From assembly GCF_000964005.1 (NCBI RefSeq), contig NZ_JXYP01000006.1:62001-126000 (forward strand): 64,000 nt of DNA, given 5' to 3'. Below, piece by piece: positions 1 through 64,000 of the stretch (position 1 is the first letter of the stretch; each line of letters opens with the position of its first letter). Source of the stretch: Williamsia herbipolensis (GTDB lineage Bacteria; Actinomycetota; Actinomycetes; Mycobacteriales; Mycobacteriaceae). Below the pieces are notes generated by a model. It was not told the DNA's origin. It was given only the letters and a program-made list of their open reading frames with translations, and made no database searches. The position numbers and the translations under genes are program-made.

Positions 1-16
1 ACCGCACCCACCCTCC

Positions 17-580
17 CTATCGCGCGACGGCCCAGGCCCGGGTGGTCGCCAGGGTCCGGTCGAGGGTGTCGTCGTCGATGAACCCCTGCGTGCGGGCCGA
101 GAACAGACCGTTGATCGCGGCCCAGCTCGCGATGGTGCGGTCGAGGTCGTCGTGCTCGCCCACCGCCCGGACGAGCATCGCCGCGATGCGCATCCGGATG
201 GCCGAGCGCGCCTCGTCGAACTTGGCGTCGGGTTCGAGGGCGTCGGTGAGGGCGATCAGCCGGAACGCCAGCTGGTCGTCGTCGCGGTGGAACCGCACGT
301 AGGCGTCGAACACGGCGCCCGCCCGCTCGGCCAGGGTCGAGGCGGCGACGGCCTCGTCGAGGATGTGTTCGTTGGCCGCGACCGCCTGATCGGCGAGCGC
401 GAGGTAGATGTCCTGCTTGCCGCCGGGGAAGTTCGCGTAGATGGAGCTGACCGCGACGTCGGCCGCGGCCGCGATCTCGGTGATCGTGGCCGCCTGGTAG
501 CCGCGTTCCTCGAACAGCGTGCGCGCGGCGGTGCACACCGCGGTGATGGTGCGACGTCGTCGTCGGTCGAGATCGGCCAT
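17..580 (-). CDS. TetR/AcrR family transcriptional regulator
   Basis: A 187-aa DNA-binding regulator. The N-terminal 50 residues hold a typical TetR helix-turn-helix (TITEIAAAADVAVSSIYANF) and the rest is an all-helical ligand/dimer domain with no recognisable effector class. I place the start at the ATG at 580, not the ATG at 616, because a TACGGT -10 box lies 7 nt upstream and fits a leaderless transcript. It is divergent from the SDR gene at 655, and palindromes at 600-621 sit between the two promoters, so it probably represses itself and that oxidoreductase. The ligand cannot be deduced. Confidence 0.85.
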   Translation of the reverse strand: MADLDRRRRRTITAVCTAARTLFEERGYQAATITEIAAAADVAVSSIYANFPGGKQDIYLALADQAVAANEHILDEAVAASTLAERAGAVFDAYVRFHRDDDQLAFRLIALTDALEPDAKFDEARSAIRMRIAAMLVRAVGEHDDLDRTIASWAAINGLFSARTQGFIDDDTLDRTLATTRAWAVAR

Positions 581-587
581 GGGTGGA

Positions 588-593
588 ACCGTA
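588..593 (-). promoter_or_regulatory. -10 box TACGGT for TetR gene
   Basis: TACGGT on the minus strand ends 7 nt before the ATG at 580, which suggests leaderless transcription of the TetR gene. Confidence 0.45.
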
Positions 594-599
594 ACGCCA

Positions 600-621
600 T
601 TCCGATAACGGAACATCGTTC
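600..621. promoter_or_regulatory. Overlapping palindromes, putative TetR operator
   Basis: TTCCGATAACGGAA (600-613; arms TTCCG/CGGAA) overlaps GAACATCGTTC (611-621; arms GAAC/GTTC). Both lie between the two divergent -10 boxes, where a bound repressor would block both promoters. Assignment to the adjacent TetR protein is inference. Confidence 0.5.
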
Positions 622-642
622 TCTGTGGGATCGATCACCTGC

Positions 643-648
643 TAGAAA
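643..648 (+). promoter_or_regulatory. -10 box TAGAAA for SDR gene
   Basis: TAGAAA lies exactly 6 nt before the ATG at 655, consistent with a leaderless mRNA. No Shine-Dalgarno sequence is visible. Confidence 0.5.
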
Positions 649-654
649 GCTCTC

Positions 655-1452
655 ATGGCCCCGAAAAGCGTGTTCATCACCGGCGCTGCTGCCGGCATCG
701 GTCGTAAGACGGCCCTGTCCTTCGCCCGCAAGGGCTACATCGTCGGTGCGTACGACATCGACGAGGCGGGGCTCAAGACCCTGTCCGACGAGATCGAGGA
801 TCTGGGTGCGACCCCGGTCATCGGCCACCTCGACGTCACCGACGCCGAAGAGTTCGCCGAGCGGCTCGCCGAGTTCACCTCGAAGACCGGCGGCAAGCTC
901 GACGTGATGCTCAACAACGCGGGCATCCTCATCGCCGGCCGCTTCGAGCAGCTCAAGGTCTCCACGCTGCACAAGGAGATCGACATCAACACCAAGGGCG
1001 TGGTCAACGGCCTGCACGCGGCGTTCCCGTACCTCAAGGCCACCAAGCGGTCGGTCGCGATCAACCTCGCGTCGGCGTCGGCGATCTACGGTCAGGCCGA
1101 GCTGGCCAACTACAGCGCGACCAAGCACTTCGTCCGCGCGATCACCGAGGCCCTCGACATCGAGTGGTCGAGCTACGGCATCCGCGTCGTCGCCATCTGG
1201 CCGCTCTACGTGCAGACGGCGATGACCGCCAACATCAAGACCGGCACCACCGATTCCCTGGGCATCAAGCTCGGGCCCCAGGACGTCGCTGACCGCATCA
1301 TCGCCGCGGCCGAGCCCAACCTGTTCAGCAAGCTGATCCACCAGGTGCACTACAACGTCGGGACACAGACCCGCTTGATGGCCGCCGGCTCGCGCTTCTC
1401 GCCGGTGTACCTCACGCGTCTGGTCAACAAGCGCCTCGCCGGGAGTCACTGA
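655..1452 (+). CDS. Short-chain dehydrogenase/reductase (SDR)
   Basis: A 265-aa classical SDR, an NAD(P)-dependent alcohol/ketone oxidoreductase. It shows the cofactor motif TGAAAGIG near residues 10-17, the NNAG structural motif near 90, and the catalytic YSATK near 150 preceded by a serine-rich stretch (NLASASA). The substrate is unknown. It is divergent from a TetR gene with an operator-like palindrome between them, so it is probably repressed until a substrate appears. A strong terminator follows at 1492. Confidence 0.9.
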   Translation: MAPKSVFITGAAAGIGRKTALSFARKGYIVGAYDIDEAGLKTLSDEIEDLGATPVIGHLDVTDAEEFAERLAEFTSKTGGKLDVMLNNAGILIAGRFEQLKVSTLHKEIDINTKGVVNGLHAAFPYLKATKRSVAINLASASAIYGQAELANYSATKHFVRAITEALDIEWSSYGIRVVAIWPLYVQTAMTANIKTGTTDSLGIKLGPQDVADRIIAAAEPNLFSKLIHQVHYNVGTQTRLMAAGSRFSPVYLTRLVNKRLAGSH

Positions 1453-1491
1453 CACCCGCCGTCTCCCTCGCCAGACGACTGAGATCTACCT

Positions 1492-1546
1492 CTGAGCGGA
1501 TCGGCATCGCCCTGTGCGGCATGCCGGTCCGCTCAGCGGCTTTTTT
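1492..1546 (+). terminator. Rho-independent terminator after SDR
   Basis: Inverted repeat CTGAGCGGA (1492-1500) and TCCGCTCAG (1528-1536), 9 bp perfect, followed within 5 nt by a run of six T (1541-1546). The convergent rnhA gene ends at 1555, so the hairpin also insulates that gene. Confidence 0.85.
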
Positions 1547-1554
1547 GGTCACTG

Positions 1555-2070
1555 TCAGAACAGGGTCACCGGTTCGGCGATCTCGGCGGGACGGTGATTG
1601 GCCGACGCACGGCCGCTGGTCTGCGCCTCGCGTGCGGCGACACCGGCGAGTTGATCGGCCATCTCGTTGAACTCGTTGCCCATGTGGCCGCGCACCCAGC
1701 GGAAGCGCACCGGGCCGGTACGGCCGGTGATCGCGGCGTCGATGGCCTGCACGAGGTCGAGGTTGCGCACCGGCGAGCCCGAGGCGGTCCGCCATCCCTT
1801 GCGCTTCCAGCCGGGGAGCCACTCCGACGAGCATTTGATGCCGTACTGCGAATCCGACTCCACCATCAGCGGTTCCGGACCGGGATGCGCGGTGATGGCC
1901 TCGAGGATCGCGTGCAGTTCGGCGGTCTGATTCGTGCCCGACGGCGCCCCGCCGCTGGCCGTGGGACCGGTGTGGTCGACCCAGGCCCACCCGATGGCTC
2001 CGCCCGGATTCTTCAGACACGACCCGTCGGTACTCACGATGATCACGGGACGCGAGTCTACGGTCGGCAC
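1555..2070 (-). CDS. rnhA: Ribonuclease HI
   Basis: Cleaves the RNA strand of RNA-DNA hybrids (R-loops, primers). At 171 aa it is about the usual single-domain length. All active-site carboxylates are visible: Asp in STDGS near residue 14, Glu in QTAELHAIL near 50, Asp in ESDSQY near 72, and the last Asp in NEMADQL near 140. The substrate-handling segment RGHMGN is also present. The C-terminal ~25 residues are a low-complexity tail. It is monocistronic and convergent with the SDR gene. The start is less certain than the family assignment. Confidence 0.9.
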   Translation of the reverse strand: MPTVDSRPVIIVSTDGSCLKNPGGAIGWAWVDHTGPTASGGAPSGTNQTAELHAILEAITAHPGPEPLMVESDSQYGIKCSSEWLPGWKRKGWRTASGSPVRNLDLVQAIDAAITGRTGPVRFRWVRGHMGNEFNEMADQLAGVAAREAQTSGRASANHRPAEIAEPVTLF

Positions 2071-2142
2071 GCGACATCGCCGGGCAGGCGCGACGCCGCT
2101 CCGGATCGATCGATGCGAACGAGTGCACGGTCGAGGGATGGT

Positions 2143-2148
2143 TAGGGT
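2143..2148 (+). promoter_or_regulatory. -10 box TAGGGT for oxidoreductase gene
   Basis: TAGGGT stands 6 nt before the ATG at 2155, a leaderless arrangement. Confidence 0.5.
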
Positions 2149-2154
2149 TGCGAC

Positions 2155-3156
2155 ATGAGCTCCTTCTCGGCCCGCGTGGCCCGCGAATCCGACGGCACGG
2201 TCTCACTGACCACCGAGACCGTCGACGAGTCGTTCCTGCCCGAGGGCGACGTGACCATCGACGTCGCGTACTCGTCGGTGAACTACAAGGACGCACTGGC
2301 GATCACGCCGGGTGCGAGTGTGGTCCGCAACTACCCGATCGTTCCCGGTATCGATCTCGCCGGCACCGTGCGGGAGTCGGCGAGCCCCGACTTCGCCGCC
2401 GGCGATCCTGTCGTCGTGCACGGGTACCAGACCGGGGTGTCGCGCCACGGTGGCTACGCCGAGCGCACGCGGGTTCCCGCCGAGCAGGTCGTCGCCCTCG
2501 GTGACGGTCTGACCCCGCGCCAGGCCGCGACCATCGGTACCGCGGGATTCACCGCGGCGCTGAGCGTCGCCGCCCTCCTGCGACACGGGGTCACCCCCGA
2601 CGACGGTCCGATCCTCGTCACGGGTGCGACCGGCGGTGTCGGTTCGGTTGCCGTCGATCTGCTGGCCGGTGCCGGTTTCGAGGTCGTCGCGTCCACGGGC
2701 AAGAACGACAAGCGCGACCTCCTGATCGCGCTCGGAGCGTCGGAGGTCATCGGTCGTGTCCCGGAGGACCCCGAGGCCAAGATCCGTCCGCTCGACAAGG
2801 CGCGCTGGGCCGGTGCCGTCGACTGCGTCGGCGGCAAGACGCTGGCCTGGGTGCTGTCGACCGTGCGGTACGGCGGCGCCGTCGCGGCCAGCGGCCTCAC
2901 CGGCGGGGTGTCGTTGCCCACCACCGTGATGCCCTTCATCCTGCGAGGCGTCGCCCTGCTGGGTATCGACTCCGTCGAGCTGCCGATCGCCGAGCGACGG
3001 GAGACGTGGGCGCGTCTGGCCGGTGACCTGCGCATCCGTCACCTCGACGACCTGACCGTCGAGGTCCCGGTGTCCGACGTCGACGCCGTGCTCGCCGAGA
3101 TCGCGAATGGTGGCCGCACCGGTCGCACTGTGGTGGCCGTCGCCGGCGGCTTCTGA
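2155..3156 (+). CDS. Medium-chain quinone oxidoreductase, YhdH/AcuI family
   Basis: A 333-aa zinc-independent medium-chain reductase. The AcuI/YhdH family reduces acryloyl-CoA or quinone-like substrates with NADPH. Visible features are the N-terminal GroES-like fold with SSVNYKDALA near residue 40 (the YhdH signature), and a Rossmann motif VTGATGGVGSVAV near 155. The zinc-ligand cysteines of alcohol dehydrogenases are absent. Apparently a single-gene leaderless unit. The physiological substrate cannot be read from the sequence. Confidence 0.85.
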   Translation: MSSFSARVARESDGTVSLTTETVDESFLPEGDVTIDVAYSSVNYKDALAITPGASVVRNYPIVPGIDLAGTVRESASPDFAAGDPVVVHGYQTGVSRHGGYAERTRVPAEQVVALGDGLTPRQAATIGTAGFTAALSVAALLRHGVTPDDGPILVTGATGGVGSVAVDLLAGAGFEVVASTGKNDKRDLLIALGASEVIGRVPEDPEAKIRPLDKARWAGAVDCVGGKTLAWVLSTVRYGGAVAASGLTGGVSLPTTVMPFILRGVALLGIDSVELPIAERRETWARLAGDLRIRHLDDLTVEVPVSDVDAVLAEIANGGRTGRTVVAVAGGF

Positions 3157-3220
3157 GCCACTACAGCGGGTCGCACGGGCGTACGGTCGAAACCGGGTTC
3201 GTGCAGTTGGGAGGCTCCGC

Positions 3221-3523
3221 ATGCAGGTCTTGTCGAGGCGACGGGCGATCTTTCACGACGTCTGTGGGACCGCGATGTCGCGCTCGCAGACCGACAGCGC
3301 CGCGAGACAAGCGCGACGCGCTGCGCGAGACGCGCAGGAATCACTGACCCTCACCGCGCGGCGACAGTACCGGCGGTATCGGGCGCAGGCGGGTGATGTG
3401 TTCCTCGACTGGCCGCGATGGCAAGGCTTCTACCTCGAGGCGTATCACCGCACCTCGCCGGACCTCGCCGAGAAGAATCAATGGGGTGGGATGCCGCCGG
3501 GCTCGTTCGGCGGCACGTTCTGA
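3221..3523 (+). CDS. Small basic protein of unknown function
   Basis: A 100-aa open frame that I do not recognise. The ATG at 3221 is chosen because GGGAGG lies 7-9 nt upstream. A later ATG at 3275 is possible. The first half is rich in Arg, Ala and Gln (a likely helix with many basic residues), and the second half has a Trp/Tyr-rich stretch (FLDWPRWQGFYLEAYHR). There is no signal peptide or membrane segment. It sits between two leaderless genes on the same strand. It could be a lineage-specific protein or a spurious ORF. Confidence 0.45.
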   Translation: MQVLSRRRAIFHDVCGTAMSRSQTDSAARQARRAARDAQESLTLTARRQYRRYRAQAGDVFLDWPRWQGFYLEAYHRTSPDLAEKNQWGGMPPGSFGGTF

Positions 3524-3549
3524 CGGGACCCACCCGTGGCAACCGTGGT

Positions 3550-3555
3550 TAGCCT
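3550..3555 (+). promoter_or_regulatory. -10 box TAGCCT for selO
   Basis: TAGCCT is 6 nt before the ATG at 3562, a leaderless arrangement. Confidence 0.5.
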
Positions 3556-3561
3556 GGTCGT

Positions 3562-5052
3562 ATGACGTCATCGGCCGCCACGTCGACCCTGTTCACTCTC
3601 GAGAACACCTTCGCCCGCGATCTCGAGGGCATGTTCGTGCCCTTCGTCGGCGAGCATGCACCCGACCCGCGTGTACTGGTGGTCAACACCGACCTCGCCG
3701 AGGAACTGGGCCTCGACCCCGAGGCACTGCACACCGCCGAGGCCGCGCAGATCCTGTCGGGATCGACACCGCCCGCGGGCGCGACCACCATCGCGATGGC
3801 CTACTCCGGACACCAGTTCGGGGGCTATCAACCGCTCCTCGGTGACGGCCGCGCGATGCTGCTCGGCGAACTCGTCGACGCCGACGGCGCGCGTCGGGAT
3901 CTGCACCTCAAGGGCTCCGGCCGGACCCGCTTCGCCCGCGGTGGCGACGGCCGCGCCGCGATCGGCCCGATGCTGCGCGAATACCTCATCTCCGAAGCCA
4001 TGCACGCGCTCGGCATCCCGACCACCCGCGCGCTCGCGGTCACCGCGACCGGGCAGACGATCATGCGCGACGCCCCCGAGCCGGGCGCGGTGCTGGCCCG
4101 CGTCGCGTCGAGCCACATACGGGTCGGCAGCTTCGAGTTCGCGCTCCGGCAGGGCGACCCCCTGCAGCCGTTGGCCGATTACGCGATCGCGCGCCACCAC
4201 CCCGACCTCGTCGGCGCCGACGACCGCTACCTGCGGTTCTTCGAGGCCGTCGTCGAGAAGCAGGCCGCACTGGTGGCGCAGTGGATGGCCGTCGGGTTCA
4301 TCCACGGCGTGCTCAACACCGACAACACCACAATCTCCGGCGAGACCATCGACTACGGGCCGTGCGCGTTCATGGACGCCTACGACCCGGCCACCGTGTT
4401 CAGCTCGATCGACGTCCAGGGTCGCTACGCCTACACCAACCAACCCCCGGTCATCGGATGGAATCTCGCCCGCTTCGCCGAGTCGCTCATCCCACTCGTC
4501 GCAGCTCAGATCAGCGCCGATCCCGATAAGCCCGACACCGACGCGGCGATCGCGGCACTCACCGGGGTGCTCGGGACCTTCCTCGACCGCCACGACGCGC
4601 ACCTCGCACGCCACTTCGCGGCGAAAATCGGCCTCGCCGAGCCCGATTCGGCCCTGATCGATGACCTTCAGACCGTGATGCGTGAGCACCGCCCCGACTT
4701 CACCGGCACGTTCCGGGCTCTCGCCGAGGAGCTGCGCGGAAACTCCCGCCCCCTCGACGACCTGATCCCACGCGACGCCATCGCGCCATGGCTCGACCGG
4801 TGGCGCGCCGCGCTCCCCGAGGCGGAGGAGGCCACCGCCGCGGCGATGGATCGCGTCAACCCGATCTACATCCCGCGAAACCATCTCGTGGACATCGCGT
4901 TACGCGCCGCCACCGAGGGAGACCTCGAGAAGTTCGAGGTGCTGTTGCGTGTGATCACGCGACCGTTCGACGCCGACCCCGCCCTGGGTGCCTACGCGCA
5001 ACCGGCGCCGGACGACTTCGGTGCCGGCTTCCAGACCTTCTGCGGCACCTGA
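3562..5052 (+). CDS. selO: SelO-family protein adenylyltransferase (YdiU)
   Basis: SelO is a pseudokinase-fold enzyme that transfers AMP to Ser/Thr/Tyr of target proteins, linked in other bacteria to oxidative stress. The 496-aa length matches the family. Recognisable blocks are HQFGGYQPLLGDGRA (residues ~84-98), the nucleotide-binding KGSGRTRFARGGDGRA, and HGVLNTDNTTISG with DYGPCAFMDAYDP near residues 250-275, which carry the metal/catalytic residues. It ends in TFCGT; the Cys lies where eukaryotic homologues place a redox-active C-terminal Cys/Sec. Monocistronic. Confidence 0.93.
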   Translation: MTSSAATSTLFTLENTFARDLEGMFVPFVGEHAPDPRVLVVNTDLAEELGLDPEALHTAEAAQILSGSTPPAGATTIAMAYSGHQFGGYQPLLGDGRAMLLGELVDADGARRDLHLKGSGRTRFARGGDGRAAIGPMLREYLISEAMHALGIPTTRALAVTATGQTIMRDAPEPGAVLARVASSHIRVGSFEFALRQGDPLQPLADYAIARHHPDLVGADDRYLRFFEAVVEKQAALVAQWMAVGFIHGVLNTDNTTISGETIDYGPCAFMDAYDPATVFSSIDVQGRYAYTNQPPVIGWNLARFAESLIPLVAAQISADPDKPDTDAAIAALTGVLGTFLDRHDAHLARHFAAKIGLAEPDSALIDDLQTVMREHRPDFTGTFRALAEELRGNSRPLDDLIPRDAIAPWLDRWRAALPEAEEATAAAMDRVNPIYIPRNHLVDIALRAATEGDLEKFEVLLRVITRPFDADPALGAYAQPAPDDFGAGFQTFCGT

Positions 5053-5058
5053 ACCCGG

Positions 5059-6588
5059 TCATCGCTCGAGCGCATACCGCGCGGCGTTGTGGCCGGGGAT
5101 GCCGCTGACACCTCCGCCACGTCGCGCGCCGGCGCCGCAGATCGTGAGCCGGGGGTGGCGGGTCTCGACACCCCACGTGCCGATCTCGGCGTCGGTCTCG
5201 GCCCACGGCCACTGCAGCGACCGGTGGAAGATGTTGCCCCCGGGTAGCCCGACCGACTCCTGCAGGTCGAGCGGCGACCTCGCCTCGATGCACGGGACGC
5301 CGTTCGTGTCGACGGCGATGACGTCACGGATCGGTTCGGCGAGGACCGCATCGAGCGACGCCAGCGTGGCCTCGACAGCACGGTCGCGTGCCCCCGGCGA
5401 GACGAAGAGGTCCGGCGGCATGTGCAGTCCGAACAGCGTCAGGGTGTGCATGTCGTCGAGTCCCGGGCCGAAGATGCTGCGGTCGGACAGTGTGTGGCAG
5501 TAGATCTCACAGGGCGGCACCCGCGGGATCCGACCGGCCGCGGCGTCGGCGAAGGCCGACTGGATCTGCTCGAAGCTCTCGTTGATGTGGAACGTCCCCG
5601 AGAACGCGGCGGCGGGATCGACGGTCGTGTCGCGCAGGCGGGGGAGGCGGGTCAGCAGCAGGTTGATCTTCAACTGCGCCCCTCGCGGTGCCGGTTCGGT
5701 GTCGATCGGCTCGTCCAGCATCGAGTTCAGCACGCTCGGTGCGCATCCCGCGTGCACCATCGCGCCGCGGGCCTCGCCACCGGCCCACGACACCACGCCG
5801 CTGTCGGGGTCGACCGCCTCGACGCGCACACCGGTGCGGATGTCCGCGCCGGCCGCGACAGCTGCTCGCGCCAGCGCTCCGCTGACCGCACCCATCCCGC
5901 CGATCGGGACGTCCCAGTCGCCCGAGCCGCCACCGATCAGGTGGTAGAGCAGGCAGATGTTCTGCCGCAGCGACGTGTCGTCCAAGTCGGTGAAGGTGCC
6001 GATGAGAGCGTCGGTCGCGACCACGCCGCGCACGGTGTCGTCGGTGAACGTCGAGGTGATGAGCTCGCCGATCGGCCGCTCCACGAGCGCCGACCACAGC
6101 TCGTCGTCGTCGACGAGTGACCGCATCTCCGATGCCGAGCGCAATGGCTCGGTCACCGTCGGGAACACGCGATGCGCCAGTCGACCCATGCGATCGTAGA
6201 ACCGTTGCCACGCAGCGTGATCGGCGTCCGACCCGGTGACGGTGGCGAAGGATCGGCGCGTGGCGTCGGTGTCGCCGTTGTCGACCAGCAGTCCTGTCCC
6301 GGGCTGTCCCGGAACCGGCGTGTAGGACGAGAAGCGTCGACGGACCAGGCGGACGTCGAGGTCGAGATCGGCGATGATCGATCGGGGCATCAGCGACACC
6401 AGGTACGAGTACCGCGACAACCGCGCATCGACACCGGGGAAAACCTGCGCCGAGATCGAGGCGCCACCAACGTGACCGGAGCGCTCCAGCACCAGTACCC
6501 GGCGTCCGGCGCGGGCCAGGTACGCGGCGGTGGTGAGCCCGTTGTGGCCGGCGCCGATGACGATGTCGTCGAAGGTCTGCACGCTCAC
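5059..6588 (-). CDS. FAD-dependent oxidoreductase, PYROXD2/phytoene-desaturase-like
   Basis: A 509-aa COG1233-type flavoprotein. The N-terminal dinucleotide-binding motif is GAGHNGLTTAAYLARAG, followed by a conserved Gly-rich GGASIS segment and SYLVSLMP, which resembles PYROXD2 more than true carotenoid desaturases. A C-terminal FAD-contact segment (GNIFHRSLQWPW and LTICGAGARRGGGVSG) is present. Substrate unknown; there are no carotenoid genes nearby. It starts with GTG at 6588, overlapping the stop of the upstream MFS gene by 4 nt (GTGA), which implies translational coupling. Confidence 0.8.
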   Translation of the reverse strand: MSVQTFDDIVIGAGHNGLTTAAYLARAGRRVLVLERSGHVGGASISAQVFPGVDARLSRYSYLVSLMPRSIIADLDLDVRLVRRRFSSYTPVPGQPGTGLLVDNGDTDATRRSFATVTGSDADHAAWQRFYDRMGRLAHRVFPTVTEPLRSASEMRSLVDDDELWSALVERPIGELITSTFTDDTVRGVVATDALIGTFTDLDDTSLRQNICLLYHLIGGGSGDWDVPIGGMGAVSGALARAAVAAGADIRTGVRVEAVDPDSGVVSWAGGEARGAMVHAGCAPSVLNSMLDEPIDTEPAPRGAQLKINLLLTRLPRLRDTTVDPAAAFSGTFHINESFEQIQSAFADAAAGRIPRVPPCEIYCHTLSDRSIFGPGLDDMHTLTLFGLHMPPDLFVSPGARDRAVEATLASLDAVLAEPIRDVIAVDTNGVPCIEARSPLDLQESVGLPGGNIFHRSLQWPWAETDAEIGTWGVETRHPRLTICGAGARRGGGVSGIPGHNAARYALER

Positions 6589-7847
6589 ACGCTAGCGGCG
6601 GCTCGGCGTTCGAGTCGGTCGAACGCACCCCACAGCGCGAGTCCGACCACGGCGGCGGCCAGACCGATCGCGCAGACGGCGAGCCATCCGGCGACGCCGT
6701 AGGCGACACCCGAGCACACCGATCCCGCGACCGCGCCCAGGAAGTAGGTGACCATGTAGGCCGTCGTCACACGACTGCGCGCCTCGGGTGCGAGTGCGTA
6801 GATCGCGGTCTGGTTCGACAGCTGCGAGGCCTGCACGCCGAGATCGAAGACCAGCAGCCCGATGATCAACGCCACCAGGGATTCTCCCGACCACCCGAGC
6901 GCGAACCAGCCGACGATGATGATCAGCCACGCCGAGGTGGTCGCCAGGCGCGACCGTCCACGATCGGCGAGGCGACCCACCAGGGGTGCGCCGGCCGCAC
7001 CGGCCACCCCGGCGAGGCCGAACAGCCCGATGGCGGTCTCGCTGAAGTGGTAGTGCTCGCCACGGGTCCCGGCCAGCAGGAACGCCACCGAGGTCCACAT
7101 GGCGCTGAAGCCGAACATGGTGAGGAAGCCGAGCAGCATCCGGTGTCGGAGCACGGCCTCGTCGCGGACCATCGTCGCGACCGAGAGCAGCAGCCGACCG
7201 TAGGGCTGTGTCGATCGCGGACCGTCCGACGGCGTCGAGGTGAACACCACGATCGCGAGCGCCAGCATCAGCGCACTGGTCACGAACAGCACGAGCCGCC
7301 ACCCGCCGAGACCGGCGATGAGTCCACTGACCACACGCGCCAGCAGGATGCCGATCAGCAGGCCGCTCATCACGGTCCCGACCACACGACCCCGCTCGTG
7401 GGGCGCGGCCAACGATGACGACCACGGCACCACGACCTGCGCGGTGCCCGCGAAGACACCGACCGCCAATGACGCCACCAGCAGCATCGGGAAGTTCGGC
7501 GCCAGGCCCGACACCAGCAGTGCGATCGCCGACGCCACCAGCAACGCAGGTGCGAACACGCGACGGTCGAGCCGATCGCCGAGGGGCACCAGCAACAGCA
7601 GGCCCGCGGCATAGCCGAGCTGGGGTGCGGTGACCACCAGGCTCGTGGTGGACGAGCTGATGTGGAAGTCGCCGCGGATCTCCTCCAGCAGAGGCTGCAG
7701 GCAGTAGATCGCCGAGACGGTCACACCTGCGGTGATCGCGAACACTGCGACCAGTGCGCGACTGATCCCGCGCTCGCCGGCGTCGGCCGTGGACGCGGTG
7801 ATGTCGGTGTCGGTCATGTCCCAACGCTGCGCGATGGGCTCGGGCAT
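6585..7847 (-). CDS. MFS transporter, drug/metabolite exporter type
   Basis: A 420-aa protein with about 12 predicted hydrophobic helices and the loop 2-3 signature (LVPLGDRLDRRVF, near residue 85), typical of the major facilitator superfamily. It is the first gene of a two-gene unit with the flavoprotein at 5059, overlapping by 4 nt. The pair may make and export, or take up and oxidise, the same compound; that is inference. An alternative ATG at 7817 (MTDTD...) is possible because neither start has a good ribosome-binding site. A palindrome upstream at 7887 may control it. Confidence 0.85.
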   Translation of the reverse strand: MPEPIAQRWDMTDTDITASTADAGERGISRALVAVFAITAGVTVSAIYCLQPLLEEIRGDFHISSSTTSLVVTAPQLGYAAGLLLLVPLGDRLDRRVFAPALLVASAIALLVSGLAPNFPMLLVASLAVGVFAGTAQVVVPWSSSLAAPHERGRVVGTVMSGLLIGILLARVVSGLIAGLGGWRLVLFVTSALMLALAIVVFTSTPSDGPRSTQPYGRLLLSVATMVRDEAVLRHRMLLGFLTMFGFSAMWTSVAFLLAGTRGEHYHFSETAIGLFGLAGVAGAAGAPLVGRLADRGRSRLATTSAWLIIIVGWFALGWSGESLVALIIGLLVFDLGVQASQLSNQTAIYALAPEARSRVTTAYMVTYFLGAVAGSVCSGVAYGVAGWLAVCAIGLAAAVVGLALWGAFDRLERRAAASV

Positions 7848-7883
7848 GTCGAATCGGCCGACATCGGTACCCCTTCAGAGGTA

Positions 7884-7905
7884 TTTGGATACGATGTATC
7901 CGAAA
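7884..7905. promoter_or_regulatory. Palindrome GGATAC-N3-GTATCC, putative operator
   Basis: GGATACGATGTATCC (7887-7901) has perfect 6-bp arms, extended by TTT/GAAA on the flanks. It lies between the divergent MFS gene and the hydrolase gene, as expected for a TetR- or GntR-type operator. No regulator gene is adjacent, so the binding protein is unknown. Confidence 0.5.
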
Positions 7906-7939
7906 CTAGCCCGACCCGCCTACGACGAGGATCCGACCC

Positions 7940-8767
7940 GTGGCAGACAGCTTCTCCTCCGACCCGCTCGCCGACCGGTTCCTCGAGGTCGACGGCATGT
8001 CGATGCGCTACCGGCGATCAGGAACCGGGACGACGCTGCTGTTGCTGCACGGGACGGCGTCGTCGCTCGAGCACGTCGACGGCGTCGTCGCTGGGCTCGG
8101 TCCGGGTATGGACATCATCCGACTCGACCTCCCGGGTTTCGGGATGACCGACCCCCATCCTCGTCGCGACTACCGGATCGCGGCCTACGTCGACGTGGTG
8201 ACCCGACTCCTCGACGCACTGGGGGTCGAGCTCTGCGCCGTGCTCGGCAACTCGCTGGGCGGCAACATCGCCTGGAATCTGGCGCTCGACCACCCCGACC
8301 GGGTCGGTGCACTGGTCCTGGTGAACGCCACGGGCTATCCGGAGAAGGAGCTGCCGACGGGAATGGCCCTGGCCCGCAGTCCCTGGATGCGTCCGATCCT
8401 GCGGCGGGCGATGCCACGGGGTGCGGTCGAGCGGAACCTCCGTGGTGCGGTCGGTCCGGGATCGACCATCGTCGACGACGCGATGGTCGACCGGGTCCAC
8501 GGCTTCTGGTCGCGCCCGGGGCATCGCGGAGCGTTCGTCGACCTCGTGAACACCGACCAGATCGACCGCACCGGGGAGCTCGCTCGGATCACCACGCCGA
8601 CACTGGTTCTCACCAGCGCGAGCATCCCGTCACACTTCGCCCGCGACATCCCGGGCGCGACCGAACGCGTCCATCCCGACGGCGGTCACCTCCTGCCGGA
8701 GGAACAACCGGACTGGGTGGCGCGCCACCTCGCGGCGTTCCTCGCCGATCACAGGTCGATGTCGTGA
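7940..8767 (+). CDS. Alpha/beta hydrolase
   Basis: A 275-aa serine hydrolase of the alpha/beta fold. The oxyanion region is LHGTASS near residue 37, the nucleophile elbow is GNSLGGN near 103, and a late His lies in DGGHLLPEEQ. The ordering matches C-C bond hydrolases and esterases such as those of meta-cleavage pathways, but the substrate is unresolved. It starts with GTG at 7940 and ends in a 4-nt overlap with the amidohydrolase at 8764, so the two are translated together. Confidence 0.85.
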   Translation: MADSFSSDPLADRFLEVDGMSMRYRRSGTGTTLLLLHGTASSLEHVDGVVAGLGPGMDIIRLDLPGFGMTDPHPRRDYRIAAYVDVVTRLLDALGVELCAVLGNSLGGNIAWNLALDHPDRVGALVLVNATGYPEKELPTGMALARSPWMRPILRRAMPRGAVERNLRGAVGPGSTIVDDAMVDRVHGFWSRPGHRGAFVDLVNTDQIDRTGELARITTPTLVLTSASIPSHFARDIPGATERVHPDGGHLLPEEQPDWVARHLAAFLADHRSMS

Positions 8768-10155
8768 GCGCGATGCTGCTGACCGGGGCGACGGTGATCA
8801 CCATGGCCCACGACCGACCCCGCCACGAAGCGGCCGAGATCCTCGTCGTCGACGGCGTGATCACGGAGATCGGCGTCGGAATCGTGCCGCCGGGTCGCGC
8901 CGACGTCGTCGACCTCGCCGGGCGGATCATCACCCCCGGTCTGGTCAACGCCCACCTGCACACCTGGCAGTCCGCGTTGCGTCTCGTCGGCGCCGATTGG
9001 ACGCTCCCCGAATACCTCGCCCGGGTGCACGGTGACGCCGCGCACCGCTATTCACCCGACGACATGCGTGTCGGCACGGCCCTGGGCGCCACGGCGCAGA
9101 TCGACGCCGGGGTGACCACGATCGGCGACTGGTGTCACAACTGCTTGACCCACGAGCACGCGGTCGGCGCGATCGGCGGGCTCGTCGAGTCGGGCATCCG
9201 GGCTGTGTTCCTGCACGGCACACCGCACGGGCTGCGCGAGCGCACCCACGACCTCGCCGTGTTCGACCGTCTCGTCGACGGCCCGGTCGCGACCACATCG
9301 CTGATCACTGCGGGGATGGCGATCAAGGGACCCCAGTTGTCGTCGGCGACCACGGCCGTCGCGGACATGTCCGCGGCGCGCGAGCGCGGTGTCGTGGTGA
9401 CGATGCATCAGAGCAACGGGGTGCCCGGCGACGCCTGGGACACCGTCGACCGCCACCGACTGTGGGGCCCGCGGGTCAACATCGTGCACGGGACCCAGAT
9501 CCCGACCCCGCTGCTGCGGCGGCTGCTCGACCGTGGCGTCACCTTCACCAGCACCCCCGAGAACGAACTGGGGCAGGGACATCGAGCCGACATCCTCTCC
9601 GAGGTGGCGGCGAGCGGCGGGATCCTGTCGCTGGGTACCGACAGCGACGCCTTCGGGTCCGGCGACGTCCGCGTCGCGGCGCGGGTCGCGCTGAGCCGGC
9701 ACCGTGCGGCCGAACACGAGCGCTCGCTGGCGGCCACCGGCATGATCGCGGAGTCGGTGGCAAGCGGCACCTGGGATGCATTGCGGTGGGCCACCATAGG
9801 GGGTGCACACGCGCTCGGTCTCGCCGACTCCGTCGGCACGCTCGAGGTCGGCAAGCGTGCCGACCTGCTCGTCGTGGACGCGACCGGCGTCGCGATGTGG
9901 CCGCATCACGATCCTGTCGCCGCGGCTCTGCACGCCCATCCCGGAACGGTCGAGGCCGTTCTCGTTGACGGCCGGTGGCGCAAAAGGGATCACGCACTCG
10001 TCGGCGTCGACGTGGCCGACCTCCAAGCCCGGGCGTGGCGATCGGGCTCACGGTTGGTCGGCCACCTCCGAGCCGACGGCGTGCACCGTCGGGTACGGCG
10101 AGAAGTCGTCCGACGGGTGGTTCACCGTCAGTTCATCGGCCCGCGCGAGGAATGA
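8764..10155 (+). CDS. Amidohydrolase, chlorohydrolase/deaminase type
   Basis: A 463-aa metal-dependent hydrolase of the AtzA/TrzN/SAH-deaminase branch. Metal-binding His residues are visible in NAHLHTWQ (near residue 65), VHGTQIPT (near 245) and MHQSNG, with the late Asp in LGTDSDAFGS (near 300). The beta-sandwich ends (IITPGLVN; ADLLVVD) are typical. The start is the GTG at 8764, which overlaps the hydrolase stop (GTGA). It ends 28 nt inside the convergent monooxygenase gene; the last ~35 residues are Arg-rich and look like a run-on tail. Confidence 0.85.
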   Translation: MSAMLLTGATVITMAHDRPRHEAAEILVVDGVITEIGVGIVPPGRADVVDLAGRIITPGLVNAHLHTWQSALRLVGADWTLPEYLARVHGDAAHRYSPDDMRVGTALGATAQIDAGVTTIGDWCHNCLTHEHAVGAIGGLVESGIRAVFLHGTPHGLRERTHDLAVFDRLVDGPVATTSLITAGMAIKGPQLSSATTAVADMSAARERGVVVTMHQSNGVPGDAWDTVDRHRLWGPRVNIVHGTQIPTPLLRRLLDRGVTFTSTPENELGQGHRADILSEVAASGGILSLGTDSDAFGSGDVRVAARVALSRHRAAEHERSLAATGMIAESVASGTWDALRWATIGGAHALGLADSVGTLEVGKRADLLVVDATGVAMWPHHDPVAAALHAHPGTVEAVLVDGRWRKRDHALVGVDVADLQARAWRSGSRLVGHLRADGVHRRVRREVVRRVVHRQFIGPREE

Positions 10156-11717
10156 CCGACCCCCATCGCGGTGAGGGTGAGGGCGGCGGCCGCGGTCGCT
10201 GCGACGAGGTCGCCGGTGATGATCGCGCCGATGTACCCGTCGGGCCGGATCAGCACGATCGCGTCGTCGACGAGTCGGTAGGTGTCGGCGAATCGGTCCG
10301 AGGGATCGGTGACCGTCTCGATCGACTCGTGCGCGTCGTCGCCGGCGAGTGATCGGGCGACCACCGCGACCCGGCGCACCGGTGCGCCTGTGGCCGGCCA
10401 GTCCAGGCGCGTAAGAGCGGCGGTCGCCGAGGAGCCAAGCGCGATCGCCGTGAACTGCGGGCCCTGCAGGATCTCGAACAGTGGGATCGGCGTCCCGTCG
10501 GCGAGTCGCAGCGCGACGTCGGGTGCGCGGTCGCCGGCCGTGACCGCCGAGGGATCCGATGTCCTCGTCGGCGCCAGCGGGCCGCCGCGGTAGGTCAGGG
10601 TCAGCTGTTGTTCGTCGGTCCCGCGTTTCAGGCTGGCGGGATCGAGTCTGCCCATTCCCTGGTACTTCTCGGTCGACAGCCCGAGGACCGCCGCGGCGAT
10701 CGGCCGCCGTTCGGCCTCGTAGGTGTCGAGGAGGGTGTCGTCGCCGCCGGCGATGACCTGAGCGAGCTTCCAGCCGAGGTTGTGGGCATCGCCGATGCCG
10801 GTGTTCATGCCCTGGGCCCCGGCCGGTGTGTGGACGTGCGCAGCGTCGCCGGCGAGGAGCACCGGACCACGTCGATAGGTCTCGGCGAGACGGATGTTGG
10901 GCCGGAACACTGACCGCCACTCGACCGACCGCAGGCGCAGACCCGACATCCGGGTCTGGCTGCGGATGCGAGCGGAGATCGCCTCGACGCCCACCGGCGG
11001 GTCCTCGCCGGGCGAGAGACGGATCATCCACTGGAACAGGTCGCAGTGGGGCAGGGGACAGGCGCCGACGAACCGACCGCGCAGCCCTGGCCACACGTGC
11101 CAATAACTGCGGGACAGGTCGACCCCGTCGACGGCGGCGTCGACGATCAGCATGCGATCGGCGTCGTCGGTGCTGCCGGTGAACCCGATACCCACCCCCT
11201 TGCGGACGCGGCTGCTGCCGCCGTCGGCGCCCACGAGGAAGCGTGCGGTGATCTCCTCGGGTCCGTCGGGGCCCGTCACCTCGGCGACGACACGGGTCGC
11301 CGACGGCGTGTACGACGTCAGTTCGGTCCCCGGTTCGACACGGCCGCCCAGGTCCTCGCAGCGGGAGTGCAGGGCGGCGATGGTGCGGTTCTGCGGAATG
11401 AGCCAGACGTCGGGGTAGGGCACGGTGGGACTCTTGCTCGGTGCCGCCATCATCCGCTTGGGCACGGTCAGCGGTCCGAGGTGGATGCCCATCTTCGGGT
11501 ACGGACTCCCCTCGGCCACGATGCGCTCGATCACGCCGAGGTCCTCGAGCACCTCCATCGTGCGGGGCTGAATCCCTTTCGCGCGCGACCCGTCGAACGA
11601 TTCGATCCCCTTGTCGATCAGCCGCACCGACACGCCGCGTCGGATCAGGTCGATCGCCAGAGCGGTGCCCGTGGGCCCGGCTCCGACGACGAGGACATCG
11701 GTGGTGGACGACATCAT
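10128..11717 (-). CDS. FAD-dependent aromatic monooxygenase (PheA/TfdB family)
   Basis: A 529-aa class A flavin monooxygenase that would hydroxylate a phenolic ring using NAD(P)H and O2. It has the FAD motif VVGAGPTGTALAIDL at residues 8-22, the DG motif VGADGGSSRVRK near 165, and the GD motif AGDAAHVHTPAGAQGMNTG near 290, followed by a C-terminal thioredoxin-like domain as in phenol hydroxylases. It lies 2 nt downstream of the hydrolase gene at 11720, so the two form an operon, probably for an aromatic compound, with a divergent TetR at 12721. Confidence 0.87.
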   Translation of the reverse strand: MMSSTTDVLVVGAGPTGTALAIDLIRRGVSVRLIDKGIESFDGSRAKGIQPRTMEVLEDLGVIERIVAEGSPYPKMGIHLGPLTVPKRMMAAPSKSPTVPYPDVWLIPQNRTIAALHSRCEDLGGRVEPGTELTSYTPSATRVVAEVTGPDGPEEITARFLVGADGGSSRVRKGVGIGFTGSTDDADRMLIVDAAVDGVDLSRSYWHVWPGLRGRFVGACPLPHCDLFQWMIRLSPGEDPPVGVEAISARIRSQTRMSGLRLRSVEWRSVFRPNIRLAETYRRGPVLLAGDAAHVHTPAGAQGMNTGIGDAHNLGWKLAQVIAGGDDTLLDTYEAERRPIAAAVLGLSTEKYQGMGRLDPASLKRGTDEQQLTLTYRGGPLAPTRTSDPSAVTAGDRAPDVALRLADGTPIPLFEILQGPQFTAIALGSSATAALTRLDWPATGAPVRRVAVVARSLAGDDAHESIETVTDPSDRFADTYRLVDDAIVLIRPDGYIGAIITGDLVAATAAAALTLTAMGVGHSSRGPMN

Positions 11718-11719
11718 GA

Positions 11720-12613
11720 CTACAGCGGCTTCCTGTCGGGGGTCACGAACTCGGCGATGGTCTCGGCGACGAGCGAGGGACGTTCGAACGGCACCATGTG
11801 CCCGCAGTCCTCGACGACGCGGAGTTCGTCGGGACGCAGGAGGTCGCGGACGTGATCAAGGGCGTCGATGGGGGTGACGAGATCATCGGTGCCCCACATG
11901 AGCACGGTCGGGATCGCCAGCGATCCGATCGCGGCGTAGAGCGATCCGCGGTCGAAAAGGGGGAAGTGCCCGAGGGTGGAGAAGAACGCGTAGAGCGATC
12001 CCTCGTGGCGATAGGCGTCGGCGATCATCGCCTGCAGTCGCGCAGCCGACTCCGGGTCGGTGATGTTGCGTCGTCGATGCTCGTCGAACACCCGGCGTCC
12101 CCATCGTCGCGCGACGACGCGGGTCACACGGTCGCTGATCGTCAGCAGCCGTTGGGTGAGGGGGCGGGAACTGACCCCTGCCGGTCCGATGAGGGCGAGC
12201 GAGCGCACCGCGGTGGGGGTACGACGCGTGTACTCCATCGCGACCAAGGCACCCATGGACGCACCGACGACATGGTTTGGCCCCGGTGGGGCGAGGGCCT
12301 CGATGAGCTCCGTGAGCTGCCGGACGAACAGGTCCTCGTCGTACCGGCCACGGACTCTGTCGGAGTACCCACGGCCGTAGGCACTGTAGGTCAGCGTCCG
12401 AAACCCTCTGTCGTGCAACGCCGCCACGGTGTCGTCCCAATAGAACAACGGAACTGTGATCCCGCCGGTGAGCACCACGACATCGCCGTCGGGTGGACCG
12501 GTCAGCTCGTAATGGGTGACGCCGTCGGAGAGCGCGATGAACGCGCCCCGCAGTGCGGCTCGAGTGCGCGGGGTGAGCGCTCGATCCTCGCGGGCGTCGA
12601 GGAAGTACTCCAT
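11720..12613 (-). CDS. Alpha/beta hydrolase of aromatic operon
   Basis: A 297-aa alpha/beta hydrolase. The nucleophile elbow GASMGALVAM is near residue 120, the acid residue is near WGTDDLVTPID, and the terminal His is in VEDCGHMVPFERP. A good ribosome-binding site (GGAGGG) lies 9 nt before the ATG at 12613. Being first in an operon with the monooxygenase, it may hydrolyse an ester or a ring-cleavage product of the same pathway. It lacks a signal peptide. Divergent from the TetR gene at 12721. Confidence 0.85.
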   Translation of the reverse strand: MEYFLDAREDRALTPRTRAALRGAFIALSDGVTHYELTGPPDGDVVVLTGGITVPLFYWDDTVAALHDRGFRTLTYSAYGRGYSDRVRGRYDEDLFVRQLTELIEALAPPGPNHVVGASMGALVAMEYTRRTPTAVRSLALIGPAGVSSRPLTQRLLTISDRVTRVVARRWGRRVFDEHRRRNITDPESAARLQAMIADAYRHEGSLYAFFSTLGHFPLFDRGSLYAAIGSLAIPTVLMWGTDDLVTPIDALDHVRDLLRPDELRVVEDCGHMVPFERPSLVAETIAEFVTPDRKPL

Positions 12614-12677
12614 GAACGGCTTCCCTCCCTCGGTGGCCTGTCGGGCGCACTGGCGACCTAGTTATGGATACAGTGTT

Positions 12678-12691
12678 GCCTAAATTAAGGC
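12678..12691. promoter_or_regulatory. Palindrome, putative operator of aromatic operon
   Basis: GCCTAAATTAAGGC has one mismatched pair in 7. It is one of the few AT-rich spots in the area and sits between the divergent hydrolase and TetR genes. Confidence 0.4.
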
Positions 12692-12720
12692 GGGTGGTCA
12701 AGCCCGTCATACTCGACGTC

Positions 12721-13392
12721 ATGAGCACGCCGTCAGGGTCACGAGGGCGCGGTCGGCCGCCGGTTCCGTTGGACCGCATCGTCGCGACCGCGATCGCGCT
12801 GCTGAACGACGAGGGCGCCGATGCACTCTCGATGCGGACCCTCGCCCAACGTCTGGGCTCGGGCACGGCCACGCTCTACCGCCACTTCGAGGGACGTCCG
12901 CAGCTGATCGCTCACGTGGTCGACGAGATGTTCGCGGAGATGGCGGCGCACCCCGGCGTGGACGACAGTGACGTGAAGGCCTGGCAGGACTCGTTGGCAA
13001 CCGCGGCGCGGACTATGTTCGAGGTGCTGCGCCGGAACCCGAATGTGGCACCTCTGATGATCGAGAACACCCCGGTCGGACCCCACGCCCTTGCGCTCCG
13101 CGAACGCGCACTCGCCATGCTGCTCGACGCCGGATTCGACGCCGGCCTCGCGGTGCGCGCCTGGGTGACGGTGGCCCGGTACGTGCTGGGGTTCGCCGCG
13201 CAGTTGCGGACCGACGATCCCGCGATCGAGCAGGTCGCGGCTTGGGAAGCGGTCGACCCTGCCGATTTCCCCGCGTCGATGGCCGTCGCCGCGGAGGTTC
13301 CGGTCCCGCTCGAGGAGGAGTTCACCTTCGGACTGACGATGCTGATCGCGGGACTCGAGACCGCGGTCGGAGAGAGCTCGGTGACGCCATGA
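12721..13392 (+). CDS. TetR family regulator with TetR-type C-terminal domain
   Basis: A 223-aa regulator. The sequence GRPPVPLDRIVATAIALLND followed by an HTH ending GTATLYRHFEGRP is characteristic. The start is placed at the ATG at 12721 (MSTPSG...) because the upstream in-frame extension from 12664 would overlap the operator-like palindrome. It is divergent from the hydrolase/monooxygenase operon, its likely target. It ends in a 4-nt ATGA overlap with the DUF202 membrane protein gene. Confidence 0.85.
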   Translation: MSTPSGSRGRGRPPVPLDRIVATAIALLNDEGADALSMRTLAQRLGSGTATLYRHFEGRPQLIAHVVDEMFAEMAAHPGVDDSDVKAWQDSLATAARTMFEVLRRNPNVAPLMIENTPVGPHALALRERALAMLLDAGFDAGLAVRAWVTVARYVLGFAAQLRTDDPAIEQVAAWEAVDPADFPASMAVAAEVPVPLEEEFTFGLTMLIAGLETAVGESSVTP

Positions 13393-13751
13393 GCGACGAC
13401 ACCGACGCGCGCGAGAACCGCCCACCCGGTTCCGTCGACGCCCGGTTCACCCTCGCCGCCGAGCGCACCGTGCTCGCCTGGATCCGCACCGCCCTCGGGC
13501 TGATCGCCGCCGGGATGGCCGTCCTCCACGTGCTGCCCGACTTCTCCTCGCAGGGTGTGCGCGACGTCGTCGGGATCGGTCTCATCGTGCTCGGCGCCGG
13601 AGCCGCGATCGCAGGGGGCGTGCGGTGGCGGCGGACCACAGTGGCCCTGCGCGACGGCGCCCCGATGCCCGGTCCGGCGCATGTGTGGGCCGTGATCGCC
13701 GGCGTCGTCGTGCTGTCGGTGATCGCCGTGATCGCGGGCCTGGCGAGCTGA
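13389..13751 (+). CDS. DUF202 (YidH-type) membrane protein
   Basis: A 120-aa protein with a hydrophilic start, then the signature LAAERTVLAWIRTALGLIAA (residues ~18-37) of the YidH/DUF202 family, and three predicted membrane helices. The molecular function of the family is not established. The ATG overlaps the stop of the TetR gene (ATGA), so it is translated with that regulator although the functional link is unclear. Confidence 0.85.
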   Translation: MSDDTDARENRPPGSVDARFTLAAERTVLAWIRTALGLIAAGMAVLHVLPDFSSQGVRDVVGIGLIVLGAGAAIAGGVRWRRTTVALRDGAPMPGPAHVWAVIAGVVVLSVIAVIAGLAS

Positions 13752-13831
13752 GCACGCCGGTGTGACCTGCACCGACACGCCCGGGCGAACGCTCGGTAGG
13801 GACTGGGTGACACGCAGGGGCGGCGGCGCAC

Positions 13832-13837
13832 TAGGTT
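13832..13837 (+). promoter_or_regulatory. -10 box TAGGTT for TetR gene
   Basis: TAGGTT is 6 nt before the ATG at 13844, a leaderless arrangement. Confidence 0.5.
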
Positions 13838-13843
13838 GGTCTC

Positions 13844-14485
13844 ATGACCGAAGAGTCGCCGCTGGCCGTGACCGAGGCCTGGCGTGACTACGGCCGGGCC
13901 GATCTCCCCGTGCCGCTGGCCGCCGCGCTCGCGGCCTTCGCCGAGCAGGGGTACCACGGGACGTCGGTTCGGGAGATCGCGGCGCGGGCCGGATTGTCGG
14001 TGCCGGGCCTCTACCACCACTACCCGTCCAAGCAGTCGATGCTGCAGGGTCTGCTCGAACTGACGATGGCCGATCTGCTGTGGCGCTCGGAGCAGTCGAT
14101 CGCCGCTGCGGGCGACGACCCCGTCGACCAGTTCGACGCCGTCGTCGAGACGCTCCTGCAGTTCCACATCCATCGGCGCGCGCAGGCGTTCATCGGCTCG
14201 ACCGAGATCCGCAGCCTCGACGACGACTACCGCAAGAACTACACGAGCAAACGGCGCGAACAGCAGCGCATGGTCGACGACATCATCGTCGCCGGCGTGC
14301 GCGCCGGGGTGTTCATCACCGAGGTCCCCGAGGACACCGGACGCGCCGTCACCACCATGTGCGTGGGGGTGTCGACCTGGTACAAGCCCGAGGGGCGTCT
14401 CTCGCCCGACGAGATCGTCACCCGCTTCCGCGGGATCGCCCGCGCCACCGTCGGTTACGTCGGTGACGCCGCGCGTCGAGACTGA
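13844..14485 (+). CDS. TetR family regulator of acyl-CoA dehydrogenase cluster
   Basis: A 213-aa TetR protein with HTH residues in GYHGTSVREIAARAGLSVPG and the typical LYHHYPSKQSML helix. The C-terminal half resembles regulators of fatty-acid catabolism (an all-helical pocket with a conserved SxEIRSLD-like segment). It precedes the acyl-CoA dehydrogenase and phosphotransferase genes on the same strand by 45 nt and is probably co-transcribed with them or controls them. An acyl-CoA ligand is a reasonable guess only. Confidence 0.85.
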   Translation: MTEESPLAVTEAWRDYGRADLPVPLAAALAAFAEQGYHGTSVREIAARAGLSVPGLYHHYPSKQSMLQGLLELTMADLLWRSEQSIAAAGDDPVDQFDAVVETLLQFHIHRRAQAFIGSTEIRSLDDDYRKNYTSKRREQQRMVDDIIVAGVRAGVFITEVPEDTGRAVTTMCVGVSTWYKPEGRLSPDEIVTRFRGIARATVGYVGDAARRD

Positions 14486-14530
14486 CCGATCACAGCGCCG
14501 CACCAGCGGACCGAGGAGGAGGAGTACGCC

Positions 14531-15760
14531 ATGGCTGTCGAACTTCGATACGACACCGATGTGAGCGAGACCGTTGCGGCCACCGAACGTTTCATCGCCG
14601 ACTACGTGTTGCCGCTCGAGGACGAGTTCGTCGGCGACATGACCGCGGCCGGTGGCGACGACCTGCGCGTGGAGATGCAGGGAAAGGCCAAGGCGGCAGG
14701 CATCTTCGCGCCGCACGCGCCGGTGGAGTACGGCGGCCTCGGTTACAACATGTCCGACCGTGCACCGGTGTTCGAGGCCGGCGGCCGTTCCCTGTTCGGC
14801 CCGATCGCGCTGAACATCGGCGCGCCCGACGAGGGCAACGTGCACATGCTCTCCCACATCGCGAGCGAGGGTCAGAAGCAGCAGTTCCTCGCCCCGCTCG
14901 CCGCCGGTGACGTGCGGTCGGCGTTCGCGATGACCGAGCCCGCGCCCGGTGCGGGCGCCGATCCATCGGCCCTGCGCAGCTCGGCGACCCGCACCGACGG
15001 TGGCTGGAAGATCAACGGCCACAAGTGGTTCATCACCGGTGCCGACGGCGCGGGTTTCTACATCATCATGGCGCGCACCTCGGGCGAGCCCGGCAGCCGC
15101 GGCGGGGCCACGATGTTCCTCGCGCCGGCACCCGATCCGGCGATCGAGATCGTCCGTCACGTCGGCACCATCGACAAGGCGGGTATCGGCGGGCACTGCG
15201 AGATCCGGTTCCACGACCTGTTCGTGCCCGACGAGAACGTGCTCGGCGAGGTCGACGAGGGTTTCCGCTACGCCCAGGTGCGCCTCGGCCCCGCCCGCAT
15301 GACGCACGTGATGCGATGGCTCGGTGTCGCTGTGCGGGCACATGAGGTCGCTGTCGACTACGTGGCGCGCCGCGAGGCGTTCGGCACCCTGCTGGGTGAT
15401 CTGGGGATGATCCAGCAGATGGTGGCCGAGAACGTGATCGACCTCGCCGCCTCGCGCGCCTTGCTCGTCAAGGCCTGCCACGAACTCGATCTCGGCCACC
15501 ACGCCGGCGACGAGACCTCGATCGCGAAGACGTTCGCCGCCGAGGCGTACTCGCGTGTGCTCGACCGCAGCATCCAGATGTGCGGCGGCACCGGCGTCAC
15601 CGACGACCTCCCGCTGGCACGCCTGCAGCAGGAACTCCGCCCGTTCCGCATCTACGACGGGCCGTCGGAGGTGCACCGCTGGGCTCTCGCGAAACGTGCC
15701 GTGGGCAAGGCGAAGAAGAAGATCCATGCGGAGAACGAGCGCGCCGGGACCGCTCGATGA
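14531..15760 (+). CDS. Acyl-CoA dehydrogenase
   Basis: A 409-aa flavoenzyme that oxidises an acyl-CoA at the alpha-beta bond. The central FAD-binding part has FAMTEPAPGAGADPS and WKINGHKWFITGA (residues ~137-170). The C-terminal domain has QMCGGTGVTDDLPLARL and the catalytic glutamate in YDGPSEVHRW near residue 378. This end resembles the ACAD10/11 group, which is found beside APH-like kinases. An extended AGGAGGAGGAG ribosome-binding site precedes the ATG. It overlaps the kinase gene by ATGA, supporting a linked pathway. Confidence 0.92.
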   Translation: MAVELRYDTDVSETVAATERFIADYVLPLEDEFVGDMTAAGGDDLRVEMQGKAKAAGIFAPHAPVEYGGLGYNMSDRAPVFEAGGRSLFGPIALNIGAPDEGNVHMLSHIASEGQKQQFLAPLAAGDVRSAFAMTEPAPGAGADPSALRSSATRTDGGWKINGHKWFITGADGAGFYIIMARTSGEPGSRGGATMFLAPAPDPAIEIVRHVGTIDKAGIGGHCEIRFHDLFVPDENVLGEVDEGFRYAQVRLGPARMTHVMRWLGVAVRAHEVAVDYVARREAFGTLLGDLGMIQQMVAENVIDLAASRALLVKACHELDLGHHAGDETSIAKTFAAEAYSRVLDRSIQMCGGTGVTDDLPLARLQQELRPFRIYDGPSEVHRWALAKRAVGKAKKKIHAENERAGTAR

Positions 15761-16788
15761 ACCTGTCGGCAGACCTGCCCGGCATGGATGTGGCCGCGCT
15801 GACGACCTTCCTCACCGGACACGGCATCGACCTCGCCGGCGATCTCGAGGTCGAGCTGATCGCCGGTGGCCGATCGAACCTCACGTTCATCGCCTCCGAC
15901 GGAACCACGAAGTGGGTGGTGCGACGCCCGCCGACGAGTGGACTCACCCCCTCGGCGCACGACATGAACCGTGAGTGGACGGTGACGCAGGCGTTGCAGC
16001 ACACCGCCGTTCCGGTCGCGCCGACCATCGCGTTCGACGCCGACGGCGACGTCCTCGGCGCGCCGTGCACGGTCGTCGGGTTCGTCGACGGCACGGTCAT
16101 CCGGTCCGCTGCGGATCTCGACGCCTTCGATGACGCCACCGTCGACCGCAACGTCGATGCACTCATCCGGAGCCTGGCCGATCTGCACGCGGTCGACCAC
16201 CAGGAGGTCGGGCTCGGCGAGTTCGGTCGGCCGGAGGGTTTCGTCGCGCGGCAGGTGAAGACCTGGACCCGACAGTGGGAGATCGTGAAGACCCGCGACC
16301 TGCCCGATGTCGACAAGCTGTCCGCGGCCCTCGCCGAGAACATCCCCACCGACAGCGCGAACGCGATCGTGCACGGCGACTACCGCGTGGACAACACGAT
16401 CCTGGGCGTCGACGATCCGGGAGTGGTTCGTGCGGTGGTCGACTGGGAGATGTCGACGCTGGGCGATCCGCTCACCGACGTCGCTCTGATGTGTGTCTAC
16501 CGCCAGCCCATCTTCGATCGGGTGCTGGGGTTGTCGGCGGCGTGGACCAGCGATCGCTACCCCGACACCGACGAACTCGCCCAGCGCTACGCGGTCGCCG
16601 CCGGGGTCGACATGGCGCACTGGAACTTCTATCTCGCGCTGGCGAACTTCAAACTCGGCGTGATCGGCGAGGGCATCGCCTACCGCGCCCTGCAGGGTTC
16701 GTCGTCGGGTGCGGGTGCGGAGAAGGCCGCCGAGGCCACCGCCGAGTTCATGGCCACCGGACTCCGGGCGTTGCAGACCTCGGACTGA
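15757..16788 (+). CDS. APH-type phosphotransferase (ACAD10/11 kinase partner)
   Basis: A 343-aa aminoglycoside-phosphotransferase-fold kinase. It has the N-lobe GGRSNLTF loop (residues ~37-44), the catalytic HGDYRVDNTIL near 207 and the metal-binding DWEMSTLGDP near 230. In this genomic context (fused or adjacent to an acyl-CoA dehydrogenase) such kinases are thought to phosphorylate hydroxyacyl-CoA so that the dehydrogenase can eliminate phosphate; this is known for 4-hydroxyacyl-CoA in animals and is an inference here. It overlaps the dehydrogenase gene by 4 nt. Confidence 0.85.
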   Translation: MNLSADLPGMDVAALTTFLTGHGIDLAGDLEVELIAGGRSNLTFIASDGTTKWVVRRPPTSGLTPSAHDMNREWTVTQALQHTAVPVAPTIAFDADGDVLGAPCTVVGFVDGTVIRSAADLDAFDDATVDRNVDALIRSLADLHAVDHQEVGLGEFGRPEGFVARQVKTWTRQWEIVKTRDLPDVDKLSAALAENIPTDSANAIVHGDYRVDNTILGVDDPGVVRAVVDWEMSTLGDPLTDVALMCVYRQPIFDRVLGLSAAWTSDRYPDTDELAQRYAVAAGVDMAHWNFYLALANFKLGVIGEGIAYRALQGSSSGAGAEKAAEATAEFMATGLRALQTSD

Positions 16789-16815
16789 CGCCGATACCGA
16801 CGGACCGCCGGACGC

Positions 16816-17499
16816 TCAGCGAAAGGTCATCAGCGAACGGTCGGCGACGAGATCGACGTGGGCGTGGTCGTTGATCGAGACGATCGAACAGCCCGACCCG
16901 CCGACGATGATCTTGGTGATCGAGGTGTTGATCATGGTGCGGGCCAGGGTGAGCCAACGTTCGTCGTCGAGACCCCACAGGCCGGCGAGCACCGCACAGA
17001 TGGTGCCGGCCGAGGAGACCGCGAGCACCGTTCGGCCCGAACCGGCCTGTGCGACAGCGTCGTCCATCGCGGCGTCGGCGCGCGACCGGTAGTCGGCCCA
17101 GGTCTCCGACCCCACGACCCGACGGGCGATCCAGTCCCGTAAAGAGTCGTCGAGGTGGGCCTGGAACCGCTTCTCGGTCGGGCTCTCGGTGCGGTCGGTG
17201 TCGCTGATGATGGCGTCGAGGTCGTACTCGTTCCACCGTGGGTCCAGGCGGGGTTCGAGTTCACCGTCCGGTGTGGTGGGGAACTCGGCGAGGATGCGGG
17301 CGAGGGTCTCGCGCTGTCGCGCCAGGTCACCCGACACGGCATGGTCGATGCGACCGACACGTGCGGCGAGCGCGACGCCGGCCCGACGTGCCTGGTCGGC
17401 GCCGAGTTCGGTCAGACCACCCTCGTGCTGTGCCCACGCGCCCGCGCCGTACGCCTGCGCACGCGCCTGCCCGTGCCGTACCAGATAGAGAACACCCAT
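16816..17499 (-). CDS. Histidine phosphatase family protein
   Basis: A 227-aa phosphoglycerate-mutase-like phosphatase. The catalytic LVRHGQA motif lies at residues 5-11, and the second catalytic region is near AVSSAGTICAVL. I use the ATG at 17499 (MGVLYLVRHG) because the family always begins just before the RHG motif; an in-frame extension upstream lacks support. It is convergent with the kinase gene, and similar dehydrogenase, kinase and phosphatase neighbourhoods occur in other actinomycetes, which hints at a shared pathway. Substrate unknown. Confidence 0.87.
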   Translation of the reverse strand: MGVLYLVRHGQARAQAYGAGAWAQHEGGLTELGADQARRAGVALAARVGRIDHAVSGDLARQRETLARILAEFPTTPDGELEPRLDPRWNEYDLDAIISDTDRTESPTEKRFQAHLDDSLRDWIARRVVGSETWADYRSRADAAMDDAVAQAGSGRTVLAVSSAGTICAVLAGLWGLDDERWLTLARTMINTSITKIIVGGSGCSIVSINDHAHVDLVADRSLMTFR

Positions 17500-17574
17500 G
17501 TGTCCATCATCGCGGGCATGGGCCTGCCGGTGACGCAATGGGTGCGCCACCGGCAGGTCGGATCGGGTCGGGCC

Positions 17575-18097
17575 CTAGGAACCGAAGCAGAAGATGCCGG
17601 TGCAGGGCGGCGTGTAGGTGAGCGTGACAGTGAAGCTCCCCGAATTGTTGAAGTAGCCGTTGATGTTGTCGTTGATCGCGAACGTCACCGGCCCGGTGCC
17701 GGAGAGGATCGTGGGTCCGGCGCCGACGAGCACCGGGGCCGCCGTCCCGACCTTGCCGATGAGTGCAACGTAGTTCTGGCCGCCGATCACACAGGGTGAA
17801 CTCGGCGAACCGCACACGACACCGGTGCGCCCGTTCGGTCCGACCGGGGTGATGGTGGGGTCATAGGTGGCGGTTCCGGTGGCGCTGACGGGTGATCGGG
17901 GCGCCCGCGACGGCGACGACGCCGCTGTCGGCGAAGACCCCGTTCGCGCCGGCGGTCTTCGCGTCGACGGTGATCGTTTTCGTGACCGGTGCGGCGTTGG
18001 CCGTCGCGGGGAGGGCGAGACCGACACCGGTGGCGACGGTGGCTGCGGCGAGGATCGAGCCGAGGCGGATGCGTGCAGTGCGTGAGACGGTGACCAT
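17575..18097 (-). pseudogene. Secreted LecA (PA-IL)-like lectin, frameshifted
   Basis: The first frame starts at the ATG at 18097 after an AGGGGGA ribosome-binding site and has a clear signal peptide (cleavage predicted after ATANA, residue 35). It stops at 17861. The match continues in another frame to a stop at 17575. One extra G in the GGG run at 17890-17892 explains the shift; removing it gives a 173-aa protein. The joined protein resembles the Pseudomonas galactose-binding lectin LecA: a TATYDPTITPVGPNG segment, a VALIGKVGT strand and INDNINGYFNNSGSF, which keeps the calcium-ligand positions Tyr36, Asp100, Asn107 and Asn108 of LecA. Either a decayed gene or a sequencing error. Confidence 0.7.
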
Positions 18098-18214
18098 CGG
18101 TCCCCCTGACGACGAGAACGGGCGTGGAGTGCGCCGTCGGCACCGGATTCTGCAGTACCGGGCATTTGTACGGTAGCAAGTGTGCGGCGGAGGCTTGGTG
18201 GATTTCGTCGGATC

Positions 18215-19735
18215 TCAGACATCGACCTCGCTCCTGACCTCTGGTGCGCGGTCGCGTACCCCGAGCATCCGCAGGCAGACGATCGCGGTGACGGCGAGGA
18301 GGACAGCACCGGCGAGTGCCGCACCGTGCAGACCGGAGACGAAGGCGTCGCGCCCGGAGTCGAGGACCTCCCGGCCGGCGCCGGGGACACCGCTACCCAT
18401 GCGCCCTGCGGTCGCGACGGCGCCCGCGAGGCTCTCGCGCGCCGCCGTGTCGGCGCCGGGTACGCCGGCCGGAAAAGCGTTGCGATACAGCGCGTTGACG
18501 ACGGAGCCCAGGACGGCGATGCCGAGCGCACCGCCGAGCTCGCTGGTGGTCTCGAGCAGACCGGCAACCGACCCGGCCCGATCGGACGGTGCGACACCCA
18601 CGACGTGGTCGGCCACCAATGCGGTCGTCGCGACCAGTCCCGCCGCCAGCAGTCCCGCACCGACGAGCACCGCGGGCAGCGACGCGGGACCGGTCATGGT
18701 GGCGAGCACCGCGAATCCCGCCGCGGCGACCACCAGACCACCGCTCATCACCGCGGGTCGACCGAGACGCGCCGCGAGGCTCGTCGCGGCAGGCGCGGCG
18801 AACGCGACGACCACGCTGGGAGCCAGGCTCCAGAGGGCAGCGCGCAGCGGTGAGAACCCGAGCACCGACTGCAGGTACTGCGTCATGAGGATCGCGTTCC
18901 CGATGACGCCGAACATGGCGATCAGATTGATCCAGATGGACGTGGCGAAGCGACGGTCGGAGAACATCCGCAGATCGATCAAGGGATGCGCCAGGCGCAG
19001 TTGGCGATGCGCGAAAACGACACCGACCACCACCCCGGCGACGACGACACCGATCCGGTCGGCGCTCACACCGTCAGTGCTCAGGGCCTTCACCCCGCCC
19101 ACGATCGGTAGCAGGGTCGCCAGCGCGAGAACCGAACTCGCGAGATCGATCCGACGTGATCGGTCGCCGGTTCCGCCGGGCAGCAGCAGGGGAGCGACGA
19201 CGACGAGCGCGACCATCACGGGGACGTTGATGAGGAACACCGAGCCCCACCAGAAGTGCTCGAGCAACACGCCGCTGATGATCGGCCCGACGGCGACCCC
19301 GCCGGACATCACCGCCGACCAGGTGGCGACGGCGGTGGCCCGCTGTCTCGCGTCGTCGAACAGGTGGCGGATGAGCGCCAGTGTCGACGGCATGAGGGTG
19401 GCGCCGGCGACGGCGAGCAGTGCCCGGGCGGCGATGAGGGTGGCGGCGCTGTCGGCGTAGGCGGCGAGGATCGACGCCGCACTGAACCCAACGGCTCCGA
19501 CCATCAACAGTCGGCGGTGGCCCACGCGGTCGGCCACCGCGCCCATCGTCAGCAGAAGCCCGGCCAGGACGAATCCGTAGACGTCGAAGATCCAGAGCTG
19601 CTGCGCGGGGCTGGGATCGAGGTCGGCCGAGATGAACGGGACGGCGAAGAACAGGACCGAGACGTCCATGGACACGAGCAGCATCGGCAGGCACAACGCG
19701 ACCAGGCCCCACCAAGGTGATCGACGAGCGGACAT
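18215..19735 (-). CDS. MFS drug exporter, 14-helix DHA2 (EmrB/QacA) type
   Basis: A 506-aa transporter with about 14 hydrophobic segments, the size of DHA2 multidrug pumps. It shows the motif A region MGAVADRVGHRRLL near residue 67 and the motif C-like GGVAVGPIISGVL in helix 5. The ATG at 19735 is preferred over 19741 because GGAG lies 6 nt before it. It is divergent from the TetR gene at 19835, the usual arrangement of a repressor-controlled efflux pump. The drug range is unknown. Confidence 0.9.
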   Translation of the reverse strand: MSARRSPWWGLVALCLPMLLVSMDVSVLFFAVPFISADLDPSPAQQLWIFDVYGFVLAGLLLTMGAVADRVGHRRLLMVGAVGFSAASILAAYADSAATLIAARALLAVAGATLMPSTLALIRHLFDDARQRATAVATWSAVMSGGVAVGPIISGVLLEHFWWGSVFLINVPVMVALVVVAPLLLPGGTGDRSRRIDLASSVLALATLLPIVGGVKALSTDGVSADRIGVVVAGVVVGVVFAHRQLRLAHPLIDLRMFSDRRFATSIWINLIAMFGVIGNAILMTQYLQSVLGFSPLRAALWSLAPSVVVAFAAPAATSLAARLGRPAVMSGGLVVAAAGFAVLATMTGPASLPAVLVGAGLLAAGLVATTALVADHVVGVAPSDRAGSVAGLLETTSELGGALGIAVLGSVVNALYRNAFPAGVPGADTAARESLAGAVATAGRMGSGVPGAGREVLDSGRDAFVSGLHGAALAGAVLLAVTAIVCLRMLGVRDRAPEVRSEVDV

Positions 19736-19822
19736 CGGCATCTCCTATCTGTGTACCTCATTAACTGTTTATCACGCACGCTGATGGTAGAAGGTATCTG
19801 CGTATCGCGCAAGCAGTTCATC

Positions 19823-19828
19823 TACGAT
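19823..19828 (+). promoter_or_regulatory. -10 box TACGAT for TetR gene
   Basis: TACGAT stands 6 nt before the ATG at 19835, leaderless. The direct repeat GTATC-N3-GTATC at 19794-19806 just upstream may be part of the operator shared with the divergent pump gene. Confidence 0.45.
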
Positions 19829-19834
19829 GGCGCC

Positions 19835-20593
19835 ATGACCGGCGACGCCTCCGCACTCCCGCGGTATCTCGAACTGCTGTGGGACCGCGAGGTCAAGGTG
19901 CGGCGGGGGCCGAAGCCCGGTGTCGGGATCAGGGACATCGGTGCGGCGGGCGTCTCGATCGCCGACCGGGATGGACTCGACGCGGTGTCGATGAAGGCCG
20001 TCGGCGCCGCCCTCGGGATGACGACGATGTCGCTGTACCGCTACGTCGACTCCAAGGACCAGTTGCTGATGGTCATGCTCGACGAGGCCTACGGGCGGCC
20101 GACCCTGCGCTGGGGTGCGGGCGAGGAATGGCGCGCGCGGGCCCACCGATGGTCACGGGCGTTGGCCGATGCTCTCGTCGCCCACCCGTGGGTGGTGTCG
20201 GTGCCGTTGACCGCGGCGCCGCTCACCCCGAACGTGCTGGCCTGGACCGAGATGGGGGTGCGCGCCCTCGAGGCCACGCCACTCGGGGCACAGGACACCC
20301 TGTCGTCGCTCCTGGTCCTCGACGGCTTCGTGCGCAACCACGTCCGCCAGGCGATGCAGCTCGGGGCGATCGGACCCGATGGCACGCCGACGCCCGACGA
20401 CGGCTCCTACGAGTCCACGATCGCGGCGATCGTCGACGAGAAGCGTTACCCGGCACTCCTGCGCGCCGCGCAGGAGATCCGTTCGGGCGAGCCGTCGGAG
20501 TTCTACGGGCACGAACTCGCGTTCGGTCTCGGCGTCGTGCTCGACGGGATCGCGGCCCGCATCGACACCGTCGTCGGAAGTGATCCGCTGTGA
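19835..20593 (+). CDS. TetR family regulator of MFS pump
   Basis: A 252-aa regulator with an HTH (MKAVGAALGMTTMSLYRYVD, residues ~55-74) and the long TetR_C-type ligand domain seen in antibiotic-efflux repressors. The start is set at the ATG at 19835, which has a -10 box 6 nt upstream; an in-frame frame continues upstream to 19751 but would cover the promoter. Divergent from the DHA2 pump gene, its probable target. It overlaps the frame of the next gene slightly but that gene has its own start at 20680. Confidence 0.87.
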   Translation: MTGDASALPRYLELLWDREVKVRRGPKPGVGIRDIGAAGVSIADRDGLDAVSMKAVGAALGMTTMSLYRYVDSKDQLLMVMLDEAYGRPTLRWGAGEEWRARAHRWSRALADALVAHPWVVSVPLTAAPLTPNVLAWTEMGVRALEATPLGAQDTLSSLLVLDGFVRNHVRQAMQLGAIGPDGTPTPDDGSYESTIAAIVDEKRYPALLRAAQEIRSGEPSEFYGHELAFGLGVVLDGIAARIDTVVGSDPL

Positions 20594-20679
20594 GCGGAAT
20601 CGGCTCGTCGGTGCGGCGTGCGGTGTCGAGGCCGCACTACGTTGGGGAGCACATATCCCGACGACAGCCGGAGGCATCG

Positions 20680-21021
20680 ATGGCAGATCATCTCCACGTG
20701 GTGGCACCGGCCGACCCGGAACCGGCCCCCGCGCCTCCACTCCTGCGGCAGCTGCTCGGCGACACCCTGCGGTCGGCACGCCGACGCCAGGAACGGACCC
20801 TCAAGGACGTAGCCGAGCGGGCCGGCGTCTCGATGACCTACCTGTCGGAGATCGAGCGAGGTCAGAAAGAGGCGTCGTCGGAGGTCGTGGGTGCCGTCAC
20901 CCGTGCGCTCGGCGGCAACCTCGTCGACCTGCTCACCGAGATGACGACCCGCGCCATCCCGGCACCCGCACCCACGACACATCCCGGTGGCGACAAGGTC
21001 GCCATGCGCGCCGTCGCCTGA
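20680..21021 (+). CDS. clgR: ClgR-type XRE family transcriptional regulator
   Basis: A 113-aa activator of the Xre/HipB fold. ClgR controls clp protease and stress genes in actinobacteria and is itself degraded by ClpP. The HTH spans TLKDVAERAGVSMTYLSEIE (residues ~45-64), with the very conserved ERGQKEASSE following. The start at 20680 has GGAGG 5 nt upstream. The C-terminus is RAVA; short non-polar ends of this kind serve as Clp degrons in ClgR of other species, so regulated turnover is likely. In this window no clp gene is adjacent. Confidence 0.85.
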   Translation: MADHLHVVAPADPEPAPAPPLLRQLLGDTLRSARRRQERTLKDVAERAGVSMTYLSEIERGQKEASSEVVGAVTRALGGNLVDLLTEMTTRAIPAPAPTTHPGGDKVAMRAVA

Positions 21022-21023
21022 TC

Positions 21024-21095
21024 TCCGGGGCGGCTCAGCCGCCTGTGACTCCGGGGCGGCTCAGCCGCCTGTGCTTCCGGGGCGGCTCAGCCGCC
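21024..21095. repeat. Three tandem 26-bp hairpin repeats
   Basis: A 26-bp unit occurs 2.8 times (21024-21049, 21050-21075, 21076-21095). Each copy contains the perfect hairpin GGCGGCTCAGCCGCC (stem 7, loop 1). The array starts 3 nt after the clgR stop, and the last copy covers the final codons of the convergent lipoprotein gene. No T-run follows. Probably a bidirectional transcription stop or RNA-stabilising array. Confidence 0.85.
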
Positions 21096-21653
21096 GATGT
21101 TGGGATTGTCGTCTTCTTTGATGTCGACGCCGTTCTTGCTCGACGACGAGCTGATCGAGCTGATCGACGAGTTCACCGCGTCGACCCCGGAGGCGTCGCC
21201 GCCCTTGAGCTTGTCGAAGGCGGCCTCGACGGTGCCGCCGACCTTGGCCAGCGGCGCGGCGATCGCCTTGCACAGGGTCGGGTTCGCCTTCACGTCCTCG
21301 CTCGCCAGACGCACCTCACGCTTGATGAACAGGGCCGCGACACCGCCCTTGACCGTGGCGGTGATCCGGCCGTCGGCGCCCTTCTTGAACGTGCCCGCCT
21401 TGTAGGGCTTGTAGAGGTAGCGGTGGAACGCGCCGAACGCGAGACCGCTGTGCAGGACGAACTTGGTCTTCGCGAACGAGGTGGTGTTGCTCGTCGGGCA
21501 GTCGGTCGAACCCGAGTCCGCCGAACTGGCCACCGCGGCGCTGGTCGGGGCGGCACTGCTCGACGCCGAATCCGACGACGACTTGCAGCCGGACACGATC
21601 AGCACCGGCGCGAGCAGCAGGACGAGGACGGTCAGCAGTTTCTTCATCGACAC
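21087..21653 (-). CDS. Putative lipoprotein of unknown function
   Basis: A 188-aa secreted protein. A lipoprotein signal peptide is clear: MSMKKLL, a hydrophobic core, then the lipobox IVSGC with Cys23. A Ser/Ala/Thr-rich linker (residues 24-50) follows, then a folded domain of about 120 residues with two cysteines (DCPTS and TLCKA) that may form a disulfide. The domain is not recognised; it is reminiscent of small mycobacterial cell-envelope lipoproteins. Its last codons lie in the 26-bp repeat array. Convergent with clgR. Confidence 0.8.
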   Translation of the reverse strand: MSMKKLLTVLVLLLAPVLIVSGCKSSSDSASSSAAPTSAAVASSADSGSTDCPTSNTTSFAKTKFVLHSGLAFGAFHRYLYKPYKAGTFKKGADGRITATVKGGVAALFIKREVRLASEDVKANPTLCKAIAAPLAKVGGTVEAAFDKLKGGDASGVDAVNSSISSISSSSSKNGVDIKEDDNPNIGG

Positions 21654-21732
21654 TGCCTACCACAGCGGTGCTCGACCACCTAGCGATCCGAAAGCCATTG
21701 CGCACCAATCGGACACAATGGACATAGCAGGT

Positions 21733-22398
21733 TCAGGTGCGCTGCACTCCCGCGTCGTGCACCAGCAGGGCGATCTGCACGCGGTTGGTCAACGCCAACT
21801 TGTCGAGGATGTGCGAGATGTGGCTCTTCACCGTCGCCACCGTCACGAACAGCTCGCGAGCGATGTCGGCGTTCGAGAGACCCTGCGCCACAGCGACGGC
21901 GACGCGCTGTTCGCCGGGCGTGAGGTCGGCGATCTGACGGGTCGCCGTGGCCGAGCGGGCGTCGCGGTCGGGTTCGGTGACCTGCTCGATCAACCGACGC
22001 GTGACCTGCGGCGACAGGATCGGATCGCCGGCGACGACGGCGTGCAGCGCGGCGACCAGATCGGCGGGCGGGGTGTCCTTCAGGAGAAATCCGCTGGCAC
22101 CCGCCCGCAGCGCGGCGACCACGAGATCATCGGCGTCGAAGGTCGTCAGCATCACGACGTGCGGCGGCGACGGCAGCGCGCAAAGACGCTCGGCGGCGGT
22201 CAGCCCGTTCACCCCGGGCATGCGGATGTCCATCAACACCACCGTGGCGCCGGTCTCGGCGACCAGCTCGGCGATCCCGTCGCCGTCGGCCGCCTCGCCG
22301 ACGATCTCGATGTCGGGATCACCGCTGAGCATCGTGCGCAGTCCTGCGCGCACCAGCCACTCGTCGTCGACGAGCAACAGTCGTATCGCCTCAGGCAT
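21733..22398 (-). CDS. NarL/FixJ-type response regulator
   Basis: A 221-aa response regulator. The receiver domain has the acidic pair in LLLVDDEWLV, the phospho-acceptor Asp in VVLMDIRMPG near residue 55 and the Lys in FLLKDTPP near 105. A LuxR-type HTH follows (LTPGEQRVAVAVAQGLSNAD to VKSHISHIL). It overlaps the upstream histidine kinase gene by 8 nt, so the two form one operon with the kinase first. Regulated genes are not evident. Confidence 0.92.
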   Translation of the reverse strand: MPEAIRLLLVDDEWLVRAGLRTMLSGDPDIEIVGEAADGDGIAELVAETGATVVLMDIRMPGVNGLTAAERLCALPSPPHVVMLTTFDADDLVVAALRAGASGFLLKDTPPADLVAALHAVVAGDPILSPQVTRRLIEQVTEPDRDARSATATRQIADLTPGEQRVAVAVAQGLSNADIARELFVTVATVKSHISHILDKLALTNRVQIALLVHDAGVQRT

Positions 22399-23644
22399 CC
22401 ACCGCTCCTGTCTCCCAGGGAAGTCGCGCGCTCAGTACGAACCGGTGGTCGATCACGCCGTGCATGAGTTCACCACCGGCCAGCGTCACGCGTTCGTTCA
22501 GTCCGGTCAGACCCGTTCCGGTGCCGGGTATCTCGGGGAGTCCGATGCTGTGGTTGAGAGGTTGACTCACCGAGATCGACAGTCCGTGTCCGGGCCCACC
22601 GGCGATGTCGACCGCCACCGGTACCCGGCCACCGTGCTTGCGCGCGTTGGTCAATCCCTCCTGCACGATCCGGAACGCCGCGCGACCCACCACGCCGGGC
22701 ACGTCGTCGGCGCGATCGACCTCGATGTGCGGGGTGATCACCGCGCCGGCCTGACGGGCCTCGGCGAACAGGCTCGGCACGTCGGGCAACGAATGGGTCT
22801 GCGCGGCGAGATCGTCGGATTCCTCACGCAGCATGAGGATCACGTCCCGCAGGTCCTCCAGCATCTGGTGGACACCGCTGCGGATCACCCCGGCCGCGCG
22901 GGCGATGTCCTCCGCAGGCGCATCGGGGCGGTACTCGAGGGCGCCCGCGTGCACCGAGAGCAGGCTCATCCGATGGGCCAGCACGTCGTGCATCTCCCGC
23001 GCCAGACGCTCACGCTCGGTTGCCCGCGCGGCCCCGAGTCGTTCGCGCTGTTCGGATTCCGCGCGGCGGGCACGTTCGGCGAGAGAGATCAGCAGTTGGC
23101 GACGGTTGCGGACCGATGTCCCCCACCCGACGGCCACCGCGATCAACAGCACCAGGAACATGGCGTTGAAGAAGAAGCCGTTGTCGTCACCGATGATCGT
23201 GAGGTTGGCCATGCCCGCGGCGATACCCAGCGCCGCGACGCCGATGGAGTGTCGGAAAGGGCGATGCACCGCGAGGGAGAAGATCGCGAGATACGCCGCG
23301 CCACCCGCACCGGCGAACGGGATGGACATGATGTTGACGATGATCGCGATCGGCAGCGGCCAGCGTCGCCGCCACACCAGCAGCAGGCATCCGATCGCAC
23401 CGACCGTGAGGTCCACCGGCAGGTCGATCGTGTGTCCGTGGAAATAGGGCAGCGCGCCGACGAGACCGATGAAGGCCGCCAGGGCGATCACGAGGATGTC
23501 GACGACGACGTCGCGGGGACTGCGACGACCCGTCAGCGGGCGCGGGTCGTCCTCGAGTTCGGCGCGCACCGCACCCGGCAGCCAGGGGCGGCGCAGGCTG
23601 CCGGCCGGCGGACTCCCGGGACCCGGCATCGCAGAGATCGACAT
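22391..23644 (-). CDS. Membrane sensor histidine kinase (HisKA_3 type)
   Basis: A 417-aa sensor kinase, partner of the response regulator at 21733. About five N-terminal membrane helices are followed by the phosphorylation site in REMHDVLAHRMSLL (His near residue 222) and a C-terminal ATPase domain with the N-box EGLTNARKHG and G-box GTGTGLTGLNERV. I place the start at the ATG at 23644, which has GGGA 9 nt upstream; an open frame continues far upstream but is only the antisense of the VOC gene. The signal sensed is unknown. Confidence 0.88.
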   Translation of the reverse strand: MSISAMPGPGSPPAGSLRRPWLPGAVRAELEDDPRPLTGRRSPRDVVVDILVIALAAFIGLVGALPYFHGHTIDLPVDLTVGAIGCLLLVWRRRWPLPIAIIVNIMSIPFAGAGGAAYLAIFSLAVHRPFRHSIGVAALGIAAGMANLTIIGDDNGFFFNAMFLVLLIAVAVGWGTSVRNRRQLLISLAERARRAESEQRERLGAARATERERLAREMHDVLAHRMSLLSVHAGALEYRPDAPAEDIARAAGVIRSGVHQMLEDLRDVILMLREESDDLAAQTHSLPDVPSLFAEARQAGAVITPHIEVDRADDVPGVVGRAAFRIVQEGLTNARKHGGRVPVAVDIAGGPGHGLSISVSQPLNHSIGLPEIPGTGTGLTGLNERVTLAGGELMHGVIDHRFVLSARLPWETGAVDA

Positions 23645-23791
23645 GGTCGTCCCATCGTGACCCATCGATGCCCGTGCGCGCACCCGGCCAAAGACTGATC
23701 CGAGACGGCACCGATGAGTTCTCGCCCCAGCCCCGGTCTTCATCGGTGACCCGCCGCGATCCCGCGGCGACCACACCCAGGAGGAGCCCCC

Positions 23792-24202
23792 ATGTCCCGC
23801 ATGCTGTTCGTGAACCTGCCCGTCGCCGATGTCTCGGCCTCCCGCTCGTTCTTCACCGGTCTCGGGTTCGACATCAACGAGGCCTTCTCCGATGAGACGA
23901 CCATCAGCGTCGTGCTCAGCGACATGGCGACCGTGATGATGCTGCAGACCGACCGCTTCCGTTCGTTCCTCGCCGACGGCGACATCACCGACACGGCGAC
24001 CTCGCGCGAGGCGCTCCTCGCCATCTCCGCCGACTGTCGTGAAGCGGTCGATGCCCTCGCCGACGCAGCGCTCGCGGCCGGTGCGTCGCAGTGGACCGAT
24101 CCGCAGGACCACGGGTTCATGTACGGCCGCAGCTTCCGTGATCTCGACGGCCACGCGTGGGAGGTCGTGTGGATGGACCCCACGCAGATGCCCGCCGAAT
24201 AG
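23792..24202 (+). CDS. VOC family (glyoxalase-like) protein
   Basis: A 136-aa vicinal-oxygen-chelate protein made of two beta-alpha-beta-beta-beta units. FVNLPVADVSASRSFFTGLG at the start and the C-terminal FRDLDGHAWEVVWMD with the metal-ligand Glu are typical. The N-terminal metal ligand position is not His (VNLPV), as in the YaeR/PhnB-like and antibiotic-binding branches, so catalysis is uncertain. AGGAG lies 6 nt before the ATG. Divergent from the sensor kinase gene. Confidence 0.85.
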   Translation: MSRMLFVNLPVADVSASRSFFTGLGFDINEAFSDETTISVVLSDMATVMMLQTDRFRSFLADGDITDTATSREALLAISADCREAVDALADAALAAGASQWTDPQDHGFMYGRSFRDLDGHAWEVVWMDPTQMPAE

Positions 24203-24230
24203 CCCTCGCTCTGGGGCGCCCTGTGGGCCG

Positions 24231-25268
24231 TCAGTCGTTGGATGCGGTGGCCGGGAGGCCGAAACGCGCGAACTCGGCCACCAGGTCGCCGGCGAAGAAC
24301 GCCACCACGTGGCGCACCGAGCCGTCGGTGTCGAGATCGAGGACCTGCAGCTGGAACGGGCGGTGCACGCCGTCGTCGCCGATCATGTACAGCCCGAACG
24401 CCGGCTGCCCGCCGTTGGCGGTGGTCGGCAGCAGGATCTGATCGCCCGCCTTCTCGGCCGGGCAGTTGCCGCGGATGAGCTTCCCGATCTGCTCGCCACC
24501 GAGATACCAGCCGGTGAACGGCGGCATCTCCCAGATGGAGGAGTCGGTGAACAGCGACACGATCGCGTCGACGTCGTAGTCCTGGAACGCGGCCACATAG
24601 CGCTCGAGGGTCGCGCGTTTCGTGGACTCGTCCAGCTCGGTCACCGAGTCGCGTTCGGGGGCAACCTCTTTGAGCTGGGCCCGGGCGCGCTGCTGGAGGC
24701 TGTTCACGGTCGCGACCGTGAGCCCTAGGGTGTCGGCGACCTCGGCGGCGCGCCAGGCGAGCACGTCACGCAGGATGAGGACGGCCCGCTGTCGTTCGGG
24801 CAGGTGCTGTAGCGACGCGATGAACGCGAGCCGGATCGACTCGCGTGAGCCCACTACCTGAGCCGGATCGGCCGATTCCGGAGGTGCCGCGGCATCATCG
24901 GCGTAGGGCTCGAGCCACGGGACCTCGTGGTCCTGCAGCAGAGGTGCCTCGGGGTCGTAGGCGTCGCCGCCCAGACCGCTGGGGAGCGGACGGCGCTTCT
25001 TGCTCTCCAGTGCGGTGAGGCAGGTGTTGGTGGCGATCTTGTGCAGCCAGGTGCGCACCGACGCCCTCTGGTCGTAGCCCGCATACCCGCGCCAGGCCCG
25101 GATGTAGGTCTCCTGCAACAGGTCCTCGGCATCGTGGTGGCTGCCCATCATGCGGTAGCAGTGCGCCATGATCTCGCGACGGTATGGCTCGATGATCTCG
25201 AGGAACTCGCTGTCGGTGACCGTCTGAGCGGATGTCTTCGCTGCCGGTGCGGTGGGCTGGGCTGTCAT
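24231..25268 (-). CDS. ECF sigma factor with C-terminal SnoaL-like domain
   Basis: A 345-aa RNA polymerase sigma factor. Region 2 (residues ~24-90) includes MGSHHDAEDLLQETYIRAWR, and region 4 (near 165-215) includes LPERQRAVLILRDVLAWRAA with an HTH. The extra ~130-residue C-terminal domain (ALERYVAAFQDYDVDAIVSL onward in similar form) is of the SnoaL/NTF2 type that modulates activity in the SigG/SigJ/ECF41-like groups. No anti-sigma gene is adjacent. Leaderless start with a TACCCT box 7 nt upstream of the ATG. Confidence 0.88.
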   Translation of the reverse strand: MTAQPTAPAAKTSAQTVTDSEFLEIIEPYRREIMAHCYRMMGSHHDAEDLLQETYIRAWRGYAGYDQRASVRTWLHKIATNTCLTALESKKRRPLPSGLGGDAYDPEAPLLQDHEVPWLEPYADDAAAPPESADPAQVVGSRESIRLAFIASLQHLPERQRAVLILRDVLAWRAAEVADTLGLTVATVNSLQQRARAQLKEVAPERDSVTELDESTKRATLERYVAAFQDYDVDAIVSLFTDSSIWEMPPFTGWYLGGEQIGKLIRGNCPAEKAGDQILLPTTANGGQPAFGLYMIGDDGVHRPFQLQVLDLDTDGSVRHVVAFFAGDLVAEFARFGLPATASND

Positions 25269-25275
25269 GCGTGCC

Positions 25276-25281
25276 AGGGTA
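25276..25281 (-). promoter_or_regulatory. -10 box TACCCT for sigma factor gene
   Basis: TACCCT on the minus strand ends 7 nt before the ATG at 25268, leaderless. Confidence 0.45.
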
Positions 25282-25307
25282 CGAAGAATCGGACAGTTGC
25301 GCAGCGG

Positions 25308-25778
25308 TTACCGGGACCAGAAGCCGGCGTGTACCTCGCGCGCCTTCGGCAGGTCGACGGGGCCGCGGACCTCGATCTCGCGCACCCCGCGGGCGAAGAC
25401 CTCGCGGCAGGGGAGATCGAGGACGGGGTTGGCCGGGTCGGCGCCGGCCAGCTGGCGTAGCTCCGACTCGGCCAGCGCGTAGACCACGGCCCCGATCCCG
25501 GCCCAGTAGATGGCGCCCGCGCACATCGCGCACGGTTCGGTGCTGGCGTACATGGTCATGGTCGACAGGTCCGCGCGGCTGATGCGGCCGCCCACCGTGC
25601 GCACGAGGTTCGTCTCGGCGTGGCCGGTCGGATCGCGGTCGGTGACCACGGTGTTCAGGCCGCTGCCGACCACCGTCCCGGACCGGCCCACCAGTACCGC
25701 TCCGAACGGGTGGTCACCACTTGCCCGTGCCTGTTCGGCGAGGTCGATGGCCTGGAGGAGGAAACCCGCGTCGTCCAC
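25308..25778 (-). CDS. Nucleoside/nucleobase deaminase (CDA fold)
   Basis: A zinc-dependent deaminase of about 156 aa. The metal sites are HAETNLVR (His and proton-shuttle Glu) and the PCAMCAGAIYW cysteine pair, as in TadA/guanine deaminase-like enzymes. The start is uncertain: the domain begins at the GTG at 25778, but the frame stays open to an ATG at 25898. That extension would be encoded by the 98-bp palindromic element at 25830-25927, which is not part of the family, so I prefer 25778. Substrate not determined. Confidence 0.82.
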   Translation of the reverse strand: MDDAGFLLQAIDLAEQARASGDHPFGAVLVGRSGTVVGSGLNTVVTDRDPTGHAETNLVRTVGGRISRADLSTMTMYASTEPCAMCAGAIYWAGIGAVVYALAESELRQLAGADPANPVLDLPCREVFARGVREIEVRGPVDLPKAREVHAGFWSR

Positions 25779-25829
25779 GTCGTCGACGGTAACAACATGC
25801 GGTTGGATTGCGTCGGTGGTGCTGACGGT

Positions 25830-25927
25830 GCTGACTGTGTGGAAACGGTCGTCGAGTGTGCTCACTGCACACCGCGAGCCGACGACGAGGCAACGCACAC
25901 TCGGCGTCCGGCTTCCGCACCGTCAGC
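25830..25927 (-). repeat. 98-bp palindromic element, copy A
   Basis: Ends GCTGAC and GTCAGC; arms carry GTGTGGAAA / CTTCCGCAC and TCGAGTGTGC / GCACACTCGG. In the orientation given (minus) the arms are 33 and 32 nt with a 33-nt centre, as in copies B, C and D. It lies between the deaminase and the 13E12/HNH gene. A partial duplicate of the end (GCTGACGGT) abuts it at 25821-25829. Confidence 0.9.
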
Positions 25928-26015
25928 GGCAGGAGACCGCAACCACCCACCCGAAATACACTCACGTTCAACACTATTCACCAAAATCAATCTCCCACCC
26001 CTCGAACACGCGTGC

Positions 26016-26021
26016 TAGAAT
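26016..26021 (+). promoter_or_regulatory. -10 box TAGAAT for 13E12/HNH gene
   Basis: TAGAAT stands 34 nt before the GTG at 26056, giving a short leader that contains GGGGAGGAG at 26040-26048 as ribosome-binding site. Confidence 0.45.
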
Positions 26022-26055
26022 AGACGTACAGTCACACCTGGGGAGGAGCGTCACC

Positions 26056-27536
26056 GTGAACGATCTCGTAGCGGATTACGCTGCCCTGGAACAGATCTTG
26101 AACAAGATCGCTGCATCCGACTCCACAGCGTGCGACGACGAGACCGTCGCCGAGCTGGCGATCCGCCACGAACACACCATCCGCCGAATGGAATCCATCG
26201 GCAACCAGCGCATCCTCGAGGTCTCCGACCGCGACGCCCACCGCACCGTCGGATGCGTGACCGTCACCGAATTCCTCCAGACGAAACTCCGCATCACCCA
26301 CCCCAAGAAGCGGCTCGACGCAGTCCGGTCCCTCGAACCCATGCACGCGATGACCGGTGAGAAGCTGCCGCCGGTGTGCCCGAACACCGCGCGCGAGTTG
26401 GCCGCCGGAACGATCGGGCCTGATCACGTCCACGCGGTGTTGGACGTGCTGAAGAAGATCCCGTCGGCCGGCGACGTGGAGCAGCGGGCGCGGGCAGAGG
26501 AAGTCCTGGCCGAATTCGCAACCACGTTGACGCCGAGAGAGATCACCGCCGCCGGCGTGCGGATCCTCGCCCACCTCGATCCCGACGGGCAATTGACCGA
26601 CGACCGTGATCGCGCACGGAATCGGAAGCTGAATCTCGGGTGTCAGGACAGCCAGTTGATGTCGAAGCTGACCGCGACGTTGGATCCGATCACGCGAGCC
26701 CTGTTCGACGTGGTTCTCACTAAGTGGGCCGCGCCCGGGATGAACAACCCCGACGACGACCTGTCCCCAAAAGGCGACCACGACGACGCCGATCCCGAGT
26801 TGTTGCGGGAGGCCGCGGACCGGGATTGCCGCAGCCAGAGTCAGCGGAACCACGATGCGTTCAAAACTTTGCTGGATGCTGCGGTCAACGGTGGCCTGCT
26901 TGGTGGCTCGCATCGGGGTTTGCCGCCGCAGATCATCGTGTCCATCACCGACGCACAGCTCCGGGAGCACGCCGGTGTAGCACGCACCGCCACGGGAATT
27001 GACCTGCCGATCAGCGACGTCGTGAAACTCGCGGCCGAAGCACAGCCCCACCTGGCCGTCTTCAGCGACGTCACCAACGAACCGTTGTTCTTCGGCCGGT
27101 CCCAACGATTGGCGTCGCAGGTGCAACGGTTCATGGCCTTCACCCAGTACGGCGGCTGCAGCAAGGACGACTGCACGACACCGTTCGCGACACCGAAATG
27201 CATCACGCCGAACGCGATTGGGCCGACGGCGGACACACCGACTCGCCACACATGGCTCCCGCCTGTGGTCGACACAATCGAGCCGTCGGACCCGAACCGC
27301 ATCAGTGGAGCACGGAGAAGATCACCGACGGCCCCGACAAGGGCCGCTACGGGTGGCGTCGTAACACCGACCCACCCGACCAGGTTCGCGCCAACCACCT
27401 GCACCGGATCGACGAACTGCTGCAACGACATTCCCGAGAGGTCGATCCACCGTGCCCCGAGCGGAGTGAACCGCCGCCGGCTCGGAGCTTCGACCTCACC
27501 TGGCCCCGGGCTCCGCTGTACCTCGCTGCCTCATAG
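26056..27536 (+). pseudogene. 13E12/DUF222 HNH endonuclease-like protein, frameshifted
   Basis: A member of the REP13E12 family: an N-terminal DUF222 domain (residues ~1-330) and a C-terminal HNH nuclease domain. The reading frame begins at the GTG at 26056. Near 27201 the frame must change: the zinc-type cysteines of the first frame (GGCSKDDC...PKC) should be followed directly by HHAERDWADGG, which is found in the frame starting at 27198. One missing base (a C after 27201) explains it, and restoring it gives a 493-aa protein. The gene lies between element copies A and B in head-to-head orientation. The biological role of the family is unknown; DNA cleavage is expected from HNH but unproven. 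Confidence 0.8.
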
Positions 27537-27555
27537 CTGGTTGCGTTCTACCACC

Positions 27556-27653
27556 GCTGACTGTGCGGAAAGTCGGCGTCGAGTGTGCGCTGTTCGGCTG
27601 TGAACTCACGCGTCGCGGTGAGCACACTCGACTGGACTTTCCACACACTCAGC
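27556..27653 (+). repeat. 98-bp palindromic element, copy B
   Basis: Begins GCTGACTGTGCGGAAA and ends TTTCCACACACTCAGC, with inner motifs TCGAGTGTGC (27580-27588 region) and GCACACTCGA (from 27622). Same 33/33/32-nt plan as the other copies, plus orientation. Follows the HNH gene by 19 nt and precedes the convergent TetR gene. Confidence 0.9.
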
Positions 27654-27668
27654 ACCACCACCACCCGA

Positions 27669-27690
27669 CTCGACTATTCACACACTCAGC
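27669..27690 (+). repeat. Degenerate extra right end beside copy B
   Basis: ACTCGACTATTCACACACTCAG repeats, with a 6-nt internal deletion, the last ~28 nt of copy B. It overlaps the end of the TetR gene at 27686. Confidence 0.5.
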
Positions 27691-28375
27691 CGTCGCGCCT
27701 GTGCGCCTGGATGCCGGTGAGGATCAGGTCGATGCCGGCGAGGAATTGGTCGCGGTCGTCGTGATCTCGGAGGGCGGCAGCCATCTGGCGGACGAACGGG
27801 AACTCGACCGGATCGAGGTCGGCCCATCGATCGGCCATGGCGGCGAGCTGCGTCGCCCGGTCGCCCAGATGCGTTCGTGTGCGGGCGGTCTGGGCGTTCT
27901 CCGCGTTCTGGCCCGCGACACCGAGCACGTAGTTCACCAACGCCGACGTCGCATCGAACGCCTCTCGGGACGACAGCGCGCCGAGCGTGACCACCCGGCT
28001 GCCGATGCTCTCGAAGAACCGCATCAGCGAGTCCTGCCCGGCCTCGCGAGGTAGCTGCCCGCCGACCCACGGGTGCGCGTCGATCGCATCGAACATCCCC
28101 ACCGCGACGGTGCGAATGGCCCGCGCCGGATCGTCCTCGTCGACCACCGACGACACGACCGGTTCGACGACCACCGACGTCGCTGCACCCAACAGTTCGT
28201 CCTTGTTCGCCACGTGGTGATAGATCGCGCCCGCACCGGTGTTCAACCGCGTCGCCAGCACGCGGAACGTCAGACCGGCGGCGCCGTCGACGTCGAGGAT
28301 CGCGACGGCCTCCTCCACGATCCGATCCGTCGACAACGCATCGGTGCGGCGCTCAGCTCGTCGCGTCGTGGGCAT
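27686..28375 (-). CDS. TetR repressor of the TetX-like monooxygenase
   Basis: A 229-aa regulator with an HTH (LTFRVLATRLNTGAGAIYHH, residues ~35-54) and a TetR_C-type all-helical domain as in tetracycline repressors. It is divergent from the TetX-like gene at 28455, with two strong palindromes (28393-28435) in the 79-bp gap. The C-terminal codons run into a degenerate copy of the 98-bp element end, so the natural C-terminus may have been altered by that insertion; inference. Confidence 0.87.
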   Translation of the reverse strand: MPTTRRAERRTDALSTDRIVEEAVAILDVDGAAGLTFRVLATRLNTGAGAIYHHVANKDELLGAATSVVVEPVVSSVVDEDDPARAIRTVAVGMFDAIDAHPWVGGQLPREAGQDSLMRFFESIGSRVVTLGALSSREAFDATSALVNYVLGVAGQNAENAQTARTRTHLGDRATQLAAMADRWADLDPVEFPFVRQMAAALRDHDDRDQFLAGIDLILTGIQAHRRDG

Positions 28376-28392
28376 GCCTCATCTTGACATTG

Positions 28393-28409
28393 TTGGAACG
28401 ACGTTCCAA
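28393..28409. promoter_or_regulatory. Operator 1, TTGGAAC-N3-GTTCCAA
   Basis: TTGGAACGACGTTCCAA is a perfect 7-bp inverted repeat in the gap between divergent tetR-like and tetX-like genes. Confidence 0.75.
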
Positions 28410-28420
28410 GCTATTGGCAA

Positions 28421-28435
28421 TGGAATGGCGTTCCA
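28421..28435. promoter_or_regulatory. Operator 2, TGGAA-N5-TTCCA
   Basis: TGGAATGGCGTTCCA repeats the motif of operator 1 with one weaker arm, 28 nt away centre to centre. Two sites suit one repressor controlling both divergent genes. Confidence 0.65.
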
Positions 28436-28454
28436 ACGAGGCGAGGAGTAACCC

Positions 28455-29597
28455 ATGAACACGAACATCACGATCATCGGCGCAGGTCTGGGCGGTCTGG
28501 TGCTGGCGCGGGTCCTGCACGTCCACGGCATCGCCGCGACGATCTACGAGGCCGAACCCTCGGCCATGGCCCGTACCCAGGGCGGCCAGCTCGACATCCA
28601 CGAGAACGACGGCCAGGTCGCCCTCGCGGCCGCCGGCCTCACCGCCGAGTTCCGCACGATCATCCACTCCGGTGGCGAGGCCATGCGGATCCTCGACCGA
28701 CACGCGACGCTGCTCTACGAGGACGTCGACGACGGCACCGGCGGCCGCCCCGAGGTCCTGCGCGGCGACCTGCGGCGCATCCTCATCGAGTCGCTGCCCG
28801 CCGACACCATCCGCTGGGGCGCGAAGGTGACCCACATCCTCTCGCTCGGCGACGGGCGACACCGAGTGGTCTTCGACGACGGATCGAGCGTCGAGACCGG
28901 CCTCCTCGTCGGGGCCGACGGCGCGTGGTCGAAGGTGCGTCCGCTGGTGTCGGATGCGACTCCTCAGTACTCGGGGATCACGTTGGTCGAGACCTACCTG
29001 CACGACGTCGACGACGAGCACCCGGAGGCGGCCGGCGTCGTCGGTGACGGCGCGGTGTTCGCGCTCGCGCCCGGACGATCGATCTCGGTACACCGCGAGG
29101 CGAATGCCGTCCTGCACACGTACGCCGCGCTGGTCGAACCCCTGGACTGGTTCACCGGCCTCGACGTCACCGATGCCGCCGGGATCGCGACCGTCATGAC
29201 GGGTTTCGCCGACTGGGCACCGGCGTTGACGGCGCTGATCACCGACCACGACGCGACACCGGCATTGCGTCCGATCCACGGTCTGCCCATCGGGCACGAG
29301 TGGTCGCATCGGTCGGGGGTGACCCTCGTCGGCGATGCCGCGCACCTCATGCCACCGGCCGGTGACGGTGCGAACCTCGCGATGATCGACGGTGCCGAAC
29401 TCGGGCTGGCGATCGCCGCGCATCCCGACGACCTCGACGCGGCGATCGGGAGCTACGAGCAGACGATGTTTCCCCGCAGTCGCGCCGCGGCCCACGACTC
29501 GGCCGCCATGCAGGAGCTGCTGTACGGCGATCGCGCCCCGCAGTCCCTCGTGGAGTTCTTCACCGGCACGCACGCGAGAGTCGCTGCCGAGGGCTGA
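28455..29597 (+). CDS. TetX-like FAD-dependent monooxygenase
   Basis: A 380-aa class A flavin monooxygenase close in plan to tetracycline-inactivating Tet(X) (388 aa). It has the FAD motif IIGAGLGGLVLARVL (residues 6-20), GGQLDIHENDGQVAL near 45, RGDLRRILIESLP near 100, the DG motif VGADGAWSKVRPLV, and GDAAHLMPPAGDGANLAM near 297, all in Tet(X) order. RBS GAGGAG lies 6 nt before the ATG. Divergent from a TetR gene with paired operators. Whether it acts on tetracycline or on another aromatic is not shown; many environmental homologues have other substrates. Confidence 0.85.
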   Translation: MNTNITIIGAGLGGLVLARVLHVHGIAATIYEAEPSAMARTQGGQLDIHENDGQVALAAAGLTAEFRTIIHSGGEAMRILDRHATLLYEDVDDGTGGRPEVLRGDLRRILIESLPADTIRWGAKVTHILSLGDGRHRVVFDDGSSVETGLLVGADGAWSKVRPLVSDATPQYSGITLVETYLHDVDDEHPEAAGVVGDGAVFALAPGRSISVHREANAVLHTYAALVEPLDWFTGLDVTDAAGIATVMTGFADWAPALTALITDHDATPALRPIHGLPIGHEWSHRSGVTLVGDAAHLMPPAGDGANLAMIDGAELGLAIAAHPDDLDAAIGSYEQTMFPRSRAAAHDSAAMQELLYGDRAPQSLVEFFTGTHARVAAEG

Positions 29598-29609
29598 ACT
29601 CCGACGGGA

Positions 29610-30824
29610 TCAGACGGTCGCGCTCAGCGGCGGTGGAGTTCCGCGCAGCACGAATCGGCCGATGTGCTGGTACTTCCAGCGGACCGGGTCGTGCAACGTG
29701 TGCGTGCGGGCGTTGCGCCAGAAGTGCGACAGGTTGAGTTCATCCACCGCGCTGCGGGTCCCGCTCACCTCGAACAGTGCCGACGACACCTCGGTCGCCG
29801 CGCGATCCGACACGATCTTGGCCGTCGCGACGGCCGTGGAGGCCTCGGCGGCGAGCAGACGGGGATCGTCGGGTGAGGTGATGGTGGCGTCGACCGCGCG
29901 GGCCGCGGCGTCGAGTGTCGCCTCAGCCGTCGAGACGAGCACTGCGAGCTCGCCGAAACGCTGCACCAACAGCGGGTCGTCGATGGCGTTGTCCACACCG
30001 GCCTCGAACCACGGTCGCGACTCGGTCCGCACGAAATCGACTGCGGCATACAGTGCGCCGGCGGCGATACCGGTGTCGATGGCCGCGTGGATCAGCTGCG
30101 AGAACGCCCCGTAGGCGGCGGGCACCTCGACTGCAGGGGTCCGCGGGACGAGGTCGTCGTCGGCGACCGCGACCGCGGTGAACCGCGCCGTACCGCTGCC
30201 GGTGGTGCGCTGCCCGATGCCGTTCCAGTCGTCGATCAACTCGACGCCTTCGGCGTCGGGGGAGACGAACACGACGTACTCGCCCGGCTTGTGGTCGCCG
30301 TCGGCCTCGTCGAGACGGGCCAGCACGGCCAGCCGTGTCGCGAACAACGTCCCCGTGCAGTAGAACTTCTCGCCGTCGAGCCGGAAGAGGCTGCCGTCGC
30401 GCGTGATCCGGGTGTCGACACCGTCGGCGAACGCGGTCGCCCGTTCGGCCTGCGCGTTCGCGGCCCGGCCACCGGCGAGGACATGGGCGAAGTGTCGCGC
30501 CTTCTGCTCGTCGGTCCCGGCGAGGCGCAGGAGGTTGAGATTCGTGAAGTGGCTGTGCGGGATCTGTGCGACGTTGGGGTCGGCCGCGGCCAGGATGCGC
30601 ACCACCTCGGCCACGGTCGACGGCGGCAGATCCGGCCCGCCGAACGCGGCGGGGACGGTGATCGCGAGCAACCCCGACGCCGAGAGGGCCTCGATCTCGG
30701 CGTGGGGTAGCGACCGCTGACGGTCGCGCTCCGCCGCGCCCGGACCGAAACGCGCAGCCAGACAGCGAGCGGAATCGACTGCCTGGGTGTGGGTCTCGAT
30801 ACGGGCGGCGACGGATGCGGTCAT
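29610..30824 (-). CDS. sfnB: SfnB-family acyl-CoA dehydrogenase-like flavoprotein
   Basis: A 404-aa acyl-CoA dehydrogenase-fold flavoprotein of the SfnB/DszC-like group used in organosulfur assimilation. Typical segments are VPAAFGGPDLPPSTV, DPNVAQIPHSHF (near residue 85), the FMN contact GEKFYCTGTLFA and the C-terminal RNARTHTLHDPVRWKYQHIG, which marks this branch. It lacks the acyl-CoA dehydrogenase catalytic Glu context. It is the last gene of ssuD-sfnG-sfnB, starting 2 nt after the sfnG stop. The precise reaction of SfnB is not settled. Confidence 0.85.
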   Translation of the reverse strand: MTASVAARIETHTQAVDSARCLAARFGPGAAERDRQRSLPHAEIEALSASGLLAITVPAAFGGPDLPPSTVAEVVRILAAADPNVAQIPHSHFTNLNLLRLAGTDEQKARHFAHVLAGGRAANAQAERATAFADGVDTRITRDGSLFRLDGEKFYCTGTLFATRLAVLARLDEADGDHKPGEYVVFVSPDAEGVELIDDWNGIGQRTTGSGTARFTAVAVADDDLVPRTPAVEVPAAYGAFSQLIHAAIDTGIAAGALYAAVDFVRTESRPWFEAGVDNAIDDPLLVQRFGELAVLVSTAEATLDAAARAVDATITSPDDPRLLAAEASTAVATAKIVSDRAATEVSSALFEVSGTRSAVDELNLSHFWRNARTHTLHDPVRWKYQHIGRFVLRGTPPPLSATV

Positions 30825-30826
30825 GA

Positions 30827-31933
30827 CTAGACCGAGACCTTCTCGGCGGCCTCGAGCTCACGCACGAGCGGCATGACCTTCTCACCGAAGTACTCGATCT
30901 CTTCCTGGAAGTGCAGGAAGCCACCGAGGATGAGGTCGACGCCGAGCTTCTTGTAGGCGACGATCCGCTCGGCGATCTGCTCGGGCGTACCGATCAGCTG
31001 GGTCTTGAACCCGTCGTTGTACTGCACGAGGTCCTCGAACTTCGAGTCCGCCCACATGCCCTTGCCGTCGGAGGTGGACTTGCCGGCCTGCTGCACCGAG
31101 TCGCGGAAGCCCTCCACCGCGGGCTTGTTGGCCTTCTCGATGATCTCGCGCAGGGTGTCGCGGGCTTCCTTCTCGGTGTCGCGGGCGATGATGAAGCCGT
31201 TAAGGCCGAACTTGGTCTCGCGGTTGTGGGCCTGGGCGACCGAGCGCAGGTCCTCGATCTGCTCGGTGACGCCGTCGAAGTCCTTGCCGTTGGAGAAGTA
31301 CCAGTCGGCGAACTGACCACCGTTGCGGCGCGCGGCCGAGGAGTTGCCACCCTGGAACAGCTCGGGGTTCGGGCGCTCGGGGGTGTTGAGCGGCTTGGGC
31401 TTCAGGCTGAAGTCGCGGATCCGGTAGAAGTCGCCGGCGAACTCGACGTTGTCCTCGGTCCAGATCTTCCGGATGACCTCGAGGAACTCGGCGCTGCGAC
31501 GGTAACGCTCGTCGTGCTCGAGCCACGGCTCACCGAGGGCCTTGAACTCGCCCGAGAACCAGCCCGAGACGACGTTGATCGCGAAGCGGCCGTTCGACAG
31601 GTGATCGGCGGTGGCGCCGAACTTCGCCAGCACGGCGGGATGCCACAGACCGGGGTGGATCGCGGTGATCACCTTGAGCTTCTCGGTCGCCATCAGCAGT
31701 GCCAGCGAGAACGACGTCGACTCGTGCTGGAACTCGGCGCCGTACGACGCCATGTACCGCACCTGCGACAGCGCGTACTCGAACCCGACCTTCTCGGCGG
31801 TCTGCGCGAGCTTCTTGTTGTACTCGAACTCCCAGTTGGTGCGCTGCTCGATGTCGCTGGTGACCAGGCCACCGCTCACGTTCGGGACCCAGTAGGCGAA
31901 CTTCACTTCGTCGGCGATCTTCTCGGTGCTCAT
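30827..31933 (-). CDS. sfnG: Dimethylsulfone monooxygenase, flavin-dependent
   Basis: A 368-aa bacterial-luciferase-type (LLM) enzyme. SfnG uses FMNH2 and O2 to cleave dimethylsulfone to methanesulfinate, supplying sulfur. The N-terminus (KFAYWVPNVSGGLVTSDIEQ) and the internal VVSGWFSGEFKALGEPWLEH and FQGGNSSAARRNGGQ are diagnostic of SfnG. A reduced-flavin supplier is not encoded nearby. Located between ssuD (60 nt upstream) and sfnB (2 nt downstream) on the same strand, which gives a sulfone to sulfonate to sulfite route. Confidence 0.93.
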   Translation of the reverse strand: MSTEKIADEVKFAYWVPNVSGGLVTSDIEQRTNWEFEYNKKLAQTAEKVGFEYALSQVRYMASYGAEFQHESTSFSLALLMATEKLKVITAIHPGLWHPAVLAKFGATADHLSNGRFAINVVSGWFSGEFKALGEPWLEHDERYRRSAEFLEVIRKIWTEDNVEFAGDFYRIRDFSLKPKPLNTPERPNPELFQGGNSSAARRNGGQFADWYFSNGKDFDGVTEQIEDLRSVAQAHNRETKFGLNGFIIARDTEKEARDTLREIIEKANKPAVEGFRDSVQQAGKSTSDGKGMWADSKFEDLVQYNDGFKTQLIGTPEQIAERIVAYKKLGVDLILGGFLHFQEEIEYFGEKVMPLVRELEAAEKVSV

Positions 31934-31993
31934 CTCATGTCTTTCGTGTTCGGGATACAGCTGGATGTCGGGTGGGCAGAACAGAACGGCGTG

Positions 31994-33172
31994 TCAGGAT
32001 GCGCCTGCGCGCTCCAGCGTAGGCAGGAACGCCCCCTGCACAGGGTGCGCCGTGGCGATTCCACTGTCGATGAGACCACGCCGCGCGAGTGCGGGACGCA
32101 CGCCCTCTCCCACGTGGTACGCCTCCTCGAGATGCGGATAGCCCGAGAGGATGACGTGCTCGATACCGAGATCGGCGTACTCGGCGATCCGTTCGGCGAT
32201 CTCCTCGTACGATCCGACGATGGCGGTACCGGCGCCACCACGGACCAGTCCGACGCCGCTCCACACGTTCGGGTGGATCTCGAGCGCGCGGGCATCGCCA
32301 CCGGCGACGAATCCCGAGCCGCCGCCGTGGAGCTCCCGCATGCGTTGCTGCCCCACCGACTCCGACCGCGCCAACGCGGCCTGGGCGTCGGCCACGACGC
32401 CGGGGTCCAGAGCGGAGAGCAAGCGGTCGGCCTCGGCCCACGCCGCCTCGGAGGTCTCACGGGCGATGACGTGGAATCGGATCCCGAAGTCGACCGCGCG
32501 GCCGGTGGCGGCGGTGAGATCGCGGATCCAGTCGAGCTTCTGCGCGACCGCGGCGGGCGGCTCACCCCACGTGAGGTAGGTGTCGGCATGCCCGGCGGCA
32601 ACGGTCCCCGCGGCCGGCGACGACCCGCCGAAGAAGACCGGGGGCAGCGGGTCCGGCCGCCGCGAGAGTGCCGCACCCTCGACCCGAATGTGCTTGCCGT
32701 TGAACGTCAACGGCTCGTCGGAGGTCCACAGGTGCCGCACGATGTGAAGGAACTCGCCAGACCGCTCGTAGCGTGCGTCCTTGGAGAGGAAGTCGCCGAA
32801 CGCGCGCTGTTCGGCCGATTCGCCGCCGGTGACGACGTTGAGCAGCAGTCGCCCACCCGACTGCCGCTGCAGCGTGGCGGCCATCTGCGCGGCGAGGGTC
32901 GGACTCGTCAGGCCGGGCCGCAGCGCCACCAGGAACTTCAGGGTCTCCGTCGACTCGACGAGCATCGCCACCGACAGCCACGCGTCCTCGCACCACAGGC
33001 CGGTCGGGGTGAGGACCGAGTCGAAGCCGTTGATCTCCGCGGCCCCGGCGAGCTGTCGCAGATACCGCAGGTCTGCCGGCCGGTCGCCCGACATCGCTGC
33101 GCCGTGGCCGCCCGCCATCAGGTTCCGCGAATCGCCGTACGTCGGCAGGAACCAGTGAAGACGCAGGGACAC
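31994..33172 (-). CDS. ssuD: FMNH2-dependent alkanesulfonate monooxygenase
   Basis: A 392-aa LLM flavin monooxygenase that releases sulfite from alkanesulfonates. The SsuD signature appears in the order LHWFLPTYGDSRN, then FDSVLTPTGLWCEDAWL (with the conserved Cys), VALRPGLTSPTLAAQMAA, and NVVTGGESAEQRAFGDFL. It begins with GTG at 33172 with AGGA upstream. It is the first gene of the ssuD-sfnG-sfnB run and diverges from the ROK regulator. No sulfonate ABC transporter genes are in this window; the convergent MFS gene might serve instead. Confidence 0.93.
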   Translation of the reverse strand: MSLRLHWFLPTYGDSRNLMAGGHGAAMSGDRPADLRYLRQLAGAAEINGFDSVLTPTGLWCEDAWLSVAMLVESTETLKFLVALRPGLTSPTLAAQMAATLQRQSGGRLLLNVVTGGESAEQRAFGDFLSKDARYERSGEFLHIVRHLWTSDEPLTFNGKHIRVEGAALSRRPDPLPPVFFGGSSPAAGTVAAGHADTYLTWGEPPAAVAQKLDWIRDLTAATGRAVDFGIRFHVIARETSEAAWAEADRLLSALDPGVVADAQAALARSESVGQQRMRELHGGGSGFVAGGDARALEIHPNVWSGVGLVRGGAGTAIVGSYEEIAERIAEYADLGIEHVILSGYPHLEEAYHVGEGVRPALARRGLIDSGIATAHPVQGAFLPTLERAGAS

Positions 33173-33390
33173 GATGTCCTCTCGGGGAGACAGGGGGCTG
33201 ATGACACCCCGGCCCGTGCGCGCACGTGGACGAGGTCGCGCTCCAGTCTCGCCGCGTACCGATCCATGGGCAGGGGTTGGAATCGCGGTGATCGAAAAGC
33301 CCTCGTGCGGCTGCCTTTGCCGTGGTCGGCGGCTCTTGCTAGATTGCGCTCATGCCGAGCACGACGTCGTACATCCCGGAGGTCACCTAC
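33173..33390. other. Intergenic control region of the sulfur locus
   Basis: A 353-bp gap (33173-33526) separates ssuD from the ROK regulator. Apart from the small leader ORF at 33391 it holds no gene that I can support. The first 210 bases hold the presumed ssuD promoter; no clear palindrome was seen. Confidence 0.5.
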
Positions 33391-33453
33391 GTGATCACCG
33401 CGTTGGGTTGTCGTCTGCCGTTCGCACGTCTTCTCTGTCGCACGAATCTCTGA
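33391..33453 (+). CDS. Short cysteine-containing leader ORF
   Basis: A 20-codon ORF (GTG start, TGA stop) with a strong ribosome-binding site, GGAGG at 33378-33382, 8 nt before the start. The peptide has Cys at positions 7 and 16, each followed by Arg, and a hydrophobic character. It ends 73 nt before the ROK regulator gene. Small Cys-bearing leader peptides precede sulfur genes in mycobacteria and relatives and attenuate expression when cysteine is short. That role here is inference. Confidence 0.5.
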   Translation: MITALGCRLPFARLLCRTNL

Positions 33454-33526
33454 CCTTTTTCAGACATTCGTTCTCCACATCCACGCAGTTCACGCGCGGT
33501 GTGGCACATTCGACAGGGACATCTTC

Positions 33527-34867
33527 ATGACCGCTTCACTCGATCATCTCTCGACCCGTACCCGGCGTCCGGCGCAGACCCGCACCCGACTGTCCGGACC
33601 CCGACCCGGTAGTGGTTCCCGTCCGCTGGCGATCGGTGTCGCCGACGGGCCCCTCACCGGCCAATCGCTGCGAACCAGGACCCCGACCATCCACATCGCG
33701 ACCCCCCAACTCCAGCTGTCGACACGCCCGTCGGCCGTGGTGTTGCGGACCGCGCGACTGCAGGGCCCCATCTTCCGCGACGACGCCGCGGCCGGTTCGG
33801 GTCTGTCCATCTCGACGGTGAACCGTCAGGTCAGCGCCCTGCTGAAGGCAGGCCTCGTTCGGGAGCGCGCCGACCTGGCCCCCGCAGGCGCCATCGGTCG
33901 CCCGCGTCTGCCGTTCGAGGTCAACGTCGCCGACTTCCTCACCGTCGGCATCCACATCGGCCTCAAGGTCACCTCGATCACCACCCACGACCTGCTGCAC
34001 CGTGTGGTCGGCGCGATCCAGATCCCGACCCCCGCCGGCGACAACCCCGAACAGACCCTGACCGCGATCGGTCTGTCGGCCCGTCGCTTCGCCTCCCGCT
34101 GGCCCTCGCAGCGACTCCTGTGGAGCGGTGTCGCCATCGGTGGCCGCGTCGCCGAGGGCGGTTTCGTCGACCATCCACGCCTGGGCTGGACCGCCGCGCC
34201 CGTCGGACCGGTGCTCTCGCAGACCATCGGACTGCCGGTCTCGGTCGCCTCGCACGTCGAGGCGATGGCCGCCGCGGAGCTGCTGGTCAACCCGCAGCAG
34301 TCGGTGGGAACCGACGAGCCGGGGAGCTTCCTGTACTTCTACGCCCGCGAGATGGTGGGCATCGCGTTCACCGTCGGCGGCACGGTCTACACCCCGAGCG
34401 CCGGCCCGCCGGTGATCGGTCACTTCCCGAGCGGTCCCACCACGCTTCTCGACCCGCGTCGCACCGGCACCCTCGAGGCGTCGGCGAGCGACACCGGCGT
34501 GGTGGACGCGGCGCGTGCCGCCGGTCTGACCGTGGAGTCCGTCGAGGACGTGCACGCCGCGGCCGCCGCGGGCGACGACACCGCCTCGGCGATCCTGCTC
34601 GAGCGCGCCGAGGTGCTCGGTCGCGCGGTGTCGCTCATCGCCGACATCTTCAACCCCGACCACGTGATCCTGGGTGGTCAGGCCTTCACCGACGCCCCGT
34701 CGACGCTGCCCGCGGTGGCCCGCGCCGTCCGGGCGACCCCGGCGGCGAGCAACCGCGACGTCCGCGTGACACGGGCAGGTGCCGGCGTGCAGCAGCAGGC
34801 CGCAGGCGCGGTGTCCCTCGACGCGATCTACAGCGACCCGATCGGAGCCCTCGCTCTCACCGCGTGA
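33527..34867 (+). CDS. ROK family transcriptional regulator
   Basis: A 446-aa protein with an N-terminal HTH region (GSGLSISTVNRQVSALLKAGL, near residues 90-110) and a C-terminal ROK sugar-kinase-like fold (VGIHIGLKVT...; SLIADIFNPDHVILGG). The kinase-like ATP and catalytic motifs are incomplete, as in repressors of the NagC/XylR class. It diverges from ssuD and follows the leader ORF, so it likely controls sulfonate/sulfone genes; similar ROK genes accompany sulfur loci in rhodococci. The first ~75 residues are a Thr/Arg/Pro-rich extension. Confidence 0.82.
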   Translation: MTASLDHLSTRTRRPAQTRTRLSGPRPGSGSRPLAIGVADGPLTGQSLRTRTPTIHIATPQLQLSTRPSAVVLRTARLQGPIFRDDAAAGSGLSISTVNRQVSALLKAGLVRERADLAPAGAIGRPRLPFEVNVADFLTVGIHIGLKVTSITTHDLLHRVVGAIQIPTPAGDNPEQTLTAIGLSARRFASRWPSQRLLWSGVAIGGRVAEGGFVDHPRLGWTAAPVGPVLSQTIGLPVSVASHVEAMAAAELLVNPQQSVGTDEPGSFLYFYAREMVGIAFTVGGTVYTPSAGPPVIGHFPSGPTTLLDPRRTGTLEASASDTGVVDAARAAGLTVESVEDVHAAAAAGDDTASAILLERAEVLGRAVSLIADIFNPDHVILGGQAFTDAPSTLPAVARAVRATPAASNRDVRVTRAGAGVQQQAAGAVSLDAIYSDPIGALALTA

Positions 34868-34871
34868 GACC

Positions 34872-36128
34872 TCAAACACCGACCGGTTCGGTCTCTTCTG
34901 TGAAGTCGACCGCGGTGGCCTGCGCGCCCACCAGGGTGAGTACGGCCACCGCGACGGCGGCGATCGCGACGGTCACCGACAACGCCATCGGGTACCCCCA
35001 TCGCTCCGAGAGGTGTTGCTGGATCGGCAGGTTCAGCGCGGCGATCACGTTGCCGAGCTGATAGGTGACGCCGGGGTAGAAGCCGCGGATGGCGTTGGGC
35101 GACATCTCCGACAGGTGCGCGGGCACCGACGCCCAGGCGCCCTGCGTCGCGGCCTGGATGAGGAACGAACCGAGACAGAGCATCCCGGCCGTGGTCGAGT
35201 AGGCGAAGATCGGGATGATCGGCAGGGTCAGGACGGCCCCGACGAGGATGGCGCCCTTGCGCCCGATACGGTCCGACGCCCATCCGAGGACGAATCCGCC
35301 GATGATCGCTCCGACGTTGTAGATCACCGCGATCCAGGTGGCGGTCGCGGCGTCGAGGCCTGCGCCGCGGTTCTCGTCGGACTTGAGGAACGTCGGGTAG
35401 AGATCCTGGGTCCCGTGCGACAGGAAGTTGAACGCGGCCATGAGGATCACGAGGAACACGAAGCGCCGCAGCACCTTCGGGTTGAGGAACACCGTGCGGA
35501 CCGAGGTCTTGTTCTTCTCCAGCAGCGCCTTCGTGTTCACCCACACCTCGGACTCGCGGACGTTGAGTCGGATGATGAGGCTCACGAACGCGGGGAGGAT
35601 CGACAGCGCGAACAGGTACCGCCAGCTCAACCCGAGCCACGAGTTCACCACCAGGAACGCGACCGACGCCAGCAGGTAACCGCCGGCGTATCCGCCCTGC
35701 AGGATCCCGGAGAAGAAGCCGCGACGGTGCGCGGGCACCTTCTCCATCGACAAGGCCGCTCCCAGCCCCCACTCGCCGCCCATGCCGATGCCGTAGAGCA
35801 GCCGCAGCACGAACAGCACCCAGTAGTTCGGGGCGAAGGCACACAGGAAGCCGATCACCGAGTACAGGCACACGTCGACGATGAGCGGTGTGCGGCGACC
35901 GATCTTGTCGGCCCAGATCCCGAACAGGTACGCCCCGACCGGTCGCATCACCAGGGTGACCGTCGTCAGGTAGGCCATCTTGTCGAGAGACACACCGAAG
36001 TCGTCGGCGATCTCCTTGTAGACCAACACCAGGATGAAGTAGTCGAACGCATCCATCATCCAGCCGAGATAGCTCGCCGCGAAGGCCGAACGCTGGTCGG
36101 TGTCGAGTCTCTCGCCGGCTGATCGCAT
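34872..36128 (-). CDS. MFS transporter, metabolite:H+ symporter type
   Basis: A 418-aa symporter with 12 predicted helices. Motif A after helix 2 is FGIWADKIGRRTPLI (near residue 70), and LLYGIGMGGEWGLGAALSME (near 115) is typical of the sialate/lactate/aromatic-acid subfamilies, as is GWASDRIGRKGA in the second half. It ends 4 nt beyond the ROK gene stop, convergent with it. The cargo may be a sulfonate or other carboxylate; unproven. It has no nearby partner enzymes of its own. Confidence 0.88.
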   Translation of the reverse strand: MRSAGERLDTDQRSAFAASYLGWMMDAFDYFILVLVYKEIADDFGVSLDKMAYLTTVTLVMRPVGAYLFGIWADKIGRRTPLIVDVCLYSVIGFLCAFAPNYWVLFVLRLLYGIGMGGEWGLGAALSMEKVPAHRRGFFSGILQGGYAGGYLLASVAFLVVNSWLGLSWRYLFALSILPAFVSLIIRLNVRESEVWVNTKALLEKNKTSVRTVFLNPKVLRRFVFLVILMAAFNFLSHGTQDLYPTFLKSDENRGAGLDAATATWIAVIYNVGAIIGGFVLGWASDRIGRKGAILVGAVLTLPIIPIFAYSTTAGMLCLGSFLIQAATQGAWASVPAHLSEMSPNAIRGFYPGVTYQLGNVIAALNLPIQQHLSERWGYPMALSVTVAIAAVAVAVLTLVGAQATAVDFTEETEPVGV

Positions 36129-36278
36129 GCGTGGAGTGTCCGTCCCGTCGCCATGGTGTCTGTGGCTAACGGCTTACCCGAGCCGGGTGCGAAACACCAG
36201 GCGGCGCTGCGGCTTTGACCGAGATGCGCGTTATGTCGGAGATGGTCGTCTGCGGGCGCGGTGTCCTCCGGTGCGCTC

Positions 36279-36311
36279 GTCACCCGGCGAGGTCAACCCT
36301 CGCCGGGTGAC
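36279..36311. terminator. 14-bp perfect hairpin
   Basis: GTCACCCGGCGAGG (36279-36292), loop TCAAC, CCTCGCCGGGTGAC (36298-36311). It lies 26 nt beyond the end of the ABC permease gene on the minus strand and likely terminates that operon. There is no T-run; such I-shaped terminators are common in actinomycetes. Confidence 0.7.
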
Positions 36312-36336
36312 GGGACGCGTCTCGGCGCGCGCCCGG

Positions 36337-37185
36337 TCAGTCGACGGTGCGCTTGTTGTAGGCGCGCAGTGCGAACGGGGCGAGGATCGCGGTGAGACCG
36401 ATGGTCCACAACACGGTCGCGAGCACCGGGTGGTGCAGCGGCAACTGCGCCGAGGGAGCGGCGGCGGGACCGTTGCCCCACAGCTCGCGCATCGCCTGTA
36501 CGAGCGACGAGATCGGGTTCCACTCGGCGATCACGCGCAACCACGTCGGCATGGGCCCGGTGGGGACGAACGTGTTGGCCAGGAACGTGATCGGGAAGAG
36601 GACGGTGAACATCACACCATTGACCGCCTCCACCGACCGCATGAGCGAACCGACCAGGATGCCGAACCAGATCATCGCGAACCCGAACAGGAGGATCAGC
36701 GCGAACGCGCCGATCGCCTCGCCGACACCGTTGCGGATGCGCCAGCCGATGAGCAGACCGGTCACGGCCATGACCGCGATACCGATCGACGAGTGCATGA
36801 GGCTGGCGATGGAGCGGCCGATCAGCACCGACGACCGCGCGATGGGCAGCGACCGGAAGCGGTCGATGATCCCCTTCTCGAGGTCGGAGGTGATGCCGGT
36901 GGCCACGACGAACGCCGAGAACACGATGGTCTGCCCCATGATCCCGGGTAGCAGGAACTCGCGGTAGGAGACGCCGCCGGTGTCGGTGATGGACGCGCCG
37001 AACACGAACGCGAACAGCAGCACGAACATGATCGGCTGGATGGTCACATCGGAGAGCATCTCCGGCATGCGCTTCGTGTGGATCAGATTGCGCTTGACCA
37101 TGATCCACGACTGCTGCGCGAGATTGGTGTCGCGGATCTCGGGTCGGGTGATCACGACGGTGGGTGCGGGGGCGGTGGTGGTCAT
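36337..37185 (-). CDS. ABC-2 type exporter permease (DrrB-like)
   Basis: A 282-aa membrane subunit with six predicted helices and the ABC-2 pattern: an N-terminal ITRPEIRDTNLAQQSWIMVK segment, IQPIMFVLLFAFVFG, and a PITFLANTFVPTGPMPTWLR loop, as in daunorubicin permease DrrB. The ATG at 37185 has AGGAG 8 nt upstream. It overlaps the ATPase gene stop by 4 nt, so the two subunits are co-translated. Substrate unknown, probably a drug or lipid. The in-frame region upstream belongs to the ATPase gene. Confidence 0.9.
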   Translation of the reverse strand: MTTTAPAPTVVITRPEIRDTNLAQQSWIMVKRNLIHTKRMPEMLSDVTIQPIMFVLLFAFVFGASITDTGGVSYREFLLPGIMGQTIVFSAFVVATGITSDLEKGIIDRFRSLPIARSSVLIGRSIASLMHSSIGIAVMAVTGLLIGWRIRNGVGEAIGAFALILLFGFAMIWFGILVGSLMRSVEAVNGVMFTVLFPITFLANTFVPTGPMPTWLRVIAEWNPISSLVQAMRELWGNGPAAAPSAQLPLHHPVLATVLWTIGLTAILAPFALRAYNKRTVD

Positions 37186-38258
37186 ACCGAGGTCTCCTGA
37201 ACTGAGGTGGCGGGATCGGTGTCGGCGGCGTTGTCCTCGGCGGTGTGGCCGGTGAGGGAGAGGAACACGTCGTCGAGGCTGGGGCGCGACAGCCCGATGT
37301 CGTCGACGGCGATGCCGCTCTCGGTGAACCAGCCGATCACCCGGTTGAGATCGGCGAGGCCCTCGGCGGGCGCGGTGAGTCGGCGCGCGCCGAGATCGAC
37401 GAACACCTCGCCGCCGGTCTTGCGGAGCAGTCCCTCGGCGGCGCCGATGTCGTCGGCGTGCGACACGGTGAGTACCAGGCTGGCCTGACCGGCCTGTTCC
37501 TTGAGCTGCAGCGGCGAACCCTCGGCGATGATGCGGCCCTTGTCGATGACGACGATGTTGTCGGCGAGTTGGTCGGCCTCCTCGAGGTACTGCGTGGTCA
37601 GCAGCAGGGTGGTGCCCTGTTTCACCAACGCGCGCAACACATCCCACAGCTCCGAACGACTCCGCGGGTCGAGTCCGGTGGTCGGCTCGTCGAGGAACAG
37701 GACCGGGGGTGCGGCCAAGAGACTGACCGCGAGGTCGATCCGTCGGCGCATACCGCCCGAGTACCCCTTGACCGGCCGGTCGGCGGCGTCGGTGAGGGAG
37801 AACTGCTCGAGCAGTTGGTCGCCGATGGCCCTCAACTGCTTGCGGCCGATGCCGTAGAGCCCGCCGATCATCATGATGTTCTCGCGGCCGGTGAGGATCT
37901 CGTCGACCGTGGCGGCCTGCCCGGTGAGTCCCATCGCGCGACGGATCTGCTTGGGCTGCTCGACCACGTCGTATCCGGCGATGCGGGCGGTCCCGCTGGT
38001 GGGCGGGGTCAACGTGGTCATCATGCGGACGGTGGTGGTCTTACCGGCGCCGTTCGGGCCCAGTAACCCCAGGACGGTGCCCTCGGGGACGGTGAAGCTG
38101 ACCCCGTCGACAGCGGTCTGGTCGCCGAACTTCTTGACGAGGTCGATCGCCTCGATGGCGGGCGCGGAGGTGGGTGCGGACATGGGTGTCAAGGTAGCGG
38201 TCGAGTCCGACAAATCGCCATGCGATTTGCGGGTGGTCACCTCGGGTACAGGGGTCAT
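37182..38258 (-). CDS. ABC exporter ATP-binding subunit (DrrA-like)
   Basis: A 358-aa ATPase. Walker A GPNGAGKTTT (near residue 72), the signature KGYSGGMRRRIDLA (near 166), Walker B VLFLDEPTTGLD (near 183) and the H-loop area (here TTQYLEEAD, with Gln instead of His, as in DrrA) are present, followed by a ~110-residue C-terminal regulatory domain. GAGGAG lies 8 nt before the ATG at 38258. It drives the permease at 36337. Confidence 0.93.
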   Translation of the reverse strand: MTPVPEVTTRKSHGDLSDSTATLTPMSAPTSAPAIEAIDLVKKFGDQTAVDGVSFTVPEGTVLGLLGPNGAGKTTTVRMMTTLTPPTSGTARIAGYDVVEQPKQIRRAMGLTGQAATVDEILTGRENIMMIGGLYGIGRKQLRAIGDQLLEQFSLTDAADRPVKGYSGGMRRRIDLAVSLLAAPPVLFLDEPTTGLDPRSRSELWDVLRALVKQGTTLLLTTQYLEEADQLADNIVVIDKGRIIAEGSPLQLKEQAGQASLVLTVSHADDIGAAEGLLRKTGGEVFVDLGARRLTAPAEGLADLNRVIGWFTESGIAVDDIGLSRPSLDDVFLSLTGHTAEDNAADTDPATSVQETSV

Positions 38259-38398
38259 GGGACGGGCTCCTCGAGAGATCGGGCGTGATGGTCGCGGTTG
38301 CGTCGGCGGGTGGCTGTCGGATGCAGGGGTTGACCGGCGCGGTACGCGGAACTCATCGGTGATGTCGTCACGGGAGCGGAGAATCCGGCGGAAGCCGA

Positions 38399-38418
38399 AA
38401 CCTACGCTACCGTAGGTT
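38399..38418. promoter_or_regulatory. Palindrome abutting acyltransferase start
   Basis: AACCTACGCTACCGTAGGTT has perfect 8-bp arms around CTAC and ends one base before the ATG at 38420. A leaderless transcript would place the -10 region inside it, so a bound regulator would shut transcription. Regulator unknown. Confidence 0.65.
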
Positions 38419-38419
38419 C

Positions 38420-39190
38420 ATGGCAACGACGCCGCTCATCGCGGTGACCCTGGAGAACGCCGACGCGGTCTACCGCTATTACGCCGAGCACCAGCAACCG
38501 CGGTGGAAGTCGCGATTCGCCTACTTCTACCTCGCGCGTACCTACCGACCCCGCGTCGGCTTCGACGGCGACGCCCGCGGGATGATCGCCGCCCTGATCC
38601 GCAGCGGTGTGCCGATGGTGATCTGCGCGAACCACCTCACCGACCGCGATCAGTTCATCCTCGCCGCGACCGCCTGGCGGTCGACGCTGCGGCCACGGAT
38701 CGGGCACACCCGTGTGCTCGCGAAGGACGAACTGTTCGTCGATCCCGGCCAGCGCGCGAAGATCGACATGATGGGCGGCATCCCGGTGTTCCGCGCGAAG
38801 AATCACGACACCCGCACCGCCGTCGCGGCGGGCCGGCAGATGATCGACATCTGCGTCGAACGTGCGGCCGCCACGGGCGACAGCATCGCGATCTTCCCCG
38901 AGGGCACCCGCAACGAGAACCCGGCGGTGCTGCTCCCCATCGCGAGCGGGGTGGGCCACATCGGCTCGGGCATCGCGCGCCGCACGCCGGTGGCGCTGGT
39001 GTCGATCGGCATCGCCTATCCCGACGCCAGCTGCCGCGACGCCGAGGTGGTGATCGGTGAACCCCGCACCATCGCCGCCACCGACAAGCCCGCCGCGATC
39101 ACCCGCACCGTGCGGGTCGACCTGCAACACGCGGTCGACCTCGCGCGCGACCGGCTCGCCGGCCGGGCCGATCACCCCCGGTCGAGGTAG
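38420..39190 (+). CDS. PlsC-like acyltransferase
   Basis: A 256-aa acyltransferase of the 1-acylglycerol-3-phosphate/phospholipid family. The catalytic HX4D motif appears as NHLTDRD near residue 72, and the acceptor-binding FPEGTRNENP near 157. The N-terminal ~60 residues have no membrane helix, unlike many PlsC proteins. Probably transfers an acyl group to a glycerolipid or related acceptor; exact acceptor unknown. Strong palindrome immediately upstream. Tail-to-tail overlap of 19 nt with the small gene at 39172. Confidence 0.83.
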   Translation: MATTPLIAVTLENADAVYRYYAEHQQPRWKSRFAYFYLARTYRPRVGFDGDARGMIAALIRSGVPMVICANHLTDRDQFILAATAWRSTLRPRIGHTRVLAKDELFVDPGQRAKIDMMGGIPVFRAKNHDTRTAVAAGRQMIDICVERAAATGDSIAIFPEGTRNENPAVLLPIASGVGHIGSGIARRTPVALVSIGIAYPDASCRDAEVVIGEPRTIAATDKPAAITRTVRVDLQHAVDLARDRLAGRADHPRSR

Positions 39191-39456
39191 AAACCCGCCG
39201 TCTCGGTCGCGACCGCCGCCACGTCACGCGCGGTGTCGGGGTCGATGTCGTGATCGGAGTGCAGCGCGGCGGCCAGGGCGTCGCCGCGCAGGTCGCGGGT
39301 ACGCAGCAGATCCCAGGCGAGCTCCACCAAACGCACCGAGGTGGGGTGGTCGAGGGCTGGACGGTTCGAGCGCAGCGCCGTCGCCGCCCAGTCCGCGTCG
39401 AACGTGCCCCGCGGCGGTCCGAAGACACGCTCGCCGGAGGAGTAGGGATCGGACAC
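39172..39456 (-). CDS. Small conserved-looking hypothetical protein
   Basis: A 94-aa protein starting with GTG at 39456 (SDPYSSGERVFGPPRG). A TACGGT -10 box 6 nt upstream supports this leaderless start over longer in-frame options. The body is acidic and helical (ALRSNRPALDHPTSVRLVEL; RDVAAVATETAGFYLDRG). No family is recognised, and no signal or membrane segment is visible. Confidence 0.6.
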   Translation of the reverse strand: MSDPYSSGERVFGPPRGTFDADWAATALRSNRPALDHPTSVRLVELAWDLLRTRDLRGDALAAALHSDHDIDPDTARDVAAVATETAGFYLDRG

Positions 39457-39462
39457 ACCGCG

Positions 39463-39468
39463 ACCGTA
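39463..39468 (-). promoter_or_regulatory. -10 box TACGGT for small gene at 39456
   Basis: TACGGT on the minus strand ends 6 nt before the GTG at 39456, leaderless. Confidence 0.45.
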
Positions 39469-39577
39469 CCAACCCCGTGGCCCCGCAGGGATTTGGCGAA
39501 GTCCGTCCACCGGTGACGCCGGGTGGGCGACCATTGAGCCCGACAACGTGCCCGCCTGCAACGAACGTGGAGAAACC

Positions 39578-41593
39578 ATGTCCACCTATATCGTCACCGG
39601 CGCGACCGGCTTCCTCGGACGGAGGGTCGTCGCCCGACTGCTCGAGCGCGAACCCGCCGCGACCGTCCACGCGCTCGTCCGTGCGTCCTCGGTCCCCCGC
39701 ATCGAGCGGATGGCGTCGGAGTGGGTCGGCGGCGACCGCGTACACCCACTCGTCGGCGATCTGACCCAGCCCGAACTCGGGCTCGGCGACGAGCCGCCCG
39801 CGGCCGACCACATCATCCACCTCGGCGCGGTGTACGACATGACCGCATCCGCCGCCCAGTCGGAGGCGGCGAACGTCCAGGGCACCAAGGCGGTCATCGA
39901 CCTCGCCCTGCGCCTCGACGCCGTCCTGCACCACGTGTCGTCGGTCGCCGTCGCCGGCGATCACGTCGGTCCCTTCACCGAGGACGACTTCGACCTCGGG
40001 CAGGGCCTGCCGTCGCCGTACCACGAGACGAAGTACATGGCGGAGAAGATGGTTCGCGACGCCGTCGGGCTGCGGTGGCGGGTCTACCGTCCGGCGATCG
40101 TGGTCGGTGACTCCGAGACCGGCGAGATGGACAAGATCGACGGTCCCTACTACTTCTTCACCGCCATCAGGCTTCTCGGCGCGCTGCCGCACCTGTTGCC
40201 CGCTGTGGTCCCCGAGGTCGGCGACACCAACGTCGTGCCCGTCGACTACGTGGCGTCGGCGATGGTCGAGCTGATCCACGCGAGCGGACTCGACCACCGC
40301 GCCTTCCACCTCGTGAACCCCCGCCCGCAGTCGACCCGCGAGATCTTCGGAGCCCTCGCCAAGGCGGACGGCGCGCCGACCGTGGTCGGTTCGGTGCCCG
40401 CGCCCATCTCGACCGGGGCGCTGCGGCTCAGCGAACTGCCCGGCATCAAGATCGCCCGCGACCTCCTCCTCGATCAGGTCGGGATCCCGCCGGTGGTGAT
40501 CGACCACCTCACCTTCCCGTCGGTGTTCTCCTCGGAGAAGACGCAGAAGGCGTTGGCGGGCAGTGGGTTGGCCGTGCCCGAGTTCTCCCACTACGCCGAC
40601 GTCCTCTGGCGCTACTGGTTCACCGAACTCGACCCGAACCGTGCGCGCCGCCCCAACCCGGCCGGGGAACTGGCCGGGCGTCGGGTGATGATCACCGGCG
40701 GCTCCTCGGGCATCGGGCTGGCGACCGCGCACAAGGCGGCGCGTCGTGGTGCGCGCGTCATCCTCGTGGCCCGCGGGGCCGAGGACCTCGAGGCGGCCGT
40801 CGACGAGATCCGCGCCTCCGGCGGCGACGCCCACGGATATCCGTGCGACATCACCGACGACGAGTCGGTCGACATGATGGTGAAATCCGTTCTGGACGAA
40901 CACGATCACGTCGATTTCCTCGTCAACAACGCCGGCCGCTCGATCCGGCGCGGCGTCGTGTACTCGACCGAGCGCATGCACGATTTCGAACGGACGATGA
41001 GCGTCAACTACTTCGGCGCGGTCCGCCTGGTGCTCGCCCTGCTGCCCGGGATGCGTGAGCGTCGCTTCGGCCACATCGTGAACATCTCGTCGATCGGTGT
41101 GCAGACCAAGGTGCCGCGGTTCTCGGCGTACGTGGCGAGCAAGGCCGCGCTCGACGCGTTCAGCGACGTGATCGCCTCGGAGGTCCACGACGACGGCATC
41201 ACCTTCACCTCCATCAAGATGCCGCTGGTGCGTACGCCGATGATCGCGCCGACCACCATCTACCAGTCGCTGCCCACCTCGTCGCCGGATGACGCCGCCG
41301 ACATGGTGATCCGGGCGCTCGAGAAGCGTCCGGTCCGCATCGACACCCCGGTCGGCACCATCGCGGAGTTCACGGGCATGTTCGCCCCGCGGTTCAAGAA
41401 CGCGTTGCTGCACCAGGCGTACCGACTGTTCCCGGAATCGGCTGCGGCCAAGGGGGAGAAGCCGGTCGAGTCGTCGACGGGTTCGGACAAGGCCGGCAAG
41501 AAGTCGTCGCGTCCGCCGGTGCCCGTCCCCAACGCGGGGCTTCCGGAGTCGGCCAAGCGCATCGCGCGGCTGATCCCCGGCGTCTACTGGTGA
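39578..41593 (+). CDS. Two-domain SDR fatty acyl-CoA reductase, AcrA1-like
   Basis: A 671-aa protein with two Rossmann domains. Domain 1 (residues 1-370) is an extended SDR/male-sterility-type acyl-CoA reductase: VTGATGFLGRRVV at 5-17 and the catalytic YHETKYMAE near 151. Domain 2 (residues ~368-620) is a classical SDR: MITGGSSGIGLATA near 370, NNAG, and YVASKAALDAF near 520. This fusion matches mycobacterial AcrA1 (about 650 aa), proposed to reduce acyl-CoA to an aldehyde or alcohol for wax esters. The last ~60 residues are a Ser/Lys-rich tail. RBS GGAG before the ATG at 39578. Confidence 0.85.
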   Translation: MSTYIVTGATGFLGRRVVARLLEREPAATVHALVRASSVPRIERMASEWVGGDRVHPLVGDLTQPELGLGDEPPAADHIIHLGAVYDMTASAAQSEAANVQGTKAVIDLALRLDAVLHHVSSVAVAGDHVGPFTEDDFDLGQGLPSPYHETKYMAEKMVRDAVGLRWRVYRPAIVVGDSETGEMDKIDGPYYFFTAIRLLGALPHLLPAVVPEVGDTNVVPVDYVASAMVELIHASGLDHRAFHLVNPRPQSTREIFGALAKADGAPTVVGSVPAPISTGALRLSELPGIKIARDLLLDQVGIPPVVIDHLTFPSVFSSEKTQKALAGSGLAVPEFSHYADVLWRYWFTELDPNRARRPNPAGELAGRRVMITGGSSGIGLATAHKAARRGARVILVARGAEDLEAAVDEIRASGGDAHGYPCDITDDESVDMMVKSVLDEHDHVDFLVNNAGRSIRRGVVYSTERMHDFERTMSVNYFGAVRLVLALLPGMRERRFGHIVNISSIGVQTKVPRFSAYVASKAALDAFSDVIASEVHDDGITFTSIKMPLVRTPMIAPTTIYQSLPTSSPDDAADMVIRALEKRPVRIDTPVGTIAEFTGMFAPRFKNALLHQAYRLFPESAAAKGEKPVESSTGSDKAGKKSSRPPVPVPNAGLPESAKRIARLIPGVYW

Positions 41594-41613
41594 GCTGACG
41601 CCGCTGCGGAAAA

Positions 41614-41680
41614 CTGCCCCGAGAGCGGTGTCCGAGGGGAATATGCCCTCCGTGGTCCCTCAGGGGGACGTTTTCCGCAG
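41614..41680. repeat. 67-bp inverted repeat between convergent genes
   Basis: CTGCGGAAAAC (41614-41624) and GTTTTCCGCAG (41670-41680) are a perfect 11-bp pair, extended inward by CCCC/GGGG, with a nested GAGGG/CCCTC hairpin in the centre. It fills the 102-bp gap between the AcrA1-like gene and surE. A bidirectional terminator or a member of a dispersed palindrome family; the TGCGGAAA core recalls the 98-bp elements. Confidence 0.8.
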
Positions 41681-41695
41681 AAGCGGCAGCAGCTA

Positions 41696-42478
41696 TCAGC
41701 GCCAGGTGATGTCGGCCTCGGCGAGGCGCTCGAGCCGGCCCGCGACCTCGGCGTCGAGATGCCCGCTCACCGGCACGATGCTCAGGCTGACGTCGCCGCC
41801 GCGGATGGTCGCGACATCGGTCCCGGGCAGCGGTTCGGGACCGGGTTCGAAGGTGAGGGCGTAATCGGGTCCGTCGCCGGTGTAGCCGATGCGGCCCATC
41901 GGGAAACGGTCGGGCGTGGTGGCGACGAGGCGCGCGGTCGCGTCGTGCTCGGGTGCGGGCACGTTGACGTTGAGCACGGTGCCGTCGGCGACGAGATCGC
42001 GCGGTGCGGCCGAACCGAGCAGCGCGACAACGATTCTCGTGGTCGCATCGAACTGCGCGATGGCGGGCTCGGTGGCCCACGGCAGGTCGGTCGACACCGC
42101 GACCGCGGGCACCGCGAAGCTCGCCGCGGTGACCGCTGCACCGACGGTGCCCGAGAAGTGCACGGCCTGGCCTGCGTTCGCGCCGGCGTTGGCGCCGGAG
42201 ACGACGATGTCGGGTGCGGCGTCGGCGAACACCTGCGAGAGCCCGAAGATCACCGAGTCGGCCGGCGACCCCTCGACCGACCAGACGTCGATCTCCCCGT
42301 CGGGGCGGGTGACCGTGAGGTCGCGGCCCGCGCTCAGCCGTGCGCTGGCCCCGCTCTGATTGCCCGAGGGCGCCACCACGGTCACCGCGTGCCCGGCCGC
42401 CCGGAGCCCCTCGGCGAGGGCGACGATCCCCGGCGCCTGCCATCCGTCGTCGTTGGTCAGCAGGATGCGCAGGCTCAT
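41696..42478 (-). CDS. surE: 5'/3'-nucleotidase SurE
   Basis: A 260-aa phosphatase that removes phosphate from nucleoside monophosphates and short polyphosphates. The metal-binding NDDG motif is at residues 9-12 (ILLTNDDGWQAPGI). The conserved PSGNQSGASARLS segment near 42 and the SGANAGANAGQAVHFSGTVG near 95 that forms the second metal site are intact. The start at 42478 matches the family. Divergent from the Nei2 gene; convergent with the AcrA1-like gene across the 67-bp inverted repeat. Confidence 0.93.
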   Translation of the reverse strand: MSLRILLTNDDGWQAPGIVALAEGLRAAGHAVTVVAPSGNQSGASARLSAGRDLTVTRPDGEIDVWSVEGSPADSVIFGLSQVFADAAPDIVVSGANAGANAGQAVHFSGTVGAAVTAASFAVPAVAVSTDLPWATEPAIAQFDATTRIVVALLGSAAPRDLVADGTVLNVNVPAPEHDATARLVATTPDRFPMGRIGYTGDGPDYALTFEPGPEPLPGTDVATIRGGDVSLSIVPVSGHLDAEVAGRLERLAEADITWR

Positions 42479-42538
42479 GGGAGACGACGCTATCGGCCGA
42501 CCGCCACCCGACGCACGCGGGCCGGGCACGATGGGGGA

Positions 42539-43366
42539 GTGCCCGAAGGTGACAGCGTCTATGTGGCCGCCCGCAAGCTCGACGTGCTCGTCGGCCGGAC
42601 GGTGACCCGTGGCGAGCTGCGCGTTCCCCGACATGCGACCGCCGACCTCTCCGATCACACGGTGCTGGGACTCGACACGCACGGCAAACACCTGCTGACC
42701 AGGTTCTCCGACGACCTCACGCTCCACACCCACATGCTGATGAGCGGCACGTGGACCGTCTCCCGACAGGGCAAGTGGCTGCCGCGCGACCTCATGGCCG
42801 AGGTACGGGTGCTGCTGCGCACGGCCTCGGCGTCCGGTGGTGACGGTCCCGCGGCGTACGGCATCTCGATGCCGATCGTCGAGTTGATCCGCACCCGCGA
42901 TGAACACACCGTGATCGGACACCTCGGCCCCGATCCGCTGCGTGCCGACTTCGACGCCGACGAGGCCGTGCGCCGCATGACGGCCGACCCTGACCGCGCC
43001 GTCTCGGCCGTTCTCCTCGACCAGCGCTGTGTCGCGGGCTTCGGCAACCTGTGGGTCAACGAGCTGTGCTTCCTGCGCGGACTGAACCCGTGGACACCGA
43101 TCGGCGAGGTCGACGTGCCTGCGCTCCTGCGTCTCGGAGGCACGGCGCTGCATCACTCGGCGACGGTGCGCGGCGCCTATCAGGTCACCACCGGCAACAG
43201 CCGCCGCGGAGAACAGCACTGGGTCGCCGGCCGGCGAGGCCGTCCGTGCCTGCGGTGCGGCACACCGATCCGCGTGGTCGCCGAGGAACCCAACGACCCC
43301 GAGCGCCGACGGACCTGGTGGTGCCCGCACTGCCAACCCGGGCCGGAGGCCCCACCCCGGCGCTGA
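42539..43366 (+). CDS. nei2: Endonuclease VIII-like DNA glycosylase (Nei2 type)
   Basis: A 275-aa Fpg/Nei glycosylase/AP lyase that removes oxidised bases. The catalytic N-terminal proline and Glu are in PEGDSV right after the initiator (GTG at 42539), with the Lys in GKHLL near residue 51. The H2TH region follows, including VAGFGNLWVNELCF. A C-terminal zinc finger shows CLRCG and CPHC. These features match actinobacterial Nei2. Divergent from surE with a 60-bp gap; monocistronic. Confidence 0.9.
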   Translation: MPEGDSVYVAARKLDVLVGRTVTRGELRVPRHATADLSDHTVLGLDTHGKHLLTRFSDDLTLHTHMLMSGTWTVSRQGKWLPRDLMAEVRVLLRTASASGGDGPAAYGISMPIVELIRTRDEHTVIGHLGPDPLRADFDADEAVRRMTADPDRAVSAVLLDQRCVAGFGNLWVNELCFLRGLNPWTPIGEVDVPALLRLGGTALHHSATVRGAYQVTTGNSRRGEQHWVAGRRGRPCLRCGTPIRVVAEEPNDPERRRTWWCPHCQPGPEAPPRR

Positions 43367-43420
43367 TCCATCCTGTCTCCGCACGTGCGGCTCACAAGAC
43401 CGATCGCAGACGCGTATGCG

Positions 43421-43426
43421 TAGAAT
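43421..43426 (+). promoter_or_regulatory. -10 box TAGAAT of molybdate operon
   Basis: TAGAAT is 7 nt before the GTG at 43434. It supports this leaderless start over the in-frame ATG at 43416, which would lie upstream of the promoter. Confidence 0.5.
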
Positions 43427-43433
43427 TCCGCGC

Positions 43434-43853
43434 GTGGAACAGATCCGCGTCCGACGCGCCGCCGAACTGCTCGGTGTCAGCGACGACACCCTGCGCCGAT
43501 GGATCGCCGCCGGCGAGGTGTCCTCGACGACCGACGACGCGGGCCGCACCGTCGTCGACGGCGCCGACCTCGCGCGGCTGGCCAGTCGCCGTGCCCCCGA
43601 ACCGGTCGCCGACGGCATCGGCGCCGAACGCTCGGCCCGCAACCGCTTCGTCGGCCTTGTCACCGACGTCCGCTCCGACACCGTGATGTCGCAGGTGACC
43701 ATGCAGTGCGGGCCGTTCGAGGTCACGTCGCTGATGAGCACCGACGCCGTCCGCGACCTCGGCCTCGAGGTCGGGGTCGTCGCCACCGCACTCGTGAAGG
43801 CGACCACCGTGATCGTCGAACGCCCCGACAGCTCCCTCGAGAAAGAGAACTGA
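43434..43853 (+). CDS. HTH-TOBE molybdopterin/molybdate-binding regulator
   Basis: A 139-aa protein joining an N-terminal MerR/excisionase-type HTH (RRAAELLGVSDDTLRRWIAA, residues ~6-25) to a C-terminal TOBE/Mop domain (ARNRFVGLVTDVRSDTVMSQ to ALVKATTVIVE) that binds molybdate. It heads the mod operon and probably senses molybdate to regulate it. Its stop overlaps the modA start (TGATG). Function in the family is known only by homology. Confidence 0.85.
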   Translation: MEQIRVRRAAELLGVSDDTLRRWIAAGEVSSTTDDAGRTVVDGADLARLASRRAPEPVADGIGAERSARNRFVGLVTDVRSDTVMSQVTMQCGPFEVTSLMSTDAVRDLGLEVGVVATALVKATTVIVERPDSSLEKEN

Positions 43854-44653
43854 TGAACCGCAACCGGATTCGTCTCGCTGCTCTCGCGATGACCGTCGCC
43901 GCACTCGCGACCGCGTGTTCGTCGAACGACAGCGGGTCGTCGGCATCGGACTCGTCGTCGCCGGGTTCCTCGGCGAGCGGCGCGCCCGTGACGCTGACGG
44001 TGTTCGCGGCCGCGTCGCTGAAGAAGGGCTTCACCGAGATCGCGCAGGACTTCGAGAAGGCGCACCCCAACGTCACCGTGAAGACCACGTTCGACGGGTC
44101 GTCGGCTCTGGTCACCCAGATCAAGCAGGGTGCGAGCGCCGACGTCATCGCCACCGCCGACCAGAAGACCATGACCTCGCTCGGTGCCGATGCGCTCGAC
44201 CCGACGACGTTCACCCGCAATGTGCTGACCATCATCACCGCGCCCGGCAACCCCAAGAACATCACCTCGGTCCGCGATCTCGCCCGCTCGGGTGTCACGA
44301 CGGTCCTGTGTGCCCCGCAGGTCCCGTGCGGCAACGCCGCCGCGACCGTCGAGAAGAACACCGGCGTCGACATCCGCCCGGCCAGCGAGGAGACGTCGGT
44401 GTCGGGCGTGGTGACCAAGGTGACGAGCGGTCAGGCCGACGCCGGCCTCGTTTACACCTCCGACGCCAAGGCCGCCGGGTCGAAGGTCGCGGCGGTGAAC
44501 GATCCCGCCTTCGCCGCGGTGGTCAACGAGTACCCGATCGCGACGGTGAAGGGCACGCAGCACGCCGGCGAGGCCAAGCAGTTCATCGACCTCGTCACCG
44601 GCACCGAGGGTCAGCAGGTGTTGAACGCGTTGGGGTTCGGCGCCGGACGGTGA
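43853..44653 (+). CDS. modA: Molybdate-binding lipoprotein ModA
   Basis: A 266-aa periplasmic-type binding protein. It has a lipoprotein signal with lipobox ATACSS (Cys near residue 21) and a Ser-rich linker to about 45. The ModA fold starts at VTLTVFAAASLKKGFTEIAQ, where AAASL contributes oxyanion contacts, with GASADVIATADQ and SGQADAGLVYTSD further on. It delivers molybdate or tungstate to ModBC. It overlaps the preceding regulator stop by 1 nt and modB by 4 nt. Confidence 0.93.
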   Translation: MNRNRIRLAALAMTVAALATACSSNDSGSSASDSSSPGSSASGAPVTLTVFAAASLKKGFTEIAQDFEKAHPNVTVKTTFDGSSALVTQIKQGASADVIATADQKTMTSLGADALDPTTFTRNVLTIITAPGNPKNITSVRDLARSGVTTVLCAPQVPCGNAAATVEKNTGVDIRPASEETSVSGVVTKVTSGQADAGLVYTSDAKAAGSKVAAVNDPAFAAVVNEYPIATVKGTQHAGEAKQFIDLVTGTEGQQVLNALGFGAGR

Positions 44654-45453
44654 GAAAGCAGCCGGGCGCGCGCGGTGTACCCGTCTGGCTGTACCTGCCC
44701 GCGCTCGTCGGGTTGGCGCTCATCGTCATCCCGCCGATCGCGCTCACCCAGCGTTTGCCATGGCGTGACTTCGTCTCGTCGATCACCTCCGAATCATCGC
44801 TGCAGGCACTGGAACTGAGCCTGCGCACCGCCGTGGTCAGCACGGTGCTGTGTGTGATCATCGGGGTGCCGATGGCGGTGGTGTTCGCCCGATCCGACGG
44901 AGTGGTCCTCCGTGTGGTGCGCGCTCTGGTGCTCCTGCCGCTCGTGCTGCCGCCCGTCGTGGGCGGCATCGCACTGCTGTATGCGTTCGGACGCAAGGGG
45001 CTGATCGGTGAGCACCTCACCGTCCTCGGCATCGACATCGCCTTCTCCACCACCGCGGTGGTCCTGGCGCAGACCTTCGTGGCGTTACCGTTCCTGGTGA
45101 TCAGTGTCGAAGGGGCGCTGCGGGTCTCCGGCTCGTCGTATGAGCAGGTGGCAGCCACGCTCGGCGCCGGACCGACCCGCACGCTGCTGCGGGTCACGGT
45201 CCCGCTGGTCGCCCCGGCACTGCTCAGCGGGCTGGTACTCGCGTTCGCCCGCGCGATGGGCGAGTTCGGCGCGACGATCACGTTCGCCGGCAACGCGCCG
45301 GGCGTCACGCAGACCGCGCCGCTGAAGATCTACGTCGACGAGATCAACGACCCCCAGCAGGCGCTACCGTTGTCGTTCGTGCTCATCGTCGTCGCGCTCG
45401 TCGTCGTGATCGCGGTGCATCTCCGTCGGCCCGGTGCGGGGAACGCGCTGTGA
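44650..45453 (+). CDS. modB: Molybdate ABC transporter permease ModB
   Basis: A 267-aa permease with about six membrane helices and the EAA loop that contacts the ATPase, seen as EQVAATLGAGPTRTLLRVTV near residue 175. FARAMGEFGATITFAGN near 205 is typical of ModB/CysT permeases. It begins with GTG at 44650, overlapping modA (GTGA), and ends in a 4-nt overlap with modC. Confidence 0.93.
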   Translation: MRKQPGARGVPVWLYLPALVGLALIVIPPIALTQRLPWRDFVSSITSESSLQALELSLRTAVVSTVLCVIIGVPMAVVFARSDGVVLRVVRALVLLPLVLPPVVGGIALLYAFGRKGLIGEHLTVLGIDIAFSTTAVVLAQTFVALPFLVISVEGALRVSGSSYEQVAATLGAGPTRTLLRVTVPLVAPALLSGLVLAFARAMGEFGATITFAGNAPGVTQTAPLKIYVDEINDPQQALPLSFVLIVVALVVVIAVHLRRPGAGNAL

Positions 45454-46514
45454 CACTGCGTGTGCGGGCGACGTCGGCCGCCCCGGACCTCGATGTCGAC
45501 ATCACGGTGCCCGACGGGTCGACGGTGGCGGTGCTCGGTCGCAACGGCGCGGGCAAGAGCAGCCTGCTCAATCTCGTCGCGGGTCTGTTGCGGCCGACGA
45601 AGGGCTCGATCAGCGTGGGCGGGCGGATCCTTGTCGACGACGACACCTTCGTCGCACCGCACCGACGATCGGTCGCCCTGCTGGGCCAACAGTCGCGACT
45701 CTTCCCGCACATGACGGTCGCCCGCAACATCGCCTTCGCCCCCGCCTCGGCACGCCTGGGACGCCACGAGATCCGACAGCGGGTAGAGCGGTGGGCCGAT
45801 GCCGTCGACGTCACCGACCTCCTCGACCGCAAGCCGCATCAGCTCTCCGGTGGGCAGGCGCAACGGGTCGCCGTCGCCCGCGCGCTCGCCGCCGACCCCG
45901 CGGTGTTGCTCCTCGACGAACCGTTCTCGGCGCTCGACGTCGACGTGGCGGCGCGCCTGCGCACCCTCGTCGGACGGGTTCTCGCCGACCGCGGACGCAT
46001 CGCGCTGCTGGTCACCCACGACCTCGTCGACGCCGTCACCCTCGCCGACACCGCCGTCGTGATCGCAGGGGGTCGGGTCACCGCGCACGGACCGGTCCGC
46101 GACGTACTCGCCCGTCCCACCGACGATTTCGCCGCACGGCTGGCCGGGCTCAACCTCGTGACCGGTCGCTGGGACGGGGAGGCCGTGACCGCCGACCGCC
46201 TGCGGGTCGTGGGTGAACCGTCGGCGGATGCCGTCCCCACCACAGGCGGCGGCGCGACCGCCGTCTTCGATCCGGCCGCGGTCGCGGTCTACACCGAGCC
46301 GCCGGCCCACGGCAGCCCGCGCACGGTCATCGCGGCCCGGGTCTCCGAGATCGCACCGGCCGGCTCCCGTGCCTCGGTCCGCTGTGTCGCAGGACTCGCC
46401 GAGATCACCGCCGAGGTCAGCTGGGCTGCGGTCGCCGACCTCGGACTCGTTGCCGGAACAGATGTGTGGCTGACGGTGAAGGCGGCCGAGGTGACGGTCT
46501 ACCCGGCGCGCTGA
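45450..46514 (+). CDS. modC: Molybdate ABC transporter ATPase ModC
   Basis: A 354-aa ATPase. Walker A GRNGAGKSSL is near residue 30, the Q-loop in LLGQQSRLFPHMT, the signature QLSGGQAQRVAVA near 130, Walker B VLLLDEPFSALD near 150 and the switch His in LLVTHDLVDA. A C-terminal TOBE domain (residues ~290-354) binds oxyanion and may allow feedback inhibition. It is the last gene of the operon; the next gene is convergent 20 nt away. Confidence 0.93.
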   Translation: MTLRVRATSAAPDLDVDITVPDGSTVAVLGRNGAGKSSLLNLVAGLLRPTKGSISVGGRILVDDDTFVAPHRRSVALLGQQSRLFPHMTVARNIAFAPASARLGRHEIRQRVERWADAVDVTDLLDRKPHQLSGGQAQRVAVARALAADPAVLLLDEPFSALDVDVAARLRTLVGRVLADRGRIALLVTHDLVDAVTLADTAVVIAGGRVTAHGPVRDVLARPTDDFAARLAGLNLVTGRWDGEAVTADRLRVVGEPSADAVPTTGGGATAVFDPAAVAVYTEPPAHGSPRTVIAARVSEIAPAGSRASVRCVAGLAEITAEVSWAAVADLGLVAGTDVWLTVKAAEVTVYPAR

Positions 46515-46534
46515 CCGTCCGCGCTCGACGACCA

Positions 46535-47533
46535 TCAGGTGTCGAGCAGGGCCGGCACGATGATCTCCTCGACCTGCAGACGGCGCCGGGTCAGGCCCTG
46601 CTCATGGCTGTACCGCAGGAAGGTGTCCAACGCAGTGCGATTGGCCGAGGTGCCGTAGGGCCACCAGTCGTCGCCGAACAACGCCCGGTTCGATGCGAAC
46701 AGGTCACTGAACCAGGGCGTGATGACGGACATGTGCTGCTTGGACGCCCCCTCGAGGTACTGCTTCTGGACGATCGTCTTCGCCTCGTCGAACCCGGCGT
46801 ACAGATCGCGCATGAAGGCCGCGTCCGCGGCGAGCTCACGGCGGACCGCGATGGCGTGCATCATCGGGAAGATGCCGGTGCGCTCGTAATAGTCGCGTTC
46901 CACCGTGCGGTGATCGGGGAAGAGTCGGCGGATCCTGTGCGACGTGCCGTCGAGAAAGGCACGCGGGACGTCGACGGAGAGCAACGCGTCGACCTCGCCG
47001 CGCTCGAGCATCTCCGCCAACGTCTGATCCGGCCCGGCGTGACGGACGTCGACGCCCTCGGGGACCGGCTGGGGGATCCAGTCGAACGACGGTATGGGGT
47101 GATCGGTGCCGCCGATGACCCACGACATCTGGTCTGGGCTGATCCCGTACTCGTCGTGCAGGACCCCCTTCATCCAGACACCCGGATCATGCCCCCAGAG
47201 GGCGAACTCCCCGACGACCTTGCCGACGAGGCCGGACGGGTGGTCGATCCCCGCGTCCGCGTTGACGAACAGCGCCGAATGGCGGAAGTTGCGGTTGGGG
47301 AAGATCGGCAGCGCCAGGAACGGCGAGTCGTCCTGCTCGAAGGTGCGGACGAAGTAGGTCAGCCCGTATTCGGCGATGTCGAGCCCGCCGCCCGCCGCCT
47401 CGCGGAACAGATCCGAGATGAGATCAGCACTCACGAGGGGCTTGTCGACACCGTCGATGTCGACTCGTCCGTCGAAGAGCGGCTCCGTGTGTTCGTAGCG
47501 GTACACGCCCATGCGGTGTGGTGCTCGCATCAT
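46535..47533 (-). CDS. 4,5-dihydroxyphthalate decarboxylase-like protein
   Basis: A 332-aa protein with a periplasmic-binding-protein-like fold but no signal peptide, matching the dihydroxyphthalate decarboxylase/NMT1-like family. YRYEHTEPLFDGRVDIDGVD at the start and YGLTYFVRTFEQDDSPFLAL are recognisable. Such enzymes decarboxylate a catechol acid in aromatic degradation; other relatives bind substrates. RBS GAGGA before the ATG. Divergent from the TetR gene at 47680, its likely controller. No other phthalate genes are nearby, so the substrate is uncertain. Confidence 0.75.
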   Translation of the reverse strand: MMRAPHRMGVYRYEHTEPLFDGRVDIDGVDKPLVSADLISDLFREAAGGGLDIAEYGLTYFVRTFEQDDSPFLALPIFPNRNFRHSALFVNADAGIDHPSGLVGKVVGEFALWGHDPGVWMKGVLHDEYGISPDQMSWVIGGTDHPIPSFDWIPQPVPEGVDVRHAGPDQTLAEMLERGEVDALLSVDVPRAFLDGTSHRIRRLFPDHRTVERDYYERTGIFPMMHAIAVRRELAADAAFMRDLYAGFDEAKTIVQKQYLEGASKQHMSVITPWFSDLFASNRALFGDDWWPYGTSANRTALDTFLRYSHEQGLTRRRLQVEEIIVPALLDT

Positions 47534-47615
47534 CTCGTCGTCCTCTCTGTCGGCCGCACCACGACCGCGCTCAGGGTTCGACGACCGGGTGCTGATCTCT
47601 CGATCCTTGATACTC

Positions 47616-47646
47616 TGGAGTCGACTCCATGTCTAGAGTTGACTAC
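47616..47646. promoter_or_regulatory. TetR operator pair upstream of decarboxylase/TetR
   Basis: TGGAGTCGACTCCA (47616-47629) is a perfect 14-bp palindrome. A weaker copy of its core, AGAGTTGACT, follows at 47634-47643. They lie between the divergent genes and close to a possible -35 (TTGACT). Confidence 0.6.
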
Positions 47647-47666
47647 AAATTTGGGGAGATCGGTGT

Positions 47667-47672
47667 TAGGGT
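47667..47672 (+). promoter_or_regulatory. -10 box TAGGGT for TetR gene
   Basis: TAGGGT stands 7 nt before the GTG at 47680. This favours the GTG start over the ATG at 47629, which lies in the operator. Confidence 0.5.
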
Positions 47673-47679
47673 CGCGATC

Positions 47680-48321
47680 GTGACCGAGGCCAGTCTCCGA
47701 GAGCGCAAGAAGCGACGCGCGCGTGCCGAGATCGCGGATGCTGCAGCACGTCTCTTCGGTGAGCGTGGGTACGAGAACGTCTCGGTGGCAGACGTCGCCG
47801 CCGCGGCCGAGGTCTCGCCGCAGACCGTCTACAACCATTTCGGGACGAAACGGGACCTCTTGTTCGACCGTGACGAGGAGGTCACGTCCACGCTCGTGCG
47901 GCTGGTGACCGCCCGACCCCGCGGGGTCTCGCCGGTCGCGGCGGTCCGGCCCGCTTTCCTCGCCGAGGTCGACATCCTGCGCGGGAGGTCGCCCGGCGAG
48001 TCGGCGGGCGACCTACCCGCGTTGTGTGCGACGAGCAGCGAGGTGCGGCGCTATGTTCTCGAGTCGCGTGACCGCCAGGCGGATGCGCTGACGGCCGCGA
48101 TCGTCGACACGGGCGACGAGGACGAACTGTTCACAGCGAAAGCCTGTGCGGCCGCGCTCCTGTCGGTTCTGCAATCGTTCGTCGACCACGTCGGACGCCG
48201 CATCGTCGACGGTGCACGCCCCGGTGATGTCGCCGACGAGGTCGAACCGATGGTGGCGGCGGCGCTCGACGGTCTGGAGCGCCGATGCTCTCCGCGCCGT
48301 CGGAGAACGCGGGCGGACTGA
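47680..48321 (+). CDS. TetR family regulator
   Basis: A 213-aa TetR protein with an HTH in YENVSVADVAAAAEVSPQTV and YNHFGTKRDLLFDRD (residues ~35-65). The C-terminal part is all-helical without a recognisable ligand class. The start at GTG 47680 is chosen on the promoter evidence; the frame is open to 47629. It diverges from the decarboxylase-like gene with a perfect palindrome in between. Convergent with the DHFR-like gene across 2 nt. Confidence 0.83.
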   Translation: MTEASLRERKKRRARAEIADAAARLFGERGYENVSVADVAAAAEVSPQTVYNHFGTKRDLLFDRDEEVTSTLVRLVTARPRGVSPVAAVRPAFLAEVDILRGRSPGESAGDLPALCATSSEVRRYVLESRDRQADALTAAIVDTGDEDELFTAKACAAALLSVLQSFVDHVGRRIVDGARPGDVADEVEPMVAAALDGLERRCSPRRRRTRAD

Positions 48322-48323
48322 CC

Positions 48324-48893
48324 TCAGTCGGCGTGGACGACGTCGAAGACCTGCTTCTGGATGCCGTTGCCGTAGGCCTCGTGTTCGACGAGGCGCAGAC
48401 GCGAGCTGTCCTTGTCCGCCTCGCTGAACAGGCGCTTGCCCGCGCCGAGCAGTACCGGGAACACCAGCAGGTGGTAGCGATCCACGAGGCCGGCGTCGGC
48501 GAGTGATGCGCCCAGAGATGCGCTGCCCTGCACCAGGATCGGGCCGCCTTCGGTCTCCTTCAGTGCGGCGACGTCGTCGACCGAGCGCAGGATGGTGGCC
48601 GGCCAGCGGTCGTCGTCGGACTCCAGCGATGTGGAGACCACGTAGCGGGGGAGGGTGTTCATCTGGGCGAACTCCTCCATCGTCGGCCACACCGGCGCGA
48701 ACGCCTCGTAGGAGGTGCGACCGAACAGCAGGGCGGTCGACTCCTGCTGTTCGCGTCCCTTGATCTCGTATGCGGCGGGATCGAACTCGATGCCCTCGAA
48801 GGTCCAGCCGGAGTTGCGGTAGCCGGGCTCGCCGCCGGGGGCCTCCATGACCCCGTCGAGTGAGACGAACGCGGTGATGATCAACGGGCGCAT
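48324..48893 (-). CDS. Dihydrofolate reductase-like (RibD C-terminal) protein
   Basis: A 189-aa NADPH-binding reductase-fold protein of the YyaP/RibD_C group. Segments ITAFVSLDGVMEAPGG at the start, LLFGRTSYEAFAPVWPTM near residue 55 and PILVQGSASLGASLADAGL near 120 are typical. It is not FolA (it lacks the FolA substrate Asp/Trp pattern). GGAGGA lies 5 nt before the ATG. Function and substrate unknown; such genes are common in actinomycetes. Confidence 0.85.
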   Translation of the reverse strand: MRPLIITAFVSLDGVMEAPGGEPGYRNSGWTFEGIEFDPAAYEIKGREQQESTALLFGRTSYEAFAPVWPTMEEFAQMNTLPRYVVSTSLESDDDRWPATILRSVDDVAALKETEGGPILVQGSASLGASLADAGLVDRYHLLVFPVLLGAGKRLFSEADKDSSRLRLVEHEAYGNGIQKQVFDVVHAD

Positions 48894-48956
48894 GGCAATC
48901 CTCCGGATGTGTGGGTGGGGCGATCTGAAGGGGTAGACCGGTGTGGAGTCAGGAAG

Positions 48957-49949
48957 TCATCGCGCGTCGTCGGCCGGCTGGTGATCCCGGTTGAGCTCGA
49001 TGACCCGGGCCTTGAGGTGGCGGTACCCGCGGACGCTGAGCGAGCCGATCGATTTGAAGAAGTAGCGCTCGTCGTCGACGGCGTCGGCGAGCTCGGCGTC
49101 GCACAGCGAGGTGCCGGGGCGCGCCGATCCGGTGAGTCGGGCCGCGATGTTGACCGGTTCGCCGAAGACGTCGCCGAACCGGGTGAGCACGCGCCCGTAG
49201 GCGAGACCGACCCGCAGCGGCGGGATGTCGTGCTGCTCGGTGAGCGTGTGCAGCTCGAGCGCGATCTGTGTGGCCTGCACCGGGTCGGCCACGGTGAACA
49301 TCACCGCGTCGCCGAGCGTTTTCACGATCTGCCCGTCGTGCTCGGTGATGATGTCGTTCGCGCGGCCCTCGAACGCCTCGAGCAGCGCGTTCAGGTCGTC
49401 CATGCCGATCTTGCGGGAGAGGCTGGTGTAGCCGACGATGTCGCAGAACCCGACGACGAGTTCGTGCCCGACGGCGTCGTCGGGCACGCGGTCGGAGTCG
49501 ATGTTGCGCAGTGCGGCGGCGAGGTGGCGACGCCAGATGAGGGTCTGCACACGGCTCATCGCCATGGCCATCTGACCGAGGCTGGTGTCGACGCCGCTGT
49601 CGCGATCGAGCTCGTCGAGCCGGTAGGCCTGCCAGTCGGCCAGACGCGACATCGTCTGCCCGATGGCGCGCGCCGCGGCGACCGCCTGACCCTCCGGCGC
49701 CGAACGGTAGGCCGCGATGACCAGTCCCATCGCCGAGAGATCGTCCTCGGTGAAGATCGGCTGATCCCGCGAGTCGTGCGCGAAACCGAACGCCCGCCAG
49801 ATCTCGTCGGCGAACTGCGGGTCGATGTCGAGTTCGCTGACCGCCTGATCGCGGGTGAAGACGCGGGGACCGCCGAGCAGCATCTCCTCGACCGCGGCCA
49901 GTCGATCGTGCGGGGGATCGCCCTGCGGGGTCTCCTCGGCAGCGGTCAC
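48957..49949 (-). CDS. Class III adenylate cyclase with N-terminal regulatory domain
   Basis: A 330-aa cyclase. The N-terminal ~150 residues resemble the autoinhibitory domain of mycobacterial Rv1264 (LGGPRVFTRDQAVSELDIDP; FTEDDLSAMG), which in that enzyme confers pH sensing. The catalytic domain has metal Asp residues in VVGFCDIVGYTSLS (near residue 170) and KTLGDAVMFT (near 212, with the purine-contacting Lys), and FGEPVNIAARL with the transition-state Asn and Arg. It would make cAMP as a dimer. The GTG start overlaps the double-TetR gene stop (GTGA), so a regulator and a cyclase are co-expressed upstream of fadAB. Confidence 0.88.
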   Translation of the reverse strand: MTAAEETPQGDPPHDRLAAVEEMLLGGPRVFTRDQAVSELDIDPQFADEIWRAFGFAHDSRDQPIFTEDDLSAMGLVIAAYRSAPEGQAVAAARAIGQTMSRLADWQAYRLDELDRDSGVDTSLGQMAMAMSRVQTLIWRRHLAAALRNIDSDRVPDDAVGHELVVGFCDIVGYTSLSRKIGMDDLNALLEAFEGRANDIITEHDGQIVKTLGDAVMFTVADPVQATQIALELHTLTEQHDIPPLRVGLAYGRVLTRFGDVFGEPVNIAARLTGSARPGTSLCDAELADAVDDERYFFKSIGSLSVRGYRHLKARVIELNRDHQPADDAR

Positions 49950-51139
49950 AGTCCCAGAACGCCTTTCATCATCAGCGCGAGTTGTCCGGGGAGCTCCGGT
50001 CGGTCACGTCCCCGCCGCATGCGCATCGCGTCGTTGGCGATGCTCAGTGCTGCGTGCACGGTGACCGCGGCCTCGGCCCGGGGGAGTCCGGGGTCGATCT
50101 CGCACACCAATTCGATCCAGCGTCGCACGTACTGGCGCTGTGCGGCCAGCAAATCGCGCGCATCGACATCGCGCAGCACGGTGCCGTTGTGGAAGGCGAC
50201 GGCGAGGTCGGGTGTCGCGGTGAGGACCGTGACGTAGGAATCGGCGAGCCGCGACAGGAATTCGTGCGGTGTGCGCGACGCGGCGTGGGCGGCCATCGCG
50301 CCGGCCTCGAGCCGCGCGGCGCTGCGCTGACCGATGCTGGTGAGGATCGCGACCTTGCTCGAGAAGTGTCGGTAGACGCTGGGCCCGGTGATGCCGACGG
50401 CCTCACCGATCTCGTCGACACCGACGTTGCCGAACCCGCGGCGTTCGAACAGATCCGACGACGCGTCGAGGATCTCGTCGCGACGGCCCATCGGTTCGGG
50501 CCCGGGCAGTGCACCGGTCTCGAGCAGCGGTGCGTCGGCGGTGCGGACCGACACCACCCGGGTGATGAGCAGGCGCAGCCGGGCGTGCGCCCGCGCCGCC
50601 GGGATACGGGTCGCGTGCATGCTCGTGCTACCCGCGATGCTCAGCGCCGCCCACGCCAACTGGCGGGCGCCGCGGTCGTCGAGGTCGGCCCGCCCGACCT
50701 GCAGGGCGCGGGCCCACCGTGCGAGCACCGCCGTGGTGCGGGTGGCGACCTCGCGGTTCTGGTCGTCGGAGAGGAAGGCGCCGTTCCAACGCCACAACAC
50801 CGCGGCGTCGGGGCGGCGGATACCCATGGTGCAGATGCTGTCGACGAGGCCGTCGAGGCGCGCCGGATCCTCGGGGGCCAGGCCGTCGGCGCGGTCGAGG
50901 GCGCGGTCGGTGCAGGCCTCGAGGTCGTCGACGCCCGCCAGCACGGCGGCGGCGAGAAGTGCCTGCTTGTCGGCGAAATGGCGGTACACCGAGGGGCCGG
51001 TGACCCCGGCGGCCTTCGCGATGTCGGCGACTGACACGTGCGAATAGCCCCGCTCGCCGAACAGCTGCGCCGCGAGTGCCACGAGTTGGCTCTTGCGGTC
51101 GGCCGGGCGGCGCGTGACGGGTGGGTCGGTGGCGGTCAT
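49946..51139 (-). CDS. Regulator with two tandem TetR domains
   Basis: A 397-aa protein containing two complete TetR units. Unit 1 (residues ~14-195) has [20 protein letters not shown], unit 2 (residues ~205-397) has [20 protein letters not shown]. The two HTH helices are nearly identical, so the protein probably binds as a covalent pseudo-dimer. It diverges from fadA across 153 bp and precedes the cyclase gene on its own strand with a 4-nt overlap, so it is a candidate regulator of fadA-fadB and sensing acyl-CoA is a plausible guess. Single-chain double TetR proteins are uncommon. Confidence 0.87.
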
Positions 51140-51175
51140 GGTGAACAGACCTTAGCGCAGAAACTGACCCCGCCG

Positions 51176-51194
51176 ACCGGTTTGACGAGCCGGT
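51176..51194. promoter_or_regulatory. Possible operator in fadA/double-TetR gap
   Basis: ACCGG-N9-CCGGT lies in the 153-bp gap between the divergent double-TetR and fadA genes. A fadA -10 candidate TAGCCT is at 51219-51224. Arms are short, so confidence is low. Confidence 0.3.
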
Positions 51195-51292
51195 ATAGCC
51201 AAACAAGTTATCGAGCGTTAGCCTCATGCTCAAGAGTTGCCCGGGTATCGGACCCGCCAACCGAAGATGTACATCGGAAAGGAACATGCACC

Positions 51293-52501
51293 ATGAGTGA
51301 CGCATTCATCTACGAGGCGATCCGCACGCCTCGCGGCAAGCAGCGCAACGGTTCGCTGCACGGGATCAAGCCCGTCGATCTGGTGGCCGGACTCATCGGT
51401 GAGCTCCGCACCCGCTTCCCCGACATGGACCCCGCCGACATCGACGATGTCGTGCTCGGCGTCGTCTCGCCTGTCGGCGAGCAGGGCGCGGTCATCTCGC
51501 GCACCGCCGCCCTCGTCGCCGGCCTGCCCGACACCGTTCCCGGCACCCAGATCAACCGCTTCTGCGCCTCGGGCCTCGAGGCCACCAACCTCGCCGGCCA
51601 GAAGGTCGCGTCGGGCTGGGACAACCTGGTGATCGCCGGTGGCGTCGAGTCGATGTCTCGTGTGCCCATGGGCTCCGACGGTGGCGCCATGTTCCAGGAC
51701 CCGGCCACCGCCTACGACCTGTACATCGCCCCCCAGGGCATCGGCGCCGACCTCATCGCCACCCTCGAGGGCTTCAGCCGTGAGGACGTCGACGCCTACG
51801 CCGTCGAGTCGCAGAACCGCGCCGAGGCCGCCTGGTCGGCCGGCTACTTCGCCAAGTCCGTCGTCCCGGTCAAGGACATGAACGGCGTCCTGGTCCTGGA
51901 CCACGACGAGCACCGTCGTCCCGGCTCGTCGGTCGAGTCGCTGGGCAAGCTCAAGCCCGCGTTCGCCGGCATGGCCGAGATGGCCGGGTTCGACGAGGTC
52001 GCCAAGCAGAAGTACCACGCCGTGGAGAAGATCAACCACGTCCACACCGGCGGCAACAGCTCCGGCATCGTCGACGGCGCCGCCCTGGTGCTCGTCGGTT
52101 CGGCCGAGGCGGGCAAGCGTGCCGGCCTCACCCCACGCGCACGCATCGTCGCCACCGCACAGACCGGCAGCGATCCCACGATCATGCTCACCGGCCCCAC
52201 GCCGGCCACCGAGCTGGTGCTGAAGAAGGCCGGACTCACCGTCGACGACATCGATGTCTTCGAGCTGAACGAGGCGTTCGCCTCGGTCGTCATGAAGTGG
52301 ATGAAGGACCTGAAGATCCCGCACGAGAAGACCAACGTCAACGGTGGCGCGATCGCGATGGGCCATCCGCTCGGCGCGACCGGCGCGATGATCCTCGGCA
52401 CCGTCGTCGACGAGCTCGAGCGCAGCGGCGGCCGCTACGGCCTCGTCACCCTCTGCATCGGTGGCGGCATGGGCGTCGCGACCATCATCGAGCGCGTCTG
52501 A
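51293..52501 (+). CDS. fadA: Acetyl-CoA acyltransferase (beta-ketothiolase) FadA
   Basis: A 402-aa thiolase, the last step of fatty-acid beta-oxidation. The acyl-accepting Cys lies in [11 protein letters not shown] (near residue 89), His in [16 protein letters not shown] (near 356) and the second Cys in LCIGGGMG near 386. GGAAAGGA lies just before the ATG at 51293. It is 53 nt upstream of fadB, with which it would form the trifunctional beta-oxidation complex, as the FadA/FadB pair does in mycobacteria. Confidence 0.95.
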
Positions 52502-52554
52502 CGCACCGGCCTCACCCACACACGACTGCTTCTCACTAAGGACACTCGAAACAC

Positions 52555-54729
52555 ATGAGCGACAACATGATTGCCTGGGACAAAGACGCCGACGGGGTCG
52601 TCGTCCTGACCATGGACGACCCGAACCAGGGCGCGAACACCATGAACGACCTGTTCATGAGCTCGCTGGAGGCCACGGTCGACCGCCTCGAGGCCGAGAA
52701 GGACGACATCACCGGTGTCGTCCTCACCTCGGCGAAGAAGACCTTCTTCGCCGGTGGCGACCTCAAGGACATGACCAGCGACCGCGGTGAGCGCGACAAG
52801 GTGGAGATCGCCACCGAGATCACCAACCGCACCAACCATCTCAAGAAGAACCTGCGTCGCCTCGAGACCTTCGGCAAGCCCGTCGTCTCGGCCATCAACG
52901 GTGCCGCGCTCGGCGGCGGGCTCGAGATCACCCTCGCCACCCAGCACCGCATCGCCGCGGACGTGAAGGGTGCCTCCATCGGGCTGCCCGAGGTCACCCT
53001 CGGCCTGCTGCCCGGCGGCGGCGGTGTCGCACGCACGGTGCGCCTGCTCGGTATCCAGAACGCGCTCATGGGCGTTCTGCTGCAGGGCCCGCGCATGCGC
53101 CCGGAGAAGGCCAAGGAGACCGGCCTCATCCACGAGGTCGTCGGCAGCGTCGAGGAGCTGCTCCCGGCCGCCAAGGCGTGGCTGAAGGAGAACCCCGAGG
53201 CCGTGCAGCCCTGGGATGTCAAGGGATACAAGATCCCCGGCGGCTCGCCGTCGAGCCCGTCGCTCGCGCAGGTGCTCCCGGCCATGCCGGCCATCCTGCG
53301 TCGTCAGCTCAAGGGTGCTCCGATGCCCGCACCGCGCGCCATCCTCTCGGCCGCGATCGAGGGCGCGATGGTCGACATCGACACCGCCACCGAGATCGAG
53401 ACCCGCTACTTCGTGTCGCTGGTGACCGGCCAGGTCGCGCAGAACATGATCAAGGCGTTCTTCTTCGACCTCAACCACATCAACGGCGGCGGCTCGCGTC
53501 CCGACGGTTACGACAAGTGGACCGCCACCAAGGTCGGCGTCATCGGCGCCGGCATGATGGGCGCGGCCATCGCGTACGTCTCGGCCAAGGCCGGTATCGA
53601 CGTCGTGATCAAGGACATCGATCTCGATGCGGCCAAGCGCGGCAAGGCTTATTCGGAGAAGCTCGAGGAGAAGGCGCTCTCGCGCGGCAAGACCACACAG
53701 GAGAAGTCGGACGCCCTCCTCGCCCGCATCCACCCGACTGTCGACGCGGCAGACTTCAAGGGTGTCGACCTGGTGATCGAGGCGGCGTTCGAGTCGGTCG
53801 ACGTCAAGCACAAGGTGTTCCAGGAGATCGAGGACATCGTCGAGCCCGACGCCGTGCTCGGCTCGAACACCTCGACGCTGCCGATCACGATCCTCGCCGA
53901 GGGTGTGAAGCGCTCCGAGGACTTCATCGGTATCCACTTCTTCTCGCCCGTCGACAAGATGCCGCTGGTGGAGATCATCAAGGGCGCGAAGACCTCGGAT
54001 GCGGTGCTGGCCAAGGTCATCGACTACACCCTCGCCATCAAGAAGACCCCGATCGTCGTCAACGACAGCCGCGGCTTCTTCACCTCGCGCGTCATCGGCA
54101 CGTTCATCAACGAGGCCATCGCGGCCGTCGGTGAGGGCGTCGAGCCGCAGATCATCGAGCAGGCGGGCCAGCAGGCGGGCTATCCGGCTGCGCCGCTGCA
54201 GCTCTCGGACGAGCTCAAGCTCGGCCTGATGCAGAAGATCCGCAAGGAGACGCAGGAGGGCGCCAAGGCCGAGGGCAAGGAGTTCCCCGACCACGGTTCC
54301 TACGAGGTCATCGACCGCCTGCTCGAGCAGGGCCGCGACGGCAAGACCGCGGGCAAGGGCTTCTACGACTACGACGAGAACGGCAAGCGCACCGGCCTGT
54401 GGCCCGGACTGCGCGAGGAGTTCAAGTCGGGCAGCAAGGAGGTCCCGTTCCAGGACCTCATCGACCGGATGCTGTTCGCCGAGTCGCTCGAGACCGTGAA
54501 GTGCTTCGACGAGGGTGTCATCACCTCGATCCCCGACGCCAACATCGGCTCGATCTTCGGTATCGGCTTCCCCGCGTGGACCGGTGGTGTCGTGCAGTAC
54601 ATCAACCAGTACCCCGGTGGACTGCAGGGCTTCGTCGATCGCGCGAAGGACCTGGCGTCGAAGTACGGCAAGCACTTCGAGCCCCCGCAGTCGCTGGTCG
54701 ACAAGGCCGCCAAGGGTGAGAAGTACTGA
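52555..54729 (+). CDS. fadB: Beta-oxidation multifunctional protein FadB
   Basis: A 724-aa enzyme with an N-terminal enoyl-CoA hydratase (GAALGGGLEITLATQH near residue 118; PEVTLGLLPGGGG near 140 with the catalytic Glu) and a 3-hydroxyacyl-CoA dehydrogenase (VGVIGAGMMGAAIAYVSAKA near 327; the catalytic His in IGIHFFSPVDKM near 460). Length agrees with mycobacterial FadB (about 720 aa). It partners with FadA. A strong terminator follows at 54756. Confidence 0.95.
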   Translation: MSDNMIAWDKDADGVVVLTMDDPNQGANTMNDLFMSSLEATVDRLEAEKDDITGVVLTSAKKTFFAGGDLKDMTSDRGERDKVEIATEITNRTNHLKKNLRRLETFGKPVVSAINGAALGGGLEITLATQHRIAADVKGASIGLPEVTLGLLPGGGGVARTVRLLGIQNALMGVLLQGPRMRPEKAKETGLIHEVVGSVEELLPAAKAWLKENPEAVQPWDVKGYKIPGGSPSSPSLAQVLPAMPAILRRQLKGAPMPAPRAILSAAIEGAMVDIDTATEIETRYFVSLVTGQVAQNMIKAFFFDLNHINGGGSRPDGYDKWTATKVGVIGAGMMGAAIAYVSAKAGIDVVIKDIDLDAAKRGKAYSEKLEEKALSRGKTTQEKSDALLARIHPTVDAADFKGVDLVIEAAFESVDVKHKVFQEIEDIVEPDAVLGSNTSTLPITILAEGVKRSEDFIGIHFFSPVDKMPLVEIIKGAKTSDAVLAKVIDYTLAIKKTPIVVNDSRGFFTSRVIGTFINEAIAAVGEGVEPQIIEQAGQQAGYPAAPLQLSDELKLGLMQKIRKETQEGAKAEGKEFPDHGSYEVIDRLLEQGRDGKTAGKGFYDYDENGKRTGLWPGLREEFKSGSKEVPFQDLIDRMLFAESLETVKCFDEGVITSIPDANIGSIFGIGFPAWTGGVVQYINQYPGGLQGFVDRAKDLASKYGKHFEPPQSLVDKAAKGEKY

Positions 54730-54755
54730 TCTGACCTGAGGTCGACAGACACGAC

Positions 54756-54794
54756 AGAGCGGCCCGGTTCCTCTACGAGGAGCCGGGCCGCTCT
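54756..54794 (+). terminator. Rho-independent terminator of fadAB
   Basis: AGAGCGGCCCGG (54756-54767) pairs perfectly with CCGGGCCGCTCT (54783-54794), and the inner TCCTC/GAGGA adds five more pairs around the loop TAC. A T-rich stretch (TTCTGTGTGT) follows. Confidence 0.9.
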
Positions 54795-54803
54795 TCTGTG
54801 TGT

Positions 54804-54901
54804 GCTGACTGGGCGGAAAGGGCCATCGAGTGTGCTGACCTCGATGGGTGAGAAGTGTTCTGGACTGCGCACACTCGATGCGGCGTTTCCGCCCCGTCAG
54901 C
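54804..54901 (-). repeat. 98-bp palindromic element, copy C
   Basis: Left end GCTGACTGGGCGGAAA, right end TTTCCGCCCCGTCAGC; inner motifs TCGAGTGTGC and GCACACTCGA. It reads as the minus orientation by arm lengths (33/32) and by similarity of its centre to copy B. It starts 10 nt after the fadAB terminator. Confidence 0.9.
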
Positions 54902-54934
54902 GGCTTGTGAGCCTTTGGGCTGGGTTGTACAGCC

Positions 54935-55032
54935 GCTGACGGTGCGGAAGCCCGTCGTCGAGTGTGCGTTGTTCGTTTGTCGGGTCACGGTGGGTTGTCA
55001 GCACACTCGACGGCGGTTTCCACACAGTCAGC
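54935..55032 (+). repeat. 98-bp palindromic element, copy D
   Basis: Left end GCTGACGGTGCGGAAG, right end TTTCCACACAGTCAGC; inner motifs TCGAGTGTGC and GCACACTCGA. Plus orientation. Only 33 nt separate it from copy C, in the same head-to-head arrangement as copies A and B. Confidence 0.9.
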
Positions 55033-55086
55033 CGAGGTGGTCGGGTTCGGCACGGTCGGCTGAGGTGGTCGGTTTCCACGCGGTCG
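55031..55086 (+). repeat. Two tandem 28-bp degenerate right ends beside copy D
   Basis: Units 55031-55058 and 55059-55086 share GAGGTGGTCGG; the second ends TTTCCACGCGGTCGGC, close to the copy D terminus TTTCCACACAGTCAGC. They extend outward from copy D, as the extra end at 27669 does from copy B. Confidence 0.6.
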
Positions 55087-55101
55087 GCACCGTGTGTCGG
55101 G

Positions 55102-55107
55102 GATACT
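55102..55107 (+). promoter_or_regulatory. -10 box GATACT for monooxygenase gene
   Basis: GATACT is 7 nt before the ATG at 55115. The promoter lies just outside the repeat array. Confidence 0.4.
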
Positions 55108-55114
55108 GACATCC

Positions 55115-56614
55115 ATGAATGACAACGCCGCGCCTGTCCTGCCCGACCACGAGGTCGTCATCGTCGGTGGAGGGTTCTCGGGCATCGGGGCCGCGATCCT
55201 GTTGGGGAAGGCCGGGTTCGACGACTACCTGCTGGTCGAGGACGGTGACGGTCTCGGTGGTGCCTGGCACTGGAACACCTATCCCGGCGTCGGGGTCGAC
55301 ATCCCGTCGTTCAGCTATCAGTTCTCGTTCGAGCAGCGCGCCGACTGGTCACGGGTGTTCGCGCCGGGCTCCGAACTCAAGGCCTACGCCGATGACTGTG
55401 TGCGCAAGTACGGCGTCGACGCACACACGCGACTCAACACGCGCGTGGTCGACGCCGACTTCGACGCCACGCACGACCTGTGGACGCTGACACTGCGCGG
55501 CGGCGAGACCCTCACCGCGCGCTATGTGATCGGCGCGACGGGTGTGCTCACGCAGCCCAAACCGCCCGAGATCGACGGCATCGACTCGTTCACGGGGACG
55601 GTGATGCACACCGCCCGGTGGGATCACGACGTCGACCTCGCCGGCACGCGCGTCGCGGTCATCGGCACCGGGGCCTCCGCCGTGCAGGCCATCCCGGCGA
55701 TCGCGCCGATCGTCGACCACCTCACGGTGTTCCAGCGCACGCCCATCTGGTGTCTGCCGAAACCCGACGCGGCGATGCCCCCGGCCGCACGCACCGCACT
55801 CGGCGCCATCCCGGGTGCGAAACGTCTGGCGCGCACCCTGAGTCAGGTGTTCGTCGAGTTCAACTTCCCGCTGCCCGCGCACTTCAACGGCGTCCTGCCG
55901 ATCGCGACGGTGGGCGAGAAGCTGGGCCGCCTCTACCTTCGCCGCGCCGTCGGTGACCCGCACACCCGGGCGAAGCTGACGCCGCGCTACGCCCTCGGCT
56001 GCAAGCGTCCCAGCTTCTCCAACGCCTACCTGCCGACCTTCAACCGCGACAACGTGACCTTGGAGACGTCCTCCATCTCCGAGATCACCCCCACCGGGAT
56101 CCGGACCTCCGACGGCGCACTGCACGAGGTCGACATCCTCGTGCTGGCAACAGGATTCAAGGTGTTCGAGCGCGGGAACATGCCGCCCTTCGGTGTCCGC
56201 GGCATCGGCGGCATCGACCTCGACACCTGGTGGGACAAGAACCGCTTCCAGGCGTTCCAGGGCGTGAGCGTGCCCGGATTCCCGAACCTGTTCACCATCC
56301 TCGGGCCCTACGGCTACAACGGATCCTCGTACTTCAATCTCATCGAGACCCAGACGCGCCACATCCTGCGGTGCCTGCGCCGCGCCCGCGACACCGGCGC
56401 CACGCGGGTGGAGGTGAGCGAGGAGGCCAACACCGAGTACTTCGAGGCGATGCTGGCCCGACGCGGGAACCAGGTGTTCTTCCAGGGTGGTTGCGGCGGC
56501 TCGAACAGCTACTACTTCGACGACCACGGCGACGTGCCGTTCCGCGCATCCACCACGCTCGAGACGATGTGGACCAGTCGGCGATTCGATCTCGACAGCT
56601 ACTCCTTCAGCTGA
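55115..56614 (+). CDS. Flavin-containing monooxygenase, Baeyer-Villiger type
   Basis: A 499-aa enzyme of the FMO/BVMO class, inserting oxygen into a ketone or oxidising a heteroatom with NADPH. The FAD motif GGGFSGIGAAILLG (residues ~18-31), then GGAWHWNTYPGVGVDIPS (near 50), and the NADPH motif GTGASAVQAIPAIAPIV (near 185) are in the usual order. A classical FxGxxxHxxxW stretch is represented by FTGTVMHTARWDHD near 155, favouring Baeyer-Villiger activity. Substrate unknown. It follows the copies C and D repeat region. Confidence 0.85.
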   Translation: MNDNAAPVLPDHEVVIVGGGFSGIGAAILLGKAGFDDYLLVEDGDGLGGAWHWNTYPGVGVDIPSFSYQFSFEQRADWSRVFAPGSELKAYADDCVRKYGVDAHTRLNTRVVDADFDATHDLWTLTLRGGETLTARYVIGATGVLTQPKPPEIDGIDSFTGTVMHTARWDHDVDLAGTRVAVIGTGASAVQAIPAIAPIVDHLTVFQRTPIWCLPKPDAAMPPAARTALGAIPGAKRLARTLSQVFVEFNFPLPAHFNGVLPIATVGEKLGRLYLRRAVGDPHTRAKLTPRYALGCKRPSFSNAYLPTFNRDNVTLETSSISEITPTGIRTSDGALHEVDILVLATGFKVFERGNMPPFGVRGIGGIDLDTWWDKNRFQAFQGVSVPGFPNLFTILGPYGYNGSSYFNLIETQTRHILRCLRRARDTGATRVEVSEEANTEYFEAMLARRGNQVFFQGGCGGSNSYYFDDHGDVPFRASTTLETMWTSRRFDLDSYSFS

Positions 56615-56620
56615 TTCTCA

Positions 56621-56709
56621 CCGGCGCCGGGAGCGGAGCGAGCGGGCCGATCAGACGCCGGCGCCGGGAGCGGAGCGAGCGGGCCGATCAGATTCCGGCG
56701 CCGGGCCGG
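56621..56709. repeat. Tandem 37-bp direct repeat, 2.4 copies
   Basis: Units 56621-56657 and 56658-56694 share GGGAGCGGAGCGAGCGGG and differ only at the last two bases. A partial third copy ends at 56709. The array covers the last codons of the acetyltransferase gene and follows the monooxygenase stop by 7 nt. GAGCGGAGCGAGC-type repeats are common in related genomes. Confidence 0.8.
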
Positions 56710-57272
56710 TACATGCCCCACAGGGTGGGGCCGTCCGGGATGACGATCTCGCGGGTGATCTCGAAGCCGAAGCGCTCGTACAGTGGCGTGTTCCGCGCGT
56801 TGCTGTTCTCGAGGTAGGCAGGCCCGTCGACGGTCGCGAGTCGGTGTTCGAGAAGCGCACTGCCGCAACCCTGTCCGGTGACCACGGCGCCGAGGAGTGC
56901 GAGATACCAGAGGTCTTCGTCGGGGCGCGCGTCGTCCATGGCCCGTTGCACGACCTGCCCCCGCGCCGCGGCGGCCGGGCCCATCCTGCGCGCGAACACC
57001 GGGCCCGCGACCAGTCGGTGCCACAGTCCGGGGCGATGGCCCGGCGGGTCCCACGCCGCCGCGGCGGCCGGTTCGCCGTCGACGTGCGCGATGTCCGACG
57101 ATCCGCGTGCGCAGTGCTCGTGGGTCATCAGGGCGTCGTAGAACGGTCCAATGCGCCTGCCGTCGGGAAAGATGAACCGCACCACCGGGTCGTCGGCGAA
57201 CGCCCGGGCGAGGATCGCGGCCACCGTGTGCCGCTCGTGGGACCGGGCGACTCGTACCGCCGGGGACGTCAT
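56688..57272 (-). CDS. GNAT family N-acetyltransferase
   Basis: A 194-aa acetyltransferase. The acetyl-CoA loop is LGAVVTGQGCGSALLEHRL (near residues 128-146), with ENSNARNTPLYERFGFEIT afterwards, typical of GNAT motif A and B. The start at 57272 is chosen from the TATCGT -10 box 7 nt upstream. Target unknown. The last codons lie inside the 37-bp repeat. Divergent from the C-C hydrolase gene by 47 bp. Confidence 0.85.
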   Translation of the reverse strand: MTSPAVRVARSHERHTVAAILARAFADDPVVRFIFPDGRRIGPFYDALMTHEHCARGSSDIAHVDGEPAAAAAWDPPGHRPGLWHRLVAGPVFARRMGPAAAARGQVVQRAMDDARPDEDLWYLALLGAVVTGQGCGSALLEHRLATVDGPAYLENSNARNTPLYERFGFEITREIVIPDGPTLWGMYRPGAGI

Positions 57273-57279
57273 GGCGACC

Positions 57280-57285
57280 ACGATA
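57280..57285 (-). promoter_or_regulatory. -10 box TATCGT for acetyltransferase gene
   Basis: TATCGT on the minus strand ends 7 nt before the ATG at 57272, leaderless. Confidence 0.45.
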
Positions 57286-57307
57286 GCGAAGAAACGAGAA
57301 CACGTTC

Positions 57308-57313
57308 TAGTCT
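57308..57313 (+). promoter_or_regulatory. -10 box TAGTCT for hydrolase gene
   Basis: TAGTCT stands 6 nt before the GTG at 57320, leaderless and divergent from the promoter at 57280. Confidence 0.5.
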
Positions 57314-57319
57314 GAGCGG

Positions 57320-58174
57320 GTGGACGTGACATACGAGGGCACCCGACGCGAGCTCACCACCGACAAGGGAGTGCTGCGCTATCACGAGGCGGGCGATCCC
57401 GACGCCCCGCCGCTGCTCCTGCTGCACGGCTCGGGACCGGGGGTGACGGGTTGGCGCAACTTCCGCGGCAACCTGGGCGCCTTCGCCGAGCATCACCGCT
57501 GCCTGGTGCTCGAGTTCCCGGGATTCGGCGTCAGCGACGCCTGGGAGGGGATGCCGGTGCTCAACGCCGGCAAGGCCGTGAACCTCTTCATGAACGAACT
57601 CGGCATCGACAGCGCGGCGATGATCGGCAACTCGATGGGCGGTGTCGTCGGGGTCAACCTCGCCATCCGCAAGCCCGAACGGGTCAGGAAGCTCGTCACC
57701 ATCGGCGGTGTCGGCGGCAACCTCTTCAGCCCGTCACCCAGCGAGGGCCTGACGCTGCTGCAGGAGTTCGCCGACGACCCCGACCGCGACAAGCTCGTCC
57801 GGTGGCTGCGCGCGATGGTCTTCGACAAGGCCCTGGTGACCGACGATCTCATCGCCGAACGCTGGGAGGCGGCCATCGATCCCGACGCCCTCGCGACCGG
57901 TCGGGCGATGTACGGATCCGCGGCCTTCGAGATGCAGCAGCAGTTCATGGCCGCCGCCGACACCCCGCCCTACTGGGCGATGATGCACAAGGTGGCCTGT
58001 CCGACCCTGCTGACCTGGGGCCGCGACGACCGCGTGAGCCCGCCCGACATGGCGCTGGCGCCGATGCGACTCATCCCCGACGCGCAACTGCACGTGTTCC
58101 CGCGCTGCGGACACTGGGTGATGATCGAGGCGAAGGCGGCGTTCGAGGCGACCGTGCTGGCCTTCCTGGCCTGA
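57320..58174 (+). CDS. Alpha/beta hydrolase, meta-cleavage (C-C bond) type
   Basis: A 284-aa hydrolase resembling 2-hydroxy-6-oxo-dienoate hydrolases such as HsaD and BphD. It has LLHGSGPGVTGWRNFR (near residue 34), the nucleophile elbow IGNSMGGVVGVN (near 96), the acid in TWGRDDRVSPPD and the His in RCGHWVMIEA. The oxyanion stretch SGPG is characteristic of the C-C hydrolase branch. The pathway (steroid, biphenyl or other aromatic) is not evident as no ring-cleavage dioxygenase is in the window. Confidence 0.87.
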   Translation: MDVTYEGTRRELTTDKGVLRYHEAGDPDAPPLLLLHGSGPGVTGWRNFRGNLGAFAEHHRCLVLEFPGFGVSDAWEGMPVLNAGKAVNLFMNELGIDSAAMIGNSMGGVVGVNLAIRKPERVRKLVTIGGVGGNLFSPSPSEGLTLLQEFADDPDRDKLVRWLRAMVFDKALVTDDLIAERWEAAIDPDALATGRAMYGSAAFEMQQQFMAAADTPPYWAMMHKVACPTLLTWGRDDRVSPPDMALAPMRLIPDAQLHVFPRCGHWVMIEAKAAFEATVLAFLA

Positions 58175-58206
58175 GCGACGATCGCCTCCCACCTCGGAGG
58201 CGTTGC

Positions 58207-58212
58207 TACCCT
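58207..58212 (+). promoter_or_regulatory. -10 box TACCCT for FemAB/GNAT-like gene
   Basis: TACCCT is 5 nt before the GTG at 58218, likely leaderless. Confidence 0.4.
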
Positions 58213-58217
58213 GAAGC

Positions 58218-59279
58218 GTGAGCGGGGGCACCGGCGGGAGCGATCTCGTCGAACAGTGGGGCGATCTGGCGCGCAGCGTCGGTGCACGGTTCACCGACGG
58301 CCCGGCCTACGCCGCGGCCGCCGCCACCCTGCACCGCACCACTCCGCACACCGTCGCGATCCACCGCGGTGACGACCCCGTGGCGATCGCCGCGTTCGCG
58401 GCCCGGACGCTCGGCTCGGTGACCCTCGCCCGATCGATCGGCAACGGCCTCGGTCAGGGCGGCGACGTCATCGCGGTCGACGATCGCGCTGCCCACGCCC
58501 TCGCCGACCACCTCGCGCGGAGGCGACATGTCCTGCGCCTCGAGCAGTTCCCCGCCGACAGCCCACTGCTCGACGCGTTGGCCCGCGACCGGCACTGGCA
58601 CGTCCACACCCAGGTCGTCTCGGAGATCCCGACGCTGAGGCTGCGCCCCGACGCCACCGCCCGCGACGTGCGCAGCGGACGCACGCTGGGTCAGCTGCGG
58701 TCGGCCCGGAGGAAGCTCGCCGCCGATGGGCGCGAAGTGGCCTTCGAACTGCTGCGCACCGCCGACGAACTGGACCGGCGATGGGAGGACATGCGGCGGG
58801 TCGCGGGACTCCGCGCCGACTCGCGACCCGACTGGGACGCCTGGCTCGCCGGAGACCGCGGCACGCTGGTGCGCACCGTTCTCGACGCCGAGGCCACCGC
58901 CGGTCGCCTGCGCATCCTCGGGATCACCGTGGGCGGGGTGTGGGTCGGTCACGACATCGCCGTCCGGTGCGGCACCACCTGGGCCCGGTACCTGACACAC
59001 TTCGATCCCGACCACGCGCGACTGCAGCCCGGCCACCAGTTGATGGTGTGGATCGTCGACCACCATCGCGACCTCGGCATCGACCGCATCCATCACGGCC
59101 GCGGGTCGACCCCGGTGAAAGAGGCGTGGTCGAACCACGCGATCGACGCCGTCGACGTGTGGGCGGTGCCCGACACCGTCGTCGGCGCGCGGGCGCTCCC
59201 GCCGATCATGGTGGCGGCCGCGACCGCGCGAGCCGGTGTCCGAGCCGGTGTCGGTCGGCTGGCGAACCGCTCTTCCTGA
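58218..59279 (+). CDS. GNAT-fold (FemAB/BcsL-like) acyltransferase
   Basis: A 353-aa protein with the double-GNAT character of the CelD/BcsL and FemAB group. The C-terminal half has LGQLRSARRKLAADGREVAF, LRILGITVGGVWVGHDIAVR and FDPDHARLQPGHQLM (near 260), typical of aminoacyl/acyl transfer to cell-envelope acceptors. No signal or membrane segment. The family ranges from peptidoglycan cross-bridge synthesis to polysaccharide modification, so the acceptor is unknown. GTG start is assumed leaderless. Confidence 0.7.
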   Translation: MSGGTGGSDLVEQWGDLARSVGARFTDGPAYAAAAATLHRTTPHTVAIHRGDDPVAIAAFAARTLGSVTLARSIGNGLGQGGDVIAVDDRAAHALADHLARRRHVLRLEQFPADSPLLDALARDRHWHVHTQVVSEIPTLRLRPDATARDVRSGRTLGQLRSARRKLAADGREVAFELLRTADELDRRWEDMRRVAGLRADSRPDWDAWLAGDRGTLVRTVLDAEATAGRLRILGITVGGVWVGHDIAVRCGTTWARYLTHFDPDHARLQPGHQLMVWIVDHHRDLGIDRIHHGRGSTPVKEAWSNHAIDAVDVWAVPDTVVGARALPPIMVAAATARAGVRAGVGRLANRSS

Positions 59280-59282
59280 GTG

Positions 59283-60044
59283 CTACTCGCCGGGGCCTGC
59301 GTCGACCACCTGCAACGCCACGTCGGCGAGCTTGGTGTTCGAATCCTGCGACAGCCGTGCCAGCAGTCGGAACGCCTCGTCGGAGTTCAGCGTGTAGCGC
59401 TCCATCAACATGCCCTTGGCCTGACCGATGATGTCGCGGTTGGTGAGCGCGGCGCGGATCTGTTCCTTCTCGCGCACCGAGGAGAACGCGATCGCGGCGT
59501 GCGCGGCGAACAGCGCCCCGATCGAGCGGGAGTCGTCGTCGAATGCGTCGACCCGGGTGCTGTGCAGGTTGAGGGCACCGAAGTTGTCGCCCTCGACGTA
59601 GAGGGTGAAGCAGAGCATCGAACGGATACCGAGCTCGGCCGCCGCGGCGCTGAACGCCGGCCACCGGGGCTCGTCGGTCATGTCGCGGATCCACACGGTG
59701 TCGGAGTGCAACGCCGAACGGATGCAGGGGCCCTCGCGGAGCTCGGCCTGCAACCGATCGGATTCGCGGGCGAGATCGCCGATCAGCACCGGGCTCTCGA
59801 CGGCGGCCTTGCCGGTGACGAGCGTGATGCTGGCGTACTCGGCCCCGGGGATCGACTCGACGGCCGATGCGCTGATGGCGCGCAGGATCGTCTCGGTGTC
59901 CTTGCTCTCCGACCGCAGCCGGCGCGCCACGTCGGCCATCTGCGCCGGGAGGGCGGCGATGGGGGACGTGTCCTTCGCCGAGGCCGGCTGCGAGAGGATC
60001 CCGGTGTCGTTGGTCTCGCCGTTCATGTCAGCCAACGACTGCAT
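59283..60044 (-). CDS. GAF and ANTAR domain regulator
   Basis: A 253-aa cytoplasmic regulator. A GAF sensor domain (residues ~35-175) is followed by a C-terminal ANTAR RNA-binding domain with ALTNRDIIGQAKGMLMERYT and the rest of the three-helix module. ANTAR proteins prevent transcription termination by binding paired hairpins in target mRNA. The ATG at 60044 is chosen because GGGGGGAG lies 5 nt upstream; the frame continues to an ATG at 60095. Targets are not evident here. Confidence 0.85.
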   Translation of the reverse strand: MQSLADMNGETNDTGILSQPASAKDTSPIAALPAQMADVARRLRSESKDTETILRAISASAVESIPGAEYASITLVTGKAAVESPVLIGDLARESDRLQAELREGPCIRSALHSDTVWIRDMTDEPRWPAFSAAAAELGIRSMLCFTLYVEGDNFGALNLHSTRVDAFDDDSRSIGALFAAHAAIAFSSVREKEQIRAALTNRDIIGQAKGMLMERYTLNSDEAFRLLARLSQDSNTKLADVALQVVDAGPGE

Positions 60045-60276
60045 GTGACTCCCCCCTCGGAGCTTCTCCCGTACTTCTTCGCTCAAGTGATCCATCTCGT
60101 GTGTGCTTTTTCTCCCACGGGGCCGTCACCGGGAGTGTGGCCACGCCCCAGCGAGACGGCCACCTCTCTCTAGATGTCGGTCGGGAAATCATAGCCAGCC
60201 CGCACGCTCCGCTGCGCCACAGCCACCGAACTGGTCCGACGAGATCATCATTCGCACGGCTCTCGATCTTCCGGCC

Positions 60277-62265
60277 TCACCAGATCCGGACGCGCTCCGC
60301 CGGATCGAGGTAGAGACGATCGCCGGGGCGCACGTCGAATGCCTCGTAGAAGGCGTCGACGTTGCGGACGACGCCGTTACAGCGGAACTCCGGCGGTGAG
60401 TGCGGGTCGACCGCGAGACGCGTGATGGCCGCGGCCTCCCGCAGTTTGCTCCGCCACACCTGCGCCCATCCGAAGAACACGCGCTGCAGACCGGTGAGAC
60501 CGTCGATCCGCGGTGGCTCGGTGCCCTCGGTGGCCAGCCGATAGGCGACCAGGGCGATCGACAGGCCGCCCAGGTCGCCGATGTTCTCGCCGATGGTGAA
60601 CGCGCCGTTGACCTTGTGGGACTCCTCGAGCCCGCGAGGGGTGAACTTGTCGTACTGCTTGATCAGGACCTTCGTACGCTTGCCGAACTCGGAGCGGTCG
60701 GCGTCGGTCCACCAGTCGACGAGGTTGCCGTCGCCGTCGTACTTGGCGCCCTGATCGTCGAAGCCGTGGCCGATCTCGTGTCCGATGACCGCGCCGATGC
60801 CGCCGTAGTTCGCGGCGTCGTCGGCGTCGGGGTCGAAGAACGGCGGCTGCAGGATCGCCGCGGGGAACACGATCTCGTTCATGCCGGGGTTGTAGTAGGC
60901 GTTGACCGTCTGCGGCGTCATGAACCACTCGTCGCGGTCGACCAGTCCGCCGATCTTCGCCAGCTCCCGGTCCTGCTCGAAGGCGGACGCCCGCGCGACG
61001 TTGCCGACGAGGTCGTCGGCCACCATCTCGAGACCGGAGTAGTCACGCCACTGCGCGGGGTAGCCGATCTTCGGGGTGAACCGGTCGAGCTTGGCGAGCG
61101 CCTTCTCCCGCGTCTGGGGACTCATCCAGTCGAGATCACTGATGTTGCCGCGGTAGGCCTCCACCAGGTTCGCGATCAGCTCGTCCATGCGTGCCTTCGC
61201 CGCCGGGGGGAAGTGGCGCTCGACGTAGATCTTGCCGACCGCGAAACCGATGGCCGCCTCGACGAGACCGACACCGCGCTTCCAGCGGTCGCGGTTGACC
61301 GGCGTGCCCGACAGGGTGCGGCCGTAGAAGTCGAAGTTCTCCTCGACGAACGCCGCGGGCAGATAGGGCGCCGCGGAGTGCACGACCTCCCACTGCAGCC
61401 ACGTGATCCAGTCGGTGAGCGGGCGGTCGGCGACGAGGCCGCCGAGTCCGTCGACGAACGACGGCTGTCGCACCACGACCTCGTCCAGCGCGGCTTGTTC
61501 GACACCCAGGCCACGCGTCCACGCGGCGATGTCGAAGGCGCCTGCCACCGAGGCGATCTCGGCGAAGGAGCGCAGGTTGTAGGTGAGGTCGGCGTCCCGG
61601 CGCCGGACCACGTCCCAGTGGAAGCCCGCGATCGCGGTCTCGAGATCGAGAACCGTCGCGGCCTTCGTCTCGGCGTCGTCGATGCCGGCCAGCGCCAGCA
61701 TCGCGCCGACGTGCGTGCGGTAGGACTCCCGGGTCTCGCGGTGCTTGTCCTCGGTGTAGTACGACTCGTCGGGCAGGCCGATACCCGACTGCGACACGTG
61801 CACGAGGTAGCGGTCGGACTGCTTGGAATCGGTGTCGACGTAGAAGCCCAGAGCGCCACCGGATCCCGCGCGCTGCAGCTCACCCATGACCTCGGCGAGC
61901 TCCTCGGTGGAACCGATCGCGGCGACACGGTCGAGCTGTGCGCGGATCGGGTCGAGACCGAGCGACTCGATGCGGTCGGTGTCCATGAAACTGCGGTACA
62001 GCGCACCGATCAGCTGTGTGTCCGACCCGGTCGGGGCGTCGGAGGTCTCGGCGCACTCGACGACGATGTCGCGGACGTTCTCCTCGGCCCGATCGCGCAG
62101 CGTGTAGAACGACCCGTCCATGGGGCGGTCCTCGGGGATCTCGTGCTCGGTGAGCCAGACGCCGTTGACGTGCTCGAACAGGTCGTCCTGCGCGCGAATC
62201 GACTCGTCCACCCAGTCGAGGTCGATACCGGAGCGTGCGGATGCGGAAGCGGTTGTGGAGGTCAC
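60277..62265 (-). CDS. M13 family zinc metallopeptidase (Zmp1/neprilysin-like)
   Basis: A 662-aa metallopeptidase, the same size as M. tuberculosis Zmp1 (663 aa). The zinc motif GHEIGHGFDDQG is near residue 490, the third ligand Glu in FTIGENIGDLGG near 553, and NAYYNPGMNEIVFPAAI precedes. The GTG start at 62265 gives that length; the frame is open further upstream to 62682, but that part is antisense to the PBP-like gene. No signal peptide, as in Zmp1, which is exported without one. Divergent from the lipoprotein at 62393. Confidence 0.92.
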   Translation of the reverse strand: MTSTTASASARSGIDLDWVDESIRAQDDLFEHVNGVWLTEHEIPEDRPMDGSFYTLRDRAEENVRDIVVECAETSDAPTGSDTQLIGALYRSFMDTDRIESLGLDPIRAQLDRVAAIGSTEELAEVMGELQRAGSGGALGFYVDTDSKQSDRYLVHVSQSGIGLPDESYYTEDKHRETRESYRTHVGAMLALAGIDDAETKAATVLDLETAIAGFHWDVVRRRDADLTYNLRSFAEIASVAGAFDIAAWTRGLGVEQAALDEVVVRQPSFVDGLGGLVADRPLTDWITWLQWEVVHSAAPYLPAAFVEENFDFYGRTLSGTPVNRDRWKRGVGLVEAAIGFAVGKIYVERHFPPAAKARMDELIANLVEAYRGNISDLDWMSPQTREKALAKLDRFTPKIGYPAQWRDYSGLEMVADDLVGNVARASAFEQDRELAKIGGLVDRDEWFMTPQTVNAYYNPGMNEIVFPAAILQPPFFDPDADDAANYGGIGAVIGHEIGHGFDDQGAKYDGDGNLVDWWTDADRSEFGKRTKVLIKQYDKFTPRGLEESHKVNGAFTIGENIGDLGGLSIALVAYRLATEGTEPPRIDGLTGLQRVFFGWAQVWRSKLREAAAITRLAVDPHSPPEFRCNGVVRNVDAFYEAFDVRPGDRLYLDPAERVRIW

Positions 62266-62392
62266 CGTTCCATCCTGCCTGACATCGCCGCCGCGTCCCG
62301 GGCCGGCGAACCGGTTACTCGATCGTGACGGGACCGTAAGCGAAACGCGAACGTCAACGGTGTCATTAGTTATGTGACAGGAGTGAACTGAC

Positions 62393-64000
62393 GTGGTGAA
62401 AGTTGTCATCTCGACCCGCGTGCGCGTCATCGCCGCGACGGTCGTCAGCGGTGTGTTGGTGTTGTCGTCCTGCGGTGTGTTCAGCGACGAGCCGAAGACC
62501 GACTCGCAGCGCATGCTCGACGTGTTCGCCTCGGCGATCTCGGCGCAGGACGCCGCGCGGGCCGCGGCCCTGACCTCCGCACCGGGCCAGGCCGCCACAC
62601 AGATCGGCGACACCCTGGCTGGCATGCACGCCGAGTCGGTGTCGGTGTCGGTGACCGACCCCGTCGAGTACTCCGACCACACCGCGAGCTATGGCCTCAC
62701 CACCACCTGGCACCTCGGGCGTGACCGTGAGTTCACCACCGAGACCACCGGCACCGCCCGGAAGCTGACCGCCGGTTGGCGGGTGCAGTGGGAACCGACC
62801 GTCCTCGCGTCGGGACTGCAGGCCGGCGGTGTGCTGCGCTCGATCCGCACCGACGCGCGCCCGGCGCCGGCGGTCCTCGATGCCGCACGCGCACCGTGGA
62901 TGACGCTGCAGCCCACCAACGACATCGTCATCGACCCCGCCACCACGCCGAACCTGCCGAACACGGTGCGGCGTCTCGCCGCGGTGATCGCGCCGATCGC
63001 GCCGCTGGTCACCGGACCCGTCATCGACCGCAGGCTCGCCGACGCCGGTGGGAAGCCGGTGCAGGTCGTGTCGCTGCGCGACTCCGACATGACGGTGCTC
63101 GCCGGCAACCCGGCCGCCGTGCCCGGTGTCTCGGTGAACCGTTCGGGTGCGCTACTCGTCACCGACCGTCGGGTGAGCTCGCCCCTGACCGACGGGATCA
63201 CGAACTACTGGCAGGCGATCCGCGACGCCACCTCGGGCTGGGCGGTCGAACTCGCCGACCGCAACGGCGCGGTGACCCGCCTGGCCGGTGCCCAGGGCCC
63301 CGCGGCCCCCAGCTTCTCCACCACGTTCGCCCCCGGCGTCCAGCTCACGGTCAACGAATCGGTCGTCGACGTCGCACAGCCGGCCACGATGCTCGTCCTC
63401 GACGCGCAGTCCGGGGCGATCCTCGCCGCGGCGAGCAACGACGCCGCCGACGCCGCGCAGGCGAGCACCGGTGGGTCGGTGCTGACCGCGACGACCACGC
63501 CGGGCAGCACGCTGACCCCGGTGACCACGGCGATCGCGGCCGCGTCGAAGGGCGACGACGAGAAGGCACAGAGACTGCTGCACGCGCTCGGACTCGGTGT
63601 CACCTACGCGATCCCCGGTGTGTCGATGCCGTCGGCGAACTCCTCGCGGGTCTCGGCCGCGGCGTTCGACCCGGACTCCCTGCAGGTCTCGCCGGTGTCG
63701 ATGGGGGCCTTCGGTGTCGCGATGGCGCGGATGAGCTCCGTCGCGCCGACCTTCGTCTCCGGCGTGCCAACCACGGTGCGCGGCGGCGACCTCGGACCGG
63801 TCGACGCCGGCGTCTCGGCGGCCGTGAACGCCGCCATGCGCGCCACCGCGAAGACCGGCGACGCCAGCGACCTGACCGGGGCACCCGGACTGCGCGCCCT
63901 GGTGGGCACCAACGGCCCGCAGGGACCGGGGTGGTTCGTAGGGATCGTCGGGAAGCAGGTCATCGTCGTGCACTGTGCCGGCGAGCGATCCGGCTCGGCG
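62393..64000 (+). CDS. Degenerate penicillin-binding lipoprotein, partial at window end
   Basis: Open to the window edge (536 codons, GTG at 62393 after CAGGAG at 62378-62383; GTG at 62396 is also possible). A lipobox VLSSC at Cys ~25 follows a short hydrophobic stretch. An NTF2-like MecA_N-type domain (residues ~35-155) precedes a PBP dimerisation-like part and a transpeptidase-like domain. The SxxK position reads PGSTLTP (Ser372): Lys is Thr. The ~55-residue segment that should hold the SxN motif is missing, while KTG remains at 487. It therefore probably binds, but does not react as, a transpeptidase. Not a normal PBP. Confidence 0.75.
   Translation, partial: MVKVVISTRVRVIAATVVSGVLVLSSCGVFSDEPKTDSQRMLDVFASAISAQDAARAAALTSAPGQAATQIGDTLAGMHAESVSVSVTDPVEYSDHTASYGLTTTWHLGRDREFTTETTGTARKLTAGWRVQWEPTVLASGLQAGGVLRSIRTDARPAPAVLDAARAPWMTLQPTNDIVIDPATTPNLPNTVRRLAAVIAPIAPLVTGPVIDRRLADAGGKPVQVVSLRDSDMTVLAGNPAAVPGVSVNRSGALLVTDRRVSSPLTDGITNYWQAIRDATSGWAVELADRNGAVTRLAGAQGPAAPSFSTTFAPGVQLTVNESVVDVAQPATMLVLDAQSGAILAAASNDAADAAQASTGGSVLTATTTPGSTLTPVTTAIAAASKGDDEKAQRLLHALGLGVTYAIPGVSMPSANSSRVSAAAFDPDSLQVSPVSMGAFGVAMARMSSVAPTFVSGVPTTVRGGDLGPVDAGVSAAVNAAMRATAKTGDASDLTGAPGLRALVGTNGPQGPGWFVGIVGKQVIVVHCAGERSGSA

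Follow-up and report, generated by a model that had tools for sequence, protein, structure and literature searches.

The gene that lies between two inverted hairpins in the 64 000-nucleotide stretch of the Williamsia herbipolensis genome analysed here (the window; contig positions 62001–126000) is part of a larger, genus-level system of REP-like repeats that contains a DUF222-HNH unit. A palindrome of approximately 101 nt is the monomer of a Williamsia repeat family of the REP/BIME-like kind, arranged mostly in alternating inverted orientation, for which a linker near 27 nt is preferred. Within the multicopy DUF222-HNH (REP13E12-type) genes, one subgroup forms dispersed units that carry this hairpin at the left end and, in four of the ten W. 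herbipolensis units, at the right end as well. When related species are compared, several intergenic sites prove to hold a unit in one and bare hairpins in another. This layout of hairpins around a repeated gene suggests, short of proof, that the HNH protein, and not the usual transposase, works on the hairpins. We know of no role assigned to the DUF222-HNH (13E12) genes, which are multicopy in the actinomycete genomes examined.

The window locus and its DUF222-HNH gene

The left hairpin (copy A; 25830–25930, + strand; 113.2 bits with covariance model R1) has the orientation of the gene and forms the left end of a repeated DUF222 unit, and the right hairpin (copy B; 27553–27653, − strand; 102.9 bits with model R1) is inverted and forms its right end. 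The first-pass annotation of the window had described inverted copies of about 98 nt lying some 1,628 bp apart around a single DUF222 gene, and this description was confirmed. Taken as hairpins of approximately 98 nt (an element of approximately 101 nt), the copies are separated by about 1,628 bp; the window repeat search returned inverted arms of 128 nt, 72% complementary, with 1592 nt between them; and copy A used as a query recovered copy B in the W. herbipolensis genome with an E value of 2.4e-10. The strand reading GCTGA(C/G)TGTGTGG, treated as single-stranded DNA, gave folding z scores of −4.4 (A) and −7.0 (B), with none of 200 shuffles as good, and the opposite strands gave −2.4 (A; four of 200 shuffles as good) and −4.7 (B). 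A partial half-hairpin repeat (27662–27690, − strand; 86% to 27625–27653, family D1) adjoins copy B, and half-copies resembling it also adjoin other hairpins. An Rfam scan of window positions 25000–28500 returned no matches up to an E value of 1. Elsewhere in the window, the hairpin model matches a gene-less, inverted REPIN-like pair (54804–54904, + strand, and 54932–55032, − strand) with a 27-bp linker. An inverted repeat (GTTGGAACGACGTTCCA / TGGAATGGCGTTCCAAC; 28392–28437) is present between the divergent genes for a TetR protein (27686–28375) and an FAD monooxygenase (28455–29597) and is likely to be a TetR operator.

The enclosed gene matches DUF222 (PF02720) with an E value of 7.9e-53 and 180.2 bits against a cut-off of 24.4. 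The HNH part of this 13E12-type gene is frameshifted in the window copy: the DUF222 part (26056–27189, + strand) runs in frame 1 from an in-frame GTG start, and the HNH/C-terminal part (27192–27521, + strand) lies in frame 3. Eight of the ten W. herbipolensis units of the subgroup match in a single frame, the window copy and unit C13 being split between frames. The Cys/His pattern of the C-terminal HNH motif is conserved in the W. herbipolensis paralogues and in relatives; of three DUF222 proteins scanned, one, W. muralis L112, matched the Pfam HNH domain (22.8 against 21.4 bits), and W. herbipolensis C23 and W. maris L052 gave no such match. Domain scans of the window gene and of three DUF222 proteins detected no transposase domain, and two DUF222 proteins searched against NCBIfam remained without a match. 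Foldseek, queried with the AlphaFold2 model of unit C23 (mean pLDDT 79.6, pTM 0.56), returned 215 matches in the PDB up to an E value of 10, the best at 0.44 and none at 0.001.

The gene had also been credited with its own promoter. What was found upstream is a degenerate SOS/LexA-type box (TCGAACACGCGTGCTA; 26002–26017, + strand) with two mismatches to TCGAACNNNNGTTCGA, 54 bp 5′ of the start codon; a sigma-70 promoter scan of the window gene was empty. SOS-type boxes with at most two mismatches were found no more than 250 bp upstream of 79 of 95 DUF222 genes, against 0.039 expected per 260 bp, the box of the W. herbipolensis subgroup being a weaker form. The genome of this species contains 28 DUF222 matches, ten of them in the close subgroup, and the gene is a multicopy dispersed repeat.

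The hairpin as a Williamsia repeat family

Model R1 was built on 19 hairpin copies from W. herbipolensis, and matches above 60 bits were taken as strong hairpins; lower rows, including reverse-strand readings of the same hairpins, were left uncounted. Among the matches listed, 94 strong hairpins were found in six of the eight genomes of the genus: 31 in W. maris (G002), 24 in G003, 19 in W. herbipolensis (G000), these being the copies of the model, 15 in G005, three in W. serinedens (G004) and two in the uncultured Williamsia 235-3Z (G007), with no match above 60 bits in G001 and G006. Eight of 121 genomes of the family had a match at an E value of 1e-8; since seven of these are among the eight genomes of the genus and one lies elsewhere (8.9e-10), the hairpin is nearly confined to Williamsia.

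Pair order, wobble pairs and end tags were counted after the hairpins of L163 and L179 had been set aside, which left 92 of the 94. Orientation alternates in 39 of the 40 neighbouring pairs that are at most 400 bp apart. The linkers of pairs ordered '+ then −' measure 25–29 bp in 21 of 25 cases, the '− then +' gaps (n = 14) spread from 8 to 76 bp, and alternating arrays such as +−+−+− occur. Inverted pairs with short linkers and alternating tandem arrays are the organization given for REP, BIME and REPIN elements in excerpts of two papers (PMC8266576, PMC8049555), and the Williamsia hairpins share the further REP-type trait of being dispersed folding palindromes, located between genes at the loci read.

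Across 90 distinct hairpins, standard pairs occupy 98.2% of the paired cells, compared with at most 95.1% in 300 column shuffles, a control that takes the copies as unrelated and leaves their relatedness uncorrected. Seven pairs are changed on both sides, against a shuffle mean of 5.85, so that strict covariation contributes little. Among the wobble pairs there are 133 G·U and ten A·C; one column pair gives 80 of the 133, leaving 53 against ten without it. Because A·C is G·U on the opposite strand, one strand is the folding one, and the family thus has a strand polarity. Over the 92 hairpins, the tags GTAG and CGTC precede the hairpin in one and two cases and follow at its 3′ end in 13 and 15, respectively; with no consistent GTAG or CGTC tag, the family is REP-like and stands outside the tagged superfamilies.

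Other repeats were seen in the neighbourhood of the hairpins. Tandem copies of the 5′ half only accompany many of them (L037 at about 2546–2676, L042, L044 and L168) and may have arisen through incomplete copying. Another type of repeat, with CGCTCCAC...GTGGAGCG motifs, adjoins the REP-like hairpins in G005 (L188, around 1437–1760) and in G003 (L173). At W. serinedens L057 (741–854), an array of GTCGAGTGGGCG motifs forms a long palindrome that matches the hairpin model weakly (35 bits).

DUF222 units, hairpins and matching sites

Fourteen of the 19 W. herbipolensis hairpins lie within 1.5 kb of a DUF222 match, ten upstream in the orientation of the gene and four downstream and inverted. The upstream hairpin is present in nine of the ten closest units of this genome, 233–427 bp from the DUF222 match, with two hairpins in unit C1 and none in unit C25. 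The downstream inverted hairpin, of a somewhat different subtype, is present in four of the ten; only these have both ends, and inverted repeats at the two termini, as looked for in classical transposons, are limited to them. Similarity between units begins within approximately 60 bp of the hairpin and stops either about 75–100 bp before the stop codon or just beyond the right hairpin. Upstream hairpins also accompany three DUF222 genes in W. maris and two in G003; the distance is 235–236 bp for four of these genes and 847 bp for the fifth. The proposal that the palindromes bound the gene is supported in part, by recurrence among the units, but the hairpin is not exclusive to this gene: among the matches listed, 75 of the 94 strong hairpins lie more than 1.5 kb from any DUF222 gene and 19 are near one.

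Seen from the side of the gene, a strong hairpin stands beside 14 of the 132 DUF222 matches in the eight genomes, among the hairpins listed. Nearness was computed for 48 of the 132 (the stronger ones, from G000 and G002–G005, with none from G001, G006 or G007); the remaining matches were compared by eye, and none was seen to have a listed hairpin within 1.5 kb. The first-pass annotation had named as grounds against a functional link that most DUF222 genes should lack the palindrome and that the two should meet as rarely as by chance. Most of the genes do lack it, and most strong hairpins stand apart from the gene, but the 19 hairpins near DUF222 genes among the matches listed compare with a rough chance expectation of about one (132 genes × 3 kb over approximately 37 Mb × 94 hairpins), an excess of approximately 20-fold which, as these hairpins share ancestry and go back to few events, does not represent independent counts.

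The genes beside hairpins were compared by blastp of frames of at least 90 amino acids within 1.5 kb of 45 hairpin sites (12 in G000, 14 in G002, ten in G003 and nine of ten in G005, with none in G004 and G007). DUF222 was the only gene family strongly shared beside hairpins in G000, G002 and G003; the other hits around hairpins were weak (at most 75 bits) and were read as lying inside repeats. A search for the RAYT-type Y1 transposase (PF01797) at an E value of 0.001 was negative in all eight genomes of the genus and positive in five of 14 controls. The likeness to REP sequences and their RAYT partners that had been drawn from the window locus, with an HNH nuclease as the partner, is supported in part: the hairpins are ordered as REP/REPIN repeats, no RAYT-type Y1 enzyme was found in the eight genomes, and DUF222 is the sole strongly recurring family among the frames compared.

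All 12 hairpin-bearing genes placed in a tree, which was built without the window copy and C13, fall within one clade of 15 rows with a support of 99 (quick method), and the association may accordingly go back to a single capture inherited with the unit. Closely related genes lacking the hairpin are W. herbipolensis C25, L051 and L059. A general rule that DUF222 genes carry this hairpin was rejected, a strong hairpin being found near three of 80 named loci, all in W. maris (best 80 of 237 relatives). Weak hairpin matches (28–34 bits) occur just downstream of the gene at two Gordonia soli loci, with a few others further away, and outside Williamsia DUF222 genes are common without this hairpin. 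In the same tree, a DUF222 protein from a Kitasatospora arboriphila record (L122) lies inside the Williamsia muralis group, reflecting either a recent transfer or a contaminating contig.

Other palindromes were sought beside DUF222 genes with a sequence-blind hairpin scan. At 16 of the 80 loci it placed a hairpin close to the gene, against about six expected from overall density (49 hairpins); since several of these look like ordinary terminators, the figure is not strong evidence. W. muralis has an unrelated palindrome of its own that borders some DUF222 genes on one side or on both (L112, 5790–5862 and 7527–7599; L125, 5812–5869), near DUF222 in three of four copies in strain BULT and one of three in NBRC 105860, among the matches listed. 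A Gordonia tangerina palindrome is located downstream of two DUF222 units (L085, 7586–7657 and 9519–9590; L084, 7590–7653) and at gene-less sites, two of its seven copies being within 1 kb of DUF222 among the matches listed. These palindromes suggest that the pairing has recurred, the evidence being no more than suggestive given the small copy numbers and the 92% likeness of the two G. tangerina units.

Several loci were aligned across species. At the locus of unit C13, W. maris (L164, L233) has flanks matching at 85–86%, three hairpins and no DUF222 gene; G003 (L235) has flanks 54 bp apart and, judged by eye, no more than a half-hairpin between them; and the stretches of other genomes contain neither hairpin nor DUF222 gene. 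W. herbipolensis itself carries approximately 2.1 kb of extra sequence at this locus, which partly matches the same locus in G001, G004 and G005. At the L054/L178 locus, W. maris and G003 have hairpin and gene, G005 (L188; flanks 90–92%) has the hairpin without the gene, neither element is present in the stretches from G000, G001, G004 and G007, and no match was obtained in G006; the region is also rearranged. The comparison stretches at these two loci reach 1.5 kb past the match, and absence of both elements refers to that extent. At the window locus, the flanks 24245–25217 and 29610–31144 match W. maris L166 and G003 L170, which contain hairpin arrays and no DUF222 gene; as the W. herbipolensis segment enclosed by these flanks, which includes genes for a deaminase, a TetR protein and an FAD monooxygenase, is unmatched there except through hairpins, this is a variable site and not a clean one. 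Unit C1 matches a hairpin-only site of G007 on one flank, and the gene-less pair at 54804–55032 has an orthologous site with hairpins in G002, G004, G005 and G007. Unit C26 (L038) and W. maris L052 occupy an orthologous intergenic site with collinear flanks, around a unit which, together with its hairpin, is in the opposite orientation in the two genomes. Among the stretches compared, none offered an orthologous hairpin stretch for the W. herbipolensis loci C47, C23, C49 and C30.

The first-pass annotation had called for a survey of flanking palindromes and empty sites. Hairpin-only orthologous loci were found, and among the 80 named loci a strong hairpin near the gene was limited to the three of W. 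maris mentioned above. Inspection by eye of the aligned loci revealed neither a target-site duplication nor a clean excision, the junctions not being clean. The W. muralis pair L112/L128 was rejected as an empty site, since the two differ at the downstream hairpin yet both hold unlike sequence there. In W. serinedens, the uncultured Williamsia and W. deligens, several DUF222 loci are orthologous by their flanks and their proteins cluster by genome, so these units have long been stationary and have been homogenized within each genome by concerted evolution, which agrees with the reported gene conversion of REP13E12 in Mycobacterium tuberculosis (PMC13061034).

Possible roles of the HNH protein and their implications

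The reading that we place first, with confidence somewhat short of even, is that of a REPtron-like unit whose HNH protein would act on the hairpin and so start the copying of units or hairpin pairs to other hairpin sites. Induced from the SOS-type promoter, the HNH protein would recognize the folded strand of the hairpin, either single-stranded or extruded, and would nick or break the DNA there, and repair would then copy the whole unit, or the hairpin pair alone, into another hairpin site. The gene-less pairs would be non-autonomous products, and the window copy, its HNH part broken, would be a decayed unit that relies on intact copies elsewhere. Such copying would explain the dispersal of the units, the coincident loci and the likeness of paralogues within a genome. 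The alternating repeat order, the strand polarity, the unit boundaries, the sites shared by units and bare hairpins and the concerted evolution are observed, and recognition, cutting and copying are proposed on top of them; the negative Y1 search, the SOS-type boxes, the standing of DUF222 as sole strongly shared family and the other palindromes in W. muralis and G. tangerina also favour this reading. Weighing against it are the many hairpins far from any DUF222 gene, including all 15 of G005, the single clade of hairpin-bearing genes, the hairpin-less unit C25, the six of ten units that lack one or both ends, the want of a target-site duplication or clean excision at the aligned loci, the DUF222 genes that do without this hairpin outside the genus, the lack of a structural match at an E value of 0.001 and the broken state of the window copy. 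In a fuller version, an SOS-inducible DUF222-HNH nuclease, with no tyrosine transposase, would recognize one hairpin strand and would disperse its own gene as well as gene-less hairpin pairs, different actinomycete lineages having different hairpins matched to their own DUF222 clades; this appears clearly less likely than not.

The strongest rival, passive hitch-hiking, is a serious possibility to which we would give rather less than even weight. Here the hairpins are, or formerly were, moved by another enzyme and the HNH protein is inert towards them; an ancestral unit came by chance to lie beside a 5′ hairpin, a sub-lineage gained the 3′ one, and recombination or gene conversion spread and homogenized the result. 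The single clade of hairpin-bearing units agrees with this, as does the near-equal distance of the upstream hairpin in three genomes, which one inherited event predicts. So do the 75 of 94 strong hairpins that stand alone and the 15 of G005, none of which is beside a DUF222 gene (both among the matches listed), with the qualification that the G005 assembly consists of 240 contigs and repeats may therefore be missing. Gene conversion among REP13E12 paralogues in Mycobacterium tuberculosis, described in an excerpt of PMC13061034, provides a process of the kind needed. Set against it are the several loci common to units and bare hairpins, the gain of a second, inverted hairpin on the other side of the gene, the want of any other family strongly recurrent beside hairpins among the frames compared, and the unlike palindromes that W. 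muralis and G. tangerina have beside some of their DUF222 genes.

It is unlikely that the hairpins are simply preferred landing sites of a mobile or homing DUF222-HNH gene that leaves them unmoved. The hairpin-only loci in G002, G003, G005 and G007 that correspond to loci with hairpin and gene elsewhere would fit such a relationship, and a precedent exists in the copies of ISPpu9 inside REPs (PMC8450116, in part). However, the gene lies beside the hairpin at a near-constant distance and never inside one in the units seen, and the joint inversion of hairpin and gene between L038 and L052 fits the hairpin as a component of the unit. A regulatory hairpin, serving upstream in attenuation, as an operator or in RNA-end protection and downstream at the transcript end, is very improbable: its constant upstream position and orientation and the REP roles of this type reported in excerpts of PMC8049555 and PMC8266576 speak for it, but the hairpin is 5′ of the SOS-type box, most hairpins are away from the gene and in both orientations, and the close relatives C25, L051 and L059 do without it.

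The Williamsia system has parallels in several known elements. With the REPtron (REP/BIME or REPIN repeats with TnpA-REP/RAYT), as portrayed in excerpts of PMC8266576, PMC8049555 and PMC3733652, it shares short folding intergenic repeats with a strand polarity, inverted pairs with short linkers, alternating arrays, the occurrence of singlets and of remnants, and the placing of repeats on either side of a nuclease-type gene. In contrast to the REPtron, the flanked Williamsia gene encodes DUF222 and HNH and is multicopy, RAYT genes not copying themselves according to part of PMC8049555. The Williamsia hairpin is also longer (approximately 100 nt) and lacks a consistent GTAG or CGTC tag, and no Y1/HUH transposase was found in the eight Williamsia genomes. 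With neither a Y1 transposase nor a consistent tag found, the layout is REPtron-like and not a REPtron by definition.

The REP13E12/13E12 family of M. tuberculosis was reportedly described by Gordon et al. in 1999. An SOS-type promoter, which in mycobacteria is linked to LexA, is a feature of both this family and the Williamsia units. A multicopy dispersed DUF222-HNH unit whose copies are kept alike by gene conversion is likewise common to both, but hairpin ends and gene-less arrays are not described for M. tuberculosis in the excerpts of PMC13061034 and PMC10589994. ISPpu9-type insertion sequences resemble the Williamsia units in placing a mobile-type gene at REP-like repeats (PMC8450116, in part). 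Unlike them, the DUF222 gene gave no sign of a transposase domain in the scans, and the hairpin belongs to the ends of the unit. HNH homing endonuclease genes likewise combine an HNH domain with presence or absence at matching sites and homogenized paralogues. The Williamsia gene, however, lies beside a hairpin and not within a gene, and is not known to be tied to an intron, an intein, a cleaved allele or a cleavage site. In the literature searched, mostly open access, no title or abstract linked DUF222-HNH genes to REP-like hairpins.

REP elements of the CGTC type that lack a dedicated transposase are presented as an open problem in part of PMC3733652, and an excerpt of PMC6006769 gives only one subclass of Y1 enzymes as present in Actinobacteridae. 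REP-like repeats and DUF222-HNH genes, joined in one genus, now each have a concrete partner to be tested. Should the hairpin prove to be a substrate on which the HNH protein acts, this protein would represent a new enzyme class driving REP-type repeats, and the gene conversion of REP13E12 in M. tuberculosis (PMC13061034, in part) would gain a candidate trigger.
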